From positions 1 to 64,000 of the forward strand of contig NZ_KQ758599.1 of the NCBI RefSeq assembly GCF_001457025.1: 64,000 nt of DNA, in the 5' to 3' direction. The translations under genes were made by a program, and so were the position numbers. How positions within the stretch are numbered: position 1 is the stretch's first letter; each line of letters starts with the position of its first letter. Below, piece by piece: positions 1-64,000 of the stretch. Below the pieces are notes generated by a model, which searched no databases, was not told the DNA's origin, and saw only the letters and a list, made by a program, of their open reading frames with translations. The stretch comes from Pseudarthrobacter enclensis (lineage in GTDB: Bacteria; Actinomycetota; Actinomycetes; Actinomycetales; Micrococcaceae).

Positions 1-368
1 GCGTAGGTGGAGATGTGCCCGCCGACCCCGATCTCGGGCCGCTGCGCCCGGTGCACCATCACCGCGGCGTTCCAGCGCATGTACGCCCGGTACCGGCGCT
101 CGTACTCCTCGTTGCCCGGGAACTGCGCTTCCTGGTCCACCGGGATCGTGTTCACATAATCAGTGGTCGTCACCATCGGCACGCCCACGCTCTGCGCGCC
201 CGCGCGCTGCAGCAGGCTCCGCATGATGTACCGGGCACGCTCGGTGCCCTGTTCCCGGATCAACGCATCCAGGGACTCAACCCACTCCGCAGTCTCTTCC
301 GGATCACGATCAGGCAGCTGGTCAGTCAACCCGCTGAGGATATGGGAGGTATCTTCTCCTGCAGCCAC
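1..368 (-). CDS. aceE: Pyruvate dehydrogenase E1 component, homodimeric type (5' part only)
   Basis: Only the first about 122 codons are present; the gene runs off the left edge. It encodes the thiamine-diphosphate-dependent E1 subunit that decarboxylates pyruvate in the pyruvate dehydrogenase complex. The translation contains the N-terminal signatures of the single-chain (AceE) type: an acidic start, [11 protein letters not shown], then [32 protein letters not shown] and GGHISTYA, in the order seen in E. coli AceE. I chose the GTG at 366-368 because the frame stays coding from there and AAGAGG lies just upstream; a nearby ATG is in another frame. A perfect inverted repeat (398-422) sits 30 bp upstream and may be its operator. 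Confidence 0.93.
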
Positions 369-397
369 GGGAGCCTCTTTTCATCATCGAATGGCCC

Positions 398-422
398 ATG
401 TTTTCGTATTGTGAGAAAACAT
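398..422. promoter_or_regulatory. Perfect inverted repeat upstream of aceE (candidate operator)
   Basis: ATGTTTTC and GAAAACAT form perfect 8-bp arms around a 9-bp spacer, centred about 42 bp upstream of the aceE start codon. The spacing fits a dimeric regulator overlapping the aceE promoter. The regulator cannot be identified from sequence. Confidence 0.5.
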
Positions 423-546
423 TCTTGCATGTTGAGATTATCCGCCACTGCGCCCACGGGTCAACGCCGGAGGTGCCGCCTGCCGCAGCAACCCGGACGG
501 GGCGGGTTTTCGACCAATTGTGACCGCCGTCCCACCGCGCAGGATC

Positions 547-575
547 TTGACGGCACGTGATCCAGGTCATAGGCT
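547..575 (+). promoter_or_regulatory. Possible promoter of the transporter-racemase-SDR operon
   Basis: TTGACG (547-552) and TAGGCT (570-575) are separated by 17 bp and resemble actinobacterial housekeeping -35 and -10 elements. Transcription would start near 582, just before the inverted repeat at 598-614. Confidence 0.35.
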
Positions 576-597
576 TCTTTCACTATTCAATATCTTG

Positions 598-614
598 ATT
601 CCGCAATATGGAAT
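598..614. promoter_or_regulatory. Inverted repeat ATTCC-N7-GGAAT (candidate operator)
   Basis: Five-bp arms around GCAATAT, lying between the predicted transcription start and the transporter gene. TTCC-GGAA dyads with this spacing resemble sites of IclR-family regulators of purine or allantoin catabolism. That would suit the operon, but the family link is inference. Confidence 0.3.
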
Positions 615-695
615 AACAGAAACGATGTGGGCATCAACGCGATGCCGGCCTTCGGCCTCACCATTTCCGGAATCCCCAGTGAATTGAGACTCCCC

Positions 696-2261
696 ATGAC
701 CACCCCTCCTCCGGCGGGCGTTGAGGCCCAGGACCTGACAGCGCCGTCAGCGGTTCCCACCCATCCGTCCGTCAGCGTCGAAGCCCTCTGTGAAGCTGCC
801 AGCTCGGCTTCCGGCAAGGACATCAGCCCCACCCTCTACAACGTGGACCTTGCCCCCACCAAGCGTGCCGGGCGCAGCTGGACCAGCTACAGCATCTTCA
901 CGCTCTGGGCCAACGACGTGCACAGCCTGGGCAACTACGCCTTTGCCATCGGCCTCTTCGCCCTGGGCCTGGGCGGTTGGCAGATCCTGCTGGCCCTGGG
1001 CATCGGTGCGGCGCTGCTGTTTGGGCTCCTGACCCTGTCCGGATTCATGGGCGTCAAGACCGGCGTTCCCTTCCCCGTGATGAGCCGCATCAGCTTCGGC
1101 ATCAGGGGAGCCCAGATCGCCAGCCTCCTTCGCGGCGCCGTGGCCGTCGCATGGTTCGGCATCCAGACCTACCTGGCCTCTGTCGTGTTCCGGGTCATGC
1201 TCGTGGCCATGTTCCCCGGGCTCGCCGACCTGGACAAGGATTCCATCCTGGGCCTGTCCACCCTCGGCTGGGCGGCATTCCTCATCCTCTGGGTGGTGCA
1301 GTTGGTGATTGTCAGCTTTGGCATGGAGATGATCCGCAAGTACGAGGCCTTCGCCGGCCCGGTCATCCTGGCCACCATGGCTGCCATGGCCATCTGGATC
1401 TTAGTCGAAGCGGGCGGCTCCATCGCCTGGTCCTCGAACAATGCCCTGGAAGGGATGGACATGTGGCGGACCATCTTTGCCGGCGGCGCCCTCTGGGTAT
1501 CCATCTACGGCACGTTCGTCCTGAACTTCTGCGACTTTACCCGGTCGGCGGTATCAAAGAATGCGGTGGTGCGCGGAAACTTCTGGGGCATCCCCATCAA
1601 CATGCTGCTCTTCGGCGCCATTGTGGTGGTTATGGCCGGCGGCCAGTTCAAGATCAACGGCACCATCATCCAGAGCCCCTCCGACATCGTCCAGACCATC
1701 CCCAACACGCTGTTCCTGGTCCTGGCCTGCCTGGCCCTGCTGATCCTCACCATCGCAGTGAACCTCATGGCCAACTTCGTTGCCCCGGTCTACGCGCTGA
1801 CCAACCTGTTCCCCAAGCGGCTCAACTTCCGCCGGGCCGCCATCGTCAGCGCCGTCATCGGCCTCGTCATCCTGCCGTGGAACCTCTACAACAATCCGCT
1901 GGTGATCGTGTACTTCCTGGGCGGCCTCGGTGCCCTGCTCGGCCCGCTGTTCGGCGTCGTCATGGCCGACTACTGGCTGATCCGCAAGGGCAAGGTCAAC
2001 GTTCCCGAGCTGTACACCGCCTCTCCCGCCGGCACGTACTTCTACCGGAACGGCGTCAACCCCCGGGCCATCACCGCCATGGTGCCCGCCGCCGTCGTGG
2101 CCCTGGGCATCGCCTTTATCCCGGCGCTGGCCGCCGTGGCACCGTTCGCCTGGTTCTTCGCGGCAAGCATTGCGGCGGGGGTGTACTGGTTCGTCGCCGA
2201 CAGGAACCAGGCGCTGGAAGACCACGACGGCGAGTCCATCGCCGTTGCCAGCACCCACTGA
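696..2261 (+). CDS. NCS1-family nucleobase/allantoin/hydantoin permease
   Basis: A 521-aa polytopic membrane protein of the nucleobase:cation symporter-1 family, which takes up purines, pyrimidines, allantoin or hydantoins with a cation. It shows the NCS1 N-terminal pattern (SYSIFTLWANDVHSLGNY after a soluble tail), the PFPVMSRISFGIRGA segment, WFGIQTYL, and about 12 hydrophobic helices, ending in a soluble tail. The ATG at 696 is preferred over the upstream GTG at 627 because only from here does the sequence resemble a family N-terminus; the ribosome site is weak either way. It is first in an operon with a racemase-family enzyme and an SDR, so hydantoin, allantoin or a related ureide is a likely substrate. 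PucI (allantoin) and HyuP/Mhp1 (hydantoin) are the closest functional comparisons. Confidence 0.85.
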   Translation: MTTPPPAGVEAQDLTAPSAVPTHPSVSVEALCEAASSASGKDISPTLYNVDLAPTKRAGRSWTSYSIFTLWANDVHSLGNYAFAIGLFALGLGGWQILLALGIGAALLFGLLTLSGFMGVKTGVPFPVMSRISFGIRGAQIASLLRGAVAVAWFGIQTYLASVVFRVMLVAMFPGLADLDKDSILGLSTLGWAAFLILWVVQLVIVSFGMEMIRKYEAFAGPVILATMAAMAIWILVEAGGSIAWSSNNALEGMDMWRTIFAGGALWVSIYGTFVLNFCDFTRSAVSKNAVVRGNFWGIPINMLLFGAIVVVMAGGQFKINGTIIQSPSDIVQTIPNTLFLVLACLALLILTIAVNLMANFVAPVYALTNLFPKRLNFRRAAIVSAVIGLVILPWNLYNNPLVIVYFLGGLGALLGPLFGVVMADYWLIRKGKVNVPELYTASPAGTYFYRNGVNPRAITAMVPAAVVALGIAFIPALAAVAPFAWFFAASIAAGVYWFVADRNQALEDHDGESIAVASTH

Positions 2262-2312
2262 CGCGGCACGCCCGCACCGACGCCCCGTACCCCGGCTTTT
2301 CAAAGGAACACC

Positions 2313-3056
2313 ATGCGCATCCTCGTTGCCAACGTCAACACCACCACGTCCATGACCGACTCCATCGCCGCCTCGGCCCGGGCTGCAGCAGCTCCCGGCA
2401 CCGAAATCGTCGGCATCACGCCGCGGTTCGGCGCCGACTCCTGCGAGGGAAACTTCGAGAGCTACCTTGCCGCGATCGCCGTCATGGACGCGGTGACCAG
2501 CTACCCGGAGCCGTTCGACGCCGTGGTCCAGGCCGGGTACGGCGAACACGGCCGCGAAGGGCTGCAGGAGCTCCTGGACGTCCCGGTGGTGGACATCACC
2601 GAAGCCGCCGCCAGCACCGCCATGTTCCTGGGCCACAAATACTCCGTGGTGACCACCCTTGACCGCGCCGTCCCGCTGATCGAGGACCGGCTCAAACTGG
2701 CCGGCCTGGACGCCCGCTGCGCCTCGGTCCGGGCCAGCGGGATGGCCGTGCTGGAGCTTGAGGAGGAACCCGAACGGGCAGTGGAGGCCATCGTCAGCGA
2801 AGCGATGCTGGCCGTCACCCGGGACAAGGCCGAGGTGATCGTGCTGGGCTGCGGCGGCATGGCCGGGCTTGATGAACAGATCAGGCAGCGCGCCGGCGTG
2901 CCGGTAGTGGACGGGGTGGCCTCCGCTGTGACCATTGCCGAGTCTCTGGTGCGGATGCGGCTTTCCACCTCCAAGATCCGGACCTACGCTGCACCCCGGC
3001 CCAAGACCGTCATAGGCTGGCCCTTGAACAGCGCCGGCGTGGCAGCGCAACTGTAG
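2313..3056 (+). CDS. Asp/Glu/hydantoin racemase-family protein lacking the first catalytic Cys
   Basis: A 247-aa protein of the Asp/Glu/hydantoin racemase superfamily, of family-typical length, with two similar alpha/beta halves. Family racemases use two cysteines, one per half (Cys76 and Cys181 in characterised hydantoin racemases). The second is present (VLGCGGMAG, C180). At the first position the usual A-C-F-G is replaced by A-G-Y-G, giving Gly75. Single-Cys members with Gly at this place include arylmalonate decarboxylase. It may therefore not be a simple racemase; another cysteine (C44) lies near the site expected for substrate binding. AAAGGAA precedes the ATG. It sits between a transporter and an SDR with short gaps, so the three probably act on one compound. 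Confidence 0.8.
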   Translation: MRILVANVNTTTSMTDSIAASARAAAAPGTEIVGITPRFGADSCEGNFESYLAAIAVMDAVTSYPEPFDAVVQAGYGEHGREGLQELLDVPVVDITEAAASTAMFLGHKYSVVTTLDRAVPLIEDRLKLAGLDARCASVRASGMAVLELEEEPERAVEAIVSEAMLAVTRDKAEVIVLGCGGMAGLDEQIRQRAGVPVVDGVASAVTIAESLVRMRLSTSKIRTYAAPRPKTVIGWPLNSAGVAAQL

Positions 3057-3098
3057 GCCGCGACAGCAATACCGGTACGTGCACAACCAGGAGAGAAC

Positions 3099-3872
3099 GT
3101 GAGCAATACCCACCCAGAGAGCCGGCCGGCGGCACGCACCGCGGTGGTCACCGGCGCCGGATCCGGCATCGGGCGGGAGGTGGCCCGCCAACTGCTGGCA
3201 GACGGGTACTCGGTGGCGCTGGCAGGCCGGCGGGAGGCACCATTGAAGGAAACCGCGGCGGACCACCCGAACGCCCTGGTGGTGGCGTGCGACGTCACCC
3301 GGCCCGACGACGTCGAGCGCCTCTTCGAAGAGGCCCTGCAGCACTGGGGGCGGGTAGACCTGCTCTTCAACAACGCCGGGGTCTTCGGTCCGGCCGCGGG
3401 CGTGGATGAGATCAGCCTGGACGAGTGGAATGCCACCGTTGCCGTAAACCTCACCGGGTCCATGCTCTGCGCCGCCGCTGCCGTCCGTGCCATGAAGCTC
3501 CAGCAACCACAGGGCGGGCGCATCATCAACAACGGCTCCATCTCGGCGCACTCCCCGAGGCCGCGGACGGTCGCCTACACGGTGACCAAGCATGCGATGA
3601 CCGGCCTGACCAAAAGCATCGAACTGGACGGCCGTGGCTACGGCATCACCTGCGGACAGATTGACATCGGCAATACCGCCACAGACATCATGGACACCAT
3701 CGGGGTTGGTTCCGGCGCGCTCCAGGCTGACGGCAGCCGCCGGGTCGAGCCGACGTTCCCGGTGGCGGACGCCGCCCGGGCGGTGCTCACGATGGCCAAC
3801 ATGCCCGCCTCGGCAAGCGTGGGGTCAGTGGTGGTCACGGCCGCCGGCATGCCGTTCGTAGGCCGCGGCTGA
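3099..3872 (+). CDS. Short-chain dehydrogenase/reductase (SDR)
   Basis: A 257-aa classical SDR using NAD(P)H. Visible motifs are the Rossmann TGAGSGIG (residues 18-25), CDVT (64-67), NNAG (91-94), the catalytic serine region NGSISAH, and Y160-x3-K164. The GTG start at 3099 has a good AGGAG six bases upstream. It is third in the operon with the transporter and the racemase-like enzyme, 42 bp after the latter. The substrate cannot be told from sequence; a hydroxy or keto intermediate of the compound imported by the operon is a reasonable guess. No hydantoinase or carbamoylase follows, as the next gene is convergent. Confidence 0.88.
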   Translation: MSNTHPESRPAARTAVVTGAGSGIGREVARQLLADGYSVALAGRREAPLKETAADHPNALVVACDVTRPDDVERLFEEALQHWGRVDLLFNNAGVFGPAAGVDEISLDEWNATVAVNLTGSMLCAAAAVRAMKLQQPQGGRIINNGSISAHSPRPRTVAYTVTKHAMTGLTKSIELDGRGYGITCGQIDIGNTATDIMDTIGVGSGALQADGSRRVEPTFPVADAARAVLTMANMPASASVGSVVVTAAGMPFVGRG

Positions 3873-3918
3873 CCGGATGCCCTGACGGGCGGAAGCCGGG
3901 CAGCAGGCGCAGGAGCAC

Positions 3919-4296
3919 CTAGAGGGGGAGCAGCGCCGACAGGTCGGCGCGCAGCCCGGAAGCGGCAACCTTGCCCGCCGCGACGGCGTCTGCCCAGTCC
4001 ACCTGGCCCGTTGCCATGGCAAGCCAGGTGGCGGCGTCGGTCTCGATGACGTTGGGCGGCGTCCCGCGCGTGTGCCGGGGGCCTTCGACGCACTGGGTGA
4101 CGCCGAAGGGCGGCACGCGGACTTCCACGGAGTTCCCCGGCGCCCGCGCCGTGACTTCCTCCAGCGTGTAGCGCACGGCGGTAGCCAGCACGGCCCGCGG
4201 GACCGGAGCGTCCGACGCCGGCCGGGCACCTTCCAGCCAGGCCTTCAGTGCGGCTTTGCCTTCTTCGATATCAATGCGGCGGCGGGCGGTTGCCAT
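3919..4296 (-). CDS. Sterol-carrier-like (bacterial SCP orthologue) protein
   Basis: A 125-aa soluble protein resembling the small bacterial SCP2-like family common in actinobacteria. Recognisable parts are the ARRRIDIEEG start, the central RAPGNSVEVRVPPFGVTQCVEG and the end ATWLAMATGQVDWADA, typical of SCP domains where a short helix follows a beta sheet. Its ligand and role are unknown; the fold suggests binding of a hydrophobic molecule. AGAGGAAA precedes the ATG. It lies 43 bp downstream of the asparaginase gene on the same strand and may be cotranscribed with it, and it converges on the SDR gene. Confidence 0.7.
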   Translation of the reverse strand: MATARRRIDIEEGKAALKAWLEGARPASDAPVPRAVLATAVRYTLEEVTARAPGNSVEVRVPPFGVTQCVEGPRHTRGTPPNVIETDAATWLAMATGQVDWADAVAAGKVAASGLRADLSALLPL

Positions 4297-4339
4297 GGGT
4301 TTCCTCTTACTGCAGTGCGGCGGCGGCGGGGATGATGGT

Positions 4340-5356
4340 TCAGTCCAGCAGGGCTGAAACCGCGGGACCCAGCCGGATCCGGCCCACCGGGCGGCCTCCG
4401 CCCATCACCGGTTCCACGACTTTCTCCAGGACGCTGGCCACACCCGGAATGTCGACCGCGCCCGCGGCGGCCAGCAGGGTCAGCGCCACCAGGGAGGTGG
4501 CACGGAGGTTTCCGTCGAGGATCTTGACGGCCACCGAAACACCCTGCGGTGTCGCCATGGCCAGCACGCCTTCTGCGCCGATCTTGGCGATGATCTCCAG
4601 CTCATCCATGACCAGGGTGTTGGCTTCACCCTTGCCCTGCACCGCCCACGGATAGTCCAGCATGGACGTGGCGATCGTGGCGGCGCGGGCGTTGAAGCTC
4701 TGGTCACCGGGCGCCTTGGCCAGCAGGGAATAGCCCTGGGCCAGGCCTTTCAGCGAGACGGCTGCCACAGGAGCGCCGCAGCCGTCGATGCCCAGGTGCG
4801 CGATCTTCTCGCCGGTGTATTCCTCGATGGCGGTGCGCACCCGCTGCTGGAGGGGATGGTTCGGTTCCAGGTAGCTGTGGGTATCCCAGCCGTTCTCGGT
4901 GCAGGCCCACAGGAACGCGGCGTGCTTCCCTGAGCAGTTGAACGCCAGCCGGGACTTTCCCTTCTCGGACCGGACCAGCCAATTGCGGGCGGTCTCATCC
5001 TGCGGCCACGCTTCGGGGCACTGCAGCTGGTCCTCCCGCACCCCGGCAGCCTTGAGCATGCCGGCCACCACATCCATGTGGTCCAGGGAGCCGGTGTGGC
5101 TGCCGCAGGCCACGGCAACCTGGGCTCCCCGCAGCGGGACTCCGGACTGCATGGCGGCCAGGGCCTGGAATGGCTTGAGCGCACTCCTGGCGTAGATGGG
5201 CGTGTGGATGTCACCCAGTTCCGTGACCACGGACCCGTCGGCGGAGAGGAGGACTGCGGATCCGATGTGCCGCGACTCGACAAAGCCGCTGCGCTCGATC
5301 ACGGCCAGTTCGACGGCGGAGTCCACGGTGAAGGTGGCATGCGGATTGTGCGGCAT
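4340..5356 (-). CDS. L-asparaginase, Rhizobium/class 3 type
   Basis: A 338-aa enzyme of the AnsA/ReAV-like asparaginase II family, unrelated to E. coli AnsA/AnsB, hydrolysing L-asparagine to aspartate and ammonia. Family residues are visible: the SxxK pair S58-A-L-K61, S86 in ACGSHTG, and the zinc-site residues C141 and K144 (NCSGKHA) with C193 (DGCGAP), close to the spacing in the Rhizobium etli enzyme. No signal peptide, so it is cytoplasmic. Length fits the family. The downstream SCP-like gene follows after 43 bp; the upstream oxidoreductase ends 49 bp before its start. It would supply nitrogen from asparagine. Confidence 0.9.
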   Translation of the reverse strand: MPHNPHATFTVDSAVELAVIERSGFVESRHIGSAVLLSADGSVVTELGDIHTPIYARSALKPFQALAAMQSGVPLRGAQVAVACGSHTGSLDHMDVVAGMLKAAGVREDQLQCPEAWPQDETARNWLVRSEKGKSRLAFNCSGKHAAFLWACTENGWDTHSYLEPNHPLQQRVRTAIEEYTGEKIAHLGIDGCGAPVAAVSLKGLAQGYSLLAKAPGDQSFNARAATIATSMLDYPWAVQGKGEANTLVMDELEIIAKIGAEGVLAMATPQGVSVAVKILDGNLRATSLVALTLLAAAGAVDIPGVASVLEKVVEPVMGGGRPVGRIRLGPAVSALLD

Positions 5357-5405
5357 CCTGCCAGTCTAGGGGGCCGTCCGCGGCGGGCGCTGCCGGACGC
5401 GGCCC

Positions 5406-6992
5406 TTACTCCACGGTGACCATGACGGACTGCCAGCCGGAGGCGCCGTCGGGAACGGGGTCGGCGCGCTGGTCCGTCTGGACCTCCCCGGTGCCGTCGG
5501 TGGCACGGACCTTGATGTAGTGCGGACCCGGCGCAGCTTCCCACTCGTAGGACCACTGGCGCCAGGTGACCGTCGACGCCTCCGTGGACAGGGTGGTCTC
5601 CACCCAGTCGCCGTTGTCGATCTGGATCTCCACCTTGGTGATGCCGCGTGTCTGCGCCCACGCGGTGCCACCCACGGCAACTTTTCCTGCCGGTACCTTG
5701 GCGAAGGACTTGGGCACCTCCACGCGCGCCATGGTCTTGATGGGACCGCGCTCCGACCAGCCGCGGTTGGTCCAGTACGCCTTGTTGTCGGCAAAGCGGG
5801 TCACTTCCAGGTCCACCACCCACTTGGTGGCGGAGACGAACCCGTACAGCCCCGGAACCACCATCCGCACCGGGTAGCCGTGCTCCAGCGGCAGGGGTTC
5901 TCCGTTCATGCCGATGGCCAGCATGGCGTCGCGGTCGTCCTGCAGGACCTCCAGGGGCGTGGAGGCGCTGAAGCCGTCGATGGAGGTGGACAGCACCATG
6001 TCCGCGCCGTCCTTGGGCCTGGCCCGGGCCAGGACCTCGCGGAGGGGAAGGCCAAGCCATTTGGCGTTGCCGGCCAGGTTCCCGCCCACCGGATTGGACA
6101 CGCAGGTGAGGGTGACATGTGATTCGACCAGCTGCGCATCCAGCAGGTCCTGGAAGGTAAGCGTCACTTCTTGCTCCACCAGGCCGTGCACGCGCAGTTC
6201 CCAGTCATCGACGTTGATTTCCGGAACGCTCAGGGCCGTATCGATGCGGTAGAACTCATTGCTGGGTGTGAGCCACGGGGTAACGCCCGGTACGGGCGAC
6301 TGGACGCCCGCGGGAACCGCCGGCGCCGGAACGGCCGGTGCAGGCAGCTGCAGGGCATCCCGCGCCTGGGCTATGTTGCTGCGCGCGGCACCCAGCAGCC
6401 GGCCGCCCGTGGCAGCGATCCCGGCGGCCACTGCGGTGATGCCGGCGGCGGCGAAGAAACCACGGCGGCTGGCGCCAGGGGCACCCTGGCCCGTTCCGCC
6501 GTCGGACGCTGTGTCTGCCGGAGCTTCCGGCCACTTCTTCAGCCCCCACAGGCGCACCAGCAGGCGGCGCAGGACCACCAGCCCGGCCAGCGTCCCCAGC
6601 ACGGCGGGAATGGCATCCGCCGGCCCGACGCCTGCACGGGTCACCACGCAGGCCACGATCACTGCGCCCATGAACAGGACCCCGAGCACGCCCAGCGCCC
6701 ACTTCCGGTAAGCCACCACGCCCAGGATGCAGGCCAGCACCGCGATGGTCAGGCCCATGCCCGCAAACAGGGCGGCCTTGTCATTCGTGCCGAAGGTGGC
6801 GATGGCGAAGTCCTTCAACCACGGCGGGGTGAAGTCGATGAACGTGGACCCCAGCGCCACCAGGGGAGCGGCCCGCGGGGTGAAAAAGGCCCCAAGCAGT
6901 TCCGCCACGGCAAGAACGACGGCGGCAGCCACCATCCCTGCAAGCGCGGCCAGGGCAGCCGGTCCAGTGAGTCGGTTCCGAAGCGTCGTCAT
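5406..6992 (-). CDS. Membrane-anchored molybdopterin-dependent oxidoreductase (sulfite-oxidase fold)
   Basis: A 528-aa two-part protein. Residues 1-150 hold about four membrane helices (near 13-35, 75-95, 100-118 and 126-148). A linker with SRRGFF (175-180) and a hydrophobic stretch follows, resembling an internal Tat motif. Residues 240-450 are an oxidoreductase molybdopterin-binding domain with the molybdenum ligand Cys297 in LTCVSNPVGG. The last about 120 residues are the dimerisation, Ig-like domain of sulfite oxidases. The catalytic part is expected outside the membrane. The start is set at the ATG at 6990-6992, because the 18 codons before it look non-coding. The substrate is unknown; sulfite or another oxyanion or sulfoxide is possible. 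No partner cytochrome or cofactor gene is adjacent. Confidence 0.85.
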   Translation of the reverse strand: MTTLRNRLTGPAALAALAGMVAAAVVLAVAELLGAFFTPRAAPLVALGSTFIDFTPPWLKDFAIATFGTNDKAALFAGMGLTIAVLACILGVVAYRKWALGVLGVLFMGAVIVACVVTRAGVGPADAIPAVLGTLAGLVVLRRLLVRLWGLKKWPEAPADTASDGGTGQGAPGASRRGFFAAAGITAVAAGIAATGGRLLGAARSNIAQARDALQLPAPAVPAPAVPAGVQSPVPGVTPWLTPSNEFYRIDTALSVPEINVDDWELRVHGLVEQEVTLTFQDLLDAQLVESHVTLTCVSNPVGGNLAGNAKWLGLPLREVLARARPKDGADMVLSTSIDGFSASTPLEVLQDDRDAMLAIGMNGEPLPLEHGYPVRMVVPGLYGFVSATKWVVDLEVTRFADNKAYWTNRGWSERGPIKTMARVEVPKSFAKVPAGKVAVGGTAWAQTRGITKVEIQIDNGDWVETTLSTEASTVTWRQWSYEWEAAPGPHYIKVRATDGTGEVQTDQRADPVPDGASGWQSVMVTVE

Positions 6993-7088
6993 GGCAGGGG
7001 TTCGGAGCGGGACGGTGCCGCGGATGGCAGCTGCCGGGCAGGACACAGCTTAGGAGTGGGCTGGGTCCACAAAGTACGCTTGGAGACT

Positions 7089-8405
7089 GTGAAGGTACTC
7101 GTCATCGGCCCCGGAGGCCGCGAACACGCCATTGTCCGCTCCCTGCTCGCCGATCCCAACGTATCCGAGGTCCACGCTGCACCCGGCAACGCCGGCATCA
7201 GCAAGCTGGTCCCCACCTACAAGATCAACGGCAACGATCCCGACGCCGTCGCGAAGCTGGCCACCAGGCTGGAGGTGGACCTGGTGGTGGTGGGCCCCGA
7301 GGCTCCGCTCGCCGCCGGAGTCTCCGATGCCGTGCGTGAGGCAGGCATTCCCGTTTTCGGGCCCAGCAAAGCCGCCGCGCAGCTGGAAGCCTCCAAGGCG
7401 TTCGCCAAGGAAATCATGGCCGAGGCCGGCGTCCCCACAGCCATGGCCATGGTGGCAGCCAACGCTGAGGAAGCAGCCTCCGCTCTGGACACCTTCGGCG
7501 CGCCCTACGTGGTCAAGGACGACGGCCTGGCCGCCGGCAAGGGCGTGGTGGTCACCCGCAACCGCGACGAAGCCCTGGCGCACGCGCAGTCCTGCTTCGA
7601 CGCTGGCGGATCCGTGGTCATCGAGGAATACCTGGACGGGCCCGAGGTCTCCCTCTTTGTCCTCTGCGACGGACACAACACGGTGGCGCTCTCGCCGGCC
7701 CAGGACTTCAAGCGCATCTTCGACAACGACGAAGGCCCCAACACCGGCGGCATGGGCGCCTACACCCCGCTGGAATGGGCGCCCGAAGGACTCGTCCAGG
7801 AGGTCATCGACCGGGTGGCCCAGCCCACCGTCAACGAGATGGCCCGCCGCGGCACCCCGTTCGTCGGCGTGCTGTTCGTCGGCCTGGCCCTGACCTCGCG
7901 GGGCACCCGCGTCATCGAATTCAACGTCCGCTTCGGCGACCCCGAAACCCAGGCCGTCCTGGCACGGCTGAAGACACCGCTTGGCTCCCTGCTGCTCTCC
8001 GCCGCCAAGGGCGAACTGGACACCGCGGAAGAGCTGCGCTGGGCGAAGGAGACCGCTGTCGCCGTCGTCGTCGCCTCCGAGAACTACCCGGACACCCCGC
8101 GCACCGGGGACCGGATCCGCGGACTGAAGAAGGCCGAAGCGCTCGAAGGCGTGCACGTCATCCACGCCGGAACCGCCCTGGACGAGGACGGCAAAGTGGT
8201 CTCCGCCGGCGGCCGCGTCCTGGCTGTCGTGGCCCTGGGCAGCGATCTGGTGGAGGCGCGCGAACGCGCCTACGACGGCGTGGAGCTGATCCAGCTGGAC
8301 GGTGCCCAGTTCCGCACCGACATTGCCCGCAAGGCGGCCCGCGGGGAGATCAAGGTGCCGTACGGCGCCACGGGCCAGCTGCCCATCACGAAAGCGAAGG
8401 CCTAG
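7089..8405 (+). CDS. purD: Phosphoribosylamine-glycine ligase
   Basis: A 438-aa GAR synthetase, the second step of de novo purine synthesis, joining glycine to phosphoribosylamine with ATP. Motifs: the N-terminal GPGGREHA, the ATP-grasp segment [29 protein letters not shown] and the metal-binding [12 protein letters not shown]. The GTG start has GGAG seven bases upstream; the reading frame continues much further upstream but that part is antisense to the oxidoreductase gene. purC begins one base after the stop, so the two form an operon. Confidence 0.97.
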
Positions 8406-8406
8406 C

Positions 8407-9345
8407 ATGAGCGAAACCCCTGCACAGCGCGGCTTCAACGCACGCACCCTCGACCTTCCCGGATGGACGCACGTCTACTCCGGCAAGGTCCGCGACCTGT
8501 ACGAGCCGGCCGACGACTCCATCAAGGAGCAGCTGGGCCAGGACTGCGTGCTGGTGGTGGCCAGCGACCGGATCAGCGCCTACGACCATGTCCTATCCAG
8601 CGAAATCCCGGACAAGGGCCGCATCCTGACCCAGCTCAGCCTCTGGTGGTTCGACCAGCTGGGCGTGGAGCACCACGTCCTGGCCTCCTCGGTGGAGGAC
8701 GGCGTTCCTGCGGCCGTGGAGGGCCGGGCCATGATCTGCAAGAAGCTGGACATGTTCCCGGTGGAATGCATCGCCCGCGGCTACCTCACCGGGTCCGGGC
8801 TGCTCGAATACCGTGCCTCCGGCACGGTCTGCAACATCCCGCTGCCGGAGGGGCTGGTGGACGGTTCCCGGCTGGAGCACGCCATCTTCACGCCGTCCGC
8901 CAAGGCCGAGGTCGGCGAGCACGACGAAAACATCACGTACGACGCCGTGGTGGCACTGGTGGGCGATGACATCGCGGCCCGGCTCAGCGAACTGACGCTG
9001 AAGATCTACACGACGGCGGAGAAGATTGCCCGCGAACGCGGCATCATCCTGGCGGACACCAAGGTGGAGTTCGGCTACGACGCCGTCTCGGGGTCCATCA
9101 CGTTGGGCGACGAGGTGCTGACCCCGGATTCTTCCCGGTTCTGGGATGCCGCCACCTACCAGCCTGGCCAGGCCCAGCCGTCCTATGACAAGCAGTATGT
9201 CCGGGACTGGCTGACATCTCCGGAATCCGGGTGGGACCGGGCCTCTGATTCGCCGCCTCCGGCGCTTCCGGCCGAGGTGGTGGAGCGGACCCGCAGCCGC
9301 TACGTTGAGGCCTACGAGAAGATCACGGGCAAGACGTTCGCCTGA
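8407..9345 (+). CDS. purC: SAICAR synthetase
   Basis: A 312-aa phosphoribosylaminoimidazole-succinocarboxamide synthase of purine synthesis, at the longer length usual for actinobacteria. Signature stretches are YSGKVRDLYE near the start, ASDRISAYDHV, VECIARGYLTGSG and LADTKVEFG, which line the ATP and substrate sites. It starts one base after the purD stop and must be cotranslated or cotranscribed with it. A small hairpin follows the stop, before the convergent regulator gene. Confidence 0.97.
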   Translation: MSETPAQRGFNARTLDLPGWTHVYSGKVRDLYEPADDSIKEQLGQDCVLVVASDRISAYDHVLSSEIPDKGRILTQLSLWWFDQLGVEHHVLASSVEDGVPAAVEGRAMICKKLDMFPVECIARGYLTGSGLLEYRASGTVCNIPLPEGLVDGSRLEHAIFTPSAKAEVGEHDENITYDAVVALVGDDIAARLSELTLKIYTTAEKIARERGIILADTKVEFGYDAVSGSITLGDEVLTPDSSRFWDAATYQPGQAQPSYDKQYVRDWLTSPESGWDRASDSPPPALPAEVVERTRSRYVEAYEKITGKTFA

Positions 9346-9346
9346 C

Positions 9347-9365
9347 GGGAGCCCCAGCTGCTCCC
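9347..9365. terminator. Small hairpin between convergent purC and the HTH-TPR gene
   Basis: GGGAGC and GCTCCC pair around a 7-nt loop directly after the purC stop. There is no U tract, so termination is only possible, not clear. Confidence 0.3.
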
Positions 9366-9387
9366 GGCCGGCGGATGGCCGCTGCGG

Positions 9388-10653
9388 TCAGCTGGCCTTT
9401 GCGGCGTTGGCGGCCCGCTTCTGGGCCAGCCTGATTTCCAGGACCGCGTCCAGTGCCTGCTGGACGCGGTCCGCGGCTCCGGCTGCACTGAAGGCCTTCT
9501 GCGCTTCCTCAAGGTGCATCAGGGCTTCTTCGGACTCACCGGCGGCCTTGAGCGACTTGCCCAGCAGCAGTGAGACTTCACCGGCCGTGTGCTTGGCAAG
9601 CGAGGCGCGTTCTGCGTGGATTTCGCGGAGCTTTTCGACGGCGGCCACGATGTCCCCGGTCAGGTACAGCCACCTGGCACGGATGAAAGCCACCTCCAGC
9701 TGGTCCGACTTGTTGCCGCCCACGATGGACAGCGCCAGCTCGGCCCGTTCAATCGAGGACAGCGTCTCCGGTTCCACGATCCCCGAGGACAGCCGCACCG
9801 CCGCCGAGGCCTTGTTGAACCGGGCCCACAGTTCGATGTCGTTGGCGGGGGAGAGGAGCCGGGCTGCGCGCTCGTGGTGCTTGATCCCCTCCTGGTAGTC
9901 GTGGCGCATGAAGGCCACGTTGCCGATCACCCAGGCGACCTCGCCGGCCAGCTGGGACATCGAGTGCTCGTCCACATGGTCGTTCATCGCCTGGCAGTAT
10001 TTCCAGGCCTCGTCCAGCCGCCCGCTTTCAGCCAGCGCCCCGATCAATGCCCGGTGCGCACCGATGATGAGGGTCGAGCCCTTGGGCAGCTGCGAGCAGA
10101 GCTTAACGGCTTCCATGGCATGGTCCACCGCTGCGCTCAGCTGCCCCTGTCCCTGGCAGATGCCCGCGAGCATCTGGCGGGCACGGACGGCCAGGCCGGC
10201 CGACTCGGTGGCCATGGGGTGTTCCAGCAGGTGCTGCATGATGCGCTGGCATTCCTGCCAGTTGCCCTGCTTGATGAGGCACTCCGCCTGCATGTACGTC
10301 ATGTTCCACCAGGCACTGGTGTTGCGTCCGTCCAGCGCGATCTGCGCAGCCGTGGCGGCGTGGCTGGCAGCCAGCGGGTAGTCCCGCAGGTCCCAGGCCT
10401 GGCGGGCGTACAGGCCTGCCAGGACGTACTCGGCATCACTGACCGAAATGGGCTGGCTCCAGGCCTCCAGGGCCTTCGGTGCCAGTTCCAGCCTGCGCGC
10501 CAACTCCTCGATGACCTCGGCGGTCGGTTCCCGCCGGCCGGTCTCAAGCAGCGAGATGTAGCTGGGAGAATACAGGTCCTTGCCCAGTTCGGCCTGCGTC
10601 AGCCCCCGTTCGAGACGCTCCGCGCGGAGCTTCTCCCCGAATCCGTTGCCCAC
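9388..10653 (-). CDS. HTH-TPR transcriptional regulator, RRNPP-like (NprR/Rgg-type)
   Basis: A 421-aa protein with an N-terminal XRE helix-turn-helix (about residues 7-61, including TQAELGKDLYSPSYISLLETG) and about 340 residues of alpha-helical tetratricopeptide-like repeats. The HTH-plus-TPR layout and length match RRNPP regulators, closest in size to NprR of Bacillus (about 423 aa), whose TPR groove binds a short imported peptide. It lacks the IclR-like or ImmA-type C-terminal domains of RamB-like XRE proteins. The GTG start has a strong GGAGG site. The gene is divergent, across 134 bp, from a gene for a small secreted precursor with a duplicated octapeptide. This is the arrangement expected of a peptide-responsive regulator and its signal. 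The peptide link is inferred from context. Confidence 0.8.
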   Translation of the reverse strand: MGNGFGEKLRAERLERGLTQAELGKDLYSPSYISLLETGRREPTAEVIEELARRLELAPKALEAWSQPISVSDAEYVLAGLYARQAWDLRDYPLAASHAATAAQIALDGRNTSAWWNMTYMQAECLIKQGNWQECQRIMQHLLEHPMATESAGLAVRARQMLAGICQGQGQLSAAVDHAMEAVKLCSQLPKGSTLIIGAHRALIGALAESGRLDEAWKYCQAMNDHVDEHSMSQLAGEVAWVIGNVAFMRHDYQEGIKHHERAARLLSPANDIELWARFNKASAAVRLSSGIVEPETLSSIERAELALSIVGGNKSDQLEVAFIRARWLYLTGDIVAAVEKLREIHAERASLAKHTAGEVSLLLGKSLKAAGESEEALMHLEEAQKAFSAAGAADRVQQALDAVLEIRLAQKRAANAAKAS

Positions 10654-10787
10654 GGCGTTTCCTCCTCTTCCAGGACAGTCTTTTCACCAAATGCTTGACA
10701 GTCCCTGTGGAAAACATTTTACAATGTATGTCAACAAGGACTGTGCTGGCTTTGTAACGAATCCGACTCGTATTGAGGAACCTATTT
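10654..10787. promoter_or_regulatory. Divergent control region of the HTH-TPR gene and the peptide gene
   Basis: On the plus strand TTGACA (10695-10700) and TACAAT (10720-10725), 19 bp apart, form a promoter for the peptide gene. Three copies of a half-site surround it: GACAGTC at 10674-10680, GACAGTC at 10697-10703, and the inverted GGACTGT at 10738-10744. The outer pair extends to 11-bp arms with one mismatch (10670-10680 and 10739-10749). The middle copy overlaps the -35 box. TGTCAA at 10729-10734 is an inverted copy of TTGACA, and ACATT-N4-AATGT (10714-10727) is centred between them. This suits binding by the divergent regulator. Confidence 0.55.
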
Positions 10788-11012
10788 ATGTTGAAGAAGA
10801 TTGCAACCGCGGCCGTCCTGGCCGGTGCCCTTGCTTTTTCTGCTGCGGCCCCGGCCGTCCTTTCTGCCGGTTCCACCGCTGATTCCAACGGTACTTCGGT
10901 AGCCGTCGGTAACTGGCCTGACCCGATGTCCAAGAAGACCAAGGACACCAAGAAGGACACCTCCAGCACCAGCTACACCACCTACGTGGGTAACTGGCCG
11001 GATCCGATGTAA
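10788..11012 (+). CDS. Secreted 74-aa precursor with duplicated VGNWPDPM peptide (candidate signalling pro-peptide)
   Basis: The product starts with a Sec signal peptide (MLKK, then a hydrophobic Ala/Leu/Val stretch to about residue 26 with possible AxA-type cleavage). A short Ser/Thr/Asn region, VGNWPDPM (40-47), a Lys/Thr/Asp/Ser linker (48-66) and a second VGNWPDPM (67-74) at the exact C-terminus follow. Pro-peptides of RRNPP systems (Phr, NprX, SHP) release C-terminal 5-10 residue signals after secretion, so the octapeptide or a part of it is the likely signal. The two copies differ at three synonymous positions and no amino acid. GAGGAA lies 8 bases before the ATG; a strong terminator follows. 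I recognise no named family. A surface or antimicrobial peptide is the main alternative. Confidence 0.75.
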   Translation: MLKKIATAAVLAGALAFSAAAPAVLSAGSTADSNGTSVAVGNWPDPMSKKTKDTKKDTSSTSYTTYVGNWPDPM

Positions 11013-11036
11013 TAGCTTCCTCACCCAGGAGGCGCA

Positions 11037-11074
11037 GGCAGCCCCGGAGCATCCGCTCCGGGGCTGCCTTTTTT
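11037..11074 (+). terminator. Rho-independent terminator of the peptide gene
   Basis: GGCAGCCCCGGAGC (11037-11050) pairs perfectly with GCTCCGGGGCTGCC (11055-11068) around ATCC, followed by six T. This is the best intrinsic terminator in the window and shows that the peptide gene is a monocistronic unit. Confidence 0.93.
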
Positions 11075-11167
11075 GTTGGCTGCGCCTTGCGGCCTCCCGC
11101 TGCAGCCCCGTCGGCGCAGGCCGGTTAAACGCGAAGAGGGCCTCCGCAATGAGACCCTCTTCACTTG

Positions 11168-11244
<77 letters not shown>

Positions 11245-11336
11245 ATCCGTTGCCCAAAAGCAACTTTACAAGAATAGCCGATTCCGGGGCCCGATGCGAA
11301 ATCGGGCATCCGGACCGCCGGGCGCGCCTTGCAGGA

Positions 11337-13163
11337 TCAGACCAGGGAGTCCTTCCATGCCCCATGCAAGTCGGCGAAGCGGCCGCCGCCGCCAATGAGT
11401 TCGGCAGGGCTGCCGTCCTCGACGATGCGGCCATCGTGGACCACCAGCACGCGGTCCGCGGTCTCAACGGTGGAGAGCCGGTGGGCGATGATCAGGGCGG
11501 TCCTGCCGGCCGAGTCGGTGCCGGCGAGGAGCTGCGCCAGTCCATGCTGCACCAGCCGTTCCGAGGGGATGTCCAGGGACGAGGTGGCCTCGTCCAGGAT
11601 CAGCACGGCCGGGCGGGCGAGGAAGGCGCGGGCGAAGCTGATCAGCTGGCGCTGGCCGGAGGACACCCTGCCGCCACGCTTGTTGACGTCGGTGTCGTAC
11701 CCGTCCGGCAGCTGCAGGATGAATTCGTGCGCGCCCACCGCCTTCGCTGCCTCCTCGATTTCCTCGCGGGACGCCTCCGGCCGGCCCAGGGCGATGTTGT
11801 CCGCGACCGTGCCGCTGAAGAGGAACGCCTCCTGGGTGACCATGACGATGTTGCGGCGCAGGTCCGTGGTGCTGAGGTCCCGCAGGTCCACGCCGTCCAG
11901 GGTCAGCGAACCGGACGTGACGTCGTAGAAGCGGGCAATCAGTTTGGCCAGGGTGGACTTTCCGGCACCCGTCTGCCCCACCAGGGCCACCGTCTGCCCG
12001 GCCGGGATCTGCAGGTTCAGCCGCGGCACCACCACCGGCCCGTGGCCGTAGCGGAATTCCACTTCCTTGAAGTCGATGGCGCCCCTGGCGCCGGGCAGGG
12101 GCACCGGGTTTTTGGGCGGCCGCACGGTGGGAACCTCTTCCAGCAGGCCCGAGACCTTTTCGAGGGCCGCCTGGGCGCTCTGGAAAGAGTTGTAGAACAT
12201 TGCCATCTGGTCCACCGGCTGGAAGAAACGCTTGGTGGACAGGATCAGTGCAAGAAGCACGCCCACGGCCAGGTCGCCGGTGAGCACGCGGAACCCGCCG
12301 ACCAGCAGGACCACCGCCACGCAGACGTTGCCGATCAGCACCAGTCCCGGCTGGAAGATGCCGTTGAGGTTGATCGACCGGACCGTCACCTTGCGGTAGT
12401 CCTCGGCGAGCTGTCCGTAGGTTTCGGCGTTTTCGGGTTCCTTGCGGAAGGCCTTCACGGCGCGGATGCCGGTCATGGTCTCCACGAAGTGCACGATCAG
12501 CCGGGCGGACACTACCCGGGATTCCCGGAATGCGATCTGCGAGTGCTTTTGGTACCAGCGCGCCAGGAAGAACATGGGGACGCCGGCGGCCAGCACCAGC
12601 AGGCCGCTGCGCCAGTCCAGGGCGAAGACCGTAATGGCGGTGAACACCATGAACAGCAGCCCGGACGCGAGCGAGCTTACGCCGGAGTCGAGGAGTTCGC
12701 GGAGGGCCTCCAGGTCCGAGGTCTGCCGGGCAATAATCCTGCCGGAAGTGTATTTCTCGTGGAACTCCAGGCTGAGCCGCTGGGTGTGCCGGAAGACCCG
12801 CACCCGCAGGTCCAGGAGCATGGCCTGGCTGAGCCGCGCGGTGGAGGTGACGTAGAGGGCGGTGAGTCCCGCCGTCGCCACCGCCGCGAGGAGGTACGCG
12901 GCGCCGGTGAAGACCAGCGGCAGGTTATCGCCGGCCTGCAGCGCCGGGAGGGCGTGGTCGATCCCGAAGGCGATCAGTGCCGGTCCAGCCACCCTGGTTG
13001 CCTGGGAGAGGACCACCATGGCGATGGTCAGCCAGAACCTCAGCCGGACGGGGCGGATCAGCGAGCCGAGCAGGGCCAGTGAGCGGCGCCGGACTGCCCG
13101 GCTGTCGCTCTTGCTGAGGTGGGCGTTGTCCTCGTTGGCGGTGCCGAACGTTGCGGTACTCAT
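11337..13163 (-). CDS. ABC exporter half, catalytic-site subunit of a heterodimer
   Basis: A 608-aa protein with an ABC type-1 exporter membrane domain (six helices, about residues 40-320) fused to an ATPase domain (362-600). Walker A is G396-QTGAGKST, Walker B LILD524 is followed by the catalytic E525, and the switch His is 561. Its signature motif is degenerate: VSSGQ (500-504) instead of LSGGQ. The partner gene upstream shows the opposite pattern, so the pair should form a heterodimer with one working and one degenerate ATP site, as in TM287/288 and BmrCD. The start ATG overlaps the partner's stop (ATGA). The substrate is unknown: drugs, lipids or peptides. Confidence 0.92.
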
Positions 13164-14968
13164 CGGGTCACTTCCTCGGCCTGGTCTTCCAGCTCCGACA
13201 GTTCTGTGTCGAGGTCACGCGGCTCCTGGTCCAGGCTGGCGATGACGTACCGGTAGTGGGCGTTGCCTGCCAGCAGCTCCGTGTGCGTTCCCACGGCCGT
13301 GATCCGTCCGTCCTCCAGCAGGGCCACCCGGTCCGCCAGCGCCACCGTGGACGGGCGGTGGGCAACGATCAGGGTGGTGGTGTCCCGCAGGACCTCCCGG
13401 AGCCGGGCCTCCACGAGCTCTTCGGTGTGGACGTCCAGGGCTGACAACGGGTCGTCGAGCACCAGCACCCGCGGGCGGGCGGCGATGGCACGCGCCAGGG
13501 CGATCCGTTGCCGCTGGCCGCCGGAGAGGCTCAGCCCTTCCTCGCCGATCAGGGTGTCCACGCCGTCCGGGAGGGAGTAGGCGAAATGTGCCTGGGCAAC
13601 GTCCAGCGCCTCGCCCAGCACTGCGTCCGAGCGTTCACTGGCGCCCAGGAGCACGTTGTCGCGGACGGAACTCGAAAACAGCGTGGTGTCCTCGAAGGCG
13701 ACGCTGACCATGCGCCGCAGTTCCTGGACGTCGAAGTCCCTCAGGTCGACCCCATCGATGGTGATGGCGCCGTCCGTGACGTCGAACAGGCGTGGAACCA
13801 GCTGGATCAGGGCACTCTTGCCGCTGCCGGTGATGCCCACCAGCGCCATCGTTTCGCCGGGCCGCACCTCAAGGTTGACGTTGGCCAGGATCGGTTTGTC
13901 CGGGGCGTCCTCAAAGGCGAAGGATGCGTCGTTGAAGCGCAGCGCTCCGGCCAGGTGCCGGGGGCGGCTGGGCTGGGACGGGCCGGTGATGGTGTTTTCG
14001 GTGTCCATGACTTCGTAGTGGCGGTCGACGGCGGTCTTGGCCGTCAGTGCCATGGCGAGCAGCATGCCGGAGAACTCCACGGGGGAGGCGATGACCGCTG
14101 CCGTTGCGAAAAAGGCCACCAGCGCGCCGATGCTGAGCTGCCCGCCGGCGCACAGGATGATGCCGACCACCAGCCCGGCGCCGAGGGCAAGTTCGGGGAG
14201 CAGGGTGACCACCATCGTGAAGGTTGCCTGGTGGCGTGCCTTCTCGATTTCGGTCTGGCGGAGTTCCTCGGCCTGTTCGTTGAAGTTCTCCAGGGCCTCG
14301 CGGCTGCGCCCGAAAGCCTTCAGGACGCGGATGCCGTGGACCGATTCCTCCACGGTGGTGGCGAGGTCGCCGGCCTGGTCCTGGCTGCGCCGGGCCACCT
14401 TGCTGAAGCGGGTCCGGAAACGGAAGCTGTTGATGGTGATGGGCACGGCCGCGGCAAGGAAGATCAGGGCCAGCTGCCAGCTCATCCAGAACATGGCCGC
14501 GAGGCCGATGATCACGGTCAGGGTGGTCACCACCAGCATGATGGCGCCGAATGCCATCCAGCGCCGCAGGAAGTTCAGGTCCGTCATGGCACGGGAGAGC
14601 AGCTGCCCGGAACCCCAGCGGTCGTGGAAGGAGACGGCCAGTTCCTGCAGGTGGCCGTAGAGGGAGACGCGCATCCGGGTTTCCACCGTGGTGGCCGGGT
14701 TGATGACGAACTGCCGGCGCAGCGCCACCAGGACGGCTTCGGCGACGCCGAGGACCAGGATGACCCCGGCCGCGACCCACACCGCTTCGGTGGCGCCGCC
14801 GGGCTTCAGGGATTCGTTGACCAGGACCCGCAGCACCTGGGGGATGGCGAGGGCCACGATGCTGGCCAGCAGGGCGCACAGCAGGCCCAGCAGGAGCCTG
14901 GGGATGATGGGCCGGACATGGGGGTAGAGACGGCTGATTGACCTGAAAAATAGAGTTTGCTTCGCCAT
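13160..14968 (-). CDS. ABC exporter half, degenerate-site subunit of a heterodimer
   Basis: A 602-aa type-1 ABC exporter half with six membrane helices (about residues 20-310) and an ATPase domain (340-580). Walker A is GITGSGKS (378-385) and the signature LSGGQ (481-485) is canonical. The catalytic glutamate after Walker B is Asp506 (VLVLDDP), and the Q-loop reads AFED with Glu for Gln. Those changes mark the non-catalytic site of heterodimeric exporters, completed by the partner's VSSGQ. The start is placed at the ATG at 14966-14968 (MAKQTLFF); the open frame extends 25 codons further but without family similarity. It is first in the two-gene operon and has inverted repeats upstream that may be operators. 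Confidence 0.92.
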
Positions 14969-14995
14969 GCCCGCTTCTAAAGCTCTAAAACGAAT

Positions 14996-15016
14996 GTAGT
15001 TTCCCGTAGCAACTAC
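14996..15016. promoter_or_regulatory. Inverted repeat GTAGTT-N9-AACTAC before the ABC exporter operon
   Basis: Perfect 6-bp arms 28-48 bp upstream of the exporter start codon. TAGTTGC-type dyads are typical MarR-family sites, and MarR proteins often control such exporters. No MarR gene is in the window, so the link is inference. Confidence 0.35.
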
Positions 15017-15079
15017 CCTATGCCATCGCGTGAGGCGATTCACAGGGAAACGGTCCGCTTCGCAAGCTTGCTGACTTAT

Positions 15080-15095
15080 TGCATTGCGTAATGCA
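15080..15095. promoter_or_regulatory. Inverted repeat TGCATT-N4-AATGCA
   Basis: Perfect 6-bp arms around GCGT, 112 bp upstream of the exporter start. It may be a second operator or part of the hairpin-rich region that ends the PBP/phosphoesterase transcript. Confidence 0.3.
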
Positions 15096-15105
15096 CTGCT
15101 GCCCT

Positions 15106-15150
15106 ATCAGATCGGGTCGCCAAAACCCTGTTTTGGGTGCCCGATCTGAT
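15106..15150. terminator. Long two-stage hairpin downstream of the metallophosphoesterase gene
   Basis: Outer arms ATCAGATCGGG and CCCGATCTGAT (11 bp) enclose inner arms CCAAAAC and GTTTTGG (7 bp) with a 3-nt loop. Only 3 nt on each side are unpaired between the stages. It starts 11 bp after the phosphoesterase stop on the minus strand. There is no U tract in either direction, so it is either a U-less actinobacterial terminator or an mRNA-protecting structure. Confidence 0.55.
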
Positions 15151-15161
15151 GGCGCAACGGG

Positions 15162-16106
15162 TCAGGAGGGAGCGGTGAGGGTCAGGAGCACGGCCTCCGG
15201 CCTGCAGGCGATCCTCACCGGGGCGAAGCGTGAGGTGCCGATGCCGGCGGAGACGTTGACCGGCGTCGTGCGTCCGTTGCTGTGCCAGTCGTTCAGGCCC
15301 TTGGCGCGCCAGGTGGGAAGGTCGCAGTTGGAGACCAGCGCGCCGTACCCGGGGATGCAGAGCTGCCCGCCGTGCGTGTGGCCCGCCAGCAGCAGGTCCG
15401 CCCCCTCGTCGGTGAAGTGGTCCAGCACCCGCTGGTAGGGCGCATGGATGACGGCGATCCTGAGGTGGTCCTTGGCGTCCTGGTTCCGGGTTCCGCGGGG
15501 CCAGCCGGCGTAGCGCTCCCGCTTCAGGTGCGGATCATCCACGCCGGAGAAGTCGAAGCGCATGCCGTTCAGTACCAGGGACTGGCTCCGGTTGGTCAGG
15601 TCCACCCATCCGCCCATGCCGAATCCGGACCGCAGCCGGGGCCAGTCCAGGGCGACCGGTTTGGGTGCCGCCTTGGACGGGCCCAGCAAATAGGACGCCG
15701 GATTCTTCAGCGTGGGGGCGAAGTAGTCGTTGGAGCCCGGAACGAAGACGCCGGGAAATTCCATCAGCGGTTCCAGGGCGGCGAGCAGCGGGTCCACGGC
15801 CTTGATGTGGCTGAGGTTGTCGCCGGTGTTCACCACCAGGTCCGGCTCGAGGCCGGCCAGGGACCGGAGCCAGGCGGCCTTCCGGTCCTGGCCCGGAACA
15901 AAGTGGATGTCGCTGAGGTGCAGGATGCGGAACGGCGCCCTGCCCGGCGGGAGGATGGCCAGCGTCTCTTCGCGGAGGACGAACTGGTTCTTCTCCCACA
16001 GTCCGTAGCCGAACGCGGCCAGGCCGGCCGCCGTGCCTGCTCCTGCGGTGACGGCAAAGCCGCGCCCGATTGCCCGGGCGCGGCTCAGCAGGGTGTCCAT
16101 GGTCAT
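15162..16106 (-). CDS. Metallophosphoesterase, membrane-anchored
   Basis: A 314-aa calcineurin-like phosphoesterase. Metal-site motifs in order: HLSDIHF (D-x-H), NTGDN, GSND in place of GNHD, and GHTHGGQ. A hydrophobic segment (about residues 14-32) suggests a single N-terminal membrane anchor. This matches the YkuE/YaeI-like family thought to act on phospholipids or cell-envelope phosphates; the substrate is not known. The ATG lies 6 bp after the stop of the penicillin-binding protein gene, so the two are one operon, as in many actinobacteria. Ser replaces the usual Asn-His spacing in the GNHD motif, with N and D kept. Confidence 0.88.
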   Translation of the reverse strand: MTMDTLLSRARAIGRGFAVTAGAGTAAGLAAFGYGLWEKNQFVLREETLAILPPGRAPFRILHLSDIHFVPGQDRKAAWLRSLAGLEPDLVVNTGDNLSHIKAVDPLLAALEPLMEFPGVFVPGSNDYFAPTLKNPASYLLGPSKAAPKPVALDWPRLRSGFGMGGWVDLTNRSQSLVLNGMRFDFSGVDDPHLKRERYAGWPRGTRNQDAKDHLRIAVIHAPYQRVLDHFTDEGADLLLAGHTHGGQLCIPGYGALVSNCDLPTWRAKGLNDWHSNGRTTPVNVSAGIGTSRFAPVRIACRPEAVLLTLTAPS

Positions 16107-16112
16107 GGCCGG

Positions 16113-18428
16113 TCAGTCTTTTCCGCCGTTGCCGTTCCCGTTGCCGTTGTTGCTCGGCTGGGGAGCGGGCTGGGTGGCTGCCGGCGCCTGGGAAGGCTGC
16201 GGGGCCTGGGTGGCTTGCGGAGCGGACGGTGTGGTGTTCCGGGTGGTGCCGCCGCCGTTGAGCATGTTGCTCGGCGGCGCCGGGAACGGATCCGTGCCGT
16301 AGCCCGGAGCGATCGCTGACATGTAGTTGGAGAACATGGGTCCGGCGATCATGTAACCGTCGATGCCCTGGTAGAACTTCCCGTTCACGGTGATGTTCTG
16401 GCCCGGACGCCCCTGGGCGCCGAGTGCATCACCGAACCAGGCAGCGGTGGCAAGTCCGGTGGTGTGGCCCACAACCCAGGTGGAGCCGTTGTTGTTGGAC
16501 GTACCGGTCTTGGCGCCGATGGGGAAGCTGGTCCGGGTGGAGATCCGGGGCTGGATCAGGGAGCCCGAGCCGCGGTTCAGGACTTCCTGCAGCGCGTAGT
16601 TCACGCCGCGGGCCACTTCCGGTTTGATGGCGTCCCGGCAATTGGTGGACTGCGCCGGGAGCTGCTTGCCCGTGGCGTCCGTGACGGACGTGATGGCGAT
16701 CGCCTCGCAGTACTTGCCGTCATTCGCGAACGTGGCGAACGCGCTGGCCATGGTCAGCGGGGAGGTCTGGGTGGAGCCGAGCAGGTTGCCCAGCAGGGAC
16801 ATGTTGATCTTCGGGTTCGGCTCGGAGCCGTCCGCGGAAGGCAGGCCGCTGTGAAGCCCGACGGCGTCCACCACCTTCTGGATGCCGCAGAAGTCGAGCT
16901 GGGCGGCCGAGGCGAACGTGACCGTGTTGATTGAGTTGTAGAGGCCCTCAAGGACCGACAGCGGCCGGTACCACTGCGGTTCGGCGTTCTGCAGGTCATC
17001 GGCGGTGCCAAGTCCGGCGTTCTTCTGCGCCGTGCTGTAGCCGCCGGTCACCTTGCCGCAGGAGTGGCGCCACGGGAAGCTCAGCGGGTACACACGCTGG
17101 GCGGAGTTCACCACGGTGTTCATCGACTTGCCCTCATTGAGCCACTCGGCGAACGTGAACGGCTTCATGGTGGAGCCGGGCTGGAAACCGCCGATGCCGT
17201 TGAGGTCGTTGCCGTCCTTGTCCATCTGGTCCACGTTGAAGTTCAGCTGCGAATCGAAGCCCTGGTTCGGCAGGAACGTGGTGTTCTGGGCCATCGAGAT
17301 GATCTTGCCGGAGTTCGGCTGGACGGACACCATGGAGGCGCCCCACTTGTCCGGGTTGGCGCCGGCTGACGCGTTGACCTGTTCCTGGGCAACGGCCTGG
17401 GCCTTCGGGTCAAGCGTGGTGGTGATGGTCAGGCCGCCGCCGTAGATGAGGCGCTGGCGCTCTTCGCGCTCGGCACCGTAGGCGGGGTTGTTCTCCAGCA
17501 GGTGCAGGACGTAGTCGCAGAAGTAGGGGGCCGAGGAGGCGTACGCGCAGCCCTGCTTGGGCTGGGTGACCTTCGGTTCCACCGGGGTGGCCACGGCGGC
17601 GTCGTGCTCTTCCTTGGTGATCTTGCCCTGGTTCAGCATCAGGCCCAGGACCAGGTCGCGACGCTGCTTGGAGCTCTCCGGGTTGGTGATCGGGTCGAAG
17701 GCTGAGGGGCTGTTCACCAGGCCGGCCAGGAGTGCCGCCTGGGGCAGCGTGAGGTCCTTGGCGGAGGTGCTGAAGAAGTAGCGTGACGCAGCCTCGATGC
17801 CGTAGGCGTCGCGGTTGAAGAAGACAATGTTCAGGTAGCCCTCAAGGATCTGGTCCTTGCTGAACTCCTTCTCCAGGGCGATGGCGAGCTTCATTTCGCG
17901 GAGCTTGTCGCCCACGCCCTTGTTCACGCCGTTGAGCTTGATCTGGTCCTCGTTGCCTTCGGCGGCGAGGTTGGCGTTGAGCACGTTGTTCACGTACTGC
18001 TGCGTGATGGTGGAGGCGCCCTGCTTGTTGCCGCGGGCGGTAGCCGCGAGGGCGCGGAGGATGCCGGTGGTGTCAACACCGCCGTGCTCGTAGAAGCGGC
18101 TGTCCTCAACGGCGATGACAGCTTCCTTCATGTACGGGGAAATCTGGTCCAGGGCAACCTTGGTGCGGTTCTCCGTGTAGACGCTGGCGATCTCGCTGCC
18201 GTCCGCCGCCAGGATCCTGGTGGTCTGGTTCGGGGGATCGACCTTCAGTTCCGCCGGGAGGGTGTCAAAGAACTCGATGGAACCGCTTGCTGCGCTGCCC
18301 GAGACAGCGGCCGCCGGCACCAGCAGGCCGGCCACCAGGACACCGCAGACAGCACTCACGCCAAGGAAAATGAGGATCTTTCCGAGGGTGGTGGCAGTAT
18401 CGAATAAGGGGTTCTTACGAGATGCCAT
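16113..18428 (-). CDS. Class A penicillin-binding protein (PonA-like)
   Basis: A 771-aa bifunctional peptidoglycan synthase. After a short cytoplasmic tail and one membrane helix (about 17-42) comes the GT51 transglycosylase domain (EDSRFYEHGG, GASTITQQ). The transpeptidase domain follows with the active-site motif PGSTMKPF, SxN as SIN and KTG in GAKTGTSN. The tail is Pro/Gln/Ala-rich and ends in Asn-Gly repeats, as in actinobacterial PonA proteins. The start at the ATG 18426-18428 is preceded by GTGGA; upstream codons are in the divergent promoter. It builds the cell wall at the outer face of the membrane and is cotranscribed with the phosphoesterase. Confidence 0.95.
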   Translation of the reverse strand: MASRKNPLFDTATTLGKILIFLGVSAVCGVLVAGLLVPAAAVSGSAASGSIEFFDTLPAELKVDPPNQTTRILAADGSEIASVYTENRTKVALDQISPYMKEAVIAVEDSRFYEHGGVDTTGILRALAATARGNKQGASTITQQYVNNVLNANLAAEGNEDQIKLNGVNKGVGDKLREMKLAIALEKEFSKDQILEGYLNIVFFNRDAYGIEAASRYFFSTSAKDLTLPQAALLAGLVNSPSAFDPITNPESSKQRRDLVLGLMLNQGKITKEEHDAAVATPVEPKVTQPKQGCAYASSAPYFCDYVLHLLENNPAYGAEREERQRLIYGGGLTITTTLDPKAQAVAQEQVNASAGANPDKWGASMVSVQPNSGKIISMAQNTTFLPNQGFDSQLNFNVDQMDKDGNDLNGIGGFQPGSTMKPFTFAEWLNEGKSMNTVVNSAQRVYPLSFPWRHSCGKVTGGYSTAQKNAGLGTADDLQNAEPQWYRPLSVLEGLYNSINTVTFASAAQLDFCGIQKVVDAVGLHSGLPSADGSEPNPKINMSLLGNLLGSTQTSPLTMASAFATFANDGKYCEAIAITSVTDATGKQLPAQSTNCRDAIKPEVARGVNYALQEVLNRGSGSLIQPRISTRTSFPIGAKTGTSNNNGSTWVVGHTTGLATAAWFGDALGAQGRPGQNITVNGKFYQGIDGYMIAGPMFSNYMSAIAPGYGTDPFPAPPSNMLNGGGTTRNTTPSAPQATQAPQPSQAPAATQPAPQPSNNGNGNGNGGKD

Positions 18429-18465
18429 GTTTTCCACTTTACCGGCAAGGACTAGTCTTTCTCTC

Positions 18466-18621
18466 ATGACCAAATGGGAGTACGCGACGATTCCGCTCAT
18501 TATCCACGCCACGAAACAGATCCTGGACCAGTGGGGAGAGGACGGCTGGGAGCTCGTCCAAGTGGTCCCCGGACCGGACGGAACCGGCCTGGTTGCCTAC
18601 CTTAAGAGGGAGAAGCAGTAG
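18466..18621 (+). CDS. DUF4177 small protein
   Basis: A 51-aa protein matching the DUF4177 pattern: MTKWEYATIPL, then W-GEDGWELVQVVPGP and a basic end. Such proteins are conserved next to RidA/Nudix genes in actinobacteria; the function is unknown. It starts 37 bp from the divergent PBP gene and ends one base before the RidA start, so it leads a three-gene operon. Confidence 0.85.
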   Translation: MTKWEYATIPLIIHATKQILDQWGEDGWELVQVVPGPDGTGLVAYLKREKQ

Positions 18622-18622
18622 C

Positions 18623-19156
18623 ATGAGCACCCCCGCAGAAGCCCGCACCGCCGCGGATTCCGCCCCCGTTTCAGCCGTTGAGCAGCGCCTTGCCGAGCTT
18701 GGCCTGAGCCTTCCTGAGGTCGCCGCGCCGGTGGCCGCGTACGTGCCCGCCGTAATCTCCGGCAATCACGTGTACACCTCCGGCCAGCTGCCTTTTATTA
18801 ACGGCAAACTCGAAGCTACGGGCAAGGTCGCCGCCGGCGCCGAAGCCACCGCCGACGAGCCCACCGTGTCCCCGGAGGACGCCAAGAAGTACGCCGCAGT
18901 CTGCGCCGTCAACGCGCTGGCGGCCGTCAAGAGCGTGATCGGGGACCTGGACCGGATCACCCGGATCGTCAAGGTTGTGGGATTCGTCTCTTCCGATCCC
19001 ACCTTCACCGGACAGCCCGCTGTGATCAACGGTGCGTCCGAACTGCTGGGCCGTGTCCTCGGTGACGCCGGCCAGCACGCCCGTTCCGCCGTCGGCGTTG
19101 CCGTGCTTCCCCTTGACGCCCCGGTGGAAGTCGAACTGATCGCCGAATTCAGCTAG
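18623..19156 (+). CDS. RidA family protein (YjgF/YER057c/UK114)
   Basis: A 177-aa RidA-fold protein. RidA enzymes deaminate reactive enamine/imine intermediates made by PLP enzymes; many subfamily members have unknown substrates. Recognisable are YTSGQLPF, the central helix region with AAVCAVNALAAV, and the end ARSAVGVAVLPLDAPVEVE, with the Arg of the usual active site. About 35 extra residues at the N-terminus, Ala/Glu-rich, are common in the actinobacterial subgroup. It lies between DUF4177 (1 bp) and Nudix (14 bp). Confidence 0.88.
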   Translation: MSTPAEARTAADSAPVSAVEQRLAELGLSLPEVAAPVAAYVPAVISGNHVYTSGQLPFINGKLEATGKVAAGAEATADEPTVSPEDAKKYAAVCAVNALAAVKSVIGDLDRITRIVKVVGFVSSDPTFTGQPAVINGASELLGRVLGDAGQHARSAVGVAVLPLDAPVEVELIAEFS

Positions 19157-19170
19157 GACCGGTCTTTTCC

Positions 19171-20082
19171 TTGCCACAGCTCGCCCGTCGTCTGTTTGCA
19201 CTGCCCGAGGATCTTGAAGGGGCAGCGCAGAGCTGGCTTGAACACGGCGACCGGACGCCCCGGGCCGCACGCCTTGCCTCATCGGTGGTCCTCTTGCGGG
19301 ATTCCCCCACCGGCCTGGAAACCTGGCTGGCCTACCGGCCGGGTTCCTCGCCGCTGGGGGTCCTCGCCTTCCCCGGCGGATCGCTGGATGCGGCCGACGA
19401 CGAGCCCATGGGCTGGCTCGGACCCTCACCCCAGCAGTGGGCTGAGCAGATGGGAACGGACGACGTCGGGCTGGCGCGCCGGCACGTGGTGGGGGCTATC
19501 CGCGAACTCTTCGAGGAAACCGGGGTGCTGCTGGCCGGGCCGGACATGTCCAGCACCGTCGAGGCAACCTCGACCTCCGAGTGGATGCGCGCCCGCGTGG
19601 CCGTCGCCGAGCAGGAGAAGACCCTTGCCCAGGTCCTGGACAAGCGCGGCCTGTCGTTGCGCACGGACCTGCTGAAGTCCCTGGTCAACTGGCGGACACC
19701 GGATTTTGCGCACCGCAGGTTCGATACCAGGTACTTCGCCGCGACCGTCCCGATGGGCCAGGAGCCCACGCTGCTGGAAGGAAAGGGCGTGTGGGGCCGC
19801 TGGGTCAACGCCGGCGAGGTGGTGGCCGGGCGGAACAGCAGCGCCCTGGGCGACGAGGTGGGGCAGGAGAACACCACCGGCCGGAGCCTCGGCAAGCTGC
19901 TGGTTCCCGGCTCGGAGATCATGCTCGAAAAGATGGCGGGCGCCAACGGCTGCATCGCCTACCTGAGCTACAAGCGCAAGGCCCACGTCTACCAGCCGAC
20001 CCTCGTGGAAGAAGACGGCAGGCTGATGCTGGAAGTGGAAGCCGCCAAGACCACCCCCGGCGACCCGCAGCGCGAACGCTGA
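19171..20082 (+). CDS. Nudix hydrolase
   Basis: A 303-aa Nudix-fold protein of the long actinobacterial type. The Nudix box is interrupted by an insertion: FPGGSLDAADDEP is separated by about 30 residues from AIRELFEETGVLL, which carries the RELxEET metal-binding core. This layout is found in NUDT19/RNase-like and acyl-CoA-type members, so a CoA or nucleotide derivative is a possible substrate. The TTG at 19171 is the best start, 14 bp after the RidA stop, though no strong ribosome site is visible. It is last in the operon, before a bidirectional terminator. Confidence 0.82.
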   Translation: MPQLARRLFALPEDLEGAAQSWLEHGDRTPRAARLASSVVLLRDSPTGLETWLAYRPGSSPLGVLAFPGGSLDAADDEPMGWLGPSPQQWAEQMGTDDVGLARRHVVGAIRELFEETGVLLAGPDMSSTVEATSTSEWMRARVAVAEQEKTLAQVLDKRGLSLRTDLLKSLVNWRTPDFAHRRFDTRYFAATVPMGQEPTLLEGKGVWGRWVNAGEVVAGRNSSALGDEVGQENTTGRSLGKLLVPGSEIMLEKMAGANGCIAYLSYKRKAHVYQPTLVEEDGRLMLEVEAAKTTPGDPQRER

Positions 20083-20096
20083 ACCACCGGAAAAGC

Positions 20097-20124
20097 AAAA
20101 GGCCGCCCCGTGGGGCGGCCTTTT
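20097..20124. terminator. Bidirectional terminator between Nudix and crp
   Basis: AAAAGGCCGCCCC pairs with GGGGCGGCCTTTT around GT, giving 13 bp with A and T tracts for both strands. It ends the DUF4177-RidA-Nudix transcript and the convergent crp transcript. Confidence 0.85.
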
Positions 20125-20138
20125 CCTGTGCCTGGTGC

Positions 20139-20816
20139 CTAGCGGGAACGCTGGCGGAGGCGCTGCATGTCCAGGATGACGACGGCGCGGGCTTCGAGCC
20201 GGAGCCAGCCGCGCTGGACGAACTCGGCGAGGGCCTTGTTGACGGTTTCGCGCGAGGCGCCCACCAGCTGGGCGAGTTCTTCCTGGGTCAGCTCGTGGGC
20301 CACCAGGACGCCGTCGGTGGCGGGACGGCCGAAGCGGTCGGCCAGGTCCAGGAGTGCCTTGGCCACACGGCCCGGAACGTCCGAGAAGACGAGGTCGGAC
20401 AGGGAGTCGTTGGTGCGGCGGAGCCGGCGGGCCAGTGCCTGCAGCAGCTGCGCGGAAACCTCGGGCCGGGTGCGGAGCAGGTTGTTCAGGCTCTCGTTCT
20501 TGAGGCCGGCAAGGCGCGTCTCGGAGACGGCGGTGGCCGTTGCGGTGCGGGGGCTGGGATCGAACAGGGCCATCTCGCCGAACAGTTCTCCCGGGCCGAG
20601 GATGGCCAGCAGCGACTCGCGGCCGTCCGGGGAAGTGCGGCCAAGCTTTACCTTGCCGGAGACGATGAAGTAGAGCTGGTCACCCTGGTCGCCCTCGCGG
20701 AACACCGACGCGCCGCGGGAGAGGTCCACCTCGGTGAGCTCGTCCGTCAGCAGACGGAATGCGTCGTCGTCGAGCGTGGCGAAAAGTGGTGCTCGGCGCA
20801 GTACCTCGATGTCCAT
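20139..20816 (-). CDS. Crp/Fnr-family global regulator, GlxR-like
   Basis: A 225-aa cAMP-receptor-type regulator closely resembling Corynebacterium GlxR and mycobacterial CRP. The cyclic-nucleotide pocket is complete (GELFGEMALFDPSPRTAT, with E81, R90 and T91). The interdomain helix holds ARRLRRTNDSLSDL, and the winged HTH has GASRETVNKAL (187-197). These proteins bind TGTGA-N6-TCACA. AGGAGA precedes the ATG. A half-site TGTGACG (20883-20889) lies 67 bp upstream. Candidate full sites for it occur at 28465, 35156 and 37434 in this window. Confidence 0.93.
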   Translation of the reverse strand: MDIEVLRRAPLFATLDDDAFRLLTDELTEVDLSRGASVFREGDQGDQLYFIVSGKVKLGRTSPDGRESLLAILGPGELFGEMALFDPSPRTATATAVSETRLAGLKNESLNNLLRTRPEVSAQLLQALARRLRRTNDSLSDLVFSDVPGRVAKALLDLADRFGRPATDGVLVAHELTQEELAQLVGASRETVNKALAEFVQRGWLRLEARAVVILDMQRLRQRSR

Positions 20817-20958
20817 GAAATCTCCTGAGTAAAAGTATCGGCTGTGGGCGCTTTTGCCATTGTTTCAGAATTTTCAAGGTTCTGTGACGAACTTGGCATG
20901 CGAAACACCTATGAGACGGCCCGTGAACCGGACGGCAACAGGCCGCAGCGGACCGCGG

Positions 20959-20979
20959 TGTGACGGGAACGACGTCACA
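20959..20979. promoter_or_regulatory. Inverted repeat TGTGACG-N7-CGTCACA before marP
   Basis: Perfect 7-bp arms 58 bp upstream of marP. The TGTGA/TCACA ends recall Crp sites, but they are 11 bp apart instead of 6, so it does not fit the GlxR consensus. It may serve another dimeric regulator. Confidence 0.35.
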
Positions 20980-21036
20980 GGGGATTGCCAGCCACCGCCC
21001 GTAGAATAAGGGTTCAACTGCTTATAAGGAGCCTTC

Positions 21037-22221
21037 GTGGTCGGCTTGACTGTCCTGGACCTGATCCTGATCCTGGCGTTGCTGTCCTACCTGGTCTACG
21101 GGCTGCGGAACGGCTTCCTCGTCACTGTGGGCGGCCTGGCCGGTTTCGCAGCCGGCGCCGTCGCCGCCTTCTTCGCCGTCCCCCTGGTCAGCGGCCTCGT
21201 TGAGGACTCCGGTTGGAGGCTGACCGCCATCGTGGCGGCCGCCGTCGTGCTGGTGGTCCTGGGCCACGGCCTGGGCACCATGGTGGGCCGGCAAATCCGC
21301 GGAGCCATGCGGATCCGGCCGCTGCGCGCCGTGGACCGGCTGGTGGGCGGCGCCCTGAACGTGGTGGTATCCGCCCTGGTGATGTCCATGCTGGCGTTCA
21401 GCGTCGGGTCCCTCGGTGTGCCGTTCGTGTCCCAGCAGCTGGCTGAATCCAAGGTCATCCGGTTCATTGACGGCCTCACGCCCACGCCGGTCAAGGCCAC
21501 CATGGCGCAGCTGCGCTCCACGGTGATCGGCAACGGCATTCCCACGCTGATCGAGGGCCTGGGGCAGGGGCAGGCCCTCGCCGTACCCAACGCGGACACG
21601 AACACGCCTGCGCTGAACGCGGCCGCCGAATCCGTGCTGCGGATCGCCGGCACCGCCTACGAGTGCGGCCAGAACCAGACCGGCACCGGGTTCGTGGTGT
21701 CCGAGGACCGCGTGGTCACCAACGCGCACGTGGTGGCAGGTGTCTCGCAGCCGGTGGTGGAGCTGCCCGACGGCGATGCGTTGCCCGGGCGCGTGGTCTA
21801 CTTTGACAGCAGGCACGACCTCGCCGTGCTCGCCGTGGATGGGCTGCCTGCCCGGCCGCTGGCCCTGGCCGGCGACCTGCCCGGCGGCAGTTCCGCGGCC
21901 TTCGCCGGCTACCCGCACGGCGGACCGTTCCAGTCCAAGCCGGCCACGGTGCAGGACATCGCCACGGTCCTGGTGCCTGACATTTACGGGAACAGCCCGT
22001 CCCCGGAGGACATCTACCGGCTCGCCGGCGACGTGCAGCCGGGCAACTCGGGCGGGCCGCTGCTGACCACCGACGGCCAGGTGGCGGGCGTGATCTTCGC
22101 CAAGGCCACCACGGACACCGGTGTGGGCTACGCGATCACCATGGACGAACTGGACCCGGTGGCCCTCCAGGCGCCATCGTTGAGCGCACCTGTTTCCTCG
22201 GGGCAGTGCATCCAGAAGTAG
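21037..22221 (+). CDS. marP: MarP-like membrane serine protease (CvpA domain plus trypsin-like domain)
   Basis: A 394-aa protein with four N-terminal membrane helices of the CvpA family (about residues 5-125) and a periplasmic chymotrypsin-fold protease. The catalytic triad is visible: H231 (TNAHVV), D261 (HDLAVL) and S338 (GNSGGPL), a few residues from the triad of Mycobacterium MarP. MarP cleaves the peptidoglycan hydrolase RipA under acid stress. Cys210 and Cys391 could form the disulfide known to stabilise it. GTG start with AAGGAG six bases upstream. Its stop codon abuts the convergent aroQ stop with no gap. Confidence 0.93.
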   Translation: MVGLTVLDLILILALLSYLVYGLRNGFLVTVGGLAGFAAGAVAAFFAVPLVSGLVEDSGWRLTAIVAAAVVLVVLGHGLGTMVGRQIRGAMRIRPLRAVDRLVGGALNVVVSALVMSMLAFSVGSLGVPFVSQQLAESKVIRFIDGLTPTPVKATMAQLRSTVIGNGIPTLIEGLGQGQALAVPNADTNTPALNAAAESVLRIAGTAYECGQNQTGTGFVVSEDRVVTNAHVVAGVSQPVVELPDGDALPGRVVYFDSRHDLAVLAVDGLPARPLALAGDLPGGSSAAFAGYPHGGPFQSKPATVQDIATVLVPDIYGNSPSPEDIYRLAGDVQPGNSGGPLLTTDGQVAGVIFAKATTDTGVGYAITMDELDPVALQAPSLSAPVSSGQCIQK

Positions 22222-22683
22222 TCAGAGCGCGTCGGCGAGGTAGTCGATCGCCAGCCGGTACCCCGTGACGCCCGCGCCCACAATCACGGCCGAGCAGACC
22301 GGGGACAGGTAAGAGTGGTGCCGGAACTCCTCCCGCTGGTGCACGTTGGTGATGTGCACCTCGACGGCGGGAAGCTGCACGGCGGCCAGGGCGTCACGGA
22401 GCGCCACGGACGTGTGGGTGAAGGCGCCGGCGTTGATGACAATGCCCGCTGCATTTCCGCGGGCCGCGTGGATGGTGTCCAGCAGGACGCCCTCATGGTT
22501 GGACTGGACGCATTCCACCGCGAAGCCGTGCGCCTGGGCCGCCGACCGCGCCAGCTGCTCCACGTCGGCGAGCGTGGAGGTGCCGTATTTTTCCGGCTCC
22601 CGCGTGCCCAGGAGGTTCAGGTTGGGGCCGTTGATCACCAGGATGGTGCCGCGGGCGGTGTCCGGGGTGGAGGCTTCAGTCAT
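22222..22683 (-). CDS. aroQ: 3-dehydroquinate dehydratase, type II
   Basis: A 153-aa type II dehydroquinase of the shikimate pathway, converting 3-dehydroquinate to 3-dehydroshikimate. Signature parts: [19 protein letters not shown] with the catalytic Tyr, [23 protein letters not shown], and [18 protein letters not shown] with the catalytic His. The ATG at 22681-22683 is chosen because it places the family N-terminus correctly; upstream codons in frame are Arg-rich and antisense-like. It is isolated from other aro genes and converges on marP. Confidence 0.95.
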
Positions 22684-22769
22684 GGAGGACAATCTATCCG
22701 CTGGCCCCCCGTGCCGCGCATTCTTACGTTCCTGAAGGCGCGGCACGCAGGGGTTGTGCAGGCGTCCGG

Positions 22770-24962
22770 CTAGGCCGCGGTGACTTTGAGGAGCAGCGCG
22801 TGTTCCGGGTTGAGCATGGGCATCGGCAGGCCGACTTCGCCGAGGAACTTTCCTCCGGCGGTTGCGCCGTCCGCCAGCCACGCCGGCGGCTGCACCTGGG
22901 TGAAGGTGTGGGCGTAGTCGCTGTCGCCCGGGGCCGGGAAGATCGCTTCCACCCGGTAGGTCCGGCCCGCGTCGAGCCCCGGAAGGACGAACCGCCCCGG
23001 GGCTTCGGCAGCCGAGGTGTGCATGCTGACGAAGGCGAGCAGCGCCGCCGTCGTGCCTTCAGCTGCCGGTTCGGCGGCGAGCACGCCGTGCAGCTGGAAC
23101 GCGTCGTCCGGCACATCCGCATGGACAGGACGGCCGCTGTGGATCAGGTCGCGGTGTTCCTTGTACAGGCCCACCACGCGCCGCAGCTCCTCCCGCTCCT
23201 TGCCCTGCACTGACCGGACGTCCCACTCCATGCCGAAGTGGCCGAACAGTGCCGTGATGGCGCGGAACGACAGGTCGTGCGTGCGGGCGGTGGTGTGGGA
23301 AGTGGTGGGACCGATGTGGCTGCCCACCAGCTCCGGCGGCACGACCGCGCCGGTCCATCGCTGGATGGTCTGCCGCTCGAGGGCGTCGTTGCAGTCCGAC
23401 GCCCAGACACGGTTGGTCCGCTCCAGGATGCCCAGGTCAACGCGGCCGCCGCCGGAGGAGCAGCTCTCGATCTCGACGTCGGGGTGCGCTTTCCGGAGCT
23501 CGTCGAAGAGCCGGTAGGCGGCGAGGGTCTGTTCGTGGACGGACGGGCGGCCGGCGTGGCCGTGCTCCACCAGGTCCCGGTTCTGGTCCCATTTGAGGTA
23601 GCTGATGGCGTTTTCGGACAGCAGCGTGGAGATCCGGTCGAAGACGTACTGCCAGGCTTCCGGGTTCACCAGGTCCATGACGTGCTGGTTGCGCCATTCC
23701 AGGGGCAGCCGGCCGCCGTCCTTGTGCGGCAACGCGGAGGGGCTGGCAATCCAGTCGGGGTGGGCGCGGGCGACGTCCGAGTCGAGGTTCACCATTTCCG
23801 GCTCCACCCACAGCCCGAACTCCATCCCCCGGGACGTGACCGCATCGATCAGCGGCGTGAGGCCGTTGGGCCAGAGGGTTTCGTCCACGTACCAGTCGCC
23901 CAGGCCGGCGTGGTCGTCCCGGCGGCCGCGGAACCAGCCGTCATCGAGCACGAAACGTTCCACGCCCAAATCCGCGGCGGAGTCTGCGAGCTCAATGAGC
24001 GTCTCCAGGTTGTGGTCGAAGTAGACGGCCTCCCAGGTGTTCAGCACCACCGGGCGGTGCTTCCGGGCGGTGCCGCCGGTGGACAGCGGCGGCAGCACGT
24101 GGTGCGGGCGGGACCGGAACCAGCTGTAGAACGCCTCGGTGATGCCGTCCAGGCCGCGCCCGGAGTAGGCGGCGAACAGGGCCGGGGTGGTGTAGCTGCT
24201 GCCCGGTTCCAGGATGACCTCGGCAGGTCCCAGCAGTTCCGAGCCGCCGATCATGGTGCGCCCGTCGCCGAGGGTGTCAGCGAACTGTTCGTGGTTGCCG
24301 CTCCAGGCGAGGTGCGTGGCCCAGACCTTGCCGTGCCGGTTGCCGAAGCCCTTGCTGCCGGCGGCGAACAGGAGGGAGGAATCGTGTCCGGTGCGGCCGT
24401 GCCGGCCGGTACGGACCCAGGTGCCCTGTTGGATGGGCCGGCGCTGCGGGTGGCGTTCCCGGCACCAGCGCCCGGTCAGGTCGAGAAGCTCGACGGCGTC
24501 CGGCGCCACGGGCAGGACGGTGGCCAGTTCGTCCACCTGGAACGGGGTGGTGCCGTTGTTGGTGACGGTGTGGCGCAGTTCGAGGAGGCCGCCGGGGTGC
24601 AGCTGAAGGGACGTCGAGACGCTGATCCCGGTGTCGGCGTCGGCCTGTTCAATGGTGGCCGAGGTGTCCCCGCCGGCGGCGGAGGTGACGCGCAGCCGGG
24701 AGGAGAAGTCATTGCCGGCAGTGCCCTCGCCGATCCGGTGCCCCCGAAGCGCCGGGCGGCCGCGCCAGGACGATGAAGCCTGCGGCAGGAGGGTCGCCGG
24801 AACGCGCGCGTCGACCGATGAGTTTCCCACCGGGCCGGCCAGGATGTCCAGGTCCGGGAGTTCGGTTCCCAGGTCGGCGCCCCAATGGATGACCTCGGCC
24901 TCCCCGCTGTCGAAGCTGATCAGCAGGCTGGTGCCGGCGGAACGGAGATGCAGGGGATCCAT
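22770..24962 (-). CDS. Alpha-galactosidase, GH36
   Basis: A 730-aa GH36 alpha-galactosidase hydrolysing terminal alpha-galactose from melibiose, raffinose and similar sugars. An N-terminal beta-supersandwich (about 1-300) is followed by the TIM barrel with [13 protein letters not shown] and the nucleophile D459 in [25 protein letters not shown] and the acid/base D523 in SDCNDALER follow, and a C-terminal beta domain ends the protein. There is no signal peptide, so it acts on imported oligosaccharides in the cytoplasm. It is the last gene of the ABC importer operon, 151 bp after the binding-protein gene, with a 17-bp hairpin in that gap. Confidence 0.95.
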
Positions 24963-25030
24963 GGTGGTCTCTTTCGGTGTTCGGGCGTGCGCCTTAAGTT
25001 ACGCACAAGTGCAAATTAACGGGAAGGGGT

Positions 25031-25075
25031 GGCCGGGTGCCGCCGTCGCGAGGAGGAGGACGGCGGCACCCGGCC
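25031..25075. terminator. 17-bp GC hairpin between the binding-protein gene and the alpha-galactosidase gene
   Basis: GGCCGGGTGCCGCCGTC (25031-25047) pairs perfectly with 25059-25075 around an 11-nt loop. It has no U tract. Inside an operon such a structure can end part of the transcripts or protect the 3' end of the upstream message, raising binding-protein levels over the downstream enzyme. Confidence 0.65.
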
Positions 25076-25113
25076 GTGCGGCTGCGACCACATACGCAGC
25101 CACATATTGGGGG

Positions 25114-26457
25114 CTACTTGAACAGGGCGTTGACCTGCTCGTTGGCGGCCGTCAGCGAGCTGACGGGGGCCTTGCCGGACACCACGGCGTCCATGGCCGG
25201 CTCCATGATGCCCTTGACCTTGGCGGTGTTGTCCGTGATCGGGTAGAGGAACGTGGTCTTGTTCTTCACGTGTTCGGTGAAGGCGGTGACGTCAACGCCC
25301 TTGGCCTGGAACGCCGCTGCGGCCTTGTCCGAGGATGCCTTCAGCGCGGGGAACACCACAGCCTTGGAGGCCACCACGTCCTGGCAGGCTGAGGAGGCCA
25401 GGTATTCGACCCACTTGATGGAGGCGTCCTTCTTCTTGGTGCCGGCCCAGATGGAGTCGGCCAGTCCGTTGAACATGGAGGCGCGCTTGCCTTCCGGGCC
25501 CACCGGGGTGGGCGCGATGCCGACGTCGATGCCCTTGTAGCCGGTGTACTGGCCGATCATCCACGAGCCGTGGGCGTTGATGGCGGACTTTCCGGCAGCG
25601 AAGGTATCGGCCATGCTGGCCCCGACGGTGGTCTCCAGCTTGGGCATGTAGCCCTTGTCCGCGAGCCCCGCGAACCACTTCATGGAGTCCTGGAACTTGG
25701 GGTCGTCGTAGTTGTAGTGGGTGCCCCAGGGGTTCTTGTCCGTGTGCTGCCAGCCGGTGGTGTTGGTGAGGTAGCTCCACTCGGTCTGGCCGGAGGAATC
25801 GCCGCCGCCGTTCAGGCCCAGGCCGTAGACCTGGACGTTGTTCTTGTCGAAGCCGGGCTCGTCGCCGCGTTTGCCGTTCTTGTCCACGGTCAGGTGGGCG
25901 ATGACCTTTTCGTAGCTGCCGCCGTCCTCAGGGTTCCAGGTGAGGTCCTTCATCTGGTCCTCGGAGATCCCGGCGGAGGCGAGCATGGCCTTGTTGTAGA
26001 AAAGGCCGATGGTGTCCCAGTCCTTGGGCAGGCCGTACCGCTTGCCGTCCTGGCCCACCCACAGGTCGGCGAGGCCCTCGTTGTAGGCGGAGAGGTCCAC
26101 CTTGTCCTTCTCCACGGCGTCGTCGATGGCCAGCAGCTGCTTGTTCTCGGCGAGTTCGCCGTAGCGGCCCAGGTGGTTGGTGAAGACGTCCGGGGCGGTG
26201 CCGCCCACGAAGCCGTTGGTGAGCGTGCTCCAGTAGTCGTCCCAGCCGCGCTGGGTGATCTTGACGGTGATGTCCGGGTTGGCCTTGGTGAAGTCGTCGG
26301 CGCACTGCTGGTACGCGGGAAGCTGGTTGGCGTCCCAGAGCCAGTAGCTGATCTCGCCCTTGCCGGCCTCAGCCTGGCTGCCGCCGCCGCAGGCGGAGAG
26401 TGCCAGGACTGCTGCGGCAGCCGCGGCGAGGGCGCCGGTTGCTTTCATCTTCTTCAT
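25114..26457 (-). CDS. ABC transporter sugar-binding lipoprotein (galactoside cluster)
   Basis: A 447-aa family 1 extracellular solute-binding protein. It has a lipoprotein signal peptide with lipobox LSAC, then a Gly-rich linker and a two-domain binding fold (DANQLPAYQQCADDFTKANP near the start). It lies between two permease genes and a GH36 enzyme, so alpha-galactosides are the expected ligand. The ATG at 26455-26457 (MKKMKATG) has AAAGGA upstream; earlier in-frame codons do not give a signal peptide. The operon lacks an ATPase gene, as is usual for actinobacterial importers that share an MsiK-type ATPase. Confidence 0.9.
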   Translation of the reverse strand: MKKMKATGALAAAAAAVLALSACGGGSQAEAGKGEISYWLWDANQLPAYQQCADDFTKANPDITVKITQRGWDDYWSTLTNGFVGGTAPDVFTNHLGRYGELAENKQLLAIDDAVEKDKVDLSAYNEGLADLWVGQDGKRYGLPKDWDTIGLFYNKAMLASAGISEDQMKDLTWNPEDGGSYEKVIAHLTVDKNGKRGDEPGFDKNNVQVYGLGLNGGGDSSGQTEWSYLTNTTGWQHTDKNPWGTHYNYDDPKFQDSMKWFAGLADKGYMPKLETTVGASMADTFAAGKSAINAHGSWMIGQYTGYKGIDVGIAPTPVGPEGKRASMFNGLADSIWAGTKKKDASIKWVEYLASSACQDVVASKAVVFPALKASSDKAAAAFQAKGVDVTAFTEHVKNKTTFLYPITDNTAKVKGIMEPAMDAVVSGKAPVSSLTAANEQVNALFK

Positions 26458-26550
26458 CAGGGGTCCTTTCGGGGATGTTTTCGGGCAGGCCGCCATGGCC
26501 GGCGCACGGTTGGCTGGTGTGGGGCTGTTGCTGTTTTGGTGCGAAGGGGG

Positions 26551-27486
26551 TTACTTGATGCCGGAGAAACCGATGGAGTTGACGATCTTCTTGCCGAAGG
26601 CGGCAAAGAGGATCAGGACGGGCAGGGCGGAGATGAGGGTGGCGGCCATCAGGCCGGACCAGTCCGGTGCGCCCTGCGGTGACTGGGACTTGAAGACGCC
26701 CAGCCCCACCTGGAGGACACGCACATCGTCCTGGGAACCGACCAGCAGCGGCCAGAAGTATTCGTTCCACTGGCCAATGAAGGTGAGCAGCGCCAGGGTG
26801 GCGATGGGGGCTGCGGCGTTGGGCAGCACGATCTGGAAGAAGATCCGGAGGTGCTTGGCGCCGTCGAGCATGGCCGCTTCCTCCACCTCGCGGGACATGT
26901 TCAGGAAGAACTGGCGGAGGAAGAAGATGGCGAAGGGCGTCATGAAGACGTAGGGGAGGACCATGCCGAGCATGGTGTTGAGCAGATCCAGGTTCTTGAT
27001 GAGCAGGAAGTTGGGCAGTGCCGTGAAGATCGGTGGGACCAGCATGGTGCCGAGGAAGAGGCTGAAGACGGCGTTGCGGCCCTTCCAGCGGAGCCTGGCG
27101 AAGGCGTAGGCGGCCATCGCGCTGAAGAACACGGCGCCGGCGGTGGTGATGGAGGAGAACACCACCGAGTTGCGCAGGTAGATCCAGAAATCGATGGCGG
27201 CGCCGGACCCGCCCTCGGCCACGGCCTCTGCGGGTGTCTGCAGGCCGAAGACGCGTTTGAAGGCGCCGAAGGTGAAGTCCGCCGGGAGCAGGCTGGTGGC
27301 GTTGGTGGCCAGCGCATTGTTGGTGGACAGTGCGGTCCGCAGCACCCACAGGAAGGGCAGGACAGAGACCGCGATGGCCAGGACCAGCAGCGCCCAGGCG
27401 CCTGCACGGCGGGGATTGAACGGACGACGGCGGGTGGTTGGCTTGGCCGGGTTGGCCAGCGGGGTGCGGCTTGCGGTGGTGGTCAT
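26551..27486 (-). CDS. ABC sugar transporter permease (MalG type)
   Basis: A 311-aa inner-membrane permease with six predicted helices after a basic N-terminal tail. The EAA loop that contacts the ATPase reads EEAAMLDGAKHLRIFFQIVLP-like (about residues 205-225), in MalG position. It starts 10 bp after the stop of the MalF-type permease gene and is followed by the binding-protein gene 93 bp on. It is part of the alpha-galactoside importer. Confidence 0.92.
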   Translation of the reverse strand: MTTTASRTPLANPAKPTTRRRPFNPRRAGAWALLVLAIAVSVLPFLWVLRTALSTNNALATNATSLLPADFTFGAFKRVFGLQTPAEAVAEGGSGAAIDFWIYLRNSVVFSSITTAGAVFFSAMAAYAFARLRWKGRNAVFSLFLGTMLVPPIFTALPNFLLIKNLDLLNTMLGMVLPYVFMTPFAIFFLRQFFLNMSREVEEAAMLDGAKHLRIFFQIVLPNAAAPIATLALLTFIGQWNEYFWPLLVGSQDDVRVLQVGLGVFKSQSPQGAPDWSGLMAATLISALPVLILFAAFGKKIVNSIGFSGIK

Positions 27487-27496
27487 GGAGGACTCC

Positions 27497-28447
27497 TTAG
27501 TCCAGGTCCGACTCGTTGCCCTTGAGGAACTTCATCTGGATGAAGGCCACCAGGGCGAGGATGAGGAAGAGGATGACGGCGATGGCGGATCCGTAGCCGA
27601 AGTCCGACTCCGTGAAGGCGCGCTGGTAGATGTAGTACTGGATGACGCGGGTGGCGTTGACCGGGCCGCCGCCGGTGGTCACGGCGACGGTGTCAAAGAC
27701 CTGGAAGGACCCGATGACGGTGACCACCAGGACCAGCACCAGGACCGGGCGGAGCAGCGGGATGGTGATCTTCCGGAAGGTCTGCCATGCGGAGGCGCCA
27801 TCAAGCTTGGCTACCTCGTAGACGTGCCCGGGGATGGACTGCAGGCCGGCGAAGATCAGCAGCGCGGTGTAACCCATGTGCCGCCAGGTGTTGATCAGCG
27901 CCTGGGTGGGGATGGCCCATTCCTCGCTGCCGAAGAACGCCGCCCGCGGCAGCCCGGCCCACTCGATGAACTGGTTCACCACGCCGATCTGGTAGTCCAG
28001 CATCCAGAACCACAGCAGCGCCGCGATGACGTTGGACATCAGGTAGGGCAGGAGCAGGGCGCCGCGGATGATGGTGGACTTGGCCACGTTATGCATCAGC
28101 AGGGCCAGGCCGAGCGCCAAGGCCGTCTGCAGCCCGATGTTCAGGAGCACGTACTGTCCGGTGACGGCCAGGGAATTCCAGAACAGGGGATCCTTGGCGA
28201 TCGCCTCGTAGTTCTCCAGGCCGATCCATTCCGGATCTCCAAGGATGTTGTATTCGGTGAAGCTGAGGTAGATGCCGCGGACGGTGGGCACCAGGTAGAA
28301 GAGGACGAATCCGATCATGGCCGGGGCGATGAAGAACAGGGCAATCCTGGCATCGCCGCGTCCGGTCCGGCCTGGGCCTGTCCGGTTGAGGATGGTGCGG
28401 GGCAGGCGGGGCGTCCGCGTGCCTGGGTTCCTGGTAAGGGTGGTCAT
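27497..28447 (-). CDS. ABC sugar transporter permease (MalF type)
   Basis: A 316-aa permease with six predicted helices. The N-terminal 35 residues are Arg/Thr/Pro-rich and cytoplasmic. Its EAA loop is YEVAKLDGASAWQTFRKIT. It is the first gene of the operon, with GGAAGG before the start, downstream of a region with a Crp-like site and two LacI-type operators. It should pair with the MalG-type permease next to it. Confidence 0.92.
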   Translation of the reverse strand: MTTLTRNPGTRTPRLPRTILNRTGPGRTGRGDARIALFFIAPAMIGFVLFYLVPTVRGIYLSFTEYNILGDPEWIGLENYEAIAKDPLFWNSLAVTGQYVLLNIGLQTALALGLALLMHNVAKSTIIRGALLLPYLMSNVIAALLWFWMLDYQIGVVNQFIEWAGLPRAAFFGSEEWAIPTQALINTWRHMGYTALLIFAGLQSIPGHVYEVAKLDGASAWQTFRKITIPLLRPVLVLVLVVTVIGSFQVFDTVAVTTGGGPVNATRVIQYYIYQRAFTESDFGYGSAIAVILFLILALVAFIQMKFLKGNESDLD

Positions 28448-28464
28448 CGTCGACCCTTCCTGAT

Positions 28465-28480
28465 TGTGATGTGCCTAACA
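28465..28480. promoter_or_regulatory. Candidate Crp/GlxR site before the alpha-galactoside operon
   Basis: TGTGATGTGCCTAACA matches TGTGA-N6-TCACA at nine of ten defined positions. It is 18 bp upstream of the MalF-type permease start, so near or downstream of the transcription start. Confidence 0.4.
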
Positions 28481-28491
28481 ACCTGCCGAAG

Positions 28492-28509
28492 AATCTACAC
28501 GAGTAGATT
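28492..28509. promoter_or_regulatory. LacI-type operator O1
   Basis: AATCTACACGAGTAGATT is an 18-bp near-palindrome (7-bp perfect arms) with the central CG typical of LacI-family operators. It lies in the divergent promoter region of the importer and Gfo/Idh operons. Confidence 0.65.
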
Positions 28510-28569
28510 GGATTGCCGCAAGGTTTAATTTTCCCCTGTTTCGGGGCTTGCAATTGCGAAAGATCAGTT

Positions 28570-28585
28570 GTTGACTCGAGTAGAA
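28570..28585. promoter_or_regulatory. LacI-type operator O2
   Basis: The palindrome ACTCGAGT (28574-28581) with the flank AGTAGA shares the right half of O1 and its central CG. The centres of O1 and O2 are 77 bp apart, about seven helical turns, so a looped repression complex is possible. Confidence 0.5.
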
Positions 28586-28681
28586 AGCCGGTAAATGCCG
28601 CCGGGATGCGGCAGGAACCGCTTACCGGGCAGGGCCCGGCGCGCCGCCAGGCGCACTCCCCACCTCCACGGAAGGAAAACA

Positions 28682-29884
28682 ATGACGTTCTCGATCGGCA
28701 TCGTCGGCGCGGGCCAGTTCGGCGGCCAGTTTGCCCACCTGTTCAACCTCCACCCAGGAGTCAAGGAGGTGTATGTGGTGGACGAGCGCCCCGAGCGCGC
28801 CGCTGAGGCAGCAGAGCGTTACCACCTGGCCGGCACCATGCCGGACTTCGAAGCCCTGCTTGCCTCGAACGTGGACGCTGTGGCCATCTTCACCCAGCGC
28901 TGGACCCACGGCCCGCTGGTGCAGCAGGCCCTCCGTGCCGGCAAGCATGTCTACTCCGCCGTCCCCATGGCAGTCAGCGAAGAAGAGATCGCCGGCATCA
29001 TCGACGCCGTCCGCGACACCGGCCTGGTGTACATGATGGGGGAGACCAGCTACTACAACCCCGCCACGGTACATGCCCGTGAGCAGCACGCTGCAGGCAA
29101 ATTTGGCCGGATCTTCTACGCCGAGGGCGACTACGTCCATGACATGGACCTGGGCTTCTACGACGCGTACCAGTACAGCGGCGGCGACCGCTGGAAGGAA
29201 ACCGCCAGCTACCCGCCCATGCTGTACCCCACCCACGCCATCGGCGGCGTCCTCGGCGCCATCCCGGCACACGCGGTCAGCGTCAGCTGCGTGGGTGTGC
29301 GCGATGACCGCAACGACGGCGTCTTCGACAAGGACGTCAGCATGTTCGGCAACGACTTCTCCAATGCCACGGCATTGTTTGAACTCAACGACGGCGGTGC
29401 GATGCGCACCAACGAGATGCGGCGCGTGGGGTACCCGTCGCACATCCGGGAATCCCGGTTCCGGTTCTTTGGCACCGAGGCAAGCTTTGAACAGCTCGCC
29501 AAGGTCACCGTGTGGCAGGACAAGCAGAACGTCCACGACATCTCGGAAAAGATGGAAACGCGGCCCAGCATCCCGCTGGACGACCCGTCCCTGGCCAACG
29601 TGGCACCGGAACTGCGTGATGCCTTCGTCTCCGGACTGGCGCCGGTGCACGATGCGGGCCGCCTGCCGGAGGAATTCCGCGGTGCCCCCAACGGGCACGA
29701 AGGCAGCCACCACTTCCTGGTGGACGACTTTGTCACCGCCGTCAACGAAGGCAGCCTGCCGCCGGTCAACGCCTGGGTGGCGGCCCGCTACACCCTGCCC
29801 GGCATCGTGGCCCACGAATCGGCACGGCAGAACGGCGCGCGGCTGCCCATCCGCGACTTCGGCGACGCCCCGGCCGGCTCGTAG
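28682..29884 (+). CDS. Gfo/Idh/MocA family oxidoreductase
   Basis: A 400-aa NAD(P)-dependent dehydrogenase of the glucose-fructose/inositol dehydrogenase family. The N-terminal Rossmann fold begins with GIVGAGQFGGQ. A C-terminal alpha/beta domain follows, with long conserved stretches such as GDYVHDMDLGFYDAY and YPTHAIGGVLG, which likely holds the substrate His. AAGGAAAACA precedes the ATG. It is divergent from the alpha-galactoside importer and 5 bp before the LacI gene. It may oxidise a sugar released by the alpha-galactosidase, but the substrate is not evident. Confidence 0.88.
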   Translation: MTFSIGIVGAGQFGGQFAHLFNLHPGVKEVYVVDERPERAAEAAERYHLAGTMPDFEALLASNVDAVAIFTQRWTHGPLVQQALRAGKHVYSAVPMAVSEEEIAGIIDAVRDTGLVYMMGETSYYNPATVHAREQHAAGKFGRIFYAEGDYVHDMDLGFYDAYQYSGGDRWKETASYPPMLYPTHAIGGVLGAIPAHAVSVSCVGVRDDRNDGVFDKDVSMFGNDFSNATALFELNDGGAMRTNEMRRVGYPSHIRESRFRFFGTEASFEQLAKVTVWQDKQNVHDISEKMETRPSIPLDDPSLANVAPELRDAFVSGLAPVHDAGRLPEEFRGAPNGHEGSHHFLVDDFVTAVNEGSLPPVNAWVAARYTLPGIVAHESARQNGARLPIRDFGDAPAGS

Positions 29885-29889
29885 CTAGC

Positions 29890-30918
29890 ATGTACTCCAT
29901 GACCACTTCGGCTGTGCCGGCGCCCCGCGGACCGGTGACGCGCAAAGACGTTGCCCGCTTCGCGGGCGTCAGCACCGCCGTCGTGAGTTATGTGGTCAAC
30001 GGCGGACCCAAGAAGGTGGCGCCGGCCACCGAAGCGAAAGTGCAGGATGCCATCCGGCGGCTGGGGTACCGGCCCAACGCAGCGGCCAGGGCCTTGAAGC
30101 TGGGCTCCAACGAGACCATCGGCCTGGTGATCCCGGACAACAGCAACCCCTTCTTCTCGCTGCTGGCCCACAGTGTGGAGGAGGCGGCGGCAGAGCTCGG
30201 CTACGCCCTGGTGCTGACCAATTCGGACGGAAACCTGGCCAAGGAACGCCGGAACGTCCGGAACCTTGCGGCCCGCCAGGTGGACGGCGTGATTGTCTCC
30301 AGCGTCCTGATGGAGCCCGGCATGGCCGACTTCGAATCGGCGGAAGTTCCCGTGGTGCTCCTGAACCACAGCGGTGAGGCGCCAGGCTTCAACAGCGTGG
30401 GGGTAGACCTGGTTGCGGGTGCGAGGTCGGCCGTGGAGCACCTGATCGGCCACGGGCACACCAGCATCGCCCTGGCCATGGGCACGAACACCGGCAATTA
30501 CTACGACGGCCGTGAGGAGGGGTGGCTGCAGGCGTTGGCCGCTGCCGGCCTGCCGGAGGGCCCCATTGTGCGGACGCCCTTCACGCGTGAGGGCGGATAC
30601 GCGGCCGGCAAGCGGCTCCTGGCGGTTGCCGACCGTCCCACGGCCATCTTTGCCACGTCCGATCTGCAGGCGGTGGGGATCCTGCGTGCCCTGCACGAGG
30701 CGGGCCTGTCCATCCCGCGGGACATGGCCCTGGCGTCCTTCGACGGTTCGGCTGAGGCCGAGTACAGCTGGCCGCCGCTCACCACGGTGAAGCAGCCGGC
30801 GAAGGCCATGGCGGACGCAGCGGTGAGCGCCCTGATCGGCGCCCATCGCGGGCAGGACGCCGAACACCTCATCTTCCCTGCCGAACTGCAGGTGCGGCAG
30901 TCGTGCGGCTGCCCGTGA
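29890..30918 (+). CDS. LacI-family transcriptional regulator
   Basis: A 342-aa LacI-type repressor: N-terminal HTH (about residues 17-65, TRKDVARFAGVSTAVVSY and a VNGGPKKVAP hinge region with RPNAAARALK) and a periplasmic-binding-protein-like effector domain (IGLVIPDNSNPFF onward). Ending Cys residues (SCGCP) are common in actinobacterial members. It follows Gfo/Idh by 5 bp and probably binds the two operators at 28492-28585, controlling both divergent operons in response to a sugar. ATG at 29890 or 29899 could be used. Confidence 0.9.
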   Translation: MYSMTTSAVPAPRGPVTRKDVARFAGVSTAVVSYVVNGGPKKVAPATEAKVQDAIRRLGYRPNAAARALKLGSNETIGLVIPDNSNPFFSLLAHSVEEAAAELGYALVLTNSDGNLAKERRNVRNLAARQVDGVIVSSVLMEPGMADFESAEVPVVLLNHSGEAPGFNSVGVDLVAGARSAVEHLIGHGHTSIALAMGTNTGNYYDGREEGWLQALAAAGLPEGPIVRTPFTREGGYAAGKRLLAVADRPTAIFATSDLQAVGILRALHEAGLSIPRDMALASFDGSAEAEYSWPPLTTVKQPAKAMADAAVSALIGAHRGQDAEHLIFPAELQVRQSCGCP

Positions 30919-30928
30919 GGCACCGGCC

Positions 30929-31732
30929 CTAGGCCGGCTGCCCCAGGGCGGAAGCCAGGCGCAGCCTGCCCACCCTGTCCTGCAGGACGCGCTGGGCATC
31001 GGAGCCCAGCCCGGGGTCGCTGATGACTTCATCCACTTCGTCCAGGGACGCGATGGAACTGATGCCCAGCACACCCCATTTGGTGTGGTCGGCCAGGACC
31101 ACGGTCTTCCGGGCAGCTGCCACGAAGGCCCGGTCCGTCTCGGCTTCGAGGAGGTTCGGGGTGGTGAAGCCGGCCTGCGCATCCATGCCGTGCACGCCCA
31201 GGAACAGCACGTCCAAGTGCAGCTGCTTCAGCGCGCTGGTGGCGATGGGACCCACCAGCGCATCCGAGGGGGTGCGCTGGCCGCCAATCAGGATCACCGT
31301 GGAACTGAAGCGGGCCGGGGAGGTGGACGCGGCATGGTGGAACAGGTCGGCGATGCGCACCGAGTTGGTGACCACCGTGATGGGCGGGCCGTCCACCAGT
31401 TCCTTGGCCAGGGCCCAGGTGGTGGTCCCGGCGCTCAGGCCCACCGCCATCCCCTCCTGGACCATTGCCGCGGCTTCCACGGCGATGGCCCGCTTCTCCG
31501 CCGTCAGCTGCGTTGACTTCTGCTCGAAGCCGGGCTCGTGCGTGCTGGCATCGCCGGGGAGCTTCGCCCCGCCGTGGATCCGCTCCAGCTTGCCGCCTTC
31601 CTCCAGTAGCTCGATGTCCCGGCGGACGGTCATCAGCGACACACCCAGTTGCTGGGCGAGGTCCGAGACGCGGACAACCCGTTCGCGCTGGACGACGTCC
31701 ACGATGGCCTGGTGTCGTGCTGCGGGGAGCAT
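30929..31732 (-). CDS. DeoR-family transcriptional regulator
   Basis: A 267-aa DeoR/GlpR-type regulator with an N-terminal winged HTH (RHQAIVDVVQRERVVRVSDL, then the recognition helix SLMTVRRDIELLE) and a DeoR C-terminal sugar-phosphate-sensor domain (GLSAGTTTWALAKEL). The ATG at 31730-31732 is preferred since AAAGGA lies upstream, although the frame is open to 31783. It is the last gene of the second ABC importer operon and likely controls it. Effectors of the family are phosphorylated sugars. Confidence 0.9.
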   Translation of the reverse strand: MLPAARHQAIVDVVQRERVVRVSDLAQQLGVSLMTVRRDIELLEEGGKLERIHGGAKLPGDASTHEPGFEQKSTQLTAEKRAIAVEAAAMVQEGMAVGLSAGTTTWALAKELVDGPPITVVTNSVRIADLFHHAASTSPARFSSTVILIGGQRTPSDALVGPIATSALKQLHLDVLFLGVHGMDAQAGFTTPNLLEAETDRAFVAAARKTVVLADHTKWGVLGISSIASLDEVDEVISDPGLGSDAQRVLQDRVGRLRLASALGQPA

Positions 31733-31789
31733 GGAGATCCTTTCGTGCTGAGGCGGGGGAACGGCGTCCCCCTCACCTTCCATGATGGT

Positions 31790-32713
31790 CTACCCCTTGC
31801 TGGAACCAAGAGTCAGGCCCGCAACAAACTGCCGCTGCAGGAGCAGGTAGATCACCAGCGTGGGGATGACGGTGATCACGGCGCCGGCCGCGAGCAGGTT
31901 GTAGTTGCTCAGGAACTCACCCTGCAGGTTGTTGATGGCCGTGGTGATCGGCAGCCGGTTTCCGCTCTGGATGAAGATCAGCGGCCAGAAGTAGTCGTTG
32001 TAGATGAAGATGACCTGGAGCGTACCGAGCGCGGCGAACGCGGGGCGGCACAGCGGCATGATGATCTCGCGGTACTGCCGCCAGATGCCGGCGCCGTCCA
32101 CCAGCGCCGCTTCGGTCAGGTCCGCCGACAGTGCCTTCATGTAGTTGGACAGCACGAAGGTGCAGAACCCCATCTGGAAGGCCGTGTTCACGGCGATGAC
32201 GATGATGTACGTGTTGAGCATGTTGCCCGAATCGCTGAAGGAGTAGGGCACCTCGAAGTGCTTGGCCATCTCGAACAGCGGTGCGGCAAGGACCTGCGGG
32301 GGAAGCAGGTTCCCGGCCGTGAACATGATCAGCAGCGTGATGTTGAATTTCCAGTTCACCCGGCTGACGGCGAAGGCCATCAGCGAGGCCAGGAACAGGG
32401 TCAGCAGCACGGCCGGAACGGTGATGATGACCGAGTTCCAGAAGTAGGTGGAAAACCCGCCCTGCGTCCAGGCCTGGGCGAAGTTGTCGAAGTTGAAGTC
32501 GCCGGCGAAGCTGAAATAGCCGTGTTCGTTCGTGGAGGCAACCGGCCGGAGCGCCGTGTAGAGGGACCATCCCAGCGGAACCAGCCACATCACCGCCATC
32601 ACCAGCAGGAAGGCGTGCGTGCCGTAGTGGCGCTTGGGTTTGCTGCCGGCGCGGGCGGCGGCCGGCGCGTGGGTCCGTCCGGTGCGGGCGGGGGTCGATG
32701 CTGTGGTGCTCAT
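31790..32713 (-). CDS. ABC sugar transporter permease (MalG type), second importer
   Basis: A 307-aa permease with a 30-residue Ala/Arg/Thr-rich tail and six predicted helices. The EAA loop reads LTEAALVDGAGIWRQYREII. The start ATG overlaps the upstream permease stop by 4 nt (ATGA), showing translational coupling. The open frame further upstream is antisense noise. The ligand of this importer is unknown. Confidence 0.92.
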   Translation of the reverse strand: MSTTASTPARTGRTHAPAAARAGSKPKRHYGTHAFLLVMAVMWLVPLGWSLYTALRPVASTNEHGYFSFAGDFNFDNFAQAWTQGGFSTYFWNSVIITVPAVLLTLFLASLMAFAVSRVNWKFNITLLIMFTAGNLLPPQVLAAPLFEMAKHFEVPYSFSDSGNMLNTYIIVIAVNTAFQMGFCTFVLSNYMKALSADLTEAALVDGAGIWRQYREIIMPLCRPAFAALGTLQVIFIYNDYFWPLIFIQSGNRLPITTAINNLQGEFLSNYNLLAAGAVITVIPTLVIYLLLQRQFVAGLTLGSSKG

Positions 32714-33681
32714 GCTCTGTTCTCCTTGCCGAAGGTGCGGCTGAGGTAGAAGACGATGGGGACGAGGGAGATCACCAGCAGCACCACCGCCAGCGCGGAG
32801 CCGACGCCGATGACCTGGCCTTCGCCCACGAGGTTCTGGATCACCAGGGCGCTGAGCATTTCCAGGCCGTTGGTGCCGCGGTTGATGACGTACACGACGT
32901 CGAAGGCGCGGAGCGATTCGATGATGGTGATCACCACGATGACGATGTTGATGGGCCGCATGGCGGGAAAGACCACGCGGAAGAATGTCTGCACGGCATT
33001 GGCGCCGTCGATGGCGGCTGCCTCGCGCAGGCTGGGGTCCACGCCCTTCAGGCCGGCCAGGTATAGGAGCATGACGTACCCGGCATGCCGCCAGGTGGCT
33101 GCGATCATGGCCGCCCAGATATTGACCGAGGAGTCCCCGAACCAGTCCACCGCCTGCGGTGTTCCGGCGGTGCCCAGGAGGAAGTTCAGCAGGCCGTTGT
33201 CGCGCTGGTAGAACAGCTGCCAGATGATGCCGATCAGGGCGAGCGACAGCATCACCGGGGCAAAGAAGATGCTCTGGTAGATCTTGCTGCCGCGGATGTT
33301 CTGGTCCAGCAGCACCGCGAGCAGCAGGCCCAGGGGCGTGGCGATCAGGGCAAGGAAGAGCAGCCACAGCAGGTTGTGCTGCACGGCCGGCCAGAACGGC
33401 GGGTAGTCCTGGGTGATGTACTGGTAATTTTCGGTACCCGCCGGGCGGATGTCGGCCAGGTCCAGGCCGTTCCACCGGGTGAAGCTCAGCCCCACGGACA
33501 TCAACGTGGGCAGCCAGACAAGGGCCAGTTCAATCAGGGTGGGAATCCCCACCATCAGGGACAGGACCAGCTTGTCCCGTCCGGTCAGCCGGCGGACCCG
33601 CCCGCCTGTCCTGCGGCCGGGCCTCCCGCCGCCGGGTTCCCGCGCCTCCGGCGGGATCAGTTCTTGTGTGGTGCTGCTCAT
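32710..33681 (-). CDS. ABC sugar transporter permease (MalF type), second importer
   Basis: A 323-aa permease with a Pro/Gly/Arg-rich N-terminal tail and six predicted helices; the EAA loop is LREAAAIDGANAVQTFFRVV. GGGAAGA-like purines precede the ATG. It follows the binding-protein gene after a 138-bp gap that contains a 13-bp hairpin, and it is coupled to the MalG-type permease. Confidence 0.92.
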   Translation of the reverse strand: MSSTTQELIPPEAREPGGGRPGRRTGGRVRRLTGRDKLVLSLMVGIPTLIELALVWLPTLMSVGLSFTRWNGLDLADIRPAGTENYQYITQDYPPFWPAVQHNLLWLLFLALIATPLGLLLAVLLDQNIRGSKIYQSIFFAPVMLSLALIGIIWQLFYQRDNGLLNFLLGTAGTPQAVDWFGDSSVNIWAAMIAATWRHAGYVMLLYLAGLKGVDPSLREAAAIDGANAVQTFFRVVFPAMRPINIVIVVITIIESLRAFDVVYVINRGTNGLEMLSALVIQNLVGEGQVIGVGSALAVVLLVISLVPIVFYLSRTFGKENRA

Positions 33682-33748
33682 GGAAATCTTCCCTTTGGTG
33701 CTTGGGACGCCGGGGTGGGGACGCTGTGGCGGGTACGCCGAAAAGGAA

Positions 33749-33782
33749 CGGACGACGGCGGGGCGTGGGCCGCCGTCGTCCG
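33749..33782. terminator. 13-bp hairpin between the second binding-protein gene and its permease gene
   Basis: CGGACGACGGCGG pairs perfectly with CCGCCGTCGTCCG around an 8-nt loop, 37 bp after the binding-protein stop. It has no U tract. As with the hairpin at 25031, it follows a binding-protein gene inside an operon and likely sets relative expression. Confidence 0.6.
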
Positions 33783-33819
33783 CTTGCGGATGCCGGTGCT
33801 GCAGCGCAGCCAGCGGCGG

Positions 33820-35130
33820 CTATTGGGCTGCGTACAGCGTCTTGGCCTGCGCCTCGAGGTTCTTGACGTCCATCTTTCCGTCCTTGATGAAGCTCTGGAG
33901 GGCCGGAATCATCACGTTGTTGGCCATGGCGGGCAGGGCGTCGCGGTCAAAGAACTGGCTGATGTACTTTGCGTCCGCGATGGTTTCGGCGCACTTCTTG
34001 TTGAGCGGGCTGAACTTGGACGTGTCCGTTCCCTTGGCCGTGGCGATGTTCGATGCATCCACGGCTGCATAGGCGTCCTGCGCTTCCGGGGTGCCCAGGT
34101 AGGCCAGGAAGTCCCGGGCGGTCTTGTTCTCACCGCCCTTCTTGGACAGCAGCAGGCCGTCGATGGGTGCCTCGACCGCGTCGCGGCCTTCCATGGCGAT
34201 CTCGGGGAAAGCGAAGAAATCGATGTCTGCCAGCACCGCGGGGTCGGTGAACTGCTGGGTGACGAACGACCCCAGCAGGTACATGCCGGTCTTCTTCGCC
34301 TCCAGCGCCTTGGCGGCGTCCTGCCAGGTCTGGCCGAGGGCTCCCGGGTCCTGGTAGGGGAGCAGGGCGGACCAGGTGTCAAAGACGGCACTGACTTTCT
34401 GCTGGTCCCAGGATTCCTTGTGCGCGCAGAGGTCCACGTGGAACTGGTAGCCGTTCAGCCGCATGTTGATGTAGTCGAACGTGCCCATGGCCGGCCAGCC
34501 GTCCTTGTCGGCGAAGCCGATGGGAATGATGCCGTCCCCCTGCATTTTGGCCGCCAGGGTTTTGAGGGCGTCGAAGGTTTCCGGTACTTCGTACCCCTTC
34601 TCCTGCCACAGGCTCTTCCGGTAGAAGAATCCCCACGGGTAGTTGTAGTTGGGCACGAAGTACATCTTGCCGTCGGGGCCGGTGGAGGCCTTCTTGAGGG
34701 CGTCGGAGTAGTTTCCGCCGATGGTTTCCCAGACGTCGTCGATGGGCGCCAGCAGGCCCTTGCCGGCGTAGTACTGCATCCGGTAGCCGGCGAACCACGT
34801 GAAGGCATCGTCAGGGGAGCCCTGCAGGTAGGAGTTGATCTTGTTCTGGAAGTCGTTGTGGGGGACCGTGTTGGTGGTGACCTTCTTGCCGGTTTTGGCC
34901 GTGAACGCGTCGGTGACCGCCTGGTAGGCCCGCTTGGGGACGTCATCGGAGGAACCGGAACCGAAAGTGAGGCTTCCGGATTCGGTGCCCGTGGCGGACG
35001 GGGCGCTGCCGCCCGTGCAGGCTGCGAGGAACGGGATGCCGGCCAGGCCTGCAGCGCCGACGCCGACGGTCTTGAGGATGGTCCGCCTGCTCGGGAAGGC
35101 AGTTGCAGACGCATCAAACTGTGAAGCCAT
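33820..35130 (-). CDS. ABC transporter sugar-binding lipoprotein, second importer
   Basis: A 436-aa family 1 solute-binding protein. The signal region carries SRRTILKTVG, resembling a Tat motif, and the lipobox LAAC (about residue 38), so it may be a Tat-exported lipoprotein. A typical domain follows (SDDVPKRAYQAVTDAF, WFAGYRMQYYAGKG). It is the first gene of the operon. The upstream region has a perfect Crp/GlxR site just downstream of a likely -10 box. Sugar specificity is unknown. Confidence 0.92.
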   Translation of the reverse strand: MASQFDASATAFPSRRTILKTVGVGAAGLAGIPFLAACTGGSAPSATGTESGSLTFGSGSSDDVPKRAYQAVTDAFTAKTGKKVTTNTVPHNDFQNKINSYLQGSPDDAFTWFAGYRMQYYAGKGLLAPIDDVWETIGGNYSDALKKASTGPDGKMYFVPNYNYPWGFFYRKSLWQEKGYEVPETFDALKTLAAKMQGDGIIPIGFADKDGWPAMGTFDYINMRLNGYQFHVDLCAHKESWDQQKVSAVFDTWSALLPYQDPGALGQTWQDAAKALEAKKTGMYLLGSFVTQQFTDPAVLADIDFFAFPEIAMEGRDAVEAPIDGLLLSKKGGENKTARDFLAYLGTPEAQDAYAAVDASNIATAKGTDTSKFSPLNKKCAETIADAKYISQFFDRDALPAMANNVMIPALQSFIKDGKMDVKNLEAQAKTLYAAQ

Positions 35131-35155
35131 GTTCTCTCCCTTGAGTGCTTACCGC

Positions 35156-35187
35156 ATGTGAGGCACCTCACATCAGTTCTGACTATA
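35156..35187 (-). promoter_or_regulatory. Perfect Crp/GlxR site and -10 box of the second importer operon
   Basis: ATGTGAGGCACCTCACAT (35156-35173) contains TGTGA-N6-TCACA without mismatch. On the minus strand TATAGT (35187-35182) is a good -10, which would place the start of transcription near 35175 and the Crp site at about +2 to +19. At that position a bound Crp would repress rather than activate. Confidence 0.65.
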
Positions 35188-35263
35188 ACCTCGCAAAAGA
35201 GAACATGGAAGAACGTGAAATAACATTCTGGGCCGCGCGTGCTTTTGAATCGTCACAAACGCA

Positions 35264-35309
35264 GAATGGCCCCGTTTCCCCTGCGGTTCAGGGGTTTACG
35301 GGGCCATTC
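35264..35309. terminator. Long two-stage hairpin downstream of acs
   Basis: Outer arms GAATGGCCCCGT and ACGGGGCCATTC (12 bp) enclose inner arms CCCCTG and CAGGGG. It lies 30 bp after the acs stop on the minus strand and before the importer promoter. There is no U tract, but its place between two same-strand units suits a terminator. Confidence 0.7.
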
Positions 35310-35338
35310 GGCAGCGCGGGGAAGATACTAAGCCGCTG

Positions 35339-37366
35339 TTACTTTCTGAGCGACTGGGCGATCTGCTGCATGATCGTGGGATCGGACAGGGTGGTGGCGT
35401 CACCCGGGTCGCGGCCCTCGGCGACGTCCTTCAGGAGGCGGCGCATGATCTTGCCCGAGCGGGTCTTGGGCAGCTCCGGAACCACCAGGATGTTCTTAGG
35501 CTTGGCGATGGGACCGATTTCCTTGCCCACGTGGTTGCGCAGTTCCTGGACCGTTTCGTCGCCGTTGTTCGCGGCGTCGCCGCGCAGGATCACGAACGCC
35601 ACCACGGCCTGGCCGGTGGTCTCATCCGTGGCGCCCACGACGGCGGCCTCCGCCACCGCAGGATGGGACACCAGGGCGGACTCGATTTCGGTGGTGGAGA
35701 GGCGGTGCCCGGAGACGTTCATGACATCATCCACGCGGCCGAGGAGCCAGATGTCGCCGTCCTCGTCCTTCTTGGCGCCGTCCCCGGCAAAATACATGTT
35801 CTCGAACCGGGACCAGTACGTGTCCTTGAACCGTTCCGGATCGCCCCAAATGCCGCGGAGCATGGCCGGCCACGGCTCGCGGATCACCAGGAACCCGCCG
35901 TGGCCGTCCGGCACCGATTCACCCATTTCGTCCACCACGTCCACGGCGATGCCCGGCAGCGGCACCTGCGCGGAGCCCGGCTTGGCGGCGGTGACACCGG
36001 GGAGCGGGGCGATCATCTGGGCGCCGGTCTCGGTCTGCCACCAGGTGTCAACGATCGGGGCATCGCCGCCACCGATCACCGTTTTGTACCACATCCAGGC
36101 TTCCGGGTTGATGGGTTCGCCCACGGACCCGAGCACACGGAGGGAGGTGAGGTCGTACTTGTCCGGGATGTCCCGGCCCCACTTCATGAAGGTCCGGATG
36201 GCGGTGGGGGCGGTGTACAGGATGGAAACCTTGTACTTCTCCACGATTTCCCACCAGCGGCCCTGGTGCGGGGAGTCCGGGGTGCCCTCGTACATCACCT
36301 GCGTGGCGCCGTTGATGAACGGGGCGTAGGTGACGTAGGAGTGCCCGGTGACCCAGCCGACGTCGGCCGTGCACCAATAGACGTCCGTCTCCGGGTGCAG
36401 GTCGAACACCGCCTTGTGCGTGTACGCGGTCTGGGTGAGGTAGCCGCCGGTGGTGTGCAGGATGCCCTTGGGCTTGCCGGTGGTGCCGGACGTGTAAAGG
36501 ATGAACAAAGGGTGCTCGGAGTCGTGACCCACGGCGGTGTGCTCCGCGGAGGCGGCGCCCACCGTCTCATCCCACCAGTGGTCCCGGCCCTCGGTCCAGT
36601 CCACATCCTGGCCGTTGCGCTTGACCACCACCACGTTCTGAACAGTGTGGCCGCCTGCATCTCCCTCGCGGGACAATGCCTCATCCACCGCTGGCTTCAG
36701 GGCGCTGGGCTTGCCGCGGCGGTAGGTGCCGTCCGCGGTGACCACGAGCTTGGCCTCGGCGTCGTCGATGCGGGAGCGCAGGGCGTCGGCGGAGAAGCCG
36801 CCGAACACCACCGAATGGACCGCACCGATCCGGGCGCACGCCAGCAGCGTAATGACCGCCTCAGGGATCATGGGCAGGTACACGGCCACCCGGTCGCCCT
36901 TGGCCACGCCCAGGGATTCGAACGCGTTGGCGGCCTTCTTGACCTCCTCGGTCAGCTCCGCATACGTGTAGGCGCGGGTATCGCCGGGTTCGCCCTCGAA
37001 ATAAATCGCAACGCGGTCGCCCAGGCCGTTCTCCACATGCCGGTCCAGGGCGTTGTAGGCCGCGTTGACCTCGCCGCCCACGAACCACTTGGCGAACGGC
37101 GGATTGGACCAGTCCAGCGCCTGGTCAAAGTCCTTGCTCCAGGTGAGCAGCTCCCGCGCCTGCTTCGCCCAGAAAGCCGGCCGGTCGGCGTCGGCCTCGG
37201 CGTACACCTCTGCCGTCACCACGGCGTTGGCCGCGAACTCCGGGGTCGGGGGAAACGTCCTGGTCTCATGCAGCAGGTTTTCGAAGGCGTCGCCCTGCCG
37301 GGCACCCTCTCCTGCCGTGGCGGCAGCGGGAACGGTGGCCGTGGAGCTGGGGGTGTCCTGGGACAT
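35339..37366 (-). CDS. acs: Acetyl-CoA synthetase
   Basis: A 675-aa AMP-forming acetate:CoA ligase, which activates acetate to acetyl-CoA through acetyl-AMP. Motifs: [21 protein letters not shown] region, [11 protein letters not shown] (P-loop-like A3), WWQTETG (A5), [13 protein letters not shown] and the C-terminal [11 protein letters not shown], whose Lys is the usual acetylation switch. The ATG at 37364-37366 (MSQDTPSS) has GAGG five bases upstream; an ATG six codons earlier is less likely. A Crp/GlxR-like site lies 68-83 bp upstream, in line with cAMP control of acs in related bacteria. Confidence 0.96.
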
Positions 37367-37694
37367 CTGAACCTCATCATTCATTCGTCAAGAGCTGTTC
37401 CGGAATACACCCTAACGCCTGCCGGCACGGCCATGTGCGCCTTGTCACAGTTGTGCCCGCCAGCGGCATTCATTGTGCGGTGAATGGTTTCCCGGACTGT
37501 TCCCACACGGCGCCGCAGTGCCACCCCAGCTAGTGATCAGCCGGGCTGTTGACTAGGCTGATATGGAATTGTGACTTTACTTCGTGCCCCCGGGGCCGGG
37601 CGCCCCGGCGCCCTGTTCCCAGGGAACGGTGTTACGACGGCACAACCCGGTCCGGCCTCGGCCGGGCCCGTGCCGCCACGCTAAGGAGAGCAGA
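37367..37694. other. Divergent intergenic region between acs and the membrane-protein gene
   Basis: This 328-bp region has the acs promoter with a candidate Crp site on the left and, near 37549-37559, TTGACTAGGCT, which contains the actinobacterial -10-like TAGGCT for the plus-strand gene. The strong ribosome site AAGGAGAG is at 37683-37690. I see no gene or hairpin of note. Confidence 0.5.
37434..37449. promoter_or_regulatory. Candidate Crp/GlxR site upstream of acs
   Basis: TGTGCGCCTTGTCACA matches TGTGA-N6-TCACA with one mismatch (C for A at position 5). It lies 68-83 bp upstream of the acs start codon, a place suited to activation. Confidence 0.5.
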
Positions 37695-39131
37695 ATGAAC
37701 CAGCCGAGCTTCGGCCAGAAAACCGGCCCCGAGACGCAGGCAGGCACCGGCCCGTCCGCCGCGGCAGGACCAGGCCAGCAGGCGGCGCCGGCGAAGGCAG
37801 GGACACCGTTCCGCCTCGCGAAGGACGCCAACCAGGCAGTGCTGGGTCCGTTCACCGTCAGGGACTTGACGGTCTTTGCGGCCACCCTCATCCTGTTCAT
37901 CGCCTCGCTGCTGCCCATTTTCGGTGGCCGCTTCAACCTGTGGAACCTGAACAACCTCTTCTTCCTGGGGCTCGGGATCCTCCTGCCGCTGATCGTGAGC
38001 GCACTCTTTGCCGCCCGCCGGCTGGCGCCCGCCACCAGGCTGCGCGTCGGATCCCTCTCGGTGGACCAGTTCGCCTCCGTAGCGGCGTCCTTTGCCCTTG
38101 CCTTCTTCTTCATCTCGGTGGCAGGGGCCTACGTCCCCAGCCTGCTGGTGGGCCTGATCGGTTCGGTGATCCTCTTCGCGGCCACCGTCCTGGGACGGTT
38201 CATTCCCTACCTTTCCAGTGACTTCCAGGGCCGAAGCGAGGCTCCGGCCCACGTGATGGCCAGGGACGCAGCTGCCCCTGCTCCGGCGCCGCGAACACCG
38301 AAGCAGCCCAAGCCTGAGCCCGCCGCCCAGCCAGGGGCCAACGGCACGCCGGGCTCGCACCACAAGCACGAGGCCAGCCACAAGCCGCGCCTGGGCGGCA
38401 AGCTGTTCGGCGGAGCCGGTGCAGGATCCTCCGCCGTGCCGGCGGGACAGAACCACACGGGCCAGGGCCAGGCAGGCAACACCCACACGGGCCAGGACCA
38501 TACCGGCCAGGACCAGGCCGGCGCCGGCCAGCACGCAGGCTACCAGCCGGCGGGGCACCAGGTGTCCGTGCCGGCCACCGCCGCAGTTCCCGCCGCGGCT
38601 GCTCCGGCAGCTGCCCCCGTCTCCACCGCCCCGGAGGCGGCCGACCACGCACCCGAGGTGGATGCCGGACCGCCCACCCAGGCCGCCGACGTCGTACGCC
38701 CTGCGGACGCCGCCCCCGCGGCTTCCGCCGCCGAGGAAACCCGGTACGCGGACCTGGCTGCAGCGTCCGCCGGGCGCCAGGAATCCACGCACGACGCCGG
38801 CAATGCCGCGGCTGCCCCGGCGCCGCAGCGTACGTGGGAACCGCCGGCGGCCACCGCCGTGCACCAGCAGATCCGTACCGAGGAACCGATCGGCGCCACC
38901 GTCGATCCGTCCACCCACCACGACGACGAGCACCCCGTCCATGAAGCCTTCTGGTTCGCTGTGGCACAGCACCGCACTGCCTTCGATCCCGGCACCGGCT
39001 CGCCGGCCTTCGTCATCGAACCAGGCGGCTGGGTTCTGGCGCTGGAAGACCGGGGGCACGAGTTCCTGGTGCAGCACACCGACGGGCGGCTGGGGGTCCT
39101 GCGGGATCTCAGCAACATCGAGCGCGGCTAG
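37695..39131 (+). CDS. Four-helix membrane protein with HTGQ repeats and conserved C-terminal domain
   Basis: A 478-aa protein of no family I recognise. After a Pro/Gly/Gln-rich tail come four membrane helices (about 57-75, 85-107, 125-146 and 149-168). A cytoplasmic or extracellular low-complexity linker (180-405) is rich in Ala, Pro and Gln and has an HTGQ/DQAG repeat at 253-282. A compact C-terminal domain (413-478) has [29 protein letters not shown] and [21 protein letters not shown] precedes the ATG. It ends 5 bp before nth. The architecture suggests a tethered sensor or adaptor. The function is unknown. Confidence 0.8.
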
Positions 39132-39136
39132 CCGAC

Positions 39137-40018
39137 ATGGCTGCGCCGAGGGCCGGAGGCAAGGGACGGGCGGCCGGGACTGCACCGGGCACACCGGGCG
39201 CCGTGCCCGGCCAGTCGCCCGGGATGCCGGTGGTCTCCTCCGAGTCGGCGCTGGCCCTCAAGCGGCGCGCACGGCGCATCAACAAGGCGCTGGCGGAGAA
39301 ATATCCCTACGCCCACGCGGAACTGGATTTCACCAACCCCTTTGAGCTGCTGGTGGCCACCGTCCTGTCCGCCCAGACAACGGACGTCACCGTCAATCTG
39401 GTCACGCCCGTGCTTTTCGGACGCTATCCGGATGCCCGGGCCATGGCTGAGGCGGACCCGGCGGTGCTGGAGGAAATCATCAAGCCCACCGGGTTCTTCA
39501 GGGCCAAGTCCCGGAACCTTTTGGCCCTTGCCACCCGCCTGGTGGACGAATACGACGGGGTGGTGCCCGGCAGGATCGAGGACCTGGTCACGCTTCCCGG
39601 GGTGGGGCGCAAAACTGCCAATGTAGTCCTGGGAAACGCCTTCGGCATCCCCGGCATCACGGTGGACACGCACTTCGGCCGGCTGGCGCGGCGCTTCAAC
39701 TGGACCCTGTCCGATGATCCCGTGCAGATCGAATCCGATGTCGCCGAACTCTTCGAACCGCGGGACTGGACCATGCTGTCCCACCGCGTGGTGTTCCACG
39801 GCCGCCGGGTCTGCCACTCGCGGAAACCTGCCTGCGGCGCCTGCCCGGTGGCCAACTGGTGCCCCAGTTACGGGCTTGGGGAGACGGACTCGGCGAAGGC
39901 CGCCAAGCTCCTGAAGTATGAGCTCGCCCCTGGCAACGAGGCACTCCTGGAACAACTGCTGGCCGAAACACACCGGGCGGCGGAAATCCGGATGGCTTCG
40001 CAGCGGAGGCCTGTGTGA
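39137..40018 (+). CDS. nth: Endonuclease III
   Basis: A 293-aa base-excision glycosylase/AP lyase removing oxidised pyrimidines. It shows the HhH motif [12 protein letters not shown] with the catalytic Lys, the catalytic Asp in TVDTHFGRL, and the [4Fe-4S] ligands C-x6-C-x2-C-x5-C ([17 protein letters not shown]). The N-terminal about 40 residues are Gly/Pro/Ala-rich and extra to the E. coli enzyme, as usual in actinobacteria. It overlaps the following Nudix gene by 4 nt. Confidence 0.96.
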
Positions 40019-40692
40019 GCGCGAGGGAGGACCTCCTGGGCCTTGCGCGCCGGGCAGCCTCCGGGACGAACACCACGCCGGATCCACGCTGGGCAGCGCT
40101 GACCGTCGATGCGGAACTGGCGCGGCGCGCTGCGGTGCTGATGCTGTTCGGCACGTTGGATGACGTGCCGGCCGTTTCCGGGAAGCCGTTGGCCCCGGCA
40201 GACCTGGACGTGCTCCTCCTGGAACGGGCCCACACGCTGGGTTCGCATCCCGGCCAGGTGGCCTTTCCGGGCGGTAGCGTTGATCCCGGCGAATCCGCGG
40301 TGGACGCCGCGCTGCGGGAAGCTGAAGAAGAAACCGGGCTTGATGCCGATGGCGTGGAAGTCCTGGGCACCCTGCAGGAGCTGGGCCTGGCCCACAGCAA
40401 CTTCCTGGTGACACCCGTGCTGGGATGGTGGCGCTCGCCCACCCCGGTCCGGGTGGTTGACTACGCCGAATCCGCCCAGGTGTTCCGGGTTCCCGTCCGC
40501 GATCTCCTGGACCCGGACAACAGGGTCATGGCCACCGTCCACCGGGCCGGGCGAACCTTCGACAGCCCGGCCTTCACCGTGAACGGCGTGGTGGTCTGGG
40601 GGTTCACCGGGATAGTGCTCAGCGGTCTTTTCGACCAGCTGGGCTGGTCCGTGCCGTGGGACAGCACCCGGCTGCATCCCATCGGCGTCTGA
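40015..40692 (+). CDS. Nudix CoA pyrophosphatase
   Basis: A 225-aa Nudix hydrolase of the CoA-cleaving (NudL/UPF0035) type. It has the CoA signature [20 protein letters not shown] directly before the Nudix box [24 protein letters not shown]. It would split CoA or its oxidised derivatives into phosphopantetheine and 3',5'-ADP. GTG start overlapping the nth stop (GTGA). A perfect 12-bp hairpin follows. Confidence 0.9.
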
Positions 40693-40706
40693 CAAACAAA
40701 GTCATA

Positions 40707-40740
40707 GGGTGGCCGCGCGCGCCGTTGAGCGCGGCCACCC
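40707..40740. terminator. 12-bp hairpin between convergent Nudix and DUF1508 genes
   Basis: GGGTGGCCGCGC pairs perfectly with GCGCGGCCACCC around 10 nt, centred between the two convergent stops. It has no U tract but is well placed to end both transcripts. Confidence 0.7.
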
Positions 40741-40756
40741 GGTATGTGGAGCAGGC

Positions 40757-40948
40757 TCAGGCCTGCTGCTGGCGGCGGTCGACGACTATTCCGGTCGCCG
40801 CGGCCTCCCGCATTGCGTTCACGCCGTCCCGCAGCTTGCTCAATGACTTGAAGCTCGGCGACACGGCAACGATGTTGCCTTCAGCGTCCGTCAGCCTCAA
40901 CCGGAACGAATCGTCCCCTGCACGATGAATCTCAAATCTGCCCGCCAT
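40757..40948 (-). CDS. DUF1508 (YegP-like) small protein
   Basis: A 63-aa single-repeat DUF1508 protein: GRFEIHRAGDDSFRLRLTDAEG then the second strand pair with SPSFKSLSKLRDGVNAMR. E. coli YegP has two such repeats. The function is unknown. GGGGAGG precedes the ATG. Confidence 0.85.
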   Translation of the reverse strand: MAGRFEIHRAGDDSFRLRLTDAEGNIVAVSPSFKSLSKLRDGVNAMREAAATGIVVDRRQQQA

Positions 40949-41102
40949 GCCGGACCTCCCCTGGTGTGCTTCGTTGCATCAGCCCGACCGGTCTGCATCA
41001 GTCGCCGTTATCGACTGTAATCCGCGTCACGCACCCCGTCGAGCTACTGCCCGGTAGGTTACTTTTGCCGTCATATGGGTATGAATGCCTGGTTCGGGGC
41101 CG

Positions 41103-42821
41103 TTATTTGGCCCGGTCGTAGGAGTCCACCACGGCGATGCTGACCGGGAATTCCACCGGGATGCGGCCGAACAGCAGTTCCTTGGCAGCGGCGGCGGCCT
41201 CCTCGATGGCCCTGGTGCAAGCGTCCACGGCATCCGCGGGTGCGTGCACCATCACCTCGTCGTGCAGGAAGAACACCAGCTCCGGGCCCCCGCCGGCCCG
41301 TGCCCCGGCGCCGTCGGCACGCAGGGTGCGGAGCCGCCGTCGTAATTCCGCCAGCCAGCACGCGGCCCAGTCCGCCGCGGAGCCCTGGACCACGAAGTTG
41401 CGCGTGAAGCGGCCCCGCGACCGGGCGATCGCCTCGGCCCGGCGCTGCTCCTCCGCGGTGGCGGAGCGCTGGCTCTGGTACCAGCGGTCAGACGGCGGCG
41501 GGCTGCTGCGGCCCAGCCGGGTGGTTACGGTGCCGCCGGATTCGCCGGTGCGGGCGGCCCGTTCGACGAAGTCCACGGCCCGCGGATAGGTGCGTGCCAA
41601 CTGCGGCATCAGGCGGCCGGACTCGCCGGACGTCGCGCCGTACATGGCACCCAGCAGGGCCACCTTCGCCTTGGCACGGTCGCCTCCGAAGCCCTTCTCC
41701 GCGATGCCTGCGTAGAGGTCCTGGTCCCGGGCCGCCTCCGCCATCACTGCATCCCGGGCCAGCGCCACCAGCACCCGGGGCTCCAGCTGGGAGGCATCGG
41801 CAACAATCAGTTTGTGGCCGGGGTCGGCGTGGACGGCACCGCGCACCTGGCGCGGGATCTGGAGGGCGCCACCGCCGCGGGACGCCCAGCGGCCGGAGAC
41901 CACCCCGCCCACCACGTATTCAGGCCGGAACCGGCCGCCGTCCACCCATGCATCGAGCCATGACCAGCCGTTGGCGGTATGCAGCCTCGAGAGCTGCTTG
42001 TACTCCAGGAGCGGGCCGATGGCCGGGTGGCTGGACTCGCGCAGCTCCCATTTCCGGGTGCTCTTGACCTCGATGCCGTTGCGGTGCAGGGCGCGCATCA
42101 GTTCCTGCGGGGAGTCCGGGTTCAGTGCGGGCACGCCCAGGAGACCGCGGAGTTCGGCGGCCAGTTGTTCGAGCCGCGCCGGGCGGTGTCCCGGGGCCGG
42201 GCGGGGGCCGAGGTGGCCGGCCAGGATGTCCCCGTGCAGGTCCTCTCGCCACGGCACCCCGGTGTGCTGCATCTCCGCGGCGGTCATTGCGGCGGCTGAT
42301 TCCGCGGCCAGCAGCAGCTGCAGCCTGCCGCGCATGTTGGCGTCGGTGCTTACCCCGGCAAGCGCGGCCTGCTGGGCCGCGTACTCGAGCCTCAGTTCCT
42401 CGAGGGTGTGGCGCGGCGCCGGCCCGGCGCCGACCGCGTCGAAGAGGGCCCCCTGGTCTGCCGGGGGAGCGGGCGGCAGCAGCGTTTTGGGCGGCATGGC
42501 CGGGTCATCCACCGCCGTCCGCTCGGCGGTGCGGGCATAGTCGGTGTGGGCGGCGAACTCGGAGAAGGCCAGAATGTTTCCGCAGAGGCTGAGGTCGTAG
42601 CAGCGCTCAAGTTCCACCCCTGCCTGCAGGAGGCCGGGATACCAGTCCTGGGTGCGGTGCCAGATCCACCGCGGCCGCCGGTCCTCAAGGGCGCGCACTA
42701 CGGCGGGGAGGTCACCCTGGGTGACGGTCCGGGCCTCGGGGTTGCCCGGGGCGGGGTCACCCGCTGGGGTGAGTTCCTGCACTGCAGCGCCGGCGGGGTG
42801 GGCGGCGAGCAGGACATACAT
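41103..42821 (-). CDS. Family A DNA polymerase, PolA-like, with degenerate exonuclease domain
   Basis: A 572-aa family A polymerase, shorter than DNA polymerase I and without the 5'-3' exonuclease. Motif A is VADASQLEPR (D342), motif B keeps R382, K386 and Y394 (DRAKAKVALLGAMYG), and motif C is the HDE triad 520-522. The N-terminal 140 residues stand where the 3'-5' exonuclease would be, but the DEDD metal residues are not evident. It matches the actinobacterial bifunctional exonuclease/polymerase annotation. A role in repair or translesion synthesis is plausible. Start at the ATG 42819-42821 with GGGAG upstream. Confidence 0.88.
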   Translation of the reverse strand: MYVLLAAHPAGAAVQELTPAGDPAPGNPEARTVTQGDLPAVVRALEDRRPRWIWHRTQDWYPGLLQAGVELERCYDLSLCGNILAFSEFAAHTDYARTAERTAVDDPAMPPKTLLPPAPPADQGALFDAVGAGPAPRHTLEELRLEYAAQQAALAGVSTDANMRGRLQLLLAAESAAAMTAAEMQHTGVPWREDLHGDILAGHLGPRPAPGHRPARLEQLAAELRGLLGVPALNPDSPQELMRALHRNGIEVKSTRKWELRESSHPAIGPLLEYKQLSRLHTANGWSWLDAWVDGGRFRPEYVVGGVVSGRWASRGGGALQIPRQVRGAVHADPGHKLIVADASQLEPRVLVALARDAVMAEAARDQDLYAGIAEKGFGGDRAKAKVALLGAMYGATSGESGRLMPQLARTYPRAVDFVERAARTGESGGTVTTRLGRSSPPPSDRWYQSQRSATAEEQRRAEAIARSRGRFTRNFVVQGSAADWAACWLAELRRRLRTLRADGAGARAGGGPELVFFLHDEVMVHAPADAVDACTRAIEEAAAAAKELLFGRIPVEFPVSIAVVDSYDRAK

Positions 42822-42911
42822 GCTCCCATTGTGCCCGGTTGGCGCTCCGTGTTTTCCACATAGCCCCGGGCAGCCCTTATCCGGACCCGCGGCAGCATGG
42901 AGAGTGGCTCC

Positions 42912-44108
42912 ATGAGCAGGCACCAGCTACACCCTCCGGCAACCGGCCCTGACAACCTCCTGCCCGTACCCCCGGGAGATGCTCCGGCAGGGGGCGCACG
43001 TTCCCGGGCCCGCAACGCAGCGGGCGGACCGGACACTGCGTGGCTGCCGGAAGTTTCCGCCGAAATCCTGCTCGCCACCGGGTCAGCGGTGCTGCGGGCC
43101 GAGGTGGAGCGGATCGTTGCCGCGGCAGGCGGTCACCTCCGCGTCGTGGCGGATCCGGCAGAGGGCGGACGCCACTGGGACGGGGCAGCCGCCGTCCTGG
43201 TCGGGAGCGATATCCGGGAACTGCCTCCCCGCCGCCGTGCACCCGCGGTCCTGGTAGGGACAGACGGCGAAGGCGACAGCCTCTGGCATCTGGCTGCCGC
43301 GCTGGGGGCCGAACGGGTGGCTGTGCTGCCGGACGCCGCCGCCTGGCTGGCCGACCATCTGAGCCGTTCACGGGCGCCGGGGCCGGGTGGCCTCGTCCTT
43401 GGTGTCACCGGGGGCTGCGGCGGTGCCGGTGCCACCACTGCCGCCATCTGGATAGCGCAAGCTGCCGCCGGCATGGGTGCCAGGGTCCTGCTGGTGGACG
43501 GCGACCCATGGGCGGGCGGCCTGGAACTCGCCCTGGCCGCGGAGGAATGTCCCGGACTCCGCTGGCCGGACCTGGCCGAGGCCCGGGGCAGCGTCGACCC
43601 CGCCCAGCTGGCCGAGTCCCTCCCGGTGGCCGGCGGTTTCTCGTTCCTGTCCTGGCCGGCGAGCCGTGAGCAGCCCGTCCCGGTGGGGGCTGCCACCGTC
43701 CTTGGTGTCCTTGATGCAGCCAGGCGGGGGTACGAACTGGTGGTCGTGGACATTGGCCGGCGGGAGGAACCGCTCCAGTCCTTCGCGTGGGACTGCGACC
43801 GCATCATGATGGTGGTGCCGTCCCAGCTGCGGGCTGCGGTGGCGGCCGTCCGGATGCTGCAGGATTTTCCGCCAGTGGAAGCCACTGTGCTGCTGCGCGG
43901 CAATCCCGGGGCAGCCCTGGACGGGCCCCTCCTCGAAGACGCCATCGGCCTTCCCGTGCTGGGCCGCCTGCCGGAGCTGCGGGGCGTGGCGGCCGCCACG
44001 GAGTCAGGACGGCTCCTGGACCTGGGACGGCGGCGTAAAGTCCGGCAGTTCGCAGGGGCTGTGCTGGACGCCCTCGGCGAGGGCCTGCCCGTGGGTGCGC
44101 CGGCATGA
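42912..44108 (+). CDS. Septum-site/TadZ-like ATPase with lysine-less P-loop
   Basis: A 398-aa protein of the Ssd (Rv3660c)/CpaE/TadZ type, which localises the tad machinery or affects septation. An N-terminal receiver-like domain (about 48-150) precedes a MinD/ParA-like domain. Its Walker A region reads TGGCGGAGATT: the residue that should be the P-loop lysine is Ala174, and the deviant-Walker lysine is also absent. Later parts (LLVDGDPWAGGLEL, VVVDIGR) keep the fold. The ATG at 42912 has GGAG upstream; one five codons earlier is possible. It overlaps tadA by 4 nt. Confidence 0.85.
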   Translation: MSRHQLHPPATGPDNLLPVPPGDAPAGGARSRARNAAGGPDTAWLPEVSAEILLATGSAVLRAEVERIVAAAGGHLRVVADPAEGGRHWDGAAAVLVGSDIRELPPRRRAPAVLVGTDGEGDSLWHLAAALGAERVAVLPDAAAWLADHLSRSRAPGPGGLVLGVTGGCGGAGATTAAIWIAQAAAGMGARVLLVDGDPWAGGLELALAAEECPGLRWPDLAEARGSVDPAQLAESLPVAGGFSFLSWPASREQPVPVGAATVLGVLDAARRGYELVVVDIGRREEPLQSFAWDCDRIMMVVPSQLRAAVAAVRMLQDFPPVEATVLLRGNPGAALDGPLLEDAIGLPVLGRLPELRGVAAATESGRLLDLGRRRKVRQFAGAVLDALGEGLPVGAPA

Positions 44109-45415
44109 AACACAGCATGCGGGCTGCCGGCCCCGCGCCGGCTGACGGTTTTGCCCAGGCTAAGGGTTTTGCACCGGCCGGCCCGGCCGTGTCCCGACGA
44201 AGCCTGCGGATCCCGGCTGGCCGCAGGGATGATCCCGGTTCCGGAACGCCGCCGCTGCGCCGTCCCGTGGACGCGGGCCTGCTCGAAGCTGTCCGGGAAT
44301 CGATGATGGCCGAGGCCGGGGCCGTGACTCCCTCCCGGGTGGCTGCCGCCGTACAGGCCTCGGGAAAACTGCTGGGCACCGCGGGGGCACTGGCCGCGGT
44401 GGAGCGGATCAGCGCCGAACTGAACGGACTGGGACCATTGCAGGAACTGACCCGGGACCCCGGCGTAACGGATATTTTCGCCAACGCACCGGACTCCATC
44501 TGGGTGGACAGGGGCCGGGGCATGGAGCAGGTGCCGGTGTCCTTCGACAGCGAAGCCCAGCTCAGGGCCTTGGCGTGCAGGCTCGTTGCCGCGGGCGGCA
44601 GGCGGCTCGACGACGGCTCGCCCTGCGTCGATGTCCGCCTTGCCGGCGGGTACCGCGTCCACGCCGTGCTGCCGCCGGTCTCCACGGCAGGAACACTCCT
44701 GAGCATCCGCATCCGGCGGGAACGGGTCTTCGGCATGGAGGAACTCCGTCGCGGGGGAATGTTCAGCAACATCGTGAAGACCGTGCTGGAGAGGGTCGTG
44801 GAACGCCGGCTTTCCTTCCTGGTCAGCGGTGCCACCGGGTCCGGAAAAACCACCCTCCTGTCAACCCTGCTGGGGCTGTGCGCCCCGGCCGAGCGGCTGG
44901 TCCTCATCGAGGACGCGTCCGAACTGAACCCGGTCCATCCGCACATCGTTGCCCTTGAGTCCCGGCACGGGAACCTGGAAGGCGGCGGCGAGGTGGACCT
45001 CGGTGAGCTGGTGCGCCAGGCCCTGCGCATGCGTCCCGACCGGCTGGTGGTGGGGGAGTGCCGCGGGGCGGAGGTCCGCGAACTCCTCACCGCGATGAAC
45101 ACCGGGCACAGCGGCGGGGGAGGCACCATCCACGCGAACACGGCAGCGGCAGTACCCGCGAGGTTGACCGCCCTGGGCGCGCTCGCCGGCATGGGGCCTG
45201 ACGGTGTGCGGCTCCAGGCCGCGAGTGCACTGGACGTCGCCATCCATGTCGAACGCACTCCCAGGGGCAGGGAAGTCACATGCATCGGCCTGTTCGTTGA
45301 CGGCCGGGAGGGGCTGGCCGTGGTTCCGGCGCTGGAAACCGCAGCCGGAATCCCCGGACCGGCCTGGCCCCGTCTGGCTGCCCGGCTCGGAATGGATCCG
45401 GAGGAGGCGGAGTGA
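44105..45415 (+). CDS. TadA/CpaF-type secretion ATPase
   Basis: A 436-aa type II/IV secretion hexameric ATPase that powers pilin assembly. Walker A is GATGSGKTT (242-250), the Asp box has LIEDASEL, Walker B is RLVVGECRG (313-321) and the His box is GHSGGGGTIHAN (334-345). The N-terminal about 60 residues are variable and basic. Overlaps ssd and tadB by 4 nt each. Confidence 0.94.
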   Translation: MKHSMRAAGPAPADGFAQAKGFAPAGPAVSRRSLRIPAGRRDDPGSGTPPLRRPVDAGLLEAVRESMMAEAGAVTPSRVAAAVQASGKLLGTAGALAAVERISAELNGLGPLQELTRDPGVTDIFANAPDSIWVDRGRGMEQVPVSFDSEAQLRALACRLVAAGGRRLDDGSPCVDVRLAGGYRVHAVLPPVSTAGTLLSIRIRRERVFGMEELRRGGMFSNIVKTVLERVVERRLSFLVSGATGSGKTTLLSTLLGLCAPAERLVLIEDASELNPVHPHIVALESRHGNLEGGGEVDLGELVRQALRMRPDRLVVGECRGAEVRELLTAMNTGHSGGGGTIHANTAAAVPARLTALGALAGMGPDGVRLQAASALDVAIHVERTPRGREVTCIGLFVDGREGLAVVPALETAAGIPGPAWPRLAARLGMDPEEAE

Positions 45416-46233
45416 CGTTCCTGCTGGCAGCCGCCCTTGGCCTGGCAGCGCTGCTGTTGCTCGGGCCACCACAGGGAACGTCGGCCCGGCTGCGTAAGGC
45501 TGTCAGCCTGCCGCCCGGGCAGGCGGGAGGCTTCACCGGCCCGGGCGGCGTTGGCGGAACGGGCCGGAATTCCCGCAAGGGGAGGCGGCGCCAGGGCAAG
45601 GCCGCGGCTGCAGGGACTTCCCCCATGACCCTGGTGGTCCAGCAGCTCGCTGCGCTGCTCAAAGGAGGCCGGGCGCCGGCCCGGCTCTGGGACGAACTGT
45701 GGACGGTCTACGGACCAGCAGCGTCTGCCGCCGGATCCGCCGCACCCGGATCGGCGGGTGGACACCTTCAGGAGGGTTCCCTGAACGTCATGCTGGCCGC
45801 CCGGGCCGCTGCCGCCCGGGGGACCCCGGTGTCGGCGGGTATCCGCGCGGCACTCCCGGTGGCCCTTCCCGGCAGGGGCCGCGAGGCCAGGATCTGGTCG
45901 GAACTGGCGGCGTGCTTTGACATCGCGGAGGCCAGTGGTTGCCCGCTCGCCGATGTCCTGACCCGCTTCGCAGCCCAGCTTGAAGTGGAGGACGATGCGG
46001 ATGCGGCACGGCAAACGGCACTGGCAGGCCCCAAAGCGACGGTCACACTGCTGAGCTGGCTGCCGCTGATCGGGCTGGGCCTGGGAGCGGCACTGGGCGT
46101 GGACCCGCTTGCCATGCTCCTCGGTACGCCGTTGGGGCTGGCAGCGCTGGTGGGCGGCGTGGTGCTGACCATCGCCGGCCGGCTCTGGTCCGCCCGCCTG
46201 GTTGCGGCCGCCGCAGGAACAGGCGCCCTGTGA
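45412..46233 (+). CDS. TadB-like inner-membrane protein
   Basis: A 273-aa T2SS F-domain membrane protein. An N-terminal helix and a Gly/Arg-rich linker lead into the F domain with GTPVSAGIRAAL and ASGCPLADVLTRFA, and two C-terminal helices follow. It would form the platform for pilin assembly with the TadC-like protein. GTG start overlapping tadA. Confidence 0.88.
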   Translation: MTFLLAAALGLAALLLLGPPQGTSARLRKAVSLPPGQAGGFTGPGGVGGTGRNSRKGRRRQGKAAAAGTSPMTLVVQQLAALLKGGRAPARLWDELWTVYGPAASAAGSAAPGSAGGHLQEGSLNVMLAARAAAARGTPVSAGIRAALPVALPGRGREARIWSELAACFDIAEASGCPLADVLTRFAAQLEVEDDADAARQTALAGPKATVTLLSWLPLIGLGLGAALGVDPLAMLLGTPLGLAALVGGVVLTIAGRLWSARLVAAAAGTGAL

Positions 46234-46856
46234 CCGGCCAGGCGCCGGCGGCTGCCGCCGTCTTCCTGGTTCTCGCTGCCGCATCCTGGCTGGCCTGTTC
46301 GGGACGCGGCAGTTCACGGAACCGGCTCCGGAACCTGCCGCCGCTGCTCCGCGGAGCCGCCGCGGGCCCGGGCTCCCGCGAAGGCCCGCGCGCCCGTCGA
46401 CCGGACAGCAGGGGCGGCCCCGGCCTTGCCGACACGGCCATGATGCTGGAACTGGTGGCGGCAATGCTCGACGCCGGGGCAGGGATCGGCCGCGCGCTGG
46501 AACTGGTGGCGGCCTCGGCCTCGGCCCGCTACAGCGATGCCCTACGCCCGGTGGTGGCGGCACTGGCCATCGGAGCGGACTGGGATACGGCGTGGCGCAG
46601 TTCAGCGGTCCGGTTGCCGGAAATCCTGGAGCTGCGGGATGCCTTGGGCTTCGCGGCACTGACCGGAGCCCCGTCTTCGGCGATCCTTTATGCCCAGGCT
46701 GCCCGGCTCCGGCGGGAACGTTTCCGGACGGCCGAGAAGCGTGCCGCCTCGCTGGGCGTCAAGCTGGTGGTGCCGCTGGGGCTGTGCTCGCTGCCGGCCT
46801 TCATCTGCCTGGGTGTGGTTCCGGTGCTGCTGGCCCTGGTCCCGTCGGGCTCTTGA
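46230..46856 (+). CDS. TadC-like inner-membrane protein
   Basis: A 208-aa short T2SS F-domain protein: MLELVAAMLDAGAGIGRALELVA, then the middle helices and a C-terminal hydrophobic pair (LVVPLGLCSLPAFICLGV). GTG start overlapping tadB. A 291-bp gap follows before the pilin gene; I see no gene in it, but the pilin promoter could lie there. Confidence 0.86.
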   Translation: MTGQAPAAAAVFLVLAAASWLACSGRGSSRNRLRNLPPLLRGAAAGPGSREGPRARRPDSRGGPGLADTAMMLELVAAMLDAGAGIGRALELVAASASARYSDALRPVVAALAIGADWDTAWRSSAVRLPEILELRDALGFAALTGAPSSAILYAQAARLRRERFRTAEKRAASLGVKLVVPLGLCSLPAFICLGVVPVLLALVPSGS

Positions 46857-47147
46857 GCGCCTGCACGTCCCGGGTCACTCGCCTTTCCGGCCGGAGCCGG
46901 CCTCCAAGCCCGCTGGCGCTGCTGCGGGTTCTGCTGCCGATCCTGCGGTTGTGCCTGCGCTTGTGCCGACTTCCTGCATGCCGTGCCGGCTTTCCCGGCG
47001 TGGAACGTGCTGCACCGTCCAGTCCTCCACAACCCCGGTGCGCCACCGCTTATCCACTTAGCCGAACAGGCACCTTACCGGCAGCTGCCCGCACCGGAAG
47101 AGTCGACACCAGCCGGAAAGCCACCGGCATGACGGAAGGAAGTCACC

Positions 47148-47504
47148 ATGACCATGAACCACCATCGCCGCTTCGGCGGACCAGCCGCCGTTGACGGGAC
47201 GGCCGCGCTCGCGGCCCGCGCCGGGGCCAAACGGAGCGGGAGTAAGGAATCCTGGCCTGCCGGGAAGGCGGCGGGAACCCTGCCGGACAACGTCATCCAG
47301 CTGCATCCCGAATGGGGCGGCTCCCGCCGGCAGCGGCGGTCCCTCCGCCTGATGGGGTCGGAAGCGGGAATGGCCACCGCCGAGTACGCCATTGCCACCC
47401 TGGCAGCCGTCGGATTCGCAGGACTCCTGGTGTTCATCCTCCGCAGTGAGGAAGTCAGGGGATTCCTGTTGAACCTGATCCGCACGGCACTGGCACTGCC
47501 GTGA
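47148..47504 (+). CDS. Flp-pilin-like DUF4244 protein
   Basis: A 118-aa protein with a long basic leader and a single C-terminal hydrophobic helix. GMATAEYAIATLAAVGFAGLLVF contains the Glu of type IV/Flp pilins five residues into the mature region, so cleavage before ATAEY is expected. This is the DUF4244 family, the likely pilin of the actinobacterial tad locus. GGAAGGA precedes the ATG. Overlaps the TadE gene by 4 nt. Confidence 0.87.
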   Translation: MTMNHHRRFGGPAAVDGTAALAARAGAKRSGSKESWPAGKAAGTLPDNVIQLHPEWGGSRRQRRSLRLMGSEAGMATAEYAIATLAAVGFAGLLVFILRSEEVRGFLLNLIRTALALP

Positions 47505-47935
47505 CACCCGCGCCGGACGCGCCCGGGACGGCAAACGGGGAGGCGGCACTGCGGTCCCGGGGCGCCGTCACGGCCGAATTCGCGGTCACCCTGCCGGTGG
47601 TCGTGGCGCTGCTGGCCCTGCTCCTGGCCGGTGCCGCCGCAGGTGCCACGCAGCTGCGCATTGAAGAAGGGGCGCGGTCCGGCGCAAGGGCACTGGCACG
47701 CGGTGAGGACCCCGCGGCCGTGGAACAGACGGTCAGGTCCCTGGCAGGAGGCACCGCGACCGCCACGGTGGCCGCGGAGGGGGAGTGGTTCAGCATCACC
47801 GTCACGGACCGCGTCGGCGGCCCGCTGGGCACGTCCATACCGTGGACGCTCTCCGCGCAGGCCTCCACCCGTTCAGAGCGGACAGCCGCACCGGCAGTTG
47901 GTAGCGGGCTGACGGACGGCAAGGGCAACCGGTGA
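47501..47935 (+). CDS. TadE-family pseudopilin
   Basis: A 144-aa TadE-like protein: short basic leader, GAVTAEFAVTLPVVVALLALLLAGAAAG with the pseudopilin Glu, then an extracytoplasmic region. Minor pilins of this type are processed like the main pilin. Overlaps its neighbours by 4 nt at both ends. Confidence 0.88.
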   Translation: MTPAPDAPGTANGEAALRSRGAVTAEFAVTLPVVVALLALLLAGAAAGATQLRIEEGARSGARALARGEDPAAVEQTVRSLAGGTATATVAAEGEWFSITVTDRVGGPLGTSIPWTLSAQASTRSERTAAPAVGSGLTDGKGNR

Positions 47936-48279
47936 CGGATCACCGGGAAAGGGGATCCGGAACCGTCCTGGCAGCCGGCCTGGCCATGGTGGTCCTGGTG
48001 GCCGCCACTGTTGTGATGCTGCTGGCCCAATCCGCGGTCCACGCAAGCCGGGCGGCATCGGCTGCGGACCTTGCCGCACTGGCGGGGGCCGACGCGTTGC
48101 GTGGCATCACGGCAGGCCAACCCTGTGCGGTGGCCCGGGAGGTGGCGCTGCGCCATGCCGCCACGGTCCTCAGCTGTGTCGAAGGCGCCGGCAACACGCT
48201 GGAAGTCCGGACGGAGCTGCTGGACAGGACGGTGCTCGGCGCCGCAACCGGGCGGTCCCGGGCCGGTCCGCCGCCTTGA
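47932..48279 (+). CDS. TadE-like protein of the helicase/secretion neighbourhood
   Basis: A 115-aa protein with one N-terminal helix (GSGTVLAAGLAMVVLVAATVV) and the region ASRAASAADLAALAGADAL, typical of the Rv3654c-type TadG/TadE-like family found with the DEAH helicase. Two cysteines (about 64 and 83) may pair outside the membrane. It is last in the tad operon and faces the helicase gene, 118 bp away with nothing clear between. Confidence 0.85.
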   Translation: MTDHRERGSGTVLAAGLAMVVLVAATVVMLLAQSAVHASRAASAADLAALAGADALRGITAGQPCAVAREVALRHAATVLSCVEGAGNTLEVRTELLDRTVLGAATGRSRAGPPP

Positions 48280-48397
48280 GTGCCGGACCTCCCGCGGATC
48301 CGGCGGCCGCCGGCAGGTTCTCAGGCAGTGCCGTGCAGCCCGGACGCCCGGACGTGTACGCGTGCCGGCACGTCGTGTTGCTGCTGAATGATTGCTT

Positions 48398-50782
48398 CTA
48401 GCGCGCCTGGGCACGTGGTGGCAGGTCCGTCGCCGCCGGCTCGGTGGCATCCTTCAAGAGGACGCCGAGCAGGGTCACGGCGGCGGACTTGTCCAGCGGG
48501 TTGTTCTTGTTGCCGCACTTGGGCGACTGGACACAGGACGGACACCCGGACTCGCACTCGCAGGCCTCGATGGCGTCCCGGGTGGCTGAAAGCCATACCC
48601 TGGCCTTCTCGAAACCGCGTTCGGCGAACCCGGCTCCGCCGGGATGCCCGTCGTAGACGAAGATGGTGGGCACCCCGGTATCGGCGTGCAGGGCTGTCGA
48701 AACGCCGCCGATGTCCCAACGGTCGCTGGACGCCACCAGCGGCAGCAGTCCGATCGCTGCGTGCTCGGCGGCATGCAGCGCACCGGGGAACTGGGCCTCG
48801 ATCAGCCCTGCCGCGGTGAGGGAACGGTTGTCCACCACGAACCAGACCGCCTTGGTGAACAGGTCCCGCGCTCCCAGGTCCAGCGGCTCCTCGCCGAGGA
48901 TCTCGTTGGAAATCAGTGCCTTGCGCTGGAAGGACACCACCTGGGTGGTGACCTTAACATCGCCAAAGTGCACGGTCACGTCACCCCACTGCATGGTCCG
49001 ATGGGTTTCCAGCACCTCGATCTGCGTCACGTCGCGGGCGGTCGTGTAGTAGTCCGGGTTGGCGCGGCGGACCACCACGCAGTGGTCCTCCTCATTCAGG
49101 TCCTCCACCACATAGCTGTCCCCCTGGTGGATATACACGGCACCGGTGTGCGCCTGGTAGTGGGTTTGCGGCGAGTCCATCGTGCCCAGCAGCGAGCCTG
49201 TCTCCGCATCAACGATGCTCACCGGACCACCGCCGTCGGCCCTCAGATTAACCATGGCCGCGGCACTTTGGGCATGGGTCCAGAACCAGCCCGCCGGACG
49301 GCGCCGCAGGTACCCCTGCGCCACCAGCTTGTCCAGCAGCCCCTGTGCGCTGTCACCGAAGAGGCCCAGCTCGCCGCGCCCCAGCGGCAGCTCCGCGGCG
49401 GCGGCGCACAGGTGCGGACCCAGCACATAGGGATTGGAGGGGTCAAAGACCGTGGCTTCAACCGAGACGTCGAAGATCGCCTCCGGATGGTTCACCAGGA
49501 ACGTGTCCAGGGGGTCGTCGCTGGCCACGAACGCTGCCAGCGCCTCCTGTCCGGATCGGCCGGCACGCCCGATTTGCTGGAAAAGCGAAGCCCTGGTGCC
49601 CGGCCAACCCGCCACCAGGACGGCGTCCAGCCCGGATATGTCGATGCCAAGCTCCAGCGCCGATGTGCTGGAAACCCCCAGCAGCCGACCGGAGCGCAGG
49701 GCTTTCTCCACTGCCCGGCGTTCCTCCGGCAGGTACCCGGACCGGTACGCGGCCACCCGCTGCGGCAGGCTCGGGTCCACCTCGTCCAGCAGCCGCTTGG
49801 TGATGGTCGAGATCGATTCGGCACCGCGCCGGGACTTGATGAACGCGATGGTCCGGACCTGCGCCGACACCAGGTTGGCCAGCAGGTCGGCCGTCTCCGC
49901 CACCGCGGTCCGCCGCTCCTTGGCTCCGTTCTCGCCCCGCAGTTCCATCAGGGCCGGCTCCCAGAACGCCACAGTGGTGGATCCGTGGGGTGAGGCGTCC
50001 CGGGAAACAGCGGTCACCGGGGCCCCGATCAGCCGGCCGAACGACGTGTCGGGGTCCGACGCGGTAGCGGACGCGGCGATGAACACCGGCTCCGGAAAGG
50101 AGGAGCCGGCCCCGTAGTAGGCGCAGATCCGGCGGAGCCGCCGCATCAGGTTCGCCACGTGGGAGCCGAAGACGCCCCGGTAGCTGTGCGCCTCATCCAC
50201 GATGACATAGCGCAGCCGGCGGAAGAAGCCGGCCCACCACGCATGGTTGGGCAGGATTCCGAAGTGCAGCATGTCCGGGTTGGCGAGGATGAAGTTGGCA
50301 TGGTCCCGGATCCAGCGCCGGGATGCCGGGTCGGTGTCGCCGTCGTAGGTTTCAGCCCGGACGGTATCCAGGCCAAGGGCCCGGATGGCGTTGAGCTGGT
50401 CGGCGGCCAGCGCCTTGGTGGGGGAGAGGTAGAGGGTGACTGCGCCGTCGTCGTGGATTTTTCCCGGGTCCGCCAGGACCCGCAGCTCCGAACGGTGGAT
50501 GGCGTCCAGCGCCGGCAGCTGATAGGCCAGCGATTTTCCGGACGCCGTCCCGGTGGCCACCACCACGTGCCCGCCCGCGTGGGCGATGTCCGCCGCTTCC
50601 ACCTGGTGCCGGTAGGGCTCGTGGATCCCCAGGCGGCCATACGCGGCCACCACGTCCGGGTGCACCCACTGCGGCCACGGCTCATGGACCGCCGCGCGGG
50701 CGGGGATGGTGCGGACATGACGCAGCTGCTCCGGGTCCGGGCCACGGCCCAGCAGGGGGAGCAGGGAGTCATGGGGGTTCAC
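48398..50782 (-). CDS. DEAD/DEAH-box helicase of the tad neighbourhood
   Basis: A 794-aa SF2 helicase. Motif I is ATGTASGKSLAYQ, motif II DEAH in VIVDEAHSYRG, motif III SATASDP-like, and motif VI QQIGRAGRSGQ. The C-terminal DUF1998 region has a Cys cluster (CECESGCPSCVQSPKCGNK) that likely binds zinc. This family (Rv3649-type, MrfA-like) is regularly found beside actinobacterial tad genes, though its work is probably DNA repair, as with Bacillus MrfA. GTG start with only a weak ribosome site. Confidence 0.92.
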   Translation of the reverse strand: MNPHDSLLPLLGRGPDPEQLRHVRTIPARAAVHEPWPQWVHPDVVAAYGRLGIHEPYRHQVEAADIAHAGGHVVVATGTASGKSLAYQLPALDAIHRSELRVLADPGKIHDDGAVTLYLSPTKALAADQLNAIRALGLDTVRAETYDGDTDPASRRWIRDHANFILANPDMLHFGILPNHAWWAGFFRRLRYVIVDEAHSYRGVFGSHVANLMRRLRRICAYYGAGSSFPEPVFIAASATASDPDTSFGRLIGAPVTAVSRDASPHGSTTVAFWEPALMELRGENGAKERRTAVAETADLLANLVSAQVRTIAFIKSRRGAESISTITKRLLDEVDPSLPQRVAAYRSGYLPEERRAVEKALRSGRLLGVSSTSALELGIDISGLDAVLVAGWPGTRASLFQQIGRAGRSGQEALAAFVASDDPLDTFLVNHPEAIFDVSVEATVFDPSNPYVLGPHLCAAAAELPLGRGELGLFGDSAQGLLDKLVAQGYLRRRPAGWFWTHAQSAAAMVNLRADGGGPVSIVDAETGSLLGTMDSPQTHYQAHTGAVYIHQGDSYVVEDLNEEDHCVVVRRANPDYYTTARDVTQIEVLETHRTMQWGDVTVHFGDVKVTTQVVSFQRKALISNEILGEEPLDLGARDLFTKAVWFVVDNRSLTAAGLIEAQFPGALHAAEHAAIGLLPLVASSDRWDIGGVSTALHADTGVPTIFVYDGHPGGAGFAERGFEKARVWLSATRDAIEACECESGCPSCVQSPKCGNKNNPLDKSAAVTLLGVLLKDATEPAATDLPPRAQAR

Positions 50783-50798
50783 CCCAATATTGTTTCAC

Positions 50799-50822
50799 CC
50801 GGGACGGGCGGCGCCGTCCCGG
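50799..50822. terminator. 9-bp hairpin between the GNAT gene and the helicase gene
   Basis: CCGGGACGG pairs with CCGTCCCGG around a 6-nt loop, downstream of the GNAT gene on the minus strand. No U tract. Confidence 0.45.
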
Positions 50823-50836
50823 TTCGCCGTCGGGGT

Positions 50837-51013
50837 AAACGGTGCAGCGCCCGCCGGTGGCAGCCTAGCTCAGGGACAGATCGGATCCGTCATGCGAGGA
50901 GGAGAGCATCAGCACGCGGGAAACGGTGCAGCGCCCGCCGGTGGCAGCCTAGCTCAGGGACAGATCGGATCCGTCATGCGAGGAGGAGAGCATCAGCACG
51001 CGGGAAACGGTGC
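50837..51013. repeat. Perfect 84-bp tandem duplication at the 3' end of the GNAT gene
   Basis: Copy 1 (50837-50920) and copy 2 (50921-51004) are identical, followed by the first 9 bases of a third (51005-51013). Copy 2 includes the last codons and the stop of the GNAT gene. Copy 1 is a duplicate of that end lying after the stop. 84 is a multiple of three. Identity without a single change suggests a very recent event or an assembly artefact. Confidence 0.95.
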
Positions 51014-51641
51014 TCCAGCCCAGGTGGGAGTACAGCTTCTGGCCGTCGAGGGAGGCCAGCAGCAGCCCGTTCTGGACGTCGTGCTCGAACGCCTGTGCCG
51101 CCAGGGCGCGCATGATGAAGCTGCCCAGGCCACGGCGCTGGAAGGCGGGCTCGGTGATGATCTTGTCGAAGATGGCGGTGTCGCCCACCACGAAGACACG
51201 CCCGCTGGCGGCCAGCGCCTCACCCGAGCGCACCTCGGCATAGTGCACGCCGCGGTGGGTGGACGTCGAGAGCGACAGGTCGTCGTCGGACAGCCACGGG
51301 TCCTCGGCGTCCTGTGTCTCCATGTCCACGATCATCATGGTCTGGGAATCGGAAGTGACGTTCAGCCCGTGCCGGGCGGCCAGCTCGGTGTAGCGGGGAA
51401 CATCGTTCGTCAAAATGGTCAGGACCCGGGGGCCCGCCTCGGCCGTTTTGGCGGCGAGGGCCGCGAACTCTTGGTCCGTGGGATCGGCGGCGAAGTATTC
51501 CCATTCCCCGCTGGTGTCTGCCCGGAGCGCAGCGGGGAAACGGCCCTCTGTCGCTGTCTGGTACCCGCGGCAGCCCGCCCAGCCTGCCACCCACACTTCA
51601 AGAAGGCCGGTAATGTCTTCAATCATGGTTTCGGGACTCAT
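50949..51641 (-). CDS. GNAT-family N-acetyltransferase
   Basis: A 230-aa GNAT-fold protein. The acetyl-CoA motif A is QRRGLGSFIMRALAA (about residues 168-182), preceded by the beta-4 strand IFDKIITEPAF and followed by LLLASLDGQKLYSHLGW. An N-terminal about 100 residues form a second, degenerate domain. The substrate is not evident. Its stop lies in the proximal copy of an 84-bp duplication, so the protein is not altered by it. Confidence 0.85.
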   Translation of the reverse strand: MSPETMIEDITGLLEVWVAGWAGCRGYQTATEGRFPAALRADTSGEWEYFAADPTDQEFAALAAKTAEAGPRVLTILTNDVPRYTELAARHGLNVTSDSQTMMIVDMETQDAEDPWLSDDDLSLSTSTHRGVHYAEVRSGEALAASGRVFVVGDTAIFDKIITEPAFQRRGLGSFIMRALAAQAFEHDVQNGLLLASLDGQKLYSHLGWSTVSRVLMLSSSHDGSDLSLS

Positions 51642-51748
51642 GGCATGAACACTATGCCAGCCCGAACATAAGCAACAGGGAGCTTATGCAATTGTGATGA
51701 GCCGGGCCACAGACCGGCCGGCGCCGAAAGCCGGATACCCTTAAATAC

Positions 51749-52642
51749 GTGGCTTTGAACCGAATCGTCCTCTTTTACGGCTTTACCCCCATCCCCGATC
51801 CCGACGCTGTGCGGCTGTGGCAGCGTGCCCTCTGCGAGAAGCTGGGCCTGACGGGCAGGATCCTCATTTCCAAGGACGGCATCAACGCCACCGTGGGCGG
51901 GGAGATCGGCGCCGTCAAGCAGTACGTCAAAACCACCCGCGAATACCAGGGCTTCCGCGGCATCGACGTGAAGTGGTCCGACGGCGGCGCGGACGATTTC
52001 CCGCGGCTCAGCGTCAAGGTCAGGGATGAGATCGTCTCCTTCGGCGCCCCCGCCGAGCTGACCGTGGACGCCAACGGCGTGGTGGGCGGCGGAAAGCACC
52101 TCAAGCCCGAGGAACTCCACGAACTGGTCGACGCGCGGAAACAGGCCGGGGAGGACGTGGTCTTCTTCGACGGACGCAACGCGTTCGAAGCCCAGATCGG
52201 CCGGTTCAAGGATGCCGTGGTTCCGGATGTGGCCACCACCCACGACTTCATCCGCGAACTGGACTCCGGCAAGTATGACGCCCTCAAGGACAAACCGGTG
52301 GTGACCTACTGCACCGGCGGCATCCGCTGCGAAGTGCTCTCCAGCCTGATGGTCAACCGCGGCTTCAAAGAGGTGTACCAGCTGGACGGCGGCATTGTCC
52401 GCTACGGCGAAGCGTTTAAGGACCAGGGCCTGTGGGAGGGCTCCCTGTACGTCTTCGACAAGCGCATGCACCTCGAGTTCAGCGACGAAGCCAAGACCAT
52501 CGGGGAGTGCACCCGCTGCAAGGCTCCGACCAGCAAGTTCGAGAACTGCTCCAACCCCAGCTGCCGCACCCTCACCCTGTATTGTGCCGACTGCGCCGCC
52601 AGCCCGGAGACCCTCCGCTGCCCCGGCGGATGCGCAGCCTGA
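51749..52642 (+). CDS. trhO: tRNA uridine(34) hydroxylase, rhodanese-like
   Basis: A 297-aa TrhO (YceA) protein: N-terminal ferredoxin-like domain ([26 protein letters not shown]), a rhodanese domain with active Cys188 in [10 protein letters not shown], and a C-terminal Cys-rich zinc-like region (CTRCKAP, CADCAA, CPGGC). It hydroxylates uridine 34 of some tRNAs as the first step to methoxy- or carboxymethoxyuridine, using prephenate-linked or O2-dependent chemistry. GTG start. It stands alone. Confidence 0.93.
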
Positions 52643-52678
52643 ACACGGCCACAGCCTGCGCAGCCACACTCTCCACCG

Positions 52679-53263
52679 TCACAGCCTGCGCAGCTTGAAC
52701 GCGTAGTTTGCGCCGGTCCTCGCCTCCGCGGTGATGACCAGCCTGGAACGGGCCGACAGGTAGATGACGTTTTCCCGCGTAATGCCGCACCGGAGGCCCA
52801 GGTCCACCAGGGTCAGGGTGTCGCTGCGGACGGTGAAGGCCACCCGCCGCTGGCTTCGGCAGGCCAGGGCCAGCGCGTAGGTTCCCGTGTCCAGCACCGG
52901 CGACTCGTCCGTCCGCACCTCCCCGGGTCGGAGCAGCCCGGCCCCGGCATGGACAGCCGGTTGCGGCGTTTCCGGCAGTGTCCGGGCCGCCCAGCCCTCA
53001 ACCTCCGACTCTGCGACGGGGTCGCGCGTGAGCGGGTCACGGGTGAACAGCGGTCCCGGCGTTCCGGTGCTGCCCTGTTCCGCGGCCGCGGACCAGTTCC
53101 GGCCGTCGTCGTACGTGTACTCGCATCCGCCCAGCACCATGGCCGCCAGCACACTGCCAAGCACGACGGCGGCAACCGGCGGCCGCGCCGGTGTTGCCCG
53201 TGATGTCCGCACGGGAGGAACCCCCACCGATGGGGGCGCGGCGGATTTCCGCACGCTGGGCAT
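52679..53263 (-). CDS. Putative lipoprotein, paralogue of the next gene
   Basis: A 194-aa protein with a signal peptide after a 30-residue Pro/Arg-rich tail and a lipobox at LGGC47. The C-terminal domain has GTYALALAC, a VAFTVRS strand, a second Cys (LGLRCG) and SRLVITAEA ending YAFKLRRL. The same pattern occurs in the neighbour 51 bp upstream, so the two are paralogues. No family is recognised; the small beta domain with two Cys may bind a ligand at the cell surface. Confidence 0.75.
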   Translation of the reverse strand: MPSVRKSAAPPSVGVPPVRTSRATPARPPVAAVVLGSVLAAMVLGGCEYTYDDGRNWSAAAEQGSTGTPGPLFTRDPLTRDPVAESEVEGWAARTLPETPQPAVHAGAGLLRPGEVRTDESPVLDTGTYALALACRSQRRVAFTVRSDTLTLVDLGLRCGITRENVIYLSARSRLVITAEARTGANYAFKLRRL

Positions 53264-53314
53264 ATTCCGACTTTATGCCCGCGGCGCCCCGCCTGCCAGA
53301 GCAGGACCCCCGGT

Positions 53315-53770
53315 TCAGCGTCCTTGTTCGGGGGCCAGCCGGTAGGCGTAGAGGAGCGGGGCGTCGACGCTGGACGCACTGATCTCGAGGCGGCCGGATT
53401 CCGGCAGCGTGATCCTCGCCGTTTCCTTGCTGCCGTTGCAGGCCGCCCCGGCCTCGGTCAGGGCAGCGCCGTTCAACGACACGGCGAAGAAGGCCTTGCC
53501 GCCGCCGTCGCAGGTGGACGTCAGCGTGTAGGTGCCCGCCGGCACGTCGGCCGCTTCACGGATGATCCGGTCCCGGTTCAGGATCTTGCCGGCGTCGTCG
53601 AGCACGGCACCCCCGGCCGTGGGCAGCGCGGTGGCGCGCCACTGCGGCACATCGGCGTTTTCCACCGAGACGAGTGGGGAACATCCTGCCAGCGCGGCAG
53701 CAGCCACGACGGCCAGGGCGGCAGCGGACCGGCCACGGGCGCGCGGAAGGAAGGAAAGGCTGGAAGGCAT
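53315..53770 (-). CDS. Putative lipoprotein
   Basis: A 151-aa protein with a lipoprotein signal peptide (ALAGC30). The C-terminal domain reads AGTYTLTSTC, FFAVSLNG, AGAACNGSKE, then SGRLEISASSVDAPLLYAYRL, parallel to the downstream paralogue. It is divergent by 44 bp from a methyltransferase gene. The function is unknown. Confidence 0.75.
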   Translation of the reverse strand: MPSSLSFLPRARGRSAAALAVVAAAALAGCSPLVSVENADVPQWRATALPTAGGAVLDDAGKILNRDRIIREAADVPAGTYTLTSTCDGGGKAFFAVSLNGAALTEAGAACNGSKETARITLPESGRLEISASSVDAPLLYAYRLAPEQGR

Positions 53771-53814
53771 GCTTCCACGCTACCGCCTGCCCGCGGGCGG
53801 ACTAAACTTGTCCG

Positions 53815-55467
53815 ATGCCTGAATCCCGCTTTGAGTTCACCGCCGGCAACACCCCCGACGCTCCGCGCAGCGACCGCCCGGACCTGCTGCACGCCCTCGC
53901 GGCGGACCTGCGGCGCCTGGACTACACCCTCGACGGCGTCGTCCGCCTGCTCGGCCCGTCGGCCTCCGCGGCGCTGAACCGGGACCAGGTGATCCCCGCG
54001 GCGCTGGCCGTGGACCGGGCTGTAGGGGAAGACGCGGCAGCAGGTCCGCTGGCCGCCGTCGTACGCCTGTGGCTGCTGGCTGAGCCGCAGGAGAAGGCAA
54101 CGCTCGACGCCGCCCTGCCGGAGATCCGGACGGAAGGCCTGGTGGAGCTTGGCCTGGTGCGGCCCGTACCCGGCTCGGGCCTGCTCGCCGCCAGGGCCGA
54201 CCTGCGTCCGTACGGGTGGGACAAGAACGACGACGGCAGCGGCGGCGCCGAACTGTGGGTGGCCAGCGACCTCGCCGCGCACCAGCAGGAGGGCGTCCTG
54301 CGCCACGACCATGTCCTGGGCATCGGACAGGCCTCCACCACCCTGGTGCAGACCACCATCCGGCGCCACACCGCCCGGGCGCTGGACCTAGGCACCGGCT
54401 GCGGCATCCAGTCCTTCCACCTGCTGCACCACTGCGAACACGTCACGGCCACTGACATCTCCGAACGGGCCCTGGCGTTCACCCGCTTCAACATCCTGCT
54501 CAACGCCGAAGCCCTGTCCGTGGACCCGGACCGGCTGGCCGGGCGGGTGAGCCTGCGCCTGGGCTCCCTCCTGGAGCCCGTGGCCGGCGAGGAGTTTGAC
54601 CTGGTGGTCTCCAACCCGCCGTTCGTCATCACCCCGCGCCGCGCCGGAGAGGACGCCGCGGACCAGTTCACCTACCGGGACGGCGGCCTGCCGGGCGACG
54701 ACATCGTGGCGTCCCTCGTGGCGGGGCTGCCCGCGGTGCTGGCGCCGGGCGGCACCGCGCAGATGCTGGGCAACTGGGAGGTTGCCGCAGGGACCGAATG
54801 GCAGGAGCGTCCGCAATCCTGGGTTAAGCCCGGGACGGACGCCTGGTTCATCCAGCGGGAGCAGGTCAGCCCCGAACAATACGCCGAAACCTGGCTGCAG
54901 GACGCCTCCGAGGGCCGCGACCGGCAGCACTACCGCGACGCCTATGCCGCGTACCTCGCCGATTTCGCGTCCCGGGACGTCGAGGGCATCGGCTTCGGCA
55001 TGGTGTGGCTGCGCAGGCCCGCTGCAGTTTCTGCAGGCGGCCCCGAACCTGTGCTGCGCCGCTTCGAGGAAATCACCTACCCGATCGAACAGCCCGTGGG
55101 GCCGCACCTTGGTGCCGCCGTCGAACGCTGCGACTGGCTGGCGGCGAACACCCTGGAGGACACGCACCTGCTCGTGGCCGGTGACGTCACTGAGGAACGG
55201 CACCAGCGTCCCGGCGCCGAACACCCGGGCGTGATCCTGCTGCGGCAGGGAGCCGGCCTGCGCCGCACCAACCTGCTCAGCACGGAGCTCGCGGGCTTCG
55301 TTTCGGCGTGCGACGGCGACCTGACGGCAGGGCAGATCGCCGGTGCCCTCGAAGCGCTGCTGGGTGCCGGGGGCCCCGCCGGCGGCGCGCCGTCCTTCCG
55401 CGAACGGCTGCTCGCCGACGTCGGAAACCTGGTGCGCGACGGCTTCCTCCTGCCGGCCGGCACCTGA
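53815..55467 (+). CDS. SAM-dependent methyltransferase (HemK/RlmG-like) with N-terminal domain
   Basis: A 550-aa protein. The first about 180 residues form an N-terminal domain found in actinobacterial methyltransferases. The class I fold starts with ALDLGTGCGIQSF, then TDISERALAFTRFN and the catalytic NPPF (VVSNPPFVI), which points to N-methylation of an amide or nucleobase amino group. A long C-terminal extension (about 370-550) follows. The substrate could be a ribosomal RNA base or a protein Gln. ATG at 53815. Confidence 0.85.
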   Translation: MPESRFEFTAGNTPDAPRSDRPDLLHALAADLRRLDYTLDGVVRLLGPSASAALNRDQVIPAALAVDRAVGEDAAAGPLAAVVRLWLLAEPQEKATLDAALPEIRTEGLVELGLVRPVPGSGLLAARADLRPYGWDKNDDGSGGAELWVASDLAAHQQEGVLRHDHVLGIGQASTTLVQTTIRRHTARALDLGTGCGIQSFHLLHHCEHVTATDISERALAFTRFNILLNAEALSVDPDRLAGRVSLRLGSLLEPVAGEEFDLVVSNPPFVITPRRAGEDAADQFTYRDGGLPGDDIVASLVAGLPAVLAPGGTAQMLGNWEVAAGTEWQERPQSWVKPGTDAWFIQREQVSPEQYAETWLQDASEGRDRQHYRDAYAAYLADFASRDVEGIGFGMVWLRRPAAVSAGGPEPVLRRFEEITYPIEQPVGPHLGAAVERCDWLAANTLEDTHLLVAGDVTEERHQRPGAEHPGVILLRQGAGLRRTNLLSTELAGFVSACDGDLTAGQIAGALEALLGAGGPAGGAPSFRERLLADVGNLVRDGFLLPAGT

Positions 55468-55602
55468 CCCTTTCGGACGGCTCCCCGCGGCCGGTTCCGG
55501 GCCCCCTGTTTTCCACACCGAATGCGCAGGATTGTCCAAAATATGGTGAACTAGGCCAATATGGGCTCATCTGCCCCAGCAACCTTTTTCTGTAGGAGCA
55601 CC

Positions 55603-58338
55603 GTGCCAAGCAAGGCCAAAACCGGCAAGAAACTCGTGATTGTGGAGTCTCCGGCCAAGAGCAAGACCATCGCCAAGTACCTCGGCGAGGGCTTCATCGT
55701 TGAGGCCTCCATCGGTCACATCCGCGACCTGCCGCAGCCGTCCGAGCTCCCCGCCGAACTGAAGAAAACCTCGGTGGGGAAGTTCGCTGTGGACATCGAC
55801 CACGACTTCAAGCCCTACTACGTGGTGTCCCCGGACAAGAAGAAAAAGGTGACCGAGCTCAAGGCCGCGCTCAAGGACGCCGACGAACTCTACCTCGCAA
55901 CCGATGGGGACCGCGAAGGCGAAGCCATCGCGTGGCACCTGCTCGAAGTGCTCAAGCCCAAGGTCCCCGTCTACCGGATGACCTTCGGTGAAATCACCAA
56001 GGAAGCCATCCAGCGCGCCATGGGCAACCTGCGCGACGTCGACTCCGCCCTGGTGGACGCCCAGGAAACCCGGCGCATCCTGGACCGGCTCTACGGCTAT
56101 GAGATTTCCCCCGTGCTGTGGCGCAAGGTGGCCCGCGGCCTCTCCGCCGGACGGGTGCAGTCAGTGGTCACCCGCATGGTGGTGGACCGTGAACGCGAAC
56201 GCATGGCTTTCAAGGCCGCGTCCTACTGGGACCTGACCGGCCAGTTCGGCACGGACTCCGGCTCCGCGTCCTCCTTTAAGGCAAAGCTCGCCGCCGTGGA
56301 CGGCGCCAAGGTGGCCACCGGCCGCGACTTCAACGACGACGGCGTGCTCACCTCCACGAACGTCGTCCACCTCAACGAGGAACTCGCCGCGTCCCTGGCC
56401 ACCGGACTGCAGGACGCCGCCTTCGCCGTCCGCTCCGTTGAGACCAAGCCCTACACCCGCCGCCCGGCCGCGCCGTTCACCACCTCGACGCTGCAGCAGG
56501 ATGCAGGCCGCAAGCTGCGCTTCTCCTCCAAGAGCACCATGCAGATCGCCCAGCGGCTGTACGAAAACGGCTACATCACCTATATGCGTACCGACTCCTC
56601 GGCGCTGAGCGACGAAGCCATCACGGCTGCACGCCGGCAGGCCTCCGAGCTGTACGGTCCCGAATACATCCCGGGCTCCCCGCGGGTCTACTCCAACAAG
56701 GCCGCCAACGCGCAGGAGGCCCACGAGGCCATCCGCCCCGCCGGTGACTCCTTCCGGACCCCCGCGCAGGTGGCCTCCCAGCTCTCCGGGGACGAATTCC
56801 GCCTCTACGAGCTGATCTGGAAGCGCACCGTCGCCTCGCAGATGGCTGACGCCAAGGGTTCGACGGCGACCATCCGCCTGGGTGCGGTGTCCACCGACGG
56901 CCGGGACGCCGAGTTCAGCGCCTCCGGCACGGTGATCACCTTCCCCGGCTTCCTGGCCGCCTACGAGGAAGGCAAGGACGAGGGCCGCGGCGACGACGAT
57001 TCCGACGAAGCCCGCCGGCTGCCCAACGTCGCCAAGGGTGATTCCCTGACGGCCTCCGACATTGTGGCCGTGGGGCACGAAACCTCCCCGCCGCCGCGCT
57101 ACACGGAAGCGTCCCTGACGGCTGAACTGGAAAAGCGCGGCATCGGCCGCCCGTCCACCTACGCCTCCACCATCTCCACCATCCAGGACCGCGGCTACGT
57201 CCGGAAACAGGGCTCGGCGCTGGTGCCCAGCTGGATCGCGTTCTCCGTGATCCGGTTGCTGGAGCAGCATTTCTCGGACTACGTGGACTACGAGTTCACC
57301 GCGGACATGGAAGGCGACCTGGACAAGATCGCCAACGGGCAGGCGGCGGGCGCCTCCTGGCTGCGGCACTTCTACTTCGGTGAAGACTCCGATCCCGGCC
57401 TGCTGAGCATCGTCAACAACCTCGGCGAGATCGATGCACGGGAAATCAACTCCATTCCGATCACGGACGAGATCACGCTGCGGGTGGGCAAGTTCGGCCC
57501 GTACCTGGAAAGCTCCGCCGCCACGGTGGACCCGAAAACCGGCGAGGTTGTCGAGTCGGCCCGGGCCAACGTCCCCGAGGACCTGGCTCCGGACGAGCTG
57601 ACTGCCGCCAAGGCCGTTGAACTGATGGAGACGGCGGCACCCGAGGAACGGGTGCTGGGCACCGATCCCCACACCGGGCACACCGTCGTTGCCAAGAACG
57701 GCCGCTACGGTGCCTACGTCACCGAGATCATTCCGGAGATCACCGCCGAAGAGCTGGCCAACCAGCCGGTGGAGTACTACAAGAACGGCAAGCCCAAGCC
57801 GCCCAAGAAGCCGGTGAAGGCAAAGCCCCGCACCGGGTCCCTCTTTAAATCCATGACCGTCGAGTCCGTCACGCTGGATGAGGCGCTGCAGCTCATGAGC
57901 CTGCCGCGGGCCCTGGGCGAGGATGCCGAAGGAAACCTCATCACCGTGCAGAATGGCCGGTTCGGGCCCTACCTGAAGAAGGGCACCGATTCCCGCTCCA
58001 TCGGCACGGAAGAGGAGATCTTCACCATCACGCTGGAACAGGCGCTGGAAATCTACTCCCAGCCCAAGCAGCGTGGCGCCCGTGCAGCGGTGCCGCCGCT
58101 GGCCGAGTTCGGCCCCGACCCGGTCTCGGAAAAGAACATCGTGGTCAAGGAAGGCCGGTTCGGGCCCTACATCACCGACGGCATCACCAACATCACGGTT
58201 CCGCGCGCCACGTCTCTGGAGGAACTCACCCGGGAACAGGCGGTGGAACTGCTGGCCGAAAAGCGGGCCAAGGGGCCGGTCAAGCGGACCGCCACGCGCA
58301 AGGCGCCGGCCCGCAAGAAGGCTGCGGCCAAGAAATAG
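55603..58338 (+). CDS. topA: DNA topoisomerase I
   Basis: A 911-aa type IA topoisomerase that relaxes negative supercoils. TOPRIM motif: VIVESPAKSKTI and DGDREGEAIAWH. The active-site Tyr327 lies in ITYMRTDSS. The C-terminal part has the actinobacterial topo-C repeats (GKFGPYLE, NGRYGAYV, NGRFGPYL, EGRFGPYI) and a Lys/Arg/Ala-rich tail without zinc fingers. GTG start with TAGGAG upstream is chosen; an earlier in-frame ATG lies before this ribosome site. Confidence 0.97.
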   Translation: MPSKAKTGKKLVIVESPAKSKTIAKYLGEGFIVEASIGHIRDLPQPSELPAELKKTSVGKFAVDIDHDFKPYYVVSPDKKKKVTELKAALKDADELYLATDGDREGEAIAWHLLEVLKPKVPVYRMTFGEITKEAIQRAMGNLRDVDSALVDAQETRRILDRLYGYEISPVLWRKVARGLSAGRVQSVVTRMVVDRERERMAFKAASYWDLTGQFGTDSGSASSFKAKLAAVDGAKVATGRDFNDDGVLTSTNVVHLNEELAASLATGLQDAAFAVRSVETKPYTRRPAAPFTTSTLQQDAGRKLRFSSKSTMQIAQRLYENGYITYMRTDSSALSDEAITAARRQASELYGPEYIPGSPRVYSNKAANAQEAHEAIRPAGDSFRTPAQVASQLSGDEFRLYELIWKRTVASQMADAKGSTATIRLGAVSTDGRDAEFSASGTVITFPGFLAAYEEGKDEGRGDDDSDEARRLPNVAKGDSLTASDIVAVGHETSPPPRYTEASLTAELEKRGIGRPSTYASTISTIQDRGYVRKQGSALVPSWIAFSVIRLLEQHFSDYVDYEFTADMEGDLDKIANGQAAGASWLRHFYFGEDSDPGLLSIVNNLGEIDAREINSIPITDEITLRVGKFGPYLESSAATVDPKTGEVVESARANVPEDLAPDELTAAKAVELMETAAPEERVLGTDPHTGHTVVAKNGRYGAYVTEIIPEITAEELANQPVEYYKNGKPKPPKKPVKAKPRTGSLFKSMTVESVTLDEALQLMSLPRALGEDAEGNLITVQNGRFGPYLKKGTDSRSIGTEEEIFTITLEQALEIYSQPKQRGARAAVPPLAEFGPDPVSEKNIVVKEGRFGPYITDGITNITVPRATSLEELTREQAVELLAEKRAKGPVKRTATRKAPARKKAAAKK

Positions 58339-58344
58339 GAGCGG

Positions 58345-58366
58345 GGCCGGCGCGTTTGCGCCGGCC
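58345..58366 (+). terminator. 9-bp hairpin downstream of topA
   Basis: GGCCGGCGC pairs perfectly with GCGCCGGCC around GTTT, six bases after the topA stop. No U tract follows. It may end most topA transcripts before the SseB-like gene. Confidence 0.65.
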
Positions 58367-58390
58367 ACCGGATCGTGATCGGCTAGGGGA

Positions 58391-58810
58391 ATGACTGAAC
58401 AGCCCGCGCACATCGATCCGAGTCCGCTGAACGACCTTGAGGAGAAGCTCGCCACCGGCGGGCAGCCCGACGCCAACCCCGTGGACGTCATCCTGTCCTT
58501 CCTCAACAGCGAGGTTTACCTCGTCAGCTCCGACACCGTTGAGGGTGAGGACTCGCAGGTGGAGCCGCTGGTCCTGTCCAACTCCGACGGCGACCCCGTC
58601 CTGGCCGTGTTCTCGCACCCCAACCGGGTGGACCAGCAGTACCTGGAAGCGGCGCCCAACGTCCTGGGCACCCAGGGCGCAGCCATCATCGCCAACATCG
58701 GTGACGAGCTGGGCCTGGTGATCAACCCCGGCGCAGCCTACGGGTTCGAGATCAACCCGGAGGGCGTGGCCAACATCAAGCGCGACTTCAAGCGCGCTGA
58801 CGAGCAATAA
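58391..58810 (+). CDS. SseB-like protein
   Basis: A 139-aa acidic soluble protein resembling the SseB N-terminal domain family: short helix, NSEVYLVSSD, PLVLSNSDGDPVLAVFSHPNRV and AIIANIGDELGLVINPGAAYGFEI. Such proteins are common in actinobacteria and have no assigned role. It is 52 bp after topA and 7 bp before the Ppx/GppA gene. Confidence 0.8.
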   Translation: MTEQPAHIDPSPLNDLEEKLATGGQPDANPVDVILSFLNSEVYLVSSDTVEGEDSQVEPLVLSNSDGDPVLAVFSHPNRVDQQYLEAAPNVLGTQGAAIIANIGDELGLVINPGAAYGFEINPEGVANIKRDFKRADEQ

Positions 58811-58817
58811 TGTCACC

Positions 58818-59807
58818 ATGCGTCTAGGCGTCCTCGATATCGGGTCCAACACCGTCCACCTCCTGTTGGTGGACGCCCACCCCGGGGCGCGGCCCGTGCC
58901 CTTCGCGTCGCACAAGCGGCCGCTGTCCCTGGTGCAGTACCTGGAACCTGACGGCAGCATCAGCGACGAAGGCCAGCATGAGCTCACCGAGTTCGTCCTG
59001 GAGGCGTGGGAGTTCGCCGCCCGGCACAAGGCCGAGGACCTGTTGGCCTTCTGCACGTCCGCCATCCGCGAGGCCACGAACGGTCCCGACGTCCTGGCGC
59101 GGGTCAAACACGAAACCACGGTGACCCTGCAGGAACTCACAGGTAGCGAAGAAGCGTCCATGACCTTCTTCGCCGTCCGCCGCTGGCACGGCTGGGGCGC
59201 CGGACCGATCCTCAACCTGGACATCGGCGGCGGTTCCTTCGAAATGGCCTTCGGCCAGGACGAGCTCCCCGAGGTCGCTACCTCAGTGCCCCTGGGAGCC
59301 AGCCGTCTGACCCGCGACTGGCTGGCCGAGGACCCGCCATCGGCCAAGAGCGTCAAGGAGCTGAGGCGCTACATCCGGGCAACCCTCAAACCGGCGGTCC
59401 GCGAATTCGACGGACTGGGCCGGGCCAACCTGGTGGCCGGTACGTCCAAGACCTTCCGGTCACTGGCCCGCATTGCCGGGGCAGCCCCCAGCGCCGCCGG
59501 CCCGTACGTCAAGCGCGAACTGAACGCCACGGACCTGGGCGTCTGGGCCCAGCGGATCTCCGCCATGAAAGCCGAGGACCGGCTGCACCTTCCCGGGGTT
59601 TCCGAAGCCCGGGCCCACCAGCTCCTGGCGGGAGCCCTGGTGGCGGAGGCAGCGCTGGAGCTCTTCAAGTTCAAGAAACTGCGCATCTGCCCCTGGGCGC
59701 TGCGCGAAGGCCTCATCCTGCGCCGGCTGGACCAGCTGGTCTTCGACGGGCCGTTGGAGCCCGCCCCGCACATTGCAGCCCCGCCGGCCGTACAACCCAC
59801 CTTCTGA
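58818..59807 (+). CDS. Ppx/GppA phosphatase family protein
   Basis: A 329-aa exopolyphosphatase-type protein of the short actinobacterial form (Rv0496/Ppx1-like). The ASKHA phosphate-binding motifs are LDIGSNTVHLLL at the start and LDIGGGSFEM in the middle; the acidic site with SAIREA follows. It would hydrolyse polyphosphate or ppGpp-type substrates. It is followed by a 253-bp gap in which I see nothing beyond the proC leader. Confidence 0.9.
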   Translation: MRLGVLDIGSNTVHLLLVDAHPGARPVPFASHKRPLSLVQYLEPDGSISDEGQHELTEFVLEAWEFAARHKAEDLLAFCTSAIREATNGPDVLARVKHETTVTLQELTGSEEASMTFFAVRRWHGWGAGPILNLDIGGGSFEMAFGQDELPEVATSVPLGASRLTRDWLAEDPPSAKSVKELRRYIRATLKPAVREFDGLGRANLVAGTSKTFRSLARIAGAAPSAAGPYVKRELNATDLGVWAQRISAMKAEDRLHLPGVSEARAHQLLAGALVAEAALELFKFKKLRICPWALREGLILRRLDQLVFDGPLEPAPHIAAPPAVQPTF

Positions 59808-60060
59808 CGGCTTCCCGCGGCCGCCGGTAGGCGCCGCGCGTGGCCAAACGACACCGTTAAACGCGGAAGCACCGGGGCGTCAACAGGAAAATGGGGGAAA
59901 ACCTGTTGCCGCCGCCGGTGCCCTGGCAGGCATCCCCATGCCTGCCGCATCACTCGCACCCTCAATGAGGTACTTACTACGTTAGGACCACAAGTTGTGC
60001 GCTCCCTGCACTGAAGATGGGAGTTGCCTGTGAATGGGGGCGTCCTGCAATGATGGACCC

Positions 60061-60894
60061 ATGAGCAACCGAATCGCATTCCTTGGCTGTGGGTCCATGA
60101 ACGAAGCCATCCTCGGCGGCCTGGTGGAAGCCGGTACCAATCCGGCGGACATCGTGGCAACCGTCCGGCGGGCCGAACGCGCGGCTGAGCTGGCCGAGCG
60201 CTACCACGGCATCACCGCGATCGCCGGCGAGGAGGAACCGGACAACAACCGGCAGGCAGCCAAGGGGTCCGACGTCGTGATCCTGGGTGTGAAGCCGGTA
60301 GGCATCGCGGACATGGCCCGCGAGATCAGCCCGGCCCTCTCACCCGGCACGGTGGTGGTCAGCGTGGCGGCCGCCGTCTCGATTGCGCAGCTCGAAGCTG
60401 CCCTGCCGCCGGGCCAGCCCGTCATCCGGACCATGCCCAACACCCCGTCCAGGCTGGGCCGCGGCGTCATCTCCGTCTCGCCCGGCACCCACTGCACACC
60501 GGAACAGCTGCAGGCGGTCAAGGACCTGATGCAGGGCGCCGGCACCGTGGTGGAGGTCCCCGAAGAACAGGTTGATGCCCTGTCCGCCATCAGCGGCTCC
60601 GGCCCCGCCTACGCCTTCTACCTTGCCGAAGCGATGGCCTCGGCCGGGGAGGAACTGGGCCTGGACCGCGAATTGGCCGTGCTGCTGGCCAGGGAAACGG
60701 TGGCCGGGGCAGGGTTCATGCTCGCCGAACCCGGCGCCGACCCCTCAGCCCTGCGCAAATCGGTCACCAGCCCCAACGGCACCACCGAGCGGGCCATCGC
60801 CACGTTCGACGAACAGGGCATTCCGTCCATCATCGCAGCCGGGGCCCGCGCCGCGGCGGACCGTGCAGCGGAGATTACCCGGCAGCTCGGCTAG
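60061..60894 (+). CDS. proC: Pyrroline-5-carboxylate reductase
   Basis: A 277-aa enzyme of the last step of proline synthesis. Rossmann motif FLGCGSMNEAI, VKPVGIADM, RTMPNTPSRLGRG and the catalytic/dimer region SGSGPAYAFYLAEA plus RKSVTSPNGTTE are all present. Its stop codon and that of the convergent trkA-like gene share the sequence CTAG. Confidence 0.95.
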   Translation: MSNRIAFLGCGSMNEAILGGLVEAGTNPADIVATVRRAERAAELAERYHGITAIAGEEEPDNNRQAAKGSDVVILGVKPVGIADMAREISPALSPGTVVVSVAAAVSIAQLEAALPPGQPVIRTMPNTPSRLGRGVISVSPGTHCTPEQLQAVKDLMQGAGTVVEVPEEQVDALSAISGSGPAYAFYLAEAMASAGEELGLDRELAVLLARETVAGAGFMLAEPGADPSALRKSVTSPNGTTERAIATFDEQGIPSIIAAGARAAADRAAEITRQLG

Positions 60895-61577
60895 GGCCGG
60901 GCCGCGAAGCGTTCGAGCAGGTCCACGTGGCCTGACACGATCAGCATGTCCCGGGAGGAGACCTTGGTTTCCGGACGGGCGTAGGTGAAGTCCTCCCCGG
61001 GGGACTTCACCCCGACGATCGTGACGCCGTACTTGGACCGGACCTTCGACTCGTCCAGGGTGAAGCCCACCGTCTCGCGCGGCGGGTACATCTTGACGAT
61101 GGCGAAGTCGTCGTCGAACTCGATGAAGTCCAGCATGCGGCCGGAGACCAGGTGCGCGGCCCGGACGCCGGCGTCGGCCTCGGGATAAATGACGTGGTTG
61201 GCGCCGATCCGCGTGAGGATCTTGCCGTGGGACGGGGTGATCGCCTTGACCCACAGGTGCTCGATGCCCAGGTCCACCAGGTTTACGGTGATCAGCACCG
61301 ATGATTCGATGGAGGTTCCAACGCCCACGACGGCGGAGCTGAACTCCTGCGCGCCGAGCTGGCGCAGCGCGTCGATGTTGGTGGCGTCCGCTTCCACCAC
61401 GTGCGTGAGCAGCGGCGCCCACTTCTGCACCAGGCTCCGGTCCCGTTCGATCGCGAGGACCTCACGGCCCTGCTTTACCAGCTGCTCGGCGGTGGAGGAT
61501 CCAAACCGGCCCAGGCCGATCACCAGCACCGGAGCATTGTGGGCGGGACGCCGGGGTGCTTCTGACGAACTAGCCAA
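60891..61577 (-). CDS. Potassium channel regulatory RCK protein (TrkA/KtrA-like)
   Basis: A 228-aa cytoplasmic RCK protein with an N-terminal nucleotide-binding fold (VLVIGLGRFGSSTAEQL, EADATN) and a TrkA-C domain (FTLDESKVRSKYGV onward). It gates the TrkH/KtrB-type channel encoded just upstream. The TTG at 61575-61577 lies within the last codons of that gene (8-nt overlap), with GAGAGG upstream, so the two are translationally coupled. Confidence 0.9.
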   Translation of the reverse strand: MASSSEAPRRPAHNAPVLVIGLGRFGSSTAEQLVKQGREVLAIERDRSLVQKWAPLLTHVVEADATNIDALRQLGAQEFSSAVVGVGTSIESSVLITVNLVDLGIEHLWVKAITPSHGKILTRIGANHVIYPEADAGVRAAHLVSGRMLDFIEFDDDFAIVKMYPPRETVGFTLDESKVRSKYGVTIVGVKSPGEDFTYARPETKVSSRDMLIVSGHVDLLERFAARP

Positions 61578-63000
61578 TGATGGGCCTCTCTTCGGGATAG
61601 TGGAACAGCTGGCTGCGCTGCCGCAGGGCCAGCGCGGCTGCGAGGGTTACCGTACCCACACGGCCGGCGAACATGAGCGCGGTGAGCACGTAGACGCCCT
61701 CGGGGCCCACCTCGGCGCTCAGGCCGGTGCTCAGGCCCACGGTGGCGAACGCCGAAATCGTCTCAAACAGTACCCGGTCCAGGGACGCGCCGCTGAAGTG
61801 GAGCAGCAGGAACGCCGACACGGAGACCAGCGTGGCGCCGGCGACGATCACGGAAATGGCAACCCGCATGGTGCCCTGCGGAATGGTGCGCCCATACACC
61901 TTCACGTCGGCGTCGCCGCGGGCCTCGGCGATGATGGCCAGGAACATCACGGCGATGGTGGTGACCTTGATGCCGCCGGCTGTCGAGGCTGAACCGCCGC
62001 CGGCGAACATCAGCGCATCGGTCAACAGCTTGGTGGTGGACTCCATGTGGTTCTGGTCCACCAGGTTGAACCCGCCGGAACGGGTCATGACGGAGGCGAA
62101 CAGGGAATGGGTGACCTTGTCCCCGAACCCCATGGGCCCGATGGTGCGGGCGTTGTCCCACTCCATCAGCGCCCACAGGAACGTTCCGGCCACCAGCAGG
62201 ATGAAGGAAACCTGGATGGTCAGCTTGGTGTGCAGGTTCCACTTCTTCCAGTTCAGGCCGTTCTGCTGCAGCACCATCACCACCGGGAAGCCGAGGCTGC
62301 CCAGGAACACGCCCACCATCAGCGGGACCAGGATCCACAGGTCCGTCTCATAGGGGACGATGCCGTCCGAGTGTGGTGTGAAGCCGGCGTTGTTGAACGC
62401 GGAAATCGCGTAGAAAATACCGTGCCACACGGACTGCCAGAAGGGTTCGCCGAGGGTCAGGAACCGGGGAATCAGGGTGAGCGCCAGGATGCCTTCGATG
62501 ACCACGGACGTGGTGATGACGATCCGCAGCAGGGTGCCCACTTCGCCCAGCCGCCCGGCGTTGTTCATGGATTCGGCGGCGATGATCTTCCCGCGGACGC
62601 CGAGCCGCTTGCTGACCATGAGGGCCAGCAATGACGCCAGCGTCAGGGTGCCCAGGCCGCCGATGAAGATGCCCACCAGGATCACGAGCTGGCCGAAGAA
62701 CGACCAGTGGACGGCGGTGGACACCACGGTCAGTCCCGTCACGCACACCGCCGAGACGGCGGTGAACAGGGCCTGGTGCAACGGGGTGGCCGTGCCGTCC
62801 GCGGAGGAAACCGGCAGTGACAGCAGGAACGTGAACACCAGGCAGACGGCGGCGAACGCGCTCAGGGCCAGCCGGGCCGGGGAGGTGTTGGCAATGTCGT
62901 CGATGAAGTCGCGCAGCCGGGTAAAGATCCAGAGGCCCGCCCGCTCCTCCGGCGGGTGCCAGCTGGCCGGGGTGCGGGGCCTTGACTGGCTTTGCGTCAT
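61570..63000 (-). CDS. Potassium uptake protein, TrkH/KtrB family
   Basis: A 476-aa membrane protein with about ten helices and the four selectivity-filter loops of the SKT superfamily, the clearest being SAVCVTGLTV, ISAFNNAGFTPH, MTRSGGFNLV and FATVGLSTG. Size and partner fit KtrB rather than TrkH. The ATG at 62998-63000 is chosen with GAGGAT upstream; codons before it are antisense-like. It takes up potassium with sodium or protons. Confidence 0.93.
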   Translation of the reverse strand: MTQSQSRPRTPASWHPPEERAGLWIFTRLRDFIDDIANTSPARLALSAFAAVCLVFTFLLSLPVSSADGTATPLHQALFTAVSAVCVTGLTVVSTAVHWSFFGQLVILVGIFIGGLGTLTLASLLALMVSKRLGVRGKIIAAESMNNAGRLGEVGTLLRIVITTSVVIEGILALTLIPRFLTLGEPFWQSVWHGIFYAISAFNNAGFTPHSDGIVPYETDLWILVPLMVGVFLGSLGFPVVMVLQQNGLNWKKWNLHTKLTIQVSFILLVAGTFLWALMEWDNARTIGPMGFGDKVTHSLFASVMTRSGGFNLVDQNHMESTTKLLTDALMFAGGGSASTAGGIKVTTIAVMFLAIIAEARGDADVKVYGRTIPQGTMRVAISVIVAGATLVSVSAFLLLHFSGASLDRVLFETISAFATVGLSTGLSAEVGPEGVYVLTALMFAGRVGTVTLAAALALRQRSQLFHYPEERPIIG

Positions 63001-63104
63001 GGGTGGCTTATCCTCGGTTGAATCTGCTTTCCCCAGTAGTAAACCACTAAAGGCCGCGTCATGGCCGGGCAGGGACGGGCCCGTGCTCGGGTAGCCTGTG
63101 ATTG

Positions 63105-64000
63105 ATGACATACCTGCCCGGCCTGAGCCAGCCCGCGCCGCCAACGGTGGTGGCGTGGAGCGCTGACATGACAGCCTACAACTTCGGCCACGGGCACCCC
63201 ATGGCGCCTGAACGGATGGAACTCACCGCACGCCTCGCCCGGAGCCTGGGGCTGTTCACGCTGGACCACGTCTCCGTGGAAGCACCGGAGGTCGCCACAG
63301 ACAGCGAACTCGCGGCCGTGCACGCGCCGGACTACGTGGCGGCGGTGCGCAGGGTCAGCGCTGATCCCTCCACGCCCGACGAAGCCCGGGGACTGGGTAC
63401 CGAGGACGACCCCGCCTTCGCCGGCATGCATGAAGCTGCGGCCCGGCTGGCCGGTGGATCACTGCTGGCGGCCACCAGGATCCTCGACGGCTCGGCGCTG
63501 CACGCCGTCAACTTCGGCGGGGGCATGCACCACGCGGCGCGCAGCCGTGCAAGCGGCTTCTGTATTTACAATGATGCCGCGCTGGCGGTCCAGAGGCTGC
63601 TGGACGGCGGGGTAGGGAAGGTTGCCTACATCGACGTCGACGCCCATCACGGCGACGGAACGGAGAGCATCTTCTGGGACGACCCCCGCGTCCTGACTCT
63701 CTCCCTGCACGAGACGGGCATGACCCTCTTCCCCGGCACCGGCTTTGCCAACGAGATCGGCGGCCCGGGCGCCGAGGGGACGGCCGTGAACGTCGCCCTG
63801 CCGGCCGGTACCGGAGACGCGGGCTGGCTGCGCGCCTTCTACGCGGTGGTTCCCCAGTTGGTGGCTGCCTTCGAACCGGAGGTCATTGTGAGCCAGCACG
63901 GCTGCGACTCGCACCGGACGGACCCCCTGACGCACCTCAAGCTCAGCGTGGACGGCCAGCGGGAGGCCGCGTCCGCCGTCGCGAACCTCGCAGGCCGGTT
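63105..64000 (+). CDS. acuC: Acetoin utilization/histone deacetylase family protein AcuC (3' end cut)
   Basis: 298 codons are present before the right edge. The arginase/deacetylase fold shows HGHPMAPERM near the start, the catalytic His pair in GGGMHHAAR, the zinc residues DVDAHHGDG (Asp and His) and QHGCDSH. AcuC-type enzymes deacetylate acetyl-CoA synthetase, restoring its activity. That would match the acs gene in this window, but they are 26 kb apart. It is divergent by 104 bp from the potassium-uptake gene. Confidence 0.92.
   Translation, partial: MTYLPGLSQPAPPTVVAWSADMTAYNFGHGHPMAPERMELTARLARSLGLFTLDHVSVEAPEVATDSELAAVHAPDYVAAVRRVSADPSTPDEARGLGTEDDPAFAGMHEAAARLAGGSLLAATRILDGSALHAVNFGGGMHHAARSRASGFCIYNDAALAVQRLLDGGVGKVAYIDVDAHHGDGTESIFWDDPRVLTLSLHETGMTLFPGTGFANEIGGPGAEGTAVNVALPAGTGDAGWLRAFYAVVPQLVAAFEPEVIVSQHGCDSHRTDPLTHLKLSVDGQREAASAVANLAGR

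Follow-up and report, generated by a model that had tools for sequence, protein, structure and literature searches.

Does a divergent gene pair in the actinobacterium Pseudarthrobacter enclensis encode a peptide-pheromone system of the RRNPP type? This was proposed in a first-pass annotation, made from the sequence alone, of a 64,000-nucleotide stretch (hereafter, the window) at positions 1 to 64,000 of contig NZ_KQ758599.1. One RRNPP survey covered Firmicutes and viruses, while another covered all complete genomes and, in the part consulted, described matches only in Firmicutes. Descriptions of actinobacterial signaling center on small molecules, gamma-butyrolactones among them. We found no actinobacterial RRNPP-type pair and none of the peptide motifs described below in the parts of the open-licence PMC literature that were consulted. 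We consider it likely that the locus is a cytoplasmic peptide-pheromone circuit operating in the RRNPP manner. The divergent regulator very probably senses the octapeptide described below, with binding being inferred.

A regulator and a precursor with a repeated octapeptide

The features of the locus are listed in Table 1. The divergent 421-aa HTH-TPR regulator and 74-aa precursor of the first-pass annotation were both confirmed as open reading frames, and the regulator matched HTH_31 (residues 5-64) and several TPR families, TPR_12 among them. None of its Pfam and NCBIfam matches up to an E-value of 1 was named for an RRNPP subfamily; whether these libraries contain such models was not verified. 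The regulator model is a helical repeat (pLDDT 91.8). The RRNPP(A) criteria describe a TPR receptor of 250-500 aa and an adjacent propeptide of 10-100 aa, with reference gaps of -50 to 191 bp (PMC10075063). The regulator, the precursor, and the 134-bp gap between them are all within these ranges. The precursor also meets the propeptide pattern of a basic N terminus, a hydrophobic stretch, and a C-terminal copy; this was judged by hydropathy only, and the criterion for a Sec signal was K/R followed by a hydrophobic stretch and nothing else.

Table 1. Features of the regulator-precursor locus (window coordinates)
Feature	Position	Strand	Details and basis
HTH-TPR receptor/regulator	9388..10653	-	GTG start, 421 aa; ORF, domain matches, model, profile
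Regulator Shine-Dalgarno-like purine stretch	10659..10669	-	Read from sequence
Precursor -35-like TTGACA	10695..10700	+	Conserved in intergenic alignment
Candidate operator TTTACAATGTATGTCAA, imperfect inverted repeat overlapping the precursor -10	10718..10734	.	Pattern search, scoring
Precursor -10-like TACAAT, 19 bp from -35	10720..10725	+	Conserved in intergenic alignment
Precursor Shine-Dalgarno-like GAGGA	10775..10779	+	Read from sequence
Putative pheromone precursor	10788..11012	+	ATG at 10788; 74 aa to 11009, then stop
Signal-peptide-like N terminus (KK, hydrophobic stretch)	10788..10868, end approximate	+	Hydropathy criterion only
Octapeptide copy 1, VGNWPDPM	10905..10928	+	Codon pattern, copy conservation, coding selection
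Octapeptide copy 2, VGNWPDPM	10986..11009	+	Extreme C terminus; codon pattern, copy conservation, coding selection
Intrinsic-terminator-like hairpin and T-run	11036..11069	+	Hairpin scan

The precursor had been described as carrying a short duplicated peptide with one copy at its C terminus, and the two copies of VGNWPDPM agree with this description. The GNWPD codon pattern occurred only twice in the whole 4.2-Mb genome, both times inside the precursor ORF; the pattern read backward, used as a control, gave 0 and 1 matches. Peptide conservation beside related regulators had been suggested as a check, and the repeated octapeptide, [VI]GNWPDP[MAV], was the conserved unit across precursors. Seventy-seven of the 80 named precursors ended exactly at a copy (for 3 of the 80, the call began at an internal start), and mixed residues at position -1 were found in 2 of the 80. 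For the three called from an internal Met (L129, L158, and L190), copy numbers are lower bounds, and these precursors entered the octapeptide-boundary analysis shortened.

Identity between copies within one precursor was 0.93-1.00 over positions -1 to +6, with -2 and +7 being near background. Since agreement within a precursor was 0.97 at position -1 (vs 0.55 between precursors) and only 0.29 at -2, the copies are not merely homogenized DNA tracts. To some degree, the spacers beyond +7 also resembled each other within a precursor (0.34-0.60 vs 0.14-0.22; 65 pairs), a point against the proposed circuit. Entropy over the codons for G, N, P, D, and P came to 1.15 bits at the third position, compared with 0.00 at the first and 0.02 at the second. 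A DNA-level repeat was ruled out because third positions vary freely and the peptide does not. The dN/dS ratio of the precursor was below 1 in all 62 scoreable pairs of the 150 drawn (median 0.20). Applied to 461.5 kb of control DNA, a strict rule gave 0.015 secreted-like small ORFs with W-P per kb and strand; a looser rule admitted spurious frames (22 ORFs in the window). Conservation, the uniqueness of GNWPD, the control ORF rate, and codon selection ruled out a chance or spurious ORF. Judged by these comparisons, the octapeptide is under selection as a coding unit.

Conservation of the pair and its relatives in other actinobacteria

Among named genomes, the scan identified 122 relatives; 80 of these were kept, and the precursor was present beside every one. 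Of the same-genus genomes, all 24 in which there was a match (L001-L024) had the pair, and a precursor was linked at all 44 family loci of at least 60% identity. The expectation that homologous regulators would have a precursor beside them was thus met at these loci. However, 40 of the 97 HTH-bearing family loci read had no linked precursor, all but one of them being below 54% identity. Homologous regulators without a precursor, which had been named as a refutation, do exist, and linkage therefore belongs to part of the family. The 110 family loci comprised the 30 best matches and 80 chosen from the list, mostly by score; further matches, including HTH-less ones, were left out. One receptor each was counted at the two-receptor loci L087, L089, and L092, and at L109 a precursor was seen by eye that fails the strict rule. 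Rows without a precursor lie in several places in the tree; their count is compared with the HTH-less group only and does not speak to how often linkage was lost. A mobile-element origin of the window locus was rejected: no relative of the regulator was found in 50,697 phage records at an E-value of 1e-6, and the sole plasmid match was a Streptomyces relative of 26% identity.

TPR relatives without an HTH had their own linked precursor at all 13 loci read. Receptors of other actinobacterial families, some on Streptomyces plasmids, adjoin precursors ending in xWP or Cys-Cys. The putative peptide core differed between groups, with GNWPDPM in relatives of Arthrobacter; GNWPDA, G[EDI]WP, and GWWP in further Micrococcaceae-like genera; VGGSWPT in a different family within the order; and [DE]I[GDES]WP and VEWP in Streptomycetaceae. 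Ends of the WPxMCC and xCC types occurred elsewhere in actinomycetes. In the f38 group, 14 precursors lack W-P; they came to light only once the W-P rule had failed, and their criterion is post hoc. Six further plasmid regulators, relatives of the f38 type (L287-L292), were examined as well and lacked such a precursor.

At the Streptomyces loci, the precursor was found to one side of the regulator or the other, in some cases separated from it by an acyl-carrier-protein gene. The motif [DE][IVTL]xWP was picked after examples had been seen, and the same scan on control DNA returned 0 matches in 400 kb of the P. enclensis genome and 1 in 102 kb taken from other actinobacterial loci. In S. finlayi (L332), an annotated small ORF with DWP at its end had no clear signal stretch and was not counted. 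One Streptomyces plasmid pair lay 5.7 kb from a gene that is likely sgcR1 of the C-1027 cluster. That actinomycetes as a class possess a W-P peptide language, with HTH-TPR and minimal HTH-less receptors, that helps to time Streptomyces antibiotic clusters, including that of the enediyne C-1027, is a tentative idea whose chances we place somewhat short of even.

Co-variation, control region, and the proposed circuit

Receptor residues 127 and 132 matched the peptide residue at -1 (V, or I/T) in all 79 distinct receptors, across three switches. One identical receptor of the 80 was dropped from this set, and the -1 label was the residue of the last copy. Four of the 420 receptor columns (127, 132, 165, and 167) changed on all three switching branches, with 0.011 being expected if columns are independent and alike, and columns 155, 164, and 166 changed on two of the three. 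Three switches underlie this result, and exchange of a recombined tract is another way in which neighboring columns could have changed together. An M/A co-variation at peptide position +6 had two switches and no receptor column tracking it cleanly, and was not used. In the absence of binding data, we regard the co-variation of receptor and peptide sequences as indirect support for binding. Regulator N245, in model helix 233-249, was kept in at least 90% of 28 rows, and its column was invariant over 15 rows. In a phage Rap, N226 is a conserved asparagine that anchors the peptide backbone (PMC11343458); equivalence between the two was untested.

The precursor had been credited with its own promoter and a strong terminator. 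Both promoter hexamers were strongly conserved in 73 distinct intergenic regions; however, a simple promoter scan found no promoter upstream of the precursor, missing it because of the 19-bp spacing. A scan of the 3-kb region found 1 hairpin vs 2.1 expected in shuffles. Since the count alone is not above shuffles, the case for the terminator rests on the position of the hairpin and its 15-pair stem. An exact match to TTKACAWNNNWTGTMAA occurred in the genome only at the candidate operator. The operator-like site scored at least 10 at nearly all precursor-linked HTH loci (56 of 57), compared with 6 of the 446 upstream regions used as controls and 1 of the 13 loci without an HTH. We noted that the template was drawn from the loci scored, and that the controls lay upstream of any-frame ORFs of at least 250 aa, spurious ones included, and were not matched in base composition. 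With one mismatch allowed, one further genomic site appeared upstream of a secreted trypsin-like protease, and the backward control also gave one match. This protease was found in 3 of the 31 genomes of the genus, including that of P. enclensis. The two other protease loci, searched in full, had a 12-point site (L297) and a weaker 10-point site, and chance is possible for both. The protease as a putative regulon member is a lead only.

In the proposed circuit, the precursor would be exported by Sec, and signal peptidase and extracellular proteases would release [V/I]GNWPDP[M/A], usually in several copies per precursor. The octapeptide may return via an oligopeptide ABC importer, for which 13 SBP_bac_5 proteins over the cut-off in the P. 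enclensis genome are candidates. It would then bind the concave TPR groove of the regulator, which, probably as a dimer, is predicted to sit on TTTACAATGTATGTCAA across the precursor -10 box. Given this placement, the simplest circuit would have the unbound regulator repress the pheromone gene and the peptide lift this repression, creating positive feedback.

The precursor may instead be a secreted effector, such as a short-repeat antimicrobial or envelope peptide, with the regulator merely controlling its expression and responding to something else. We consider this unlikely. Not every secreted repeat peptide is a signal, regulators commonly adjoin secreted genes, and the exact operator-like pattern is confined to the pair; however, the eight-residue core is kept between poorly conserved flanks, cores vary within the xWP theme, receptor TPR residues track a peptide residue, and HTH-less paralogues, with no HTH for DNA binding, keep their linked precursor. 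Another possibility is that a single recombination tract, passed from lineage to lineage, accounts for linkage and the co-varying residues, rather than binding. The perfect match of residues 127 and 132 in all 79 receptors, through three switches, together with agreement within precursors at -1 and not at -2, makes this very unlikely, although the two genes are adjacent and three further columns change on two of the switching branches.

The receptor may also bind the peptide within a loop for self-sensing, timing, or sensing protease or importer activity, without population signaling. All of the genomic evidence concerns the receptor-peptide pair and none concerns density dependence, and the 13 SBP_bac_5 proteins could tie such a loop to nutrition. 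We find this doubtful: the precursors read have a signal-peptide-like N terminus (unchecked in the 3 of 80 named precursors with an internal start), and cell-to-cell signaling is the role of RRNPP systems with this layout (PMC9765709).

We prefer the pheromone circuit. The RRNPP-type system originally proposed gains support from linkage, octapeptide conservation, co-variation, and the fold and profile described below. The pair, coding selection, co-variation, the conserved promoter with its operator-like site, and the RRNPP-like fold were established at the sequence level; export, cleavage, import, binding, the sign of regulation, and density dependence are inferred, and no expression, peptide, or binding data are available. 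The recurrence of pairs in many relatives, some near Streptomyces antibiotic genes, suggests a peptide language that has hardly been described in this group. A conserved peptide code with its receptor may provide sequence-readable, testable signals for soil actinobacteria, perhaps including Streptomyces, in which it might be possible to switch silent antibiotic clusters with short synthetic peptides. A further question, posed by the HTH-less receptors, is the target of a minimal TPR pheromone receptor.

Comparison with known peptide-signaling systems

In the structure comparison of the regulator model, the 50 top matches included Rap (Z 21.6-24.1), NprR (Z 22.4), and AimR (Z approximately 20). 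The comparisons of this model and of the HTH-less model below each cover at most 50 entries, and absence from them carries no weight. Generic TPR proteins among them outscored Rap, namely, MalT domain III (Z 26.4), APPBP2 (Z 27.5), and APC/C subunits, and Foldseek ranked LGN first and PlcR eleventh; therefore, the fold alone is not specific to RRNPP receptors. The best match of the family profile among all PDB sequences was PlcR (E 7.8e-12), whereas the single regulator sequence matched PlcR at an E-value of only 0.085. The next PDB chain was an HTH repressor, and the common HTH supplies part of the PlcR profile score. The predicted fold and the profile agree with RRNPP receptors, without the fold being specific.

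Similar to PlcR-PapR of the Bacillus cereus group, the pair combines an N-terminal HTH, a C-terminal TPR receptor, and a small secreted precursor. However, the regulator has 421 aa vs 293 aa in the PlcR PDB chain, the precursor contains octapeptide repeats with a W-P core, and the host is an actinobacterium. NprR-NprX of Bacillus shares the HTH and long TPR array (residues 1-390 aligned; rmsd 5.0 over 325 residues). NprR has an HTH, a three-helix bundle, and TPRs, and Rap has an N-terminal three-helix bundle (PMC9765709). The NprR layout claimed for the regulator was not upheld because its model leaves no room for a three-helix bundle: the last HTH helix spans residues 59-66 and the next, a TPR helix, residues 71-88.

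The Rap-Phr systems of Bacillus and its phages, including Phr105 and Phr3T, share the TPR receptor fold and multi-copy pheromone precursors, with up to 8 copies reported for Phr (PMC11343458). In contrast to Rap, the window regulator bears an HTH. The HTH-less actinobacterial clade also differs from Rap: helices in the 347-aa model of L098 start at residue 14 and alignment to Rap begins at residues 39-42, and this early start leaves no room for the N-terminal bundle. The AimR-AimP arbitrium system similarly has an HTH-TPR peptide receptor, whereas the present pair is chromosomal. Gamma-butyrolactone-type signals of actinomycetes also act between cells and are often tied to antibiotic production; however, they are enzyme-made small molecules (PMC10075063, PMC4748050), while the signals proposed here would be gene-encoded peptides.

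The regulator-precursor pair and its promoter

The 421-aa HTH-TPR regulator and, divergent from it, the secreted-looking 74-aa precursor with a duplicated peptide were present as the first-pass annotation had claimed, with the second of two VGNWPDPM copies at the extreme C-terminus. The pair is flanked on one side by a tRNA-Pro gene and on the other by a gene that we take to be purC-like. In a scan of named genomes, the closest relatives of the regulator (97-98% identity) were from Arthrobacter and Pseudarthrobacter. Just past tRNA-Pro, two neighbouring ORFs (11337-15043, minus strand) resemble ABC exporter half-transporters by eye, without a family search.

Coordinates of the features of the pair and of a similar plasmid pair
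Feature	Position	Strand	Remarks
HTH-TPR regulator, 421 aa	9388-10653	-	HTH_31 at residues 5-64, N-terminal, plus TPR repeats
Putative operator TTTACAATGTATGTCAA	10718-10734		Imperfect inverted repeat spanning the precursor's -10 box
Precursor ORF, 74 aa	10788-11012	+	ATG at 10788; KK-hydrophobic N-terminus; 134-bp gap to the regulator
VGNWPDPM, internal copy	10905-10928	+	In the precursor
VGNWPDPM, C-terminal copy	10986-11009	+	End of the precursor
Terminator-like hairpin	11036-11069		3' of the precursor
Streptomyces globisporus C-1027 plasmid SGLP1 (NZ_CP013739.1)	L330:6816-9236		VEWP-repeat precursor, acyl-carrier-protein gene, HTH-TPR regulator

The GNWPD codon pattern occurs at only two sites in the 4.23-Mb P. 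enclensis genome, both being octapeptide copies of this precursor. Precursors with GNWPDPM-like repeats beside homologues of the regulator had been proposed as a check, and a divergent one was found in 80/80 named relatives (80 kept of 122; three precursor ORFs were called from an internal start). A scripted count gave two octapeptide copies in 40 precursors, three in 23, four in 14, and one in 3. Over the G, N, P, D, and P codons of 208 copies, the first, second, and third codon positions had entropies of 0.00, 0.02, and 1.15 bits, and dN/dS was below 1 in all 62 scorable precursor pairs (150 drawn). The control rate of small secreted-like W-P ORFs, from 461.5 kb of DNA, was 0.015 per kb per strand.

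TTGACA, TTTTACAATG, and TGTCAA were strongly conserved in 73 distinct intergenic regions, and TTKACAWNNNWTGTMAA had no second match anywhere in the P. enclensis genome. With the operator template TTGACAANNNTTGTCAA, scores of at least 10 were obtained at 56/57 precursor-linked HTH loci versus 6/446 control upstream regions, at 16/40 HTH loci without a precursor, and at 1/13 loci of HTH-less (TPR-only) receptors. This scoring is descriptive only because the template was derived from the same loci and the controls were not matched for base composition; its informative part is the missing site beside the HTH-less receptors. The location over the -10 box suggests repression as the likelier sign of control, which was not shown. 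The sole other one-mismatch operator-like site in this genome (L295:1501-1517; C3:252721-252737) precedes a gene for a secreted trypsin-like protease, and the backward control of the one-mismatch pattern also gave one match in the genome.

The proposed signal unit and its putative recognition

Copies were aligned on GNWPDP, with -1 and +6 as the residues before and after it. Identity between copies of one precursor was 0.93-1.00 from -1 to +6 and near the between-precursor level at -2 (0.29 within vs 0.35 between) and +7 (0.38 vs 0.31). Therefore, the alignment indicates that the conserved unit is the octapeptide [VI]GNWPDP[MAV] and that one precursor tends to carry one peptide dialect: identity at -1 was 0.97 within and 0.55 between precursors, and +6 was M only in 67/80 precursors, A only in 8, and M and V in 5. 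The likeness at +8 to +15 (0.34-0.60 within vs 0.14-0.22 between; 65 pairs) reflects mutually similar spacers or the next copy.

Receptor residues 127/132 were I/W with a V-starting last copy and M/L with an I- or T-starting one, without exception among 79 distinct receptors. The V/I state changed three times on a FastTree phylogeny, and four of 420 receptor columns (127, 132, 165, and 167) changed on all three branches; 0.011 were expected if columns were independent and equal. The model places these residues where helices 112-129 and 152-169 end and where 132-144 starts. Of all the sequence evidence, this co-variation most strongly suggests that the peptide is read by the TPR domain; it is indirect, without binding data, and rests on three events only. 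Since columns 155, 164, and 166 changed on two of the three branches, a recombined tract remains possible. No receptor column was found to track the M/A change of the peptide.

Distribution in the family, other families, and plasmids

The first-pass annotation was essentially correct and understated how widespread the system is. Regulator matches were obtained in 168/295 family genomes at E <= 1e-3, including weak ones of 1e-4. We examined 110 loci (30 returned by the search, 80 chosen from the match list) for a divergent W-P ORF passing fixed rules; L109 was added by eye. A precursor was linked to 56/97 HTH receptors (57 with L109) and 13/13 HTH-less receptors. Counting L109, linkage by identity to the P. 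enclensis regulator was 44/44 (>= 60%), 6/7 (54-60%), 4/14 (48-54%), 1/26 (40-48%), and 2/6 (30-40%). Peptide cores included GNWPDA, GIWPD, VWIWPD, GEWPH, GDWPH, GWWPN, GDWPN, NNWPY, GSWPF, and GIWPY, frequently at the very end of the precursor.

The 40 receptors without a precursor (L052-L061, L065, L067-L084, and others) may listen to the signals of others or have another ligand; the operator-like repeat upstream of some could be expected of eavesdropping receptors. The HTH-less receptors, of about 350 aa (L085, L086, L087, L089, L092, L094, L098-L100, L102, L103, L106, and L110), form a single group on the tree (support 100/99). At L089:4330-5928, the gene after the tandem HTH-less receptors encodes a GGDEF-EAL protein that also matches HAMP weakly, and a c-di-GMP link in that genome is conceivable.

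In the order search, 23/347 genomes matched at 1e-10, and only three matches lay outside the family, all in f17, which had a relative at 1e-15 in 7/119 genomes. Its eight loci showed VGGSWPT repeats (three), an SDTWPA end (one), or no accepted precursor (four). In the class search, 24/394 genomes matched at 1e-8; 18 were in families new to the list, and 10 of these loci had a W-P precursor beside the regulator. Family f38 had the regulator in 21/22 genomes, with a divergent mini-precursor ending in WP[VTG]MCC in 6, one ending in CC without W-P in 14 (a criterion set post hoc), and none in one, on a short contig. Mini-precursors of 40-43 aa with Cys-Cys ends adjoin the regulators at L266-L285; the ends hint at a disulfide or modified peptide. 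Family f37 had the regulator in 44/249 genomes; in 30 loci examined, a small secreted ORF with one to six copies of [DE][IVTL]xWP was present in 14 and absent in 16. It appears to be Streptomycetaceae because two matches share coordinates with plasmids of Streptomyces sp. RerS4 and Kitasatospora sp. NBC_01266.

Matches of the f37 regulator were obtained in 37 plasmid records. Of the 13 examined, 6 carried a W-P precursor close by, namely those of Streptomyces spp. NBC_01006, NBC_00239, and Mut1, S. parvus, S. globisporus C-1027, and Kitasatospora NBC_01266. An acyl-carrier-protein gene separates precursor and regulator in NBC_00239, S. parvus, and C-1027, and NRPS, ATP-grasp, and SARP genes are among the other neighbours. 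No such precursor was found beside six f38-type plasmid regulators. Shared descent of the plasmid and P. enclensis pairs is likely and was not shown because the plasmid regulators are distant (26% identity for NBC_00239). The SGLP1 precursor (hypothetical WQO_RS36200) has two VEWP copies, and its regulator lies 5.7 kb from StrR-like and AraC-like genes, themselves 25 bp apart. These two genes agree with the description of sgcR1/sgcR2, from the cluster for the enediyne C-1027, in the available part of PMC2657911, which also names an XRE-family gene, sgcR, in that cluster. A role of this pair in C-1027 control is a hypothesis.

Fold and comparison with RRNPP systems

The AlphaFold2 model of the regulator (28 rows; mean pLDDT 91.8, pTM 0.78) aligned in VIA-align with Rap (Z 21.6-24.1), NprR 5dbk (Z 22.4, rmsd 5.0, 325 residues, spanning 1-390), and AimR (Z about 20). 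MalT domain III (26.4), APPBP2 (27.5), and APC/C subunits ranked above Rap, and Foldseek placed LGN first and PlcR eleventh. PlcR was the top match of the regulator profile among 177,635 PDB sequences (E 7.8e-12, profile 3-214), owing partly to the HTH; the single sequence reached it at E 0.085 only. The NprR-like layout proposed earlier was not supported: NprR has a three-helix bundle, whereas the model does not. The one HTH-less receptor modelled (pLDDT 90.6, first helix from residue 14) aligned with most Rap rows at Z 21.7-24.3. Since these alignments start at Rap residue 39 or later, it lacks an equivalent of the N-terminal bundle of Rap.

The portions of the literature available to us place RRNPP in Gram-positive bacteria and Firmicutes (PMC13220807). 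Seven RRNPPA profiles searched against 13,513 complete bacterial genomes led to reported hits only in Firmicutes genera, all but one Bacilli (PMC9765709), and a survey covered Firmicutes and viruses and described actinobacterial signals as typically small molecules (PMC10075063). TPR is among bioinformatic hits in some actinobacteria (PMC4748050), and no peptide pheromone pair was seen in the part of that source available. As far as searched, with preprints and subscription papers outside the scope, what is new is the lineage, together with the peptide code and the HTH-less minimal receptor. Formal membership would need the binding and re-import data that are lacking; it is nevertheless highly probable that the system works like RRNPP. 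By analogy, its mode of working would be that of RRNPP, and its octapeptide repeats resemble the repeated pheromone in Rap-Phr precursors, as described in the accessible part of PMC11343458.
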